Source of the DNA: a virus | Length of the DNA stretch: 21,895 bases | IMG/VR virus record: IMGVR_UViG_3300042448_000609 | Location: 1-21,895 of that record | Direction: 5' to 3' (one strand) | In this document: positions 1 through 21,895 of the stretch, piece after piece | How positions within the stretch are numbered: position 1 is the stretch's first letter | Layout of the letters: every line of letters begins with the position of its first letter | The notes under the pieces: generated by a model | What the model was told of the DNA's origin: nothing | Databases searched by the model: none | The model's input: only the letters and a program-made list of their open reading frames with translations | Position numbers and translations under genes: made by a program

Positions 1-948
1 CCATGCACCATCATTTGGATTTACATCAGCATTAAATCTTACCTGAACCATTTGAGTAGAAGCATCTTGTTGTGGAAATGGTCTTAAATCCCAAGCAATA
101 TCTAAACTTGTTCCAGTAGTTGAATATGTAATTCCAGTTCCTGTACTCCAAGTAGTCCAGTCCCATCCAGCAATAGATACTGAAGGTGCGCCTGGAGTTG
201 TGTGATAAACCCATCCTTCATTTGTTCCAAATGTTATTGTTGCATTTGATCCAACAAACACATTATTATAAAGAGTTCCACCCATTTGCATTCCGAATGG
301 AAGATTCATTTGAACACCAGCATCGTCTACGCCAGCCAAAACGTTGACTGTTGTTCCAATAGTGGCTTGTAAATTATTGACTGCTGTTTGAGCAGCATCA
401 ATAGCAAGGTTTGCCTGTGTTAATTCTGTTTGTGCAGTTGCTTGTGCTGTAACTGCTTCTGTTTTTGCAACTACGGCTTCAGATATTGCTGTCTGGGCCT
501 CTGTTATTTGTGTTGTTATATTATTTATAGCGGTAGTTGCAGTAGTTACTGTAGCCTTTGCATCTTGAACTACCTGAGAACTTTGATCTATTGGAGTAAC
601 AGATAAATCAACATTACTAATAGTATTAATAGCAGTTTGAACATTATTTATTTCTGTATTAGCCAAAGATATTTTTGATGTTATTTCTGCCGTGACAGAT
701 TGGGCTTGGGAATATTCGGTTTGTGCTTGTGTTACCTCTATCAAGGCATTGTTTGTGGCTGTAATAGCCTGCTGGACCTCTGTTGTAGCAGTAGAAAGAG
801 CAGAGTTAACTGCCTGTTGAGCAGGGCTTAGAACAACCTGCTCTTGATTTTCTGTAGCCCCAGCATGGTCTGGTGCCATTATTCCAAAAACTGTAACGCA
901 TAGCCCTACCCCAAAGCCCATTAACAGTTTGCGCTTTAGGTTTTTCAA
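1..948 (-). CDS. Secreted Ala/Thr-rich coiled-coil protein, 3' end beyond window
   Basis: The frame is open for 316 codons and runs off the left edge. I place the start at a TTG (948-946) because an in-frame stop lies just upstream and AGGAG (965-961) precedes it by 12 nt. The first ATG (921) would lose the basic N-terminus. Residues 1-31 look like a Sec signal peptide: a Lys/Arg-rich start, a hydrophobic core (LLMGFGVGLCVTVFGIMA) and an AGA cleavage site. Residues about 40-210 are rich in Ala, Thr, Gln, Ile and Val, with degenerate repeats such as AQTAISEA and AIDAAQTAVNN that suggest a long coiled coil. After that comes a beta-rich, Trp-rich region (FGMQMGGTLYNNVFVGSNAT, SIAGWDWTTW) faintly like NIDO-type domains. 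The protein is probably exported and sits at the host surface. Its function is unknown. A separate promoter (985-1013) suggests independent expression. Confidence 0.8.
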   Translation of the reverse strand, partial: MKNLKRKLLMGFGVGLCVTVFGIMAPDHAGATENQEQVVLSPAQQAVNSALSTATTEVQQAITATNNALIEVTQAQTEYSQAQSVTAEITSKISLANTEINNVQTAINTISNVDLSVTPIDQSSQVVQDAKATVTTATTAINNITTQITEAQTAISEAVVAKTEAVTAQATAQTELTQANLAIDAAQTAVNNLQATIGTTVNVLAGVDDAGVQMNLPFGMQMGGTLYNNVFVGSNATITFGTNEGWVYHTTPGAPSVSIAGWDWTTWSTGTGITYSTTGTSLDIAWDLRPFPQQDASTQMVQVRFNADVNPNDGAW

Positions 949-984
949 TTTGGGGGCTAACTCCTATGTTTAATTATATGGTTA

Positions 985-1013
985 AGTATATCATTTTTTA
1001 TTTAATTAAGCAA
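985..1013 (-). promoter_or_regulatory. Sigma70-type promoter for the secreted coiled-coil gene
   Basis: On the minus strand, a -35 box TTGCTT (1013-1008) is followed by a 17-bp spacer and a -10 box TATACT (990-985). The -10 is preceded by TGA, giving an extended -10 element. The expected transcription start is near 978, leaving a leader of about 30 nt that contains AGGAG. It lies between the terminator of the upstream gene and the TTG start at 948, as expected for an independent unit. Confidence 0.65.
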
Positions 1014-1024
1014 CAAAAGTGCAT

Positions 1025-1054
1025 AAAAAAGAGGGCAGAGATTAGTCTGCCCCC
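1025..1054 (-). terminator. Rho-independent terminator after the S-layer-like gene
   Basis: A perfect 7-bp inverted repeat, GGGCAGA (1033-1039) and TCTGCCC (1046-1052) with a 6-nt loop, is followed on the minus strand by a run of six T (positions 1030-1025). It lies 16 nt past the stop codon of the gene ending at 1070. It should end transcripts arriving from the terminase/surface-protein side and insulate the next promoter. It is the only clear intrinsic terminator I saw in the window. Confidence 0.85.
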
Positions 1055-1069
1055 TAATTTATTAAGAAT

Positions 1070-2680
1070 TTACTTCTTTAGAAGCAACTTCTGTAGTGCT
1101 GCAATCTGCTTGTTGATTGTTGCAATAAGTGAAACAATCATCTTTAGGATTTCAGCATTAGATACAGTAGCAGTTGATTCTGTTACTTTGTATGAAACTA
1201 CCTTAGCAGAATCTGTTGAAACATATGCAGGTAGATCAACTACTGCATTAAATGCTCCAGCATTGTTGCCAACGGTAAACTGATAAGTCTTTGATCCGTT
1301 TGCAAATGTATCTGTTGAGGTTGCTGTTCCAACTGGTGTCATTCCACCAGCAGAGATTGCTACTCCAGTTCCAAGTGTTGCTGCATCATGCACCTTAGCA
1401 CCTGAAATATCAGTTGCTGATACAGTTAATTTTGCAATTTCGCCTGGAAGGTATGATTCCTTATCAAACTTTGCTGTGTACTTATTAACACCTTGACCAC
1501 AACGAGCATCAAACTCATTTGAGTAGATAACTGTTAGATCTGAAAGAGTATGTTGAATGCGTACCTTTGTTGATCCTGATGTAGCAGCGCATGTCCAACC
1601 ACCAGTTTGTACTGCTGTAGCAGATGATGCTCCAGCAACAGAAACAGCAGTTACTTGTGCGTTGTACTTTGTGGTATCAGCAGTTGGAGTAACTCCAGCC
1701 AATTGATTACCAGCAGCATCCTTGACTACAAAGTCATAGGTGCCTGTACGTGCTCCACCAGCCTGTGCAATGTCTTCACCAGAAACTACAATAGATGCAG
1801 CCTGTCCAGTGAATGTAATTGACTTAGTTGTTAATACTGTTCCATTGAATGAAACTGTAATTGTTGTTGCTACTGGCTTGTTTGCATTAGCAGTACCCTG
1901 CTTTACGTGGAGAACTCCACCAACACCCGTCTTAGCAGCAAATGAAACCTGAGTGCTTGGAGCACCGTCCCATGCAACAACTGCTCCACCTGTAACAGAT
2001 GCCTGTAGAACACCATTTGTTGAGAGAGTAGCGTCATATGCGTCTTTTGCAAGAACGTTAACATAACCTGTTCCATCATTAACAACTGTTGTTGAACCAG
2101 CAACATCTGCGTTAGAAGCAAGAGTTCCTGCTGTTGAAGTATCTTGAACACGTCCAAAACTGTTTGCTACAGAAAGAATATTTGTCTTTGCAACAGTTCC
2201 AGCATAAATTGTTTTGATATCAACTGTAGAAGTGGTTGAGCCAACCTTCTTCTTTTGAGTTACTGTTACAGTGCCTGCACCGTTAACAGTTAACTTAACA
2301 TTTGTAGGCAATACAACTGCTGTTGAAGTTGTTGCTGTAAATGTAAATGTTTTACCTAAATTGGTAAGTGTTACCCCTGTAGGGTTTGATCCTGCTGCTG
2401 TGTAATCAGTAAATGTTGCAGGGCCAGAAATCTCTAGTGAGAGATTGTCGTCTGCTGTAGCAGCCAAAGACTCGCTAGTTGTTAAAGCAAGTACTGCGTT
2501 AACTCCAGCCTCTGCCTTAGTTGTGTCTGCCAATACTGTTACTCCACGAGCACCTGCAGCCAACGAATCGGATAGTACATATCCGTTAGTTACTGCTGCT
2601 TGAGCCTGCGGAACTGCAACAAAGAATGTGCTTGCTACTGCTGCAGCCGTAACAAGTGCGATCTTCTTAAATGAATTCAT
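1070..2680 (-). CDS. Secreted S-layer-like surface protein with Ig-like domains
   Basis: This 536-residue protein has a classic Sec signal peptide at residues 1-28: MNSFKK, a hydrophobic Ala/Val stretch, then the cleavage site QAQA|AV. The mature part is rich in Ala, Thr, Val, Gly and Ser and looks like several beta-sandwich (bacterial Ig-like) units, for example TYDFVVKDAAGNQLAGV and YLPGEIAKLTVSATD. Only two Cys (in GGWTCAATS and DARCGQG) are seen in the mature part, possibly a disulfide. It ends in an amphipathic helix (ILKMIVSLIATINKQIAAL) followed by basic residues, which could oligomerise or anchor it. From memory, surface proteins of freshwater acI Actinobacteria have similar C-terminal helices. 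A strong AAGGAG lies 4 nt before the ATG, and a terminator follows at 1025-1054. Sampled lines are GC-richer than the neighbours. It may be a host-derived or host-mimicking surface layer protein. The role is inferred. Confidence 0.85.
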   Translation of the reverse strand: MNSFKKIALVTAAAVASTFFVAVPQAQAAVTNGYVLSDSLAAGARGVTVLADTTKAEAGVNAVLALTTSESLAATADDNLSLEISGPATFTDYTAAGSNPTGVTLTNLGKTFTFTATTSTAVVLPTNVKLTVNGAGTVTVTQKKKVGSTTSTVDIKTIYAGTVAKTNILSVANSFGRVQDTSTAGTLASNADVAGSTTVVNDGTGYVNVLAKDAYDATLSTNGVLQASVTGGAVVAWDGAPSTQVSFAAKTGVGGVLHVKQGTANANKPVATTITVSFNGTVLTTKSITFTGQAASIVVSGEDIAQAGGARTGTYDFVVKDAAGNQLAGVTPTADTTKYNAQVTAVSVAGASSATAVQTGGWTCAATSGSTKVRIQHTLSDLTVIYSNEFDARCGQGVNKYTAKFDKESYLPGEIAKLTVSATDISGAKVHDAATLGTGVAISAGGMTPVGTATSTDTFANGSKTYQFTVGNNAGAFNAVVDLPAYVSTDSAKVVSYKVTESTATVSNAEILKMIVSLIATINKQIAALQKLLLKK

Positions 2681-2696
2681 CTTTCTCCTTGTTTAG

Positions 2697-2725
2697 TTTA
2701 TATTATGTTTAATCTATCAAGAAAA
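2697..2725 (-). promoter_or_regulatory. Possible promoter for the S-layer-like gene (weak -35)
   Basis: A -10-like TATAAA (2702-2697) overlaps the terminase stop codon. It would start transcription near 2690, leaving a leader of about 10 nt that begins at the AAGGAG ribosome site. The hexamer at the right distance (TTTTCT, 2725-2720) is a poor -35, and the better TTGATA (2720-2715) is only 12 bp away. The idea rests mainly on the -10 and on this gene being a separate cargo with its own terminator. Confidence 0.3.
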
Positions 2726-4470
2726 TCCCTAACATCTTCAGGCATTTCCTTGTTATCCAATTCTACCATAGCCTTCTGCTTCTCTGCAAGTCGTGTAGAG
2801 GAAGACCAGGTATGAATATCAATCTCAAGATTAGTATCCTTTGGTGTATGAGAGATGGCACCAAAAACAGCACCACATACAGCATCTGCTAAATCTTTAG
2901 ATTTTTTTCTAGGGTGATCAACACGATTACCCTTCATTATTTTTAATTCTGACATTTCTTCTAACAATAATGGAATCATAGGAATGGCAACACGCTCTTC
3001 ATAAATCATCATTGCTAAATCTTCATAATGTTTTTTAGCAACAGAAACAGTATCAGTTCTTATTCCTACTGCTTTTAATTCATTTTGAATATCAAATGAT
3101 TGCCAACGGTCAAAAGACACAATGCCAATATTAAAACCCTGTCTACGTAGATTAATGATCCATTGTTTTACCTCAGAAAGATTAACTGGACCTTCTGACT
3201 TCGGTTCCCACCATGCAACTGCATCTACTATTACGATTGGGGCCACCTGTTCATAATCTTTAATTACCTGAATATTTACCCACTTATCTACGTGTGCAAT
3301 TGCTACCGCACACTTATCGTGTTTTTGTGCAAGGTCAGCGTGTATGTAATAAACTTTATCTGGATCTGGTTTAAAGTTTTCTGAGAATCTTCTAAAACTA
3401 TCAACAGGGTTTGCTAGCGTCATACATTTTATTAACTTATCTTTTTGTTTAAAAAATGCATCTGATGAGTATGTTGGCGTACATAGAAAACGCATCATTG
3501 CATCACCAAGATCTGTTAAAAACGCAATTTTAAAATCATCTATTTTACGAGTAGGATTTACTTCCCATGTTGGACGCTTAAGAGCCAAAACTTTTGGAAT
3601 CTTGTAAGAAAGAATGTGGTCTTCTTCCCAAGTAATTTCAAACTCATTATCTGGTCCTTCTGGCAACTCTTCATTAATAATAAACTTATGTCTACGCTCT
3701 ATCGTTTCTTTATCTGCAATAACAGAATCATATCTTTGAGAAATATAATCACCTTGATAACGTGGGAACGAAAGAAGAACTACCTTACCAAGATCAGGAA
3801 AACGAGAATCTACTGTACCACGAAATGCTTTATAAATATTTTCTGCAGTCTTACCTTGTTCGTTGCCTGTTCCGACTTCAGATGCAAAACCAGAAATTTC
3901 ATCAAGAACAGCCATGAATAAGTTTAAACCTTCGTGTGATTCTCTTTCTGAGTGTCCAGAGTAAACAGTAATTGCTTTATCAAATTCAACTGAATCTGCT
4001 TTTGGGTTATACTTTCCAGCAAACCAAGGGGACTTTTCAATCTTAGTTTTAAAACCTTTAAAAAAAACATTTTTAGCCTGTTGTGCGTTAATCGCTACGT
4101 TAATAATATCTATAGCATCTCCAGATGGTTTACCATAGTATGATGCTGGATCTTTAAGGCATAACAGTTTATACACTACATATGCACAGGCTACTGTTGA
4201 TACGAAATCTTTACCGCTACCCTTGCCAAGTTGAAGAATAATTTCATTTTTAGTATACTTTGCAAAATAGGCAGAGCCTTCTGCTTCGCCCATAATCTCT
4301 ATCAAATCTTCTTTACGATAGATTTGACTCATTGCCTCAACAATGTCATATTGAATATTAGAAAGTTGTGGTTGTCCTAAATAGTCTGGAGACTCAACAA
4401 ATGTTTTAGCATCAACTGGCTTTTCAATAAAATGATTTTCTTTAAGAACTTCAAAAAAATCATTGAACAT
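2698..4470 (-). CDS. terL: Terminase large subunit (ATPase and nuclease)
   Basis: TerL is the DNA-packaging motor: an ATPase pumps DNA into the prohead and a C-terminal RNase H-like nuclease cuts the concatemer. With the ATG at 4470 the protein has 590 residues, normal for the family. Visible motifs are Walker A ILQLGKGSGKD (about residues 78-88), Walker B LFMAVLDEIS (about 184-193), and nuclease acidic residues in YYIHADLAQKHD (about 375), GIVSFDRWQ (about 455) and SKDLADAVCGAV (about 540). The frame continues 9 nt upstream to a TTG, but ATG is preferred. There is no good ribosome site, and the 11-nt overlap with the putative small subunit gene suggests translational coupling. The downstream neighbour is a secreted protein rather than the usual portal, so portal and capsid genes must be elsewhere. 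Confidence 0.95.
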   Translation of the reverse strand: MFNDFFEVLKENHFIEKPVDAKTFVESPDYLGQPQLSNIQYDIVEAMSQIYRKEDLIEIMGEAEGSAYFAKYTKNEIILQLGKGSGKDFVSTVACAYVVYKLLCLKDPASYYGKPSGDAIDIINVAINAQQAKNVFFKGFKTKIEKSPWFAGKYNPKADSVEFDKAITVYSGHSERESHEGLNLFMAVLDEISGFASEVGTGNEQGKTAENIYKAFRGTVDSRFPDLGKVVLLSFPRYQGDYISQRYDSVIADKETIERRHKFIINEELPEGPDNEFEITWEEDHILSYKIPKVLALKRPTWEVNPTRKIDDFKIAFLTDLGDAMMRFLCTPTYSSDAFFKQKDKLIKCMTLANPVDSFRRFSENFKPDPDKVYYIHADLAQKHDKCAVAIAHVDKWVNIQVIKDYEQVAPIVIVDAVAWWEPKSEGPVNLSEVKQWIINLRRQGFNIGIVSFDRWQSFDIQNELKAVGIRTDTVSVAKKHYEDLAMMIYEERVAIPMIPLLLEEMSELKIMKGNRVDHPRKKSKDLADAVCGAVFGAISHTPKDTNLEIDIHTWSSSTRLAEKQKAMVELDNKEMPEDVRDFLDRLNII

Positions 4471-4996
4471 CGTGGACAACGGTAATCACTTCGCCTTCTT
4501 TAGCAATTGCTGAAAGTCTTTGCATAATAATGTCACGAACTTCTGGATGCGATGATGCAATATCTCTAAGGATTCCAACAAGAACTTCTTGCCTGCGTTC
4601 AATCTCAACCATTTCTTCTGCAAGTTCTTTATTTTCAAGCAAACCAGCCTTTTGCAACATATCAATTCTTTTAGATTCAATATCCATAACAAGTTTAATA
4701 CCTGCTGTTTTTGCACTCAGGTTATTTGTTAGACTTGACTCATCAATAACTTCATATGCCTTTGTAATAAGTTTTGTATAGTGTGTATCTGCACCAACCA
4801 ACGCTTCTTTAGCACGTGCACGAATAGCATCATTTGCAGATGCCATCACCTTCCACTCATTAATTAGTTGAACAACACGAGTGCGTGGAATATCAAGTTC
4901 TTTAGAAATAACCGTTGGGTCATTACCTTTTAGATATTCAGTTACAACAGTATTAACTTGGTCTAGGTGGTCTACTAAATCTTTTTCAGTTGACAT
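4460..4996 (-). CDS. terS: Putative terminase small subunit
   Basis: This 178-residue, mostly helical protein sits directly before terL and overlaps it by 11 nt. Residues about 20-50 form a helix-turn-helix (DPTVISKELDIPRTRVVQLI), as expected for the DNA-recognition domain of TerS. The rest is helical (IKLVMDIESKRIDMLQKAGL, MVEIERRQEVLVGILRDI), which suits the oligomerisation core of a ring-forming small terminase. AAAGGA lies 7 nt before the ATG, and the start overlaps the upstream gene by 11 nt. The call relies on position, size and fold pattern because small terminases are poorly conserved. A different DNA-binding regulator is possible but less likely. Confidence 0.7.
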   Translation of the reverse strand: MSTEKDLVDHLDQVNTVVTEYLKGNDPTVISKELDIPRTRVVQLINEWKVMASANDAIRARAKEALVGADTHYTKLITKAYEVIDESSLTNNLSAKTAGIKLVMDIESKRIDMLQKAGLLENKELAEEMVEIERRQEVLVGILRDIASSHPEVRDIIMQRLSAIAKEGEVITVVHDVQ

Positions 4997-5321
4997 TTTT
5001 TTCCTTTGCTATTTTAAGCAAAACCAAATATCCAATAAGGTCATCAATATCGTTGTCTCCAACGTATTCAGTACCTTTCATTAGTCTACTTAACTTATCA
5101 TCAATTCTAACCCTAAGTTGTTCTGCTGGATCTGCCTTGCTAAAAATTCTAACTGGATCTAAAGCAGAATCTCCGTAAGCAATATTTTTTTCAATAAGCA
5201 TGTGTGCAATAGAGTGACACGTTGCCCAGATACTAGGACCAGATGGGGCACCAACTGATTTTAAATATAAATCTTGACAACTAAAATCTTTTACATCTTC
5301 ATAGACTGGTTGAAGTTTCAT
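4986..5321 (-). CDS. Nmad1/DUF1599-like nucleotide-modification-associated protein
   Basis: This 111-residue protein contains a pattern I recognise from the DUF1599 family (nucleotide modification associated domain 1): EKNIAYGDSALDPVRIF, then RIDDKLSRLM, then DDLIGYLVLLKIA. Together these are conserved acidic and basic residues in an all-helical fold. Such proteins occur in phages, often near DNA-base or nucleotide metabolism genes, but their exact activity is not settled. The start codon overlaps the preceding stop by 4 nt (ATGA), and the 3' end overlaps the next gene. No base-modifying enzyme such as a thymidylate-synthase-like hydroxymethylase lies in this window, so its partner, if any, must be elsewhere or in the host. 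Confidence 0.7.
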   Translation of the reverse strand: MKLQPVYEDVKDFSCQDLYLKSVGAPSGPSIWATCHSIAHMLIEKNIAYGDSALDPVRIFSKADPAEQLRVRIDDKLSRLMKGTEYVGDNDIDDLIGYLVLLKIAKEKNVN

Positions 5322-5473
5322 CGTTTAGACTTCCTTAGTCCAAATTTTGCAAGGTAGACATAAACAGTTTCCACGGTACATCCACACTCCTTTGCAATTT
5401 CTTCAGGAGTCTTTTTATCCATAACATAGCGCTTACGCATAAAAATCTCTGATGTATATAGTTTAGCAGCCAT
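5318..5473 (-). CDS. Small helix-turn-helix protein
   Basis: This is a 51-residue basic protein. Residues about 22-48 form a homeodomain-like helix-turn-helix (TPEEIAKECGCTVETVYVYL) followed by a Lys/Arg-rich end. I use the ATG at 5473 (MAAKLYTSEI), 4 nt after the preceding stop. The frame is open farther upstream, but that would overlap the previous gene by more than 40 nt. There is no clear ribosome site, so translation is probably by reinitiation. It could be a small transcription regulator or a DNA-end recognition protein, given its place next to the terminase genes. The exact role is unknown. Confidence 0.65.
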   Translation of the reverse strand: MAAKLYTSEIFMRKRYVMDKKTPEEIAKECGCTVETVYVYLAKFGLRKSKR

Positions 5474-5477
5474 ACTA

Positions 5478-6122
5478 TTATTTGTCAACTTCCGACTCAG
5501 AAATGTCATAATCATAAGCATTTGAGTCTTCTAAAACCCATTTATCATAACTTTCAACATCCCATTTGTTTGTATTAATAAGTCTTTGAATAACTAGATC
5601 TTTTTTAGTTACAAATGATGGCTCTTTTAATCTAATACGGTTATTAGGCTGTACTGCAAAGTTTCCATCATCTCTTTGAATAACATGCCCACATTTATGT
5701 TGCCCTGGATTTTCTGAGTATCCGTCATCTAAAATATTACTTTCTGGATTATGCCAATCTAAAGTAAATAAATATTTTCCACCAACATTATTTTTATTTC
5801 TATCTATATATGACATCCTCATATTGCTTAAATTCTCAAACTTTGTAACTGCTATATGTGGACTAAAAGAATTCCACAGAACAAGATTATAAATTGGTTC
5901 TTCTGGAACACCTGGCTTAGTACAAAATGCATTAATTGGCATTCTCCACCAAATACCACCATCTTCCATTAAAAAATGAAATAGAGGACTTCTGCTTTTA
6001 ATACTAGAAACACCAAAAATTACACATGGAAAATATTTATCATGACTATCTTCTTGGTCTCTTAAAAAATTACCACGAACATAACATTCAATTGGTGGAA
6101 TATTTGCATTTAATTCTGGCAC
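5478..6122 (-). CDS. Conserved phage-type protein of unknown function
   Basis: This is a 214-residue protein with a GTG start (6122-6120) that overlaps the preceding TAG by one base. AAAGGAG lies about 9 nt upstream, which supports the GTG. The N-terminal half is rich in aromatic residues and looks beta-rich (CYVRGNFLRDQ, FPCVIFGVSS, FLMEDGGIWWRMPINAFC). It resembles uncharacterised proteins I recall from environmental phages. A single HKCGH segment is present, but no complete metal site is evident, and the C-terminus is acidic. No signal peptide or membrane segment is seen. I do not recognise an enzymatic family. Confidence 0.75.
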   Translation of the reverse strand: MPELNANIPPIECYVRGNFLRDQEDSHDKYFPCVIFGVSSIKSRSPLFHFLMEDGGIWWRMPINAFCTKPGVPEEPIYNLVLWNSFSPHIAVTKFENLSNMRMSYIDRNKNNVGGKYLFTLDWHNPESNILDDGYSENPGQHKCGHVIQRDDGNFAVQPNNRIRLKEPSFVTKKDLVIQRLINTNKWDVESYDKWVLEDSNAYDYDISESEVDK

Positions 6123-6295
6123 TATTCTTTACTCCTTTGTATTGTTTTAAGTTTATCCCAAAACCCCCCAGGATTTCCTTGATAAACCTGTCCAGTTTCA
6201 CGATCTACTAATAACCATTTTTCTGGAGACAATGTTTTCACAATTAAAGAAACTTCATTCTCTTCTTCTTTGAAAACAAAACTATTTCTATTCAT
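6122..6295 (-). CDS. Small 57-residue protein of unknown function
   Basis: This short gene fills the interval between the RuvC-like gene and the GTG-started gene. It starts with ATG at 6295, overlapping the RuvC stop by 8 nt (ATGAATAG), and ends with TAG at 6124-6122, which shares a base with the next GTG. The product begins MNRNSFVFKEEENEV, has a beta-like pattern (KWLLVDRETGQVYQG) and ends in a Gly/Trp motif (NPGGFWDKL) and a basic tail. Both junctions match the overlap style of the rest of the operon, which supports translation. Its function is unknown. Confidence 0.7.
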   Translation of the reverse strand: MNRNSFVFKEEENEVSLIVKTLSPEKWLLVDRETGQVYQGNPGGFWDKLKTIQRSKE

Positions 6296-6863
6296 TATAT
6301 CCTACTGCTTTATCCCAATTATTAATAGCCCAGTGACCGATGCCACAAGCGTCAGCAACGTCATTATCGTTAATAGTTTTATCATAGTTGATTTCAATTA
6401 GTTTTATAGTCCTTTCTTTTCTAAACTGTCTTTCATATGTCTTATACCAAGAATCTGACTTTCCAGGATTTTTTGATCTAAGCAACAGTTGTTCTTCTTT
6501 TGTTAATTTTTTATTGCCAAGATAGTTCTGCCAAGTAATTGGAGAAACTTTTCCAATGGTTTTAATACCATACATTGCAGCAGCCCCTAGAAGTGCTCCT
6601 TGAACCAGTGCAAGATCAGCAGCAGTTTTTGGACTATTCATAAACACTGTGTGTTCAATAACAATGGCATCTGTTTCTATAACAGCATCAAAATATGCTA
6701 ATGTTTTTCTTGCTGCATCACCAACTTTTTCATAAATGTCTTTACCTTGAAAATTGATTTTACCAAACTGTGTTAATTCTTTATCAACAAAAAGTGCATA
6801 TGCAAGACTGTTAGTGCTAGCATCAATAGCACATATTCTTTGTGGCTTACCAGTCTTGTTCAT
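6288..6863 (-). CDS. ruvC: RuvC-like Holliday junction resolvase
   Basis: This 191-residue protein has an RNase H fold with the RuvC signature. The first catalytic Asp is in ICAIDASTNSLAYAL (D14), Glu is in AIVIEHTVF (E70), and the Asp pair is near the C-terminus in NDNDVADACGIGHWA (about D168 and D171). The motif TAADLALVQGALLGAA also fits the family. It should cut four-way junctions and branched replication intermediates before packaging. I choose the ATG at 6863, with AAGGA 10 nt upstream, rather than the TTG at 6872 that sits right against the ribosome site. It overlaps the upstream zinc-protein gene by 17 nt and the downstream small gene by 8 nt. Confidence 0.9.
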   Translation of the reverse strand: MNKTGKPQRICAIDASTNSLAYALFVDKELTQFGKINFQGKDIYEKVGDAARKTLAYFDAVIETDAIVIEHTVFMNSPKTAADLALVQGALLGAAAMYGIKTIGKVSPITWQNYLGNKKLTKEEQLLLRSKNPGKSDSWYKTYERQFRKERTIKLIEINYDKTINDNDVADACGIGHWAINNWDKAVGYNE

Positions 6864-7140
6864 AGTCAACAATTCCTTTTAATTGTTTTAACATCTTGTC
6901 TACTTCTTTTTTACTTACATTACAATTAGAGCAAAAACCAGAATCATTATATATTGATAGTTGCTCTCCACAACCACCAAGACATATTCTCTTTTTACCA
7001 ATCCTTCTTTGTCTGCGAGTTATTTGATATCTTTCTGCTATCTTTTCTTTTGTAGCATCATCTCTACATGATTGTCCACAATAAATTTGATAACTTACTT
7101 TGGGTTCAAAGTGATTGTCGCATCGTTCACATAGTTTCAC
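6847..7140 (-). CDS. Small protein with two zinc-binding motifs
   Basis: This 97-residue protein has two Cys clusters. Near the N-terminus are LCERC and YCGQSCRDD, and later KRICLGGCGEQL and GFCSNCNVS. Between them is a very basic stretch (TRRQRRIGKKR). The pattern suggests two treble-clef or zinc-ribbon units binding nucleic acid, possibly partnering the nuclease and resolvase on either side. It uses a GTG start (7140-7138) with GGAGG 6 nt upstream. It overlaps the preceding nuclease gene by 14 nt and the following resolvase gene by 17 nt. An HNH nuclease is an alternative, but the His/Asn catalytic pattern is not visible. Confidence 0.75.
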   Translation of the reverse strand: MKLCERCDNHFEPKVSYQIYCGQSCRDDATKEKIAERYQITRRQRRIGKKRICLGGCGEQLSIYNDSGFCSNCNVSKKEVDKMLKQLKGIVDYEQDW

Positions 7141-7942
7141 TTAACCCCTCCAGGGACTTAAGTTTAATCACTCCAGTTCCTGCATCTGCACATGCCTGTT
7201 GAATAGGACATGTTTTACAGATCTTTGAGTTTGAGCGATAATTTTTTGTAGGTAGTGTACGATCTACCCAAGCCTTACGAACATCACGCATCCATTGAAA
7301 AGTATTATCAATCCATTGACGATAGTAGTCATCAACTTCAACTGGAAGAACTAACAGTTCGTGATTGTTTTTATTTTCATAAATCAAAACACCCTTTTTC
7401 TTACCAAGAATTTTCATATAAATAAGTAATTGAATAAGGTGTCCAAGTTTTGGTTTCATTGAGTTTTTGCGATACTCAAAACCTTCGTTAAGCATTGTTT
7501 TAATTTCACCAACAATATCTTCACCTTCCCACTCAATCATTGCATCCCCATAGCCAAAGATTGGTGGATCATCATATCTAATTTTAAATTCTGTTGTTGG
7601 TTGGTTGTCGTCATCTTTAAATATTTTTGCTACTCCAGCATTCATCATTGCTGATTGAATTCTTCCATGTGAAAGAGTTCCAGCAGTCATGTTTGCTGCA
7701 CCATATGCATCTGCATTATCTTCAAATGTTGCGCCATCAAATGCTAGATACCAATATCTTGGGCATTCTCCATGGCTATATGCAATTGTTGAAGGAGCAA
7801 AGGTTTTCTTAGTCTGAAACTTTGGTCCACGATTAATAACATATCCAGATTTTATTTTTTCAATTAAAGCATCAGAATCAAGTATATTGCTCTTATTAGA
7901 AACACTCTTTATCATCACGCTCTGTAGTAAGTTTTTTGTCAT
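7127..7942 (-). CDS. Cas4/RecB-like PD-(D/E)XK nuclease with probable Fe-S cluster
   Basis: This 271-residue protein shows the RecB/Cas4-type nuclease order: His in GTLSHGRIQ (H92), Asp in GYGDAMIEW (D133), Glu and Lys in DIVGEIKTM (E146, K148), and Gln in GHLIQLLIYM (Q171). Four Cys placed as in Cas4 and AddB (C60 in GECPRYWYL; C242, C245 and C251 in KICKTCPIQQAC) should bind a 4Fe-4S cluster. Phage members are thought to act as exonucleases in recombination or DNA processing. No cas genes or CRISPR repeats are nearby, so a CRISPR role is unlikely here. AAGGGAT lies close to the ATG, and a candidate extended -10 promoter is just upstream. The 3' end overlaps the zinc-protein gene. Confidence 0.88.
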   Translation of the reverse strand: MTKNLLQSVMIKSVSNKSNILDSDALIEKIKSGYVINRGPKFQTKKTFAPSTIAYSHGECPRYWYLAFDGATFEDNADAYGAANMTAGTLSHGRIQSAMMNAGVAKIFKDDDNQPTTEFKIRYDDPPIFGYGDAMIEWEGEDIVGEIKTMLNEGFEYRKNSMKPKLGHLIQLLIYMKILGKKKGVLIYENKNNHELLVLPVEVDDYYRQWIDNTFQWMRDVRKAWVDRTLPTKNYRSNSKICKTCPIQQACADAGTGVIKLKSLEGLSETM

Positions 7943-7964
7943 TTTTATCCCTTGTTTGTATTTA

Positions 7965-7973
7965 AGTATACCA
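7965..7973 (-). promoter_or_regulatory. Candidate extended -10 promoter upstream of the Cas4-like gene
   Basis: The 32-nt gap before the nuclease gene contains TGGTATACT on the minus strand (7973-7965), an extended -10 element followed by TA, so it shares TATACTTA with two other promoter candidates in the window. No convincing -35 hexamer is seen at 16-18 bp. Transcription would start near 7958, leaving a short leader with AAGGGAT. This is one of the few gaps in the replication/nuclease array, which makes an internal promoter plausible. Confidence 0.45.
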
Positions 7974-7974
7974 G

Positions 7975-8289
7975 TTAGCGCATTATGTACTTGAGTGCTG
8001 ATACTAGATCGTTAATTGATTGTGCTGCTGTAAAGTATATATTTTTCTTTGCCCTGTCAGATTTATCAACGTTAGCCATCCAAGTGGCTTTAAATGACAT
8101 CTTTGCTGCAATAGCCTGTAGTCTTACTATTTCAAGACTAGCAGCCTGTAGAGGAATATCTGGCTTAATAATAATCTTTGCAATCATAGTTAATGCAACA
8201 GTTAACTCTTCATCTTGCATATAGTCTGCAATTTCTGTTAAGCCATTAACCATATCAAGTGTTGTTTTTTGTGGTCCTGTATCAGACAT
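7975..8289 (-). CDS. Helical protein of unknown function
   Basis: This 104-residue protein is predicted mostly helical (GLTEIADYMQDEELTVALTM, LEIVRLQAIAAKMSF, INDLVSALKYIMR). It has no Cys clusters, signal peptide or recognisable motif. The ATG overlaps the stop of the upstream nuclease-like gene by 8 nt and is preceded by AGGGGG. Its size and helical make-up would suit an accessory or adaptor of the recombination genes, but nothing in the sequence proves this. Confidence 0.7.
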   Translation of the reverse strand: MSDTGPQKTTLDMVNGLTEIADYMQDEELTVALTMIAKIIIKPDIPLQAASLEIVRLQAIAAKMSFKATWMANVDKSDRAKKNIYFTAAQSINDLVSALKYIMR

Positions 8290-8581
8290 CTTTATCCCCC
8301 TCTGTTAATTGTTCTAGCATGTCCATTTCAATTATAGCAAGTCTTACTTTTGTATTGCCTTCTCCAAGAATAACAACTATTGCTGGAGACTTGTCTCTGC
8401 CAGCCTGGATGGAGTCTGTAACAACTTTGGCCCAAACATCTTTATTAAGAGTAAATGATTTGCTGGCTTCTTTAAAATCAACAACAAAGTCTCTCCATGT
8501 TGCATCACCTTTTTGAGTATTACGGCCAGAGTTTTTGTGTTGTTTTGCACCAATTCTTTTTGACTCATTTTTTTCACTCAT
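8282..8581 (-). CDS. Small PD-(D/E)XK (Hjc-like) resolvase/endonuclease
   Basis: This 99-residue protein has the layout of compact PD-(D/E)XK enzymes such as archaeal Hjc. A basic N-terminus contains HKNSGRNTQKGDA (D26), then DFVVDFKEASKSF with the D-x-K pair (D35, K37), a helix, and a strand (SPAIVVILG). It probably cuts branched DNA or nicks during recombination. The ATG overlaps the previous stop by 8 nt with AAGGA 8 nt upstream, and its own stop overlaps the next start by 8 nt. It lies just two genes after recA. The family assignment rests on motif order, and catalysis is not proven. A Glu preceding the catalytic core, common in Hjc, is only weakly placed here. Confidence 0.65.
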   Translation of the reverse strand: MSEKNESKRIGAKQHKNSGRNTQKGDATWRDFVVDFKEASKSFTLNKDVWAKVVTDSIQAGRDKSPAIVVILGEGNTKVRLAIIEMDMLEQLTEGDKDV

Positions 8582-8759
8582 TAATAAAATCCTTTTTCTT
8601 TTTCTTTTGTGGGACTAGTCCAACTTTTGAAATATGTTTTTTTGAACACATCCATGTTGCATCTCCCGCTTCAATCCAATATCTTAAAGATGTTACTTCT
8701 TCTTGACAAGTTTTACAAGGAAACTTACCAGGATATACAGAAAACTTTTTATCAAGCAT
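8574..8759 (-). CDS. Small zinc-ribbon-like protein
   Basis: This 61-residue protein has one CxxC pair (FPCKTCQEEV) and a later ATWMCSKKHI, so Cys-Cys and Cys/His could bind one zinc. The C-terminus is very basic (PQKKKKKDF), suggesting nucleic acid binding. Its ATG overlaps the RecA stop by 8 nt (ATGCTTGA) and its stop overlaps the next start by 8 nt, so translation is probably coupled through all three genes. No ribosome site is obvious. Its function is unknown; a recombination accessory is a fair guess from position alone. Confidence 0.7.
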   Translation of the reverse strand: MLDKKFSVYPGKFPCKTCQEEVTSLRYWIEAGDATWMCSKKHISKVGLVPQKKKKKDFINE

Positions 8760-9765
8760 TAATTATTTTTGACTTAAGTTGTTCTTGCAACTCTAAGTCT
8801 TCCTTAACCCTATTAATAAAGCCATCACGCCCTTGCACCTTTGTGCCATCATCTAGTTGATACCAAGCACCAGTTCTATTGACAAGCCCCATTGATTCTG
8901 CAGTATCAACAAGGTCGCCAATTGCATCAAGCCCAATGTCATCACCTCTAAAATAAAAGTCATACTCTCCAGATTGGAAGCCTGGTGAAGTTTTAGAAAA
9001 TTGAAGTTCCCAGCGAATCTTTCTACCAGTCTTTTCTTCAATTAATTTATCTCCAACTTTAATCTTACCCTTGATTGCTTGGTTGTCTGATTCAGAAGAA
9101 AATAATTTTATAATGCAAGATGAATAAAATTTAGTAGCCTGTCCACCAGAAGGTTGTTGGCTTGTGTACATTGCATTAATATTATTTCGTGATTGAGAAA
9201 TAAGAACTAATAGTGTTGGTTTAACTTTATTGTTAGCATAGTTTAACATTTTCCAAGCATTACTAAAGTCACGAGACTCTGCACCAATTTGTTTAGTATT
9301 TTCAAGAGCCTTCATTTCGTCTGAATCTTTTTCAAAATATATTGCAGGAAGCATTGATGTAATAGAGTCTACAACAATTAAATCTACTCCAGCATTCATT
9401 AATCCAACACCAACATCAACCATGTCGCTGATTGTTCTTGCTTGTGAATAAATTAGTTTGGTTGGATCTACTCCTAATTGTTTTGCCCAGTCTTCAGAAT
9501 AAGACATTTCAGAATCAATCCATGCACAAACCTTGCCTTCTTTTTGTGCTAACGCAATCATCTGTAAACACATTGATGACTTGGCTGAAGACTTGCTTCC
9601 CCAAATAAGAACTTGACGACCATACGGAAGACCACCACCAAGTGCACGATTAAGTCCAAAACTTGGAGTTGGCTGATACTCAAAAGTAATTCCTTCTCCT
9701 GTGCCCAAACGCTTACGCAATCTAGGATCAAGTTGTGCTAATACATCTTCTACGCTAACTGACAT
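8752..9765 (-). CDS. recA: RecA/UvsX-like recombinase
   Basis: This 337-residue ATPase forms filaments on single-stranded DNA and promotes strand exchange. It aligns by eye with RecA: QVLIWGSKSSAKSS (Walker A, residues 51-64), AWIDSEMSYSEDWAKQLGVD, Walker B DLIVVDSITSML (about 128-139), LVLISQSRNN and GGQATKFYSSCIIKL. The Walker A loop has Ala (A61) where the canonical motif has Gly; phage T4 UvsX also deviates here. The start is the ATG at 9765, with GGAGG 6 nt upstream; an ATG two codons earlier touches the ribosome site. It overlaps the polymerase stop by 11 nt, coupling recombination to replication expression. Confidence 0.93.
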   Translation of the reverse strand: MSVSVEDVLAQLDPRLRKRLGTGEGITFEYQPTPSFGLNRALGGGLPYGRQVLIWGSKSSAKSSMCLQMIALAQKEGKVCAWIDSEMSYSEDWAKQLGVDPTKLIYSQARTISDMVDVGVGLMNAGVDLIVVDSITSMLPAIYFEKDSDEMKALENTKQIGAESRDFSNAWKMLNYANNKVKPTLLVLISQSRNNINAMYTSQQPSGGQATKFYSSCIIKLFSSESDNQAIKGKIKVGDKLIEEKTGRKIRWELQFSKTSPGFQSGEYDFYFRGDDIGLDAIGDLVDTAESMGLVNRTGAWYQLDDGTKVQGRDGFINRVKEDLELQEQLKSKIINA

Positions 9766-12700
9766 GTACATCCTCCATTATTACTGTGCCATCTTTTGTT
9801 TTACCAAAACTAAATTTGTAAGAATTTCCTTCTTGAATATTCATATATGCTTTTGGAAATGCAGTTGGAAAAACTGTAACAGAGTGTAAGTCTCTTGCTG
9901 TGTCAGCCAAAGTAAGAGATGCCATCTTTTTTCCAGTTTTTGTAATTCTTGATTTAAAAGAAACAACAAACATTTCATCATCTTTATATGGCAACTGTTT
10001 ATAGTTTAAGAATTTTACAAGTGCTTCTGAAGAACCCTTTAGTTCATCAACTGGTATTGCAGACAAAATACGATTATCACTTGCTAATATTAAACATGTT
10101 TTTCCAGTTTCAATTTTTGTTTGTTCTTCATCAAATATTCCAACACTGCCAGTCTTATCAAGTATTTCAACTCTTGACCATCCTTTGCCACGTTTAATAG
10201 ATTTAACCATTCCCATTATAATAAAAGATCCTTTTTCTTCAAAATCTTCAATTGATTGAATAAAAGCATGATAGTGTGAAGGAACTGTAATATTAAATTC
10301 TGGAAGATTTAAATACTCATATAGGTTTTCTTTAATCTCATTATCATTACGTGGATTATCAACAAAAGTTGCTGCTCCAGTTAGCCTTAATGCGCTTAGT
10401 GCTCTACTGTTTACTCCATTACCCTTGGTAAAAGTAAACTCTTCAAGTTCTTTATAAGTATTAAATGGCCTTGCTGCAATATATTTAGATGCAATATTAT
10501 CTGAAATAAATTTAATTCCAGTTAATCCAAAACGAATTCCCTTACCTTCAATTTTAAAATCTAAATCTGAATCATTGATATGTGGAAGTTTAACTGAAAT
10601 GCCCATGCGTTTTGCTTCAATTAAATATTCTGTGCGACCATCTTTATCCTTCTCATTTTTAAGAAGAGCAAACATAAACTCTAACGGATAGTAGTGTTTG
10701 AGCCACGCCGTCCAATACGAGAGAGTACTGTAAGCAACGGCATGCGATTTGTTAAACGAGTAGCCTGCATGCGCTTCAAAATCATGCCACAAATCCAAAG
10801 CGGAATTAGGACTAATATACCTAGAGGCACCAGTAACAAACCTATCACGGAATTCATCAAATTCTTTCGCATCTTTTTTCTTTCCAATAATTTTACGAAC
10901 CTTGTCAGCCTCTGCCATTGTCATTCCACCAAGGTGAACGCAAGCCTGCATAACTTGTTCCTGATATAGGATACACCCATATGTATCGTTAGTGAAATCC
11001 TTCATAATCTGATGTATGTAAGATACATTTTGTTTGCCGTGTTTACGAGCAATATAGTCTTTACCAATTGTATTCATTGCTCCTGGACGTACTAATGCAT
11101 TTGAGGCTGCTAGTTCGTTAAAATTCCTTACCCCCATTTTTACTAAAAGGTTTGTATATGGAGTTGCTTCACACTGAAACACACCTTTTGTATATCCATC
11201 AGAAAGCATTTCATAAATCTTTGAATCTGCCATGTCAAGAGTAAGTAGGTCAACATCTACATAATGATTTTCTTTAATCATAGATACTGCATCTTGAATA
11301 ACGCTTAATGTTTTTAACCCAAGAGCATCAATTTTAATTAGACCAATTCTTTCTGCCTCACTCATATCAATTCCAACAACTGGAATTCTTTCATCTGATC
11401 CTGGAGATGAACGAGTTTCTAATGGTGCATATCTAAATATTGGATCTTTACTTGTTACAACACCTGCTGCGTGAATTCCAGTACCACGAATTCTTCCACG
11501 TAACTGATCTCCATAGATAACAACCTCTGGATATTTTTCTCTAAACCAAACAGTATTTTTAGATGTGCAAAACTCATCCCAAGTGTCAACAAGTTTAAGG
11601 ACCTTATTAACATCTGTTAAAGGAATATCAAGAACTCTAGAAACGTCTCTTACTACTCCCTTATCTTTAAACTCAAGGAATGTTGCAATAGATGCTACGT
11701 GTCTATATTGCCTTACAAGATAATCTTTTACGTCATCACGTCGTGTATCTTGAATATCTGTATCAATATCAGGAAAGTCATTACGTTCTGGATTAATAAA
11801 TCTAAAGAAAAGAAGTCCGTGCTCAAGTGGATCAATATCAGTAATTCCAAGAAGATAACAAACTAGTGAGCCAGCAGAAGATCCACGACCTGGACCAACC
11901 ATAATGTTTTCTTTCTTTGCCCAAGAGATCATGTTTTGAACTACCAAGAAGTAGGGTGCAAACTTTTTATCTCTAATAATCAATAACTCTTCATCAAGTC
12001 TTTGTTCATATTCATCATTGCCAAGCCAGTTAGAGTTGAGTCTTTTTTCTTCTAATGCAGCAATTGCTAAGTTTGCCAACTCTTGATCTGGATTTTTATA
12101 TTGAACTGGAAGAAGATTTAATCCATCCTTGATGTCATAATCTTCTACTGTGTTTGCTAATTTTAATGTATTCTCATATATATCAGGCCTATCAATACCT
12201 TGTGCTTCCATTGCTGACTTAATTTCTTCATATGACAACAAGTGAATATCAAATTTATTAAAAGTAATCTGACGATCTTCTCCATAAAGATAGTCAAGGC
12301 GATCCATCATATTTTCTTTTTTCTTAGACTTTTCATATGACGCTTCTTTATTTACTTTTGCATGAGTATTCATAAGCAACTTAAACTCTTGAATTTCTCT
12401 TTGAGAAGTATCTGAATGATGACAGTCTGGAGTAACCACAACATCAATTTTAAATTCATCTGCAAGTTCAATAAGATGTTTATTAATTTCTGGTGTGTTA
12501 TGTGGCATAACTTCAATATAATAATCACTGCCAAAAGTATCTTTAAACCACTGTATATGTTTCTTGGCAAGAGCAAATTCATTTTCTTCAAGCGCCTTTA
12601 CGATAACGCTACTTGGACACGCAGAGGTTACAATAATTCCTTCTCTGTATTTTTTAAGAATTTCAAAGTCAAACCTTGGCTTTTTAAAAAATCCGTCTGT

Positions 12701-13042
12701 CCATGCTATTTCACTAATCTTATTTAAATTTTCTAAACCTACTTGGTTCTTGGCTAGAAGAACTATATGGTTATAGACAAGATCTTGTTGACCTTCTCTT
12801 TCAGACTTATCTCTGCGGTCAGAGATGTCTGCACACATATAGCCTTCTAGACCAAGTATTGGCTTAATACCCTTTTCTTTTGCAGCACGATACATTTCTC
12901 TGTGACCAGATAATGAACCATGATCTGTAATTGCAAGAGCAGTCATACCCAACTTGCTAGCACGGTCAACGTACTCTTGTGGAGTCGCTACGCCGTCAAA
13001 TAGGGAGTAGTGAGTATGAACATGTAAGCCTACGTAACTCAT
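9755..13042 (-). CDS. dnaE: C-family DNA polymerase (DnaE-type, Pol III alpha-like)
   Basis: This 1095-residue replicative polymerase begins with a PHP domain (about 1-230): GLHVHTHYSLFDG, LAITDHGSLSGH, LGLEGYM, YNHIVLLAK and VTPDCHHSD. The metal-binding His, Asp and Glu residues look intact, unlike in E. coli. The palm carries GPGRGSSAGS (383-392), PDIDTD (424-429) and IKIDALGLKTL (D572). Later come YGCILYQEQVMQA and FNKSHAVAYSTLSYW, then an OB-fold region with FIIMGMVKSIKRGKGWSRV. Length is close to bacterial DnaE (about 1160), with a shortened C-terminus. No separate epsilon exonuclease is seen, so the PHP domain may proofread. It starts 1 nt after the SSB-like stop. Clamp and clamp loader are absent here and may be supplied by the host. 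Confidence 0.97.
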   Translation of the reverse strand: MSYVGLHVHTHYSLFDGVATPQEYVDRASKLGMTALAITDHGSLSGHREMYRAAKEKGIKPILGLEGYMCADISDRRDKSEREGQQDLVYNHIVLLAKNQVGLENLNKISEIAWTDGFFKKPRFDFEILKKYREGIIVTSACPSSVIVKALEENEFALAKKHIQWFKDTFGSDYYIEVMPHNTPEINKHLIELADEFKIDVVVTPDCHHSDTSQREIQEFKLLMNTHAKVNKEASYEKSKKKENMMDRLDYLYGEDRQITFNKFDIHLLSYEEIKSAMEAQGIDRPDIYENTLKLANTVEDYDIKDGLNLLPVQYKNPDQELANLAIAALEEKRLNSNWLGNDEYEQRLDEELLIIRDKKFAPYFLVVQNMISWAKKENIMVGPGRGSSAGSLVCYLLGITDIDPLEHGLLFFRFINPERNDFPDIDTDIQDTRRDDVKDYLVRQYRHVASIATFLEFKDKGVVRDVSRVLDIPLTDVNKVLKLVDTWDEFCTSKNTVWFREKYPEVVIYGDQLRGRIRGTGIHAAGVVTSKDPIFRYAPLETRSSPGSDERIPVVGIDMSEAERIGLIKIDALGLKTLSVIQDAVSMIKENHYVDVDLLTLDMADSKIYEMLSDGYTKGVFQCEATPYTNLLVKMGVRNFNELAASNALVRPGAMNTIGKDYIARKHGKQNVSYIHQIMKDFTNDTYGCILYQEQVMQACVHLGGMTMAEADKVRKIIGKKKDAKEFDEFRDRFVTGASRYISPNSALDLWHDFEAHAGYSFNKSHAVAYSTLSYWTAWLKHYYPLEFMFALLKNEKDKDGRTEYLIEAKRMGISVKLPHINDSDLDFKIEGKGIRFGLTGIKFISDNIASKYIAARPFNTYKELEEFTFTKGNGVNSRALSALRLTGAATFVDNPRNDNEIKENLYEYLNLPEFNITVPSHYHAFIQSIEDFEEKGSFIIMGMVKSIKRGKGWSRVEILDKTGSVGIFDEEQTKIETGKTCLILASDNRILSAIPVDELKGSSEALVKFLNYKQLPYKDDEMFVVSFKSRITKTGKKMASLTLADTARDLHSVTVFPTAFPKAYMNIQEGNSYKFSFGKTKDGTVIMEDVHVS

Positions 13043-13043
13043 C

Positions 13044-13700
13044 TTACCAATCTGTGTTGGTTGATGAAGTTACAGATGGAGTATCAAACCCCAAATAAAA
13101 TGCTTCTTGTTCAGCATAAGGAATTTTCTTTAATGCTAACTCAAGAGGGTATGGCTTTAGTGCTGCCCAGTCAAACGGTTCTTTGTCTGGTGCAGATGGA
13201 ATTAGTGTGTAACTTGTTTCAGTTCCCTGACCGTTACGCTTTAACTTCCATGAAATATTTGAGATGCTTCCTGTTTCAAGAGCATACTCACGAATAGTAT
13301 TAAATGCAGATTGCTTGCTTACGCCCATTGACCAAATAGCCACATATGGCTCTTCAATTCCATCATCTACAAGTACGTTGCAATAGAAACGAAGACGTGC
13401 TCTCCAGCCAGCCTTTGGATCTTTGCGATGCATTTCTTCAGCCCAGTCACGGCCTTCAGATTCCATAGTATCTACAGCCTTACGCTTATAGTCTTTTGGA
13501 TTTGTGTGTTCTTTAACAACTAGTGCTAATCCACGTTCTGGATTATAGTTTGCAGAGTCTTCATCAAGTTCTTCAATGAATCTGATCTTTGCAGATTGTC
13601 CATCGGCAAGTTTTAACCATCTTACCTTTGGTGAGTTTTCATCATATTTTGGCTTATCAACTAGGGCATTAATGTTCTTGAGTCCCTTTACAATAGTCAT
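13044..13700 (-). CDS. Putative single-stranded DNA-binding protein
   Basis: This 218-residue protein sits between primase and polymerase. A central beta-rich region (WRARLRFYCNVLVDDG, EPYVAIWSMGVSKQSAF, ISNISWKLKRNGQGTETSY) looks like the OB-fold core of phage gp32/gp2.5-type proteins. Many Tyr, Phe and Trp residues could stack on bases. The C-terminal tail is short and Ser/Thr-rich, ending in NTDW, less acidic than in typical SSBs. AAAGGA precedes the ATG, and a candidate promoter lies just upstream in the primase 3' end. The polymerase begins one base after its stop. SSB is the best fit by position and pattern, although no exact family signature was seen. Confidence 0.7.
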   Translation of the reverse strand: MTIVKGLKNINALVDKPKYDENSPKVRWLKLADGQSAKIRFIEELDEDSANYNPERGLALVVKEHTNPKDYKRKAVDTMESEGRDWAEEMHRKDPKAGWRARLRFYCNVLVDDGIEEPYVAIWSMGVSKQSAFNTIREYALETGSISNISWKLKRNGQGTETSYTLIPSAPDKEPFDWAALKPYPLELALKKIPYAEQEAFYLGFDTPSVTSSTNTDW

Positions 13701-13723
13701 ATTATTTTCCTTTTCTGTTTTAT

Positions 13724-14647
13724 CTATCTTAACATACCAATGATAGAATTGTCAAACTGAAACTCCAGTTTTTTAATTGCATCATCATTCATGTCGCCTA
13801 TGTCTTTGTATTTTTTGTCTATATAAACAGATGTAACAATAGATCCAAGTTTTTCAATTAACTTATCTCTCATTATTACGCCTGCATCATCGTTATCTGC
13901 AATCAATACAACGTTATTAAAATATTTTTCTAATAACTTTATCTGTGCTGCAGAAACATTTGCCCCTAGCGTAGCAACCGCAGGGAATCCAACTTGATCT
14001 AATCTAATTGCATCAAAAGATGATTCAACAACATAGACAGTGCTTGATGCCTTAATTCTATGAAGATTAAATAATACCTTGCCTTTTGGCAATCCAGGTG
14101 TATTTTTAAACTCTTTTCCTTCAACAGTTCTAGCCACAAACCCTATACACATTCCATCTGGTGAGTGTACTGGTATTGTTACTGAATCTTGTTTTTCTGA
14201 ATACCCAAGGTTAAATTTATTAATAGATTCTTTTGTAATGCTTCTTCCTTCAAAATATCTAACTGCTCTTGGAGACTCTAATGCTTGATTGGTTAACCTT
14301 TTAATTAAAAGTTCATCATATTGAACAAATTCTGGTTTTTCAATTAATGCCTTATTAACTGAATCCTCAATACTTGTTTCTTGTTCTTTGCTTTTAATAT
14401 ATCTAATTGCTTCAAAGTATGTTCTGTTAGATGTGTGCATTATAAATTCAATAAGGCTTTTTGTTGTTTGGCATCCAAAACAAAAAAATGTTCCATGATC
14501 TTTTGATACTTCTCCAGCAGGAGTTCTATTGTTATTGTGGTATGGACAAAAAACAATATAGTCAGTCCCATACTCTGCTTCAATATCAATTCCAGCACCA
14601 GTAAGAACACGACGGACTTGCTCTGCCGTATACATATCTTTAACCAT
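13724..14647 (-). CDS. dnaG: DnaG-type DNA primase (CHC2 and TOPRIM)
   Basis: This 307-residue primase makes RNA primers. A CHC2 zinc finger is seen at residues 34-59 (FCPYH then FFCFGCQ: C34, H37, C56, C59). The TOPRIM domain follows, with VYVVESSFDAI (E208), TLGANVS and VVLIADNDDAGV (D251, D253). It is much shorter than bacterial DnaG (about 580) and seems to lack the helicase-binding C-terminal domain. The start is the ATG at 14647 (MVKDMYTAEQ), supported by AGGA 5 nt upstream and an 8-nt overlap with the helicase stop. The longer reading to 14689 would overlap the helicase by 50 nt. Confidence 0.93.
   Translation of the reverse strand: MVKDMYTAEQVRRVLTGAGIDIEAEYGTDYIVFCPYHNNNRTPAGEVSKDHGTFFCFGCQTTKSLIEFIMHTSNRTYFEAIRYIKSKEQETSIEDSVNKALIEKPEFVQYDELLIKRLTNQALESPRAVRYFEGRSITKESINKFNLGYSEKQDSVTIPVHSPDGMCIGFVARTVEGKEFKNTPGLPKGKVLFNLHRIKASSTVYVVESSFDAIRLDQVGFPAVATLGANVSAAQIKLLEKYFNNVVLIADNDDAGVIMRDKLIEKLGSIVTSVYIDKKYKDIGDMNDDAIKKLEFQFDNSIIGMLR
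13726..13755 (-). promoter_or_regulatory. Candidate promoter for the SSB-polymerase genes
   Basis: At the 3' end of the primase gene, a perfect -35 TTGACA (13755-13750) is followed by 18 bp and a -10-like TAAGAT (13731-13726). Transcription would start near 13719, giving a leader of about 18 nt before the SSB-like ATG at 13700. The -10 matches consensus at four of six bases. It is plausible as an extra internal promoter boosting SSB and polymerase. Confidence 0.4.
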
Positions 14648-15866
14648 TTTTATCCTCATAGTCTTTATAGCGATAGTATCCTCTATCAAAGTCTACTTGA
14701 ACTAAAAAATCACCCATAAAACCATTTCTATTTTTTCTAAATACGCATTCAATAATATCACTATTGGTGGCACGACCAAGAGCCATTACCCAGTCAGCAT
14801 CATATGCAATCTGTCTAGACCAAGCGGTCTGCCCTAAAGTTGGTGGGCTAGACAAATCTTTAACATCATCTGGTGTAGCAGAAGAGATAGCCATAATTGG
14901 AACCTCTTCACTAATGGACATAAGTTTAAGTTCTCGTGAAAGGTTCTTCATTCGTACCGTTTCATTATCTGACTTTTGATTTGGAGACATAAGTTGTAGA
15001 TAGTCAACAACAACAAAGTCTGGCTTATACTGATCAATCTTTCCACGTATAACTGAAGGAGTTACTTCTCCACCACTATCATTGGAAATAATATGAAACT
15101 CTGGTTTACCTTGCAACTTATCAGCATGCCACTTTTTAAGCATATCAATTTCTACTTCTCCATTGCTAAGTTTACGATGAGACCAAAGACCTTCACCCAT
15201 AATTGCAAATACACGATTACGAACTTCTGTTTCAGACATTTCAAGACTTATGACTAGTGGGCTACGACCCTGTTTCCAAGCCTGTACAGCGAAATACAGG
15301 GCCAACCAGGACTTTCCGATACCTGGATATGCAAGGAATACTCCAAGTTGTCCTGGCATGATTCCAGAAGGTAGGTAGTTATCAAATCCTGGCAATCCAG
15401 TTTTAATTCCAACCTGTCCAAGATCCTGCATCTTTTTTACATTTTCAAAATAAGCAACTGCAGAGTTAAGGTCTGTTACTTCAATATCTCTAATTGCAGC
15501 AGTATTCTTTTTAAGTTCTGATGTTTTAGTAATTAAATGTTCAAGAGCATTGTTACCATTACCGCTTTGAACTTCACCTGCTGCATTGCGTAAAATATCT
15601 TTAAGGCTATCATTTAAATATTCTGATTGTAATTCTTCAAGGTGATGCTTTGTTGCACCAACCCCTTCTACTGGAGTAAAGTCTCTAAATTTTTCTACAA
15701 CTAATGATGTTGGTGGAACTGATTGATTATTTTCTGAATACTGTCTAATAAAATTCCAGACATCGTTATGCGTTCTTAAAAGATTATCAACATTGGCTTG
15801 TAATAATACATGGATTTGTTTATCATTTAATACTGCAGTAATTAACTTTGCCTCTGTATTATTCAC
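14640..15866 (-). CDS. dnaB: DnaB-type replicative helicase
   Basis: This 408-residue helicase would unwind the fork as a hexamer. The RecA-like core has Walker A AYPGIGKSWLAL (about 179-190), LVISLEMSETEVR (DnaB motif), DFVVVDYLQLMSPNQ (Walker B, about 283-297) and DADWVMALGRATN near the C-terminus, ending with FDRGYYRYKD. The N-terminal 150 residues are helical and replace the bacterial DnaB N-domain. The GTG start at 15866 has AAGGAA 8 nt upstream and overlaps the upstream stop by 8 nt (GTGAATAA). The primase gene overlaps its 3' end by 8 nt. Helicase and primase are separate proteins, unlike the T7 fused type. Confidence 0.94.
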   Translation of the reverse strand: MNNTEAKLITAVLNDKQIHVLLQANVDNLLRTHNDVWNFIRQYSENNQSVPPTSLVVEKFRDFTPVEGVGATKHHLEELQSEYLNDSLKDILRNAAGEVQSGNGNNALEHLITKTSELKKNTAAIRDIEVTDLNSAVAYFENVKKMQDLGQVGIKTGLPGFDNYLPSGIMPGQLGVFLAYPGIGKSWLALYFAVQAWKQGRSPLVISLEMSETEVRNRVFAIMGEGLWSHRKLSNGEVEIDMLKKWHADKLQGKPEFHIISNDSGGEVTPSVIRGKIDQYKPDFVVVDYLQLMSPNQKSDNETVRMKNLSRELKLMSISEEVPIMAISSATPDDVKDLSSPPTLGQTAWSRQIAYDADWVMALGRATNSDIIECVFRKNRNGFMGDFLVQVDFDRGYYRYKDYEDKNG

Positions 15867-16167
15867 TAATCCACTTCCTTGCTAGTTCCCTGCGCTCTGT
15901 TCTTTCTTTAATATCTTGCTCTACTTCTAGTTTACCATTAAGAATTTTTTCTGCATTATATGCAAAATAATTCCAAGTAGGATTTTCTGCTATCTTAAAA
16001 TAATAATCTAATAAATCATAGCATTGAGAAATACCGTATGATTCAACAAGAGCATCTGCAGCCCATTGCTCAACATTAAGATTCATATTAGACTTGGCTT
16101 CATATCTTTGTAGATGTAATTTATTATATCTACTTAGCAAAGCCATACGGTCTTTGCGTTCAGCCAT
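15859..16167 (-). CDS. Small helical protein before the helicase; function unknown
   Basis: This 102-residue charged helical protein begins MAERKDRMALLSRYNKLH and ends in a basic/acidic helix (QDIKERTERRELARKWIS). The middle is rich in aromatic residues (YDLLDYYFKIAENPTWNYF). GAGGA lies 5 nt before the ATG, one base after the preceding stop, and its stop overlaps the helicase GTG by 8 nt. That tight coupling and its small, helical nature make a helicase loader or partner an attractive idea, but there is no motif evidence for it. Confidence 0.7.
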   Translation of the reverse strand: MAERKDRMALLSRYNKLHLQRYEAKSNMNLNVEQWAADALVESYGISQCYDLLDYYFKIAENPTWNYFAYNAEKILNGKLEVEQDIKERTERRELARKWISE

Positions 16168-16168
16168 A

Positions 16169-16381
16169 TTAGTCCTCTAGAAGTGATTCTTTTGCGTCTT
16201 TTACCTTTTGAATAACTTGGTTCTCAACAAAAGTATAAACACGATCCATAGCATCTCCAGTGGTTTCACCTTGACGCACTTGGTCTACTACTCCAAGATC
16301 AACTCTTAAAGATTGAAAATTTCCTAAATTTAATGTGTATCCTAGTGTTGCTGATACCTTAGTGCTGTTATTTTCTTCCAT
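16169..16381 (-). CDS. Small protein of unknown function, first gene after a strong promoter
   Basis: This 70-residue protein has an N-terminal beta-hairpin-like part (KVSATLGYTLNLGNFQSLRV, continuing DLGVVDQVR) and a C-terminal helix (AMDRVYTFVENQVIQKVKDA). It has no Cys, membrane segment or signal peptide. It is the first gene downstream of the strong promoter at 16458-16486, with an 18-nt gap after the MerR-like stop. GTGGGG before the ATG is a weak ribosome site. I recall similar short proteins in other phages but no function. Confidence 0.7.
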   Translation of the reverse strand: MEENNSTKVSATLGYTLNLGNFQSLRVDLGVVDQVRQGETTGDAMDRVYTFVENQVIQKVKDAKESLLED

Positions 16382-16399
16382 ACCCCACCATTTCTTCTA

Positions 16400-16942
16400 T
16401 TAAATATTCTCTGCCCACACAGGAATAAACCTGCCATCTTCTGTCTTCGTATATGTAAGTATACCGTCTCCCATACGCCTTGTCAATTCTTGGCTTGTAG
16501 GAGTCATATTATTTGTTATTAGTCCATCTTTTCTTGGTTGTCCTATATGTATAGTAGCCAGTATAGCACGTATGTCTCGTACCATGCTTTCTGAATAATA
16601 AGATCTTATTCTAAATCCACGTTCACCATTTAATTTTGCCCCAACTGGTGGCGGAATCATTCCAGTCTTAATTAATTTAGGCATGTATTTTCTATGACGA
16701 TTAATTAACTTAGCAGTCTCTGCTACGGTATATGCACGTTCTCTATTTTTTCTAAAATCTATACGAAGACATGTCTCAAGTCTATCTTTAGTAATATTAT
16801 AAACAGAAACTAAACCAGTAGATCTTGAACTGTGGTGAAGTCTAACAAGATCACCGTTAAGGAACCATATTTTTTGATTGCCTTTGATTACAGTTGAGTT
16901 ATTGTACGCTTCGCTCTGAATAATTCCTTTGCCAGTAACCAT
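16400..16942 (-). CDS. MerR-like helix-turn-helix DNA-binding protein
   Basis: This is a 180-residue protein. Residues about 71-130 form a MerR-type winged helix: YTVAETAKLINRHRKYMPKL, then a wing with GERGFRIRSYYSES and a following helix MVRDIRAILATI. The N-terminal part (KIWFLNGDLVRLHHSSRS) is beta-like and unassigned. The C-terminal part ends SQELTRRMGDGILTYTK. I choose the ATG at 16942, which has GAAGG only 3 nt upstream and overlaps the zinc-ribbon gene by 55 nt. A TTG at 17002 would overlap by 115 nt. A strong promoter for the replication genes lies inside its 3' end, so it might regulate early genes, although this is inference. Confidence 0.75.
   Translation of the reverse strand: MVTGKGIIQSEAYNNSTVIKGNQKIWFLNGDLVRLHHSSRSTGLVSVYNITKDRLETCLRIDFRKNRERAYTVAETAKLINRHRKYMPKLIKTGMIPPPVGAKLNGERGFRIRSYYSESMVRDIRAILATIHIGQPRKDGLITNNMTPTSQELTRRMGDGILTYTKTEDGRFIPVWAENI
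16458..16486 (-). promoter_or_regulatory. Strong sigma70-type promoter driving the replication genes
   Basis: On the minus strand, TTGACA (16486-16481) is followed by exactly 17 bp and TATACT (16463-16458). It lies inside the 3' end of the MerR-like gene and about 70 nt upstream of the next start at 16381. GTATA and TATAC form a small inverted repeat over the -10 (16449-16464, 6-nt spacer) that could be an operator. Everything downstream is replication and recombination; everything upstream is mostly structural, so this fits an early-gene promoter. Confidence 0.7.
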
Positions 16943-17079
16943 CTGCCTTCTTCGCTTTCTGTCGGTGGATGATAAAAGGTTCTTGATCCACAGACCATAC
17001 AATAAGTTTCCATATGTTGCAAACCACTATATTGTCTATCAATAAATAGTCTGCCATTGCATTTTTTGCAATTAAGCAT
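16888..17079 (-). CDS. Small zinc-ribbon protein
   Basis: This 63-residue protein has two CxxC knuckles (LNCKKCNGRLF and TYCMVCGSRTFYH) about 24 residues apart, a typical zinc ribbon, followed by a basic helix (LLAKELFRAKRTI). It probably binds nucleic acid or protein. AAGGAT lies 12 nt before the ATG. Its 3' part overlaps the MerR-like gene in another frame by 55 nt. The well-formed ribbon supports it as real despite the overlap. Its function is unknown. Confidence 0.7.
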   Translation of the reverse strand: MLNCKKCNGRLFIDRQYSGLQHMETYCMVCGSRTFYHPPTESEEGRWLLAKELFRAKRTITQL

Positions 17080-17094
17080 TATTAATTTTTATCC

Positions 17095-17535
17095 TTAGTT
17101 TGGAATTCCAACAATAACTAAATGTACTGCTAGTGATAAATCTCCAGAAGTTCCAAACCTTACAACACCTTCAATTCTTGAAGTTGTTACAGTTTTTAGA
17201 ATAACATTTACATTTTGTCCTGCAGGTGTTTGTCCAATATTAACTGCAGTTGCTGAAACTATTGGAGAGTATTTAAAATCACTAAAATCGTATGTAAAAG
17301 TTTTTTCGTTTCCAGCAGAAACTGTTGAGTTGTTGGCAACTTCAACATAGCCACCAATTATTCTAGTTTCAGATGTTTTAACATTTTGTGCGCCAGCACT
17401 TACTGTATCAACTGTTGTGTAGTTATAGGTTGCCGATGAAACCTGTGTAGACAAATCATTTACAGCCTCAACAAGTGAATATAAATATGTAACGTCAAGA
17501 GGTTGCCCTCTTTCTGGTAGTGGTACCTTAGCCAT
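17095..17535 (-). CDS. Beta-rich tail/fibre-type structural protein
   Basis: This is a 146-residue protein. An N-terminal helix (LYSLVEAVNDLSTQVSS) could form a trimeric coiled coil, and it leads into a Thr/Val/Ser-rich beta region (RIIGGYVEVANNSTVSAGNE, then FSDFKYSPIVSATAVNI) of the kind seen in phage fibre and appendage proteins. Gene order after other tail genes supports a virion role. AGGAGG lies 6 nt before the ATG, and the gene appears to have its own promoter overlapping the previous stop. It could be a short tail fibre or decoration protein; no family was recognised. Confidence 0.7.
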   Translation of the reverse strand: MAKVPLPERGQPLDVTYLYSLVEAVNDLSTQVSSATYNYTTVDTVSAGAQNVKTSETRIIGGYVEVANNSTVSAGNEKTFTYDFSDFKYSPIVSATAVNIGQTPAGQNVNVILKTVTTSRIEGVVRFGTSGDLSLAVHLVIVGIPN

Positions 17536-17553
17536 TAATTTCCTCCTATTTTC

Positions 17554-17583
17554 ATTATACCAATAATTCTATTCCTGAGTCAT
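17554..17583 (-). promoter_or_regulatory. Extended -10 promoter before the last tail/fibre gene
   Basis: On the minus strand, ATGACT (17583-17578, four of six -35 bases) is followed by 18 bp and a perfect TATAAT (17559-17554), preceded by TGG to make an extended -10. The -10 overlaps the stop codon of the upstream gene. Transcription would start near 17547, so AGGAGG (17547-17542) would lie at the very 5' end of a leader of about 12 nt. Confidence 0.55.
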
Positions 17584-17980
17584 ATATCTCAAGACTTTCA
17601 TTTAGTGTTTTTTGTGATCCCTCAGCCTGAATAATAACACGAACATTTGTAGTACCAGTATTTAAAAATGAATATGTATGTATTGGTGATGTTCCGTGAT
17701 ATATTGGTGTTGTATTATCAAAACCAACAAATATATCATATTTTGGTCTATTTAATTCATCATCCCATACAGCGGTTGTTATTGTTTGAGATATTTGCAA
17801 TGCACCATTAACTGAAGTAATTGAGTCATCTTCAACTATATTTATTGGGGACCACTGAGATGTTCTGTTTTTATCTTCTGATACAACTCTATATCTAAAA
17901 ACATATCCAATATTGTTAGAATCAATTGCTGGAAGTAATGCTTTTTTAATGATTGCTTTTTTTATGCTTGCATCAGCCAT
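17555..17980 (-). CDS. Beta-rich tail-associated protein (FnIII-like pattern)
   Basis: This is a 141-residue protein. After a short helical N-terminus (DASIKKAIIKKALLP), residues about 25-50 (GYVFRYRVVSEDKNRTSQWS) look like a fibronectin-III strand pattern. The rest is also beta-rich (YDIFVGFDNTTPIYHGT, NVRVIIQAEG). No catalytic motif is visible. The ATG overlaps the preceding stop by one base (TAATG), with GGAG 10 nt upstream. Its place among tail genes suggests a fibre or baseplate accessory component, possibly for carbohydrate contact. This is inferred from context. Confidence 0.7.
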   Translation of the reverse strand: MADASIKKAIIKKALLPAIDSNNIGYVFRYRVVSEDKNRTSQWSPINIVEDDSITSVNGALQISQTITTAVWDDELNRPKYDIFVGFDNTTPIYHGTSPIHTYSFLNTGTTNVRVIIQAEGSQKTLNESLEIYDSGIELLV

Positions 17981-19155
17981 TATGATGTTACTCCGCCAGA
18001 CACATCCACAGAAAATCTAAATTCAATGTAGTTACTAGTGTTTGGATTTTTAACAATTGTTGATGCATCTTGAGTTTGTATAATTGAATATCCAGTTAGT
18101 CCATAGAGTGGGTTTAGCGTTGTAACATTTTCCAATCTTAATGCATCTAAAGCAACATAATAATTTGGAGATGGAATTCCTATTGGTCCGCTTTCTTCTG
18201 CAAAAACACATGCATAGATTTTAACAACTGTAACAGCATTCCAGGTAAAGTTAGCAGAGGTATACAAATCTTGAAGTTGTTTAGTTACTACAAAATATCT
18301 TTCTGTATCAAAATCATACGCTCCACCACTGCTATCGTTTACAACTTCAGCCTCAAACCTAGCATATTCTGCAGTCTCTGTTTCTGTTGACGCAAACTCA
18401 ACAAGAACTCTAACTCTTTCTGGTATGTCATTAGATGTTGCATCTTTGTTAACTACAGAGAATGCCAATCTTAGTTCATCTGTTGGAGAGTTTCTTGTAA
18501 AATCAACACTGGCACCAGTTAGGTGAATATGGCTTGATCCTGGCTCTATTACAAAATGATCTTGGGCTGCCCCACTTTCTTCGCTAATTGAAATATCAGC
18601 ATCGTCGCCTTGAATCATTATTATATTATTTAAAAATCTTGGTCTTTCATATCTTTCAACTCTTGGAGATTTAAAAAATATTGGATTGTCTGAACTTGTT
18701 TGAAATACTGAATCTGTAACAGCAATAATATTATCGTATTCTGGTTGATCAAGTGCTGCAGAAAATGTATCAATTGCAACTGCTGCTGATGGCGTATGGT
18801 GTTGCCAATTTTCTGTTTGTGTAAAAGCAAATACTGTTTTGCTATCAAATGCACCAGCAGAAGGATTTGATCCAGCAGAGTATATTCCTACTTCAGAGAT
18901 TTCATATCTTTCTTCTGTTGGTAGTTCTGCTGTTAATACAATTTTATCTAGTCCACCTTCGTTTACAAATCCCCTTGAAGAAATAGGTACACGGAACATT
19001 TCAAAATCTAAATTGGTTTTTGTTGAATAATCTCCAATATCATTTCCAGTTGTAAGTGGTGTTGCTCCACAACCTATTGCAATGTAAGATGCATATGCTG
19101 GTGCCTGACCAAGCAGGTATTTAGCAATAATCGTCTTACCAGTATTAGTTATCAT
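17980..19155 (-). CDS. Tail fibre/collar-like structural protein
   Basis: This is a 391-residue protein. The N-terminus (TNTGKTIIAKYLLGQ, then ASYIAIGCGATPL and RYEISEVGIYSAG) resembles the attachment domain of tail-fibre or collar proteins in many phages. The middle and C-terminal parts are beta-sandwich-like, with segments such as SHIHLTGASVDFTRN and VRVLVEFASTETE suggesting a carbohydrate-binding or jelly-roll domain. No hydrolase motif was seen. The ATG overlaps the upstream stop by 4 nt (ATGA), with GGAGA 9 nt upstream. It probably forms part of the host-contact apparatus, though exact location in the virion is uncertain. Confidence 0.75.
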   Translation of the reverse strand: MITNTGKTIIAKYLLGQAPAYASYIAIGCGATPLTTGNDIGDYSTKTNLDFEMFRVPISSRGFVNEGGLDKIVLTAELPTEERYEISEVGIYSAGSNPSAGAFDSKTVFAFTQTENWQHHTPSAAVAIDTFSAALDQPEYDNIIAVTDSVFQTSSDNPIFFKSPRVERYERPRFLNNIIMIQGDDADISISEESGAAQDHFVIEPGSSHIHLTGASVDFTRNSPTDELRLAFSVVNKDATSNDIPERVRVLVEFASTETETAEYARFEAEVVNDSSGGAYDFDTERYFVVTKQLQDLYTSANFTWNAVTVVKIYACVFAEESGPIGIPSPNYYVALDALRLENVTTLNPLYGLTGYSIIQTQDASTIVKNPNTSNYIEFRFSVDVSGGVTS

Positions 19156-19943
19156 GACGTATAGTCTCCAAGATTCGTTTCATATATTGTACCATTTACT
19201 GTTATTTGAGTTTCTATTTGTTCATCATTGTTTAAATTAATAAACTCAATAATAAGGTCTCCAGTAGATTCATCAAAATAAACATTTTCACCATTTAACC
19301 CATTGCCAACTTCAGGAATTCTGTCTTCTAGTTTAATTGAAAATCCAGCAAAAAATCTATTTGCGGTCTGTTGTAGACCTAGTATATTATTTGGATTATA
19401 CTGTTGTTGAATTGCTGATAAATTTTTAATTGGTTGATATGATATTTTTTGTCCATTAACAATATCAGATCTAGTAATACTAATTAATTCCTGACCTCCA
19501 ATATTTTCAAAAATAAGATCTGTCATTACTTCTATTGGCAATGCACTATCATCAAACAAAACAATGTCTGGTGTTGCTGTTTTTACTGGTGCTGCTTGTA
19601 ATATTATTGGCTCTGGCTCTGGTGCTGGTGGAGTTGCAGTTAAATTTGCACCTGAAAACATTATTGGTTCTTCTGTTGGAACAAAAGTGTCTGCAACATA
19701 AACTGGTGGAGAGCCAGCATTAGAGGATGTTCCTATATTATTTAAAAGTGAATTTGCATATTTATCAGTTGCAGCATTAAGTTTATCCATAGCATTAACA
19801 ATTTGTTTTTGTGTTGCCTTTGGGTTTGCCAAAACTTTATCTATTGCTGCCATTGCTTTATCAAATGCTATTTGTGCAGAATTAGACGAAGAAGATGGTG
19901 CTTGTGCAACTGGAAAAGATTCTCTATCAAATGCGCCAGCCAT
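19152..19943 (-). CDS. Virion-associated protein with helical head and beta-rich C-terminus
   Basis: This is a 263-residue protein. The first 90 residues are Ala/Lys/Asn-rich helices (AQIAFDKAMAAIDKVLANPK, MDKLNAATDKYANSLL). A Pro/Ala/Glu-rich linker follows (NLTATPPAPEPEPI). The C-terminal half is beta-like (ISITRSDIVNGQKISYQPI, KNLSAIQQQYNPNNIL, GDLIIEFINLNNDEQIETQI). I recall similar hypothetical proteins beside tail genes in environmental phages. GGAGG lies 6 nt before the ATG, one base after the upstream stop. Its role is probably as a structural adaptor or fibre component, which is not proven. Confidence 0.75.
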   Translation of the reverse strand: MAGAFDRESFPVAQAPSSSSNSAQIAFDKAMAAIDKVLANPKATQKQIVNAMDKLNAATDKYANSLLNNIGTSSNAGSPPVYVADTFVPTEEPIMFSGANLTATPPAPEPEPIILQAAPVKTATPDIVLFDDSALPIEVMTDLIFENIGGQELISITRSDIVNGQKISYQPIKNLSAIQQQYNPNNILGLQQTANRFFAGFSIKLEDRIPEVGNGLNGENVYFDESTGDLIIEFINLNNDEQIETQITVNGTIYETNLGDYTS

Positions 19944-19944
19944 T

Positions 19945-21895
19945 TTATACCTCCACCAAATAAGCGGTCATATCTGGACCAGTAAGTTTTCGTGAATATT
20001 CAATATTATATACTATAAACTTACTATCATCTTTTGTAACTAAATCAATTCCGTCTGTATTTTTATAGTTAATATTTACTATATCGCCCAATTGGATCAT
20101 TGGATTTGCAAACATTTTTATTCCAATAGATTTTTTAGGTTCCATTAATTTATCAGTAAGCCATCCCATTAGGCTTTCTGCATCATCTTGCGTCTGTATA
20201 TATGGCGTTTGTAGTGTAAATTCATTATTTCCATATATCATTCTGCTTAATTTAATTTTATCAAATTTTTCTTTTTGAACTAAAGTAGAAGAAATAAGAG
20301 ATGATCCACTAAGTTGTGGATTAGAAAGATTACCTTTTTTCTTAAAATAATCATCAACTGTTAATTCGTGTGTTGTATCTTGTGTAAATGTTATGCCTTG
20401 AATTCTTAAATAATTTCCAGTTGTTTCGTCAAGGTTTAATAATGTATCTGTAGAATTAAAAATTAAAAATTCTGCACCATAAGAATCTGCATAAAACCCA
20501 GATGTGGTATAACCTTTTAATCTGTTAAACGTTGGTGAAAGTTGTGCATAAAGTGCTGGATAAGCACGATCATACTTAATGTCAAAATAGGCGCATTCTC
20601 TCATGATTGATCCAAACTCATCAAAATACATATTATATTTTGGTGGTTGCTGAGAACTGATTCCAGATAAATAGGTTGACTTAACTATTCCACTCATTCC
20701 ATATTTTCTAAATGATTCATTTGCATCTATTTCTTTATCTCCAAATGCAGAAGAGATTGTTTCTCCAACTGTAAAAACTGTATTTTGAGAATAGTTTTCT
20801 GACAAAGCATATACATTTTCAAACATACATCTAGATGAGCCACGGACAAATGTAGCGATGTTGTTATATGTTGGAAGCGGATCTGTATCATCAACAACCT
20901 TTATTAGTTTATTATTAATATATAAATAAAATCTTCTTGTTTTTCCAATATCTTGATACTCTACTGCTAAATCATATACAGTTGGATTTGGTTCTCCAGT
21001 TGTTCTGTATTGTCCAGTAAATCTTCCATCATCAACATCAATTTTTGCTAGTCCACCCCAAAGTTTTATTGGAATTGCATTATTGTTTGATGAATCTTTT
21101 TTAATTTTATAAAAAACAACATTGTTAATTGATATGTTAGAATTGCCTTTGTTATCTAATTTTAAATATGATTCTATGTTTTGTTCTGTTAGTGCAACAA
21201 TTTCAAAATAATACCCATTATTTGTTTCTGGATTAAGTAATACTGCAAGTCCTCCAGATCCGCCACCAATACTTACATTTTGATCTGGCTGTACTCCAGA
21301 AACTTGATAATATGTCGTACTTCCGTTTGGAGTTTGAGCACGATTTTCATTATTTTCTATTTTACCAACAACTCTAATTCTTGTTCCAAAATGTCTATAT
21401 GAATTATTTAATTCTTTATAAACATATGAAACAAGATTTATTGGAGTTTCTGTCGTTGTAAAAGATGGTCCACTCATAACTAAGGCAGACGATTGAACTG
21501 TGCCAGACTGTGTTGATAGCATACTATTAACTGGTGTTTCTGTTATATGGCTTGATGAAAAAAAGTCTTTTATTGTTCCACCTCTTGAAGTTTGTCTTGC
21601 TTTTGCATTATTTACTCCAGCAGCACCTATTGTTGTTGAAGGCAAAGAAATATCTTCTAAAAGAGTTGTTGTAAATAAATATTCTGACTTCATGTCACAG
21701 CCTTTTACGTAGGCGTTATCTGACCAATAAGAACTAATTCCAGCAGAGTGGTTTGCTATCTTTGTTCCAAACTGTGCACGACCGTGTTCGTATACTTCTC
21801 CATTTTGCAATCTAGTAATTCCATCTACTGTTTCATAATATGGGGTTGAATAGATTCTAACAAGGCCAGTTGGATATATTTTTCCATTAAAGGGT
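19945..21895 (-). CDS. Large tail protein with hub-like C-terminus, 5' end beyond window
   Basis: The frame is open to the right edge, so the true start is outside; 649 residues are visible. Residues about 140-365 have a concanavalin/LamG-like pattern (YYFEIVALTEQN, WGGLAKIDVDDGRFTGQYRT, YDLAVEYQDIGKTRRFYLYI, RCMFENVYAL), which suggests glycan binding. The last about 90 residues resemble the C-terminal part of tail-hub or baseplate proteins: DDAESLMGWLTDKLMEP, PMIQLGDIVNI, KFIVYNIEYSRKLTG and MTAYLVEV. It could be the tail-tip hub or a minor tail protein carrying a receptor-binding insertion. No peptidase or lysozyme motif is visible. Its stop lies one base before the next ATG. Confidence 0.8.
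   Translation of the reverse strand, partial: PFNGKIYPTGLVRIYSTPYYETVDGITRLQNGEVYEHGRAQFGTKIANHSAGISSYWSDNAYVKGCDMKSEYLFTTTLLEDISLPSTTIGAAGVNNAKARQTSRGGTIKDFFSSSHITETPVNSMLSTQSGTVQSSALVMSGPSFTTTETPINLVSYVYKELNNSYRHFGTRIRVVGKIENNENRAQTPNGSTTYYQVSGVQPDQNVSIGGGSGGLAVLLNPETNNGYYFEIVALTEQNIESYLKLDNKGNSNISINNVVFYKIKKDSSNNNAIPIKLWGGLAKIDVDDGRFTGQYRTTGEPNPTVYDLAVEYQDIGKTRRFYLYINNKLIKVVDDTDPLPTYNNIATFVRGSSRCMFENVYALSENYSQNTVFTVGETISSAFGDKEIDANESFRKYGMSGIVKSTYLSGISSQQPPKYNMYFDEFGSIMRECAYFDIKYDRAYPALYAQLSPTFNRLKGYTTSGFYADSYGAEFLIFNSTDTLLNLDETTGNYLRIQGITFTQDTTHELTVDDYFKKKGNLSNPQLSGSSLISSTLVQKEKFDKIKLSRMIYGNNEFTLQTPYIQTQDDAESLMGWLTDKLMEPKKSIGIKMFANPMIQLGDIVNINYKNTDGIDLVTKDDSKFIVYNIEYSRKLTGPDMTAYLVEV

Follow-up and report, generated by a model that had tools for sequence, protein, structure and literature searches.

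The gene directly downstream of the terminase large subunit gene (terL) in the phage studied here encodes a protein of 536 aa, hereafter Sprot, which carries a putative Sec signal peptide, is homologous to a family of actinobacterial proteins, and has an ectodomain that is exchanged as a cassette between the members of this family of uncultured phages. With a probability of about one half, we regard Sprot as an exported S-layer-like homologue of the host coat that replaces or masks this coat, most likely for superinfection exclusion. 'S-layer-like' is the term we chose for a protein known here from its sequence and predicted structure, and from these we infer its surface location and function.

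RESULTS

Sprot is a phage gene that mostly lies directly behind terL

The window, by which we mean the whole stretch of 21,895 nucleotides that was analysed, is part of a phage record. Its minus strand, read from the high-coordinate end, carries tail genes, helicase, primase, an SSB-like protein, DNA polymerase III alpha, RecA, an exonuclease, RuvC, terL, Sprot and a second signal-peptide protein. The Sprot reading frame (1070..2680, minus strand) has an ATG start; it is preceded by a ribosome-binding site AAGGAG (2685..2690, minus strand) and begins 17 nt after the stop codon of terL (2698..4479, minus strand), exactly where the initial annotation had placed it. On its 3' side lies a predicted intrinsic terminator with a 10-pair stem and a T run (1030..1055, minus strand), and an Rfam search of the window gave no match. 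The first gene past the terminator (1..948, minus strand) is that of the second signal-peptide protein, which has a coiled coil and is cut by the window edge. Its full-length form in G204 (L131:5501-7978) has 826 aa with a long coiled coil and a hydrophobic C-terminus, and the protein is present in both phage lineages described below; it had no Pfam match over the cut-off, one weak PHROG match and no clear host homologue, with weak partial matches in 3 of 296 genomes.

Two scans of IMG/VR gave at least 153 and at least 114 relatives of Sprot, 80 of which were kept from each, and together they yielded 126 loci on 112 contigs, 14 contigs appearing twice. Among the matches listed, Sprot starts 14–22 nt (median 17) behind the terL stop codon on 93 of the 112 contigs; the other 19 have no terL, have the gene broken or cut by the contig end, or belong to a second lineage (G207, G211 and G213) in which Sprot lies about 4–12 kb further on. 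A terminator-like site follows Sprot on 89 of 101 contigs among the matches listed, and its stems differ by paired changes between the contigs inspected; no such site was found behind Sprot on the second-lineage contigs L026–L031, L033 and L034. Sprot is thus, by its constant distance from terL on most contigs, a genuine phage gene, as the initial annotation had held. In G207 and G213, an S8 subtilase with a signal peptide (L137:6293-7222 and L144:15756-16724, the latter on the minus strand; Pfam E 1.5e-18 and 9.6e-18) is encoded 1.3 kb upstream of Sprot, and it could trim host surface proteins.

The terL product of the window matches the PHROG terminase family (E 3.5e-13) and is 53.5% identical, over its full length, to terminases of Streptomyces phages, among them Yaboi (Stanwilliamsviridae). 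The window phage and Yaboi also agree in the order of their genes from helicase to terL, and since terminase and syntenic core agree, the window phage is related to the Stanwilliamsviridae. Behind terL, however, Yaboi carries an HNH endonuclease where the window phage carries Sprot. The portal, protease, major capsid protein, tape measure and tail genes are grouped upstream, away from Sprot, in G204, G205 and G207, as they also are in Yaboi, and Sprot therefore lies outside the virion cassette. The possibility that Sprot is itself the major capsid or a tail protein was rejected because the structural cassette is complete elsewhere. The whiB gene, used as a mark of actinobacterial phages in the available excerpt of PMC6802176, scored over the cut-off in 9 of 15 longer Sprot-carrying phage records; in the control it did so in 1 of 14 genomes, which was Corynebacterium.

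Signal peptide, domains and predicted structure

The Sec-type signal peptide predicted for Sprot comprises residues 1–28 (2597..2680, minus strand), and its sequence, MNSFKKIALVTAAAVASTFFVAVPQAQA^AV, consists of a basic start and a hydrophobic core followed by the cleavage site AQA, which is of the AxA type. Signal-peptide calls were made with our own n/h/c rule, which was passed by all 78 distinct complete Sprot homologues, including a group (L027 and relatives) with a rather different signal-peptide sequence, as against 2 of 21 chosen window genes, namely Sprot and its neighbour. Because the rule was also passed by 11 of the 96 ORFs of at least 100 aa around or behind terL in four phage records (copies of Sprot and its neighbour included), it is not in itself proof of a signal peptide. 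By the same rule, nevertheless, the Sec signal peptide that had been read from the sequence earlier is borne out. Sprot lacks a lipobox cysteine at the cleavage site; its only cysteines are residues 364 and 394, and both are kept in all of five phage and all of five host sequences, which fits a putative extracellular disulphide.

The structure prediction that the initial annotation had proposed was run with AlphaFold2 on 28 sequences and gave a model of mean pLDDT 80.4 and pTM 0.53, nearly all beta, in which Ig-like domains follow one another up to a single long helix at the C-terminus, residues 508–535 (1076..1159, minus strand). This helix, which also ends some host proteins, is the presumed anchor. 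The model supersedes an earlier, poor fold made without host sequences (pLDDT 65.8). The Ig-like beta repeats noticed earlier are therefore present as domains in the model and absent as sequence repeats, none being found by self-BLAST of Sprot, and the amphipathic helix noticed earlier is recovered with a modest moment of 0.38, which was attained by 2.2% of 5000 shuffles. Fold matches of the AlphaFold2 model include FdeC, invasin, intimin and the S-layer proteins SbsC and Sap; beta-galactosidases and complement proteins are also among the structural matches, and Ig-containing phage tail proteins matched the low-confidence first model (pLDDT 65.8). As this list is mixed, the fold alone gives no verdict on the function of Sprot.

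Pfam returned nothing over the cut-off for Sprot, and hence no recognised wall-anchor domain such as SLH, a domain type that some S-layer proteins lack. PHROG gave no match below E 0.05, INPHARED, a collection that may omit records very near the window, gave none at E 0.01, and a search of the PDB by sequence gave one weak match (E 0.048). As for the phage capsid and tail proteins that the initial annotation had set against its own reading as possible homologues, no annotated one matched by sequence, and the Ig-containing tail proteins did so by low-confidence fold only.

Host homologues in one actinobacterial order

When GTDB genomes were scanned with the phage Sprot family (profile A1), 33 pattern matches were obtained, none of them a relative, and a scan with the C-terminal 44 residues (alignment A2) gave four loci. 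The phage-only profile matched the three genomes found via the C-terminal scan with E 3.4e-47 to 5.2e-19. In one actinobacterial order (that of G001), it matched 5 of 201 genomes: G001 (E 1.6e-41), G024 (1.1e-38), G195 (4.7e-37), G022 (8.8e-29) and, weakly, G054 (6e-4). In G022 and G024, the homologue lies on single contigs of 1.16 and 1.33 Mb, and genomes with such homologues are small (0.8–2.2 Mb). A joint profile (A3) matched 26 of 296 genomes of the order, whereas in the phylum at large it matched 2 of 396, G001 among them; four of the 26 sat in the profile itself and many cover the signal-peptide region only. G019 holds a further full-length homologue (A3, E 2.7e-23) with another C-terminus.

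The homology between phage Sprot and the host family spans most of the length, including the C-terminal helix. Window Sprot and five host proteins are 11–43% identical by segment and about 30% outside the helix, and middle segments are 13–41% identical among the host proteins themselves. The last 31 residues (506–536) are 68–84% identical between phage and host and 55–94% between hosts, and the signal peptide is 48–72% identical between hosts and only 34–37% between phage and host. Thus, outside the signal peptide, Sprot is about as close to the host proteins as these are to each other. The likeness to actinobacterial surface proteins, which the initial annotation had suggested, is in this way recovered by the phage-only profile, and the host proteins look surface-type.

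The host proteins adjoin a sigma factor, an O-antigen ligase or a sugar epimerase, whereas phage Sprot sits behind terL. Pfam found sigma-70 domains for L083, L094 and L118, Wzy_C for L083, L087 and L103, and a sugar epimerase at L092; it gave no match for the membrane protein after the L094 gene, and other neighbours were assigned by likeness. At L083, L094, L103, L118 and L122, a sigma factor with an extended C-terminus adjoins a highly variable protein with a similar signal peptide, an arrangement that looks like a surface-antigen locus with its own regulator. The coat-protein loci L083 and L085 resemble the actinobacterial ones and are found in a 4.3 Mb bin titled Oligoflexia, which probably reflects mis-binning. 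The small genomes, the label Actinomycetota on the L082 record and whiB in 9 of 15 phage records fit a freshwater host of the acI group but do not prove it.

Third-position GC content is alike in Sprot (0.213) and terL (0.219), and unlike that of three host copies (0.28). Sprot is therefore an old phage gene, not a fresh copy of a present host coat, and its recent capture from the present host is disfavoured.

Two C-terminal forms

Sprot sequences end in one of two forms. In form I, found in 65 of 78 distinct sequences, the protein closes with the helix and a basic end; in form II (13 of 78), a tail with the motif ITCVKG and a final basic stretch extends beyond the helix. The form II tail, taken as the last 42 residues of L077, has matches in 199 of 296 genomes of the order, at up to 23 places per genome, and in 6 of 6 host loci inspected, which encode different proteins, it closes the reading frame. 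The form I helix was found in 4 of 296 genomes of the order with one match each, and this rarity led us to reject it as a sorting signal of general use. Each of the two forms is thus also seen at the end of host proteins, and form II is common in the order. The form II tail may sort or anchor proteins; this short two-cysteine tail (last 42 residues of L077; L202–L207) is a candidate for an uncharacterised signal of surface sorting or wall binding.

Exchange of the ectodomain between phages

Phages with nearly the same terminase may carry very different Sprot proteins: L063 and L147 are 99.7% identical in terL, and their Sprot sequences differ by 31% (69% identical). The reverse is seen in G207, G211 and G213, whose terL is 55–56% identical to that of the nearest main-clade phage and whose Sprot is 87.5–88% identical. 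Counting each contig once and taking pairs with terL at least 97.5% identical, Sprot was less than 85% identical in 103 of 190 pairs among the matches listed, and in the same comparison the next gene fell below 85% in 12 of 55 pairs, ruvC in 3 of 61, a 111-aa gene in 5 of 211 and a 178-aa gene in 0 of 234. Segment identities were calculated for 40 random pairs out of the 94 with Sprot less than 80% identical. The median DNA identity fell from 0.94 over the terminal part of terL to 0.89 for the signal peptide and 0.72 for the ectodomain (40 pairs); it was 0.86 over the final 93 nt, for which 36 pairs sharing a tail form were compared, and 0.94 past the stop codon (32 pairs). The ends of the gene hence change less than its middle, yet they too vary; among the pairs that diverge most, taken without regard to tail form, the median dN of the C-terminal segment (0.245) exceeded that of the ectodomain (0.183). 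Along five pairs, sliding identity falls where the Sprot gene begins; in four of them it recovers at the end of the gene or close to it, and in L044/L061 within the gene. A second sharp divergence was seen upstream of terL (window about 5318–6122; L053 versus L068 at about 1900–3400 of L053), around a 214-aa gene and the stretch before the 111-aa gene, and is another likely exchange hot spot.

Clustering of 97 near-complete sequences at 90% identity gave 8 multi-member classes and 3 singletons among the matches listed. In pairs with Sprot 90–99.5% identical, the median dS was 0.235 for Sprot as compared with 0.889 for terL; therefore, alleles have spread more recently than the phage backbones split. 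Median dN/dS values of Sprot were 0.14–0.23, about twice those of terL, and the gene is under purifying selection, not positive selection overall. Across 14 phages, two of them with a truncated copy, Sprot distances were barely correlated with those of the minor tail protein (r 0.18, Mantel 0.036), and tail protein and terL distances gave r 0.79 (14 phages). These comparisons show that the Sprot ectodomain is exchanged between phages as a cassette.

DISCUSSION

In the reading we prefer, Sprot would be made with or after terL, would leave the cell by Sec and would be retained at the surface in the same way as the host coat protein, some alleles perhaps by the C-terminal tail that is common in the host order. 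It might there dilute or cover the host coat and so hide a receptor, with the effect that neither competing phages nor the phage's own progeny would be taken up any more by the infected cell and its debris; the exchanged allele classes would then imply selection for different coat types. The host coat itself may be the phage receptor, by analogy with Clostridioides difficile SlpA (PMC10100898, in the excerpt available). According to the available text of a paper on phage T5 (PMC9586334), exclusion proteins keep progeny from being lost on infected cells and fragments, and they are described there as early. A wider picture, possible and held tentatively, is that lytic phages of small streamlined actinobacteria share a pool of coat alleles whose ectodomain recombines via the less variable ends and flanks, even between phages with 55% terL identity, each phage re-dressing its host in one of several 'serotypes' and thereby controlling phage entry.

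Several results count against masking or replacement of the coat for exclusion. The place of Sprot behind terL suggests late expression, at odds with the early timing of exclusion proteins. The weak coupling to the tail protein (r 0.18), taken as a test of the model of the T5 lipoprotein Llp, lends the exclusion reading no help. Host homologues with the same helix are rare, at 4 of 296 species, which counts against coat replacement. The age of Sprot as a phage gene judged by GC3, the C-terminal dN that is not below that of the ectodomain in the most divergent pairs, and the composition of the A3 matches, with four in the profile and many in the signal-peptide region only, count against it likewise.

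The main rival, which we consider unlikely, is that the phage copy poisons the coat: built into the host lattice as a subunit that is weak or does not fit, it would loosen this lattice ahead of lysis, together with downstream lysis genes. Late expression would suit such a role, and in G204 Sprot is followed by the second signal-peptide protein, a small membrane protein that we read as holin-like (unknown function in PHROG) and a CHAP endolysin; the subtilase with a signal peptide 1.3 kb upstream of Sprot in G207 and G213 points the same way. However, in the main lineage a terminator parts Sprot from the downstream genes, in G207 and G213 the endolysin is about 6 kb away, and poisoning by itself does not account for the many exchanged allele classes. 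The exchange of alleles of a surface coat is also compatible with protection of the infected cell or its debris against threats of another kind than phages, such as grazing by protists or toxins from neighbouring cells, but infection is short, so the gain must be large, and nothing in the locus points there; we hold this to be improbable.

Ig-like domains are common in virion proteins, and phage tail proteins were among the fold matches of the first, low-confidence model, so Sprot could be argued to be a virion or virion-associated adhesin that joins the particle from outside after export. We rate this as very improbable: all 78 homologues have a signal peptide by our rule, the gene stands outside the structural cassette, its inheritance is nearly uncoupled from that of the tail protein, and neither INPHARED (E 0.01; records very near the window may be omitted) nor PHROG (below E 0.05) gave a match. 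That Sprot is a host gene on chimeric contigs, or a functionless passenger, is scarcely credible; many relatives do lie on short contigs of 4–8 kb, but the gene holds the same place on 93 of 112 contigs, is under purifying selection and matches the phage, not the host copies, in third-position composition.

If masking or replacement of the host coat by Sprot is correct, a phage-owned, exchangeable coat would be a concrete mechanism of phage competition for a cell, and the host coat protein would be marked as a likely receptor. If, moreover, the host order is Nanopelagicales (acI), which fits, the bacteria concerned would be abundant freshwater ones, and the cultured Planktophila phage system would be applicable. 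The available excerpt of PMC10202952 describes the Nanopelagicales as abundant in freshwaters with a microdiversity ascribed to phages, and in its account of their first isolated phages mentions no such coat gene.

Our search of the open-licence literature found no paper on a phage coat gene that combines a tested host homologue with shared ends and exchange of alleles, and, in the texts as available, a phage S-layer gene with an exclusion purpose only in PMC9004378. There, gene 23 of methylophage Melnitz, which infects OM43, is a putative S-layer protein, and the authors postulate an altered host surface and protection from superinfection. Like Melnitz, the phage studied here carries an S-layer-type gene and probably infects an aquatic bacterium with a streamlined genome; the host of Melnitz, however, belongs to another phylum, the likeness to Sprot is one of description, and a host homologue, a shared anchor and allele exchange do not appear in the available part of that account. 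T5 Llp (PMC9586334, available in part) is, like Sprot, phage-encoded, exported and envelope-acting, or in the case of Sprot predicted to be so, and we propose the same purpose for both. Llp, by contrast, is a small periplasmic lipoprotein whose gene adjoins the receptor-binding gene pb5, whereas Sprot is a 536-aa Ig-type homologue of a host coat without a lipobox, and its divergence barely follows that of the minor tail protein; this near uncoupling and the probable late timing count against a simple copy of Llp. In C. difficile, where the S-layer cassette types of SlpA serve as phage receptors (PMC10100898, in the part available), the bacterium owns the cassettes, whereas in the case of Sprot the phage carries them, the two being likened by description. 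The idea of a phage S-layer gene for superinfection protection is thus already in print (PMC9004378, as far as its available text goes), and to it the present analysis adds a tested host link and the exchange of the cassette between phages.
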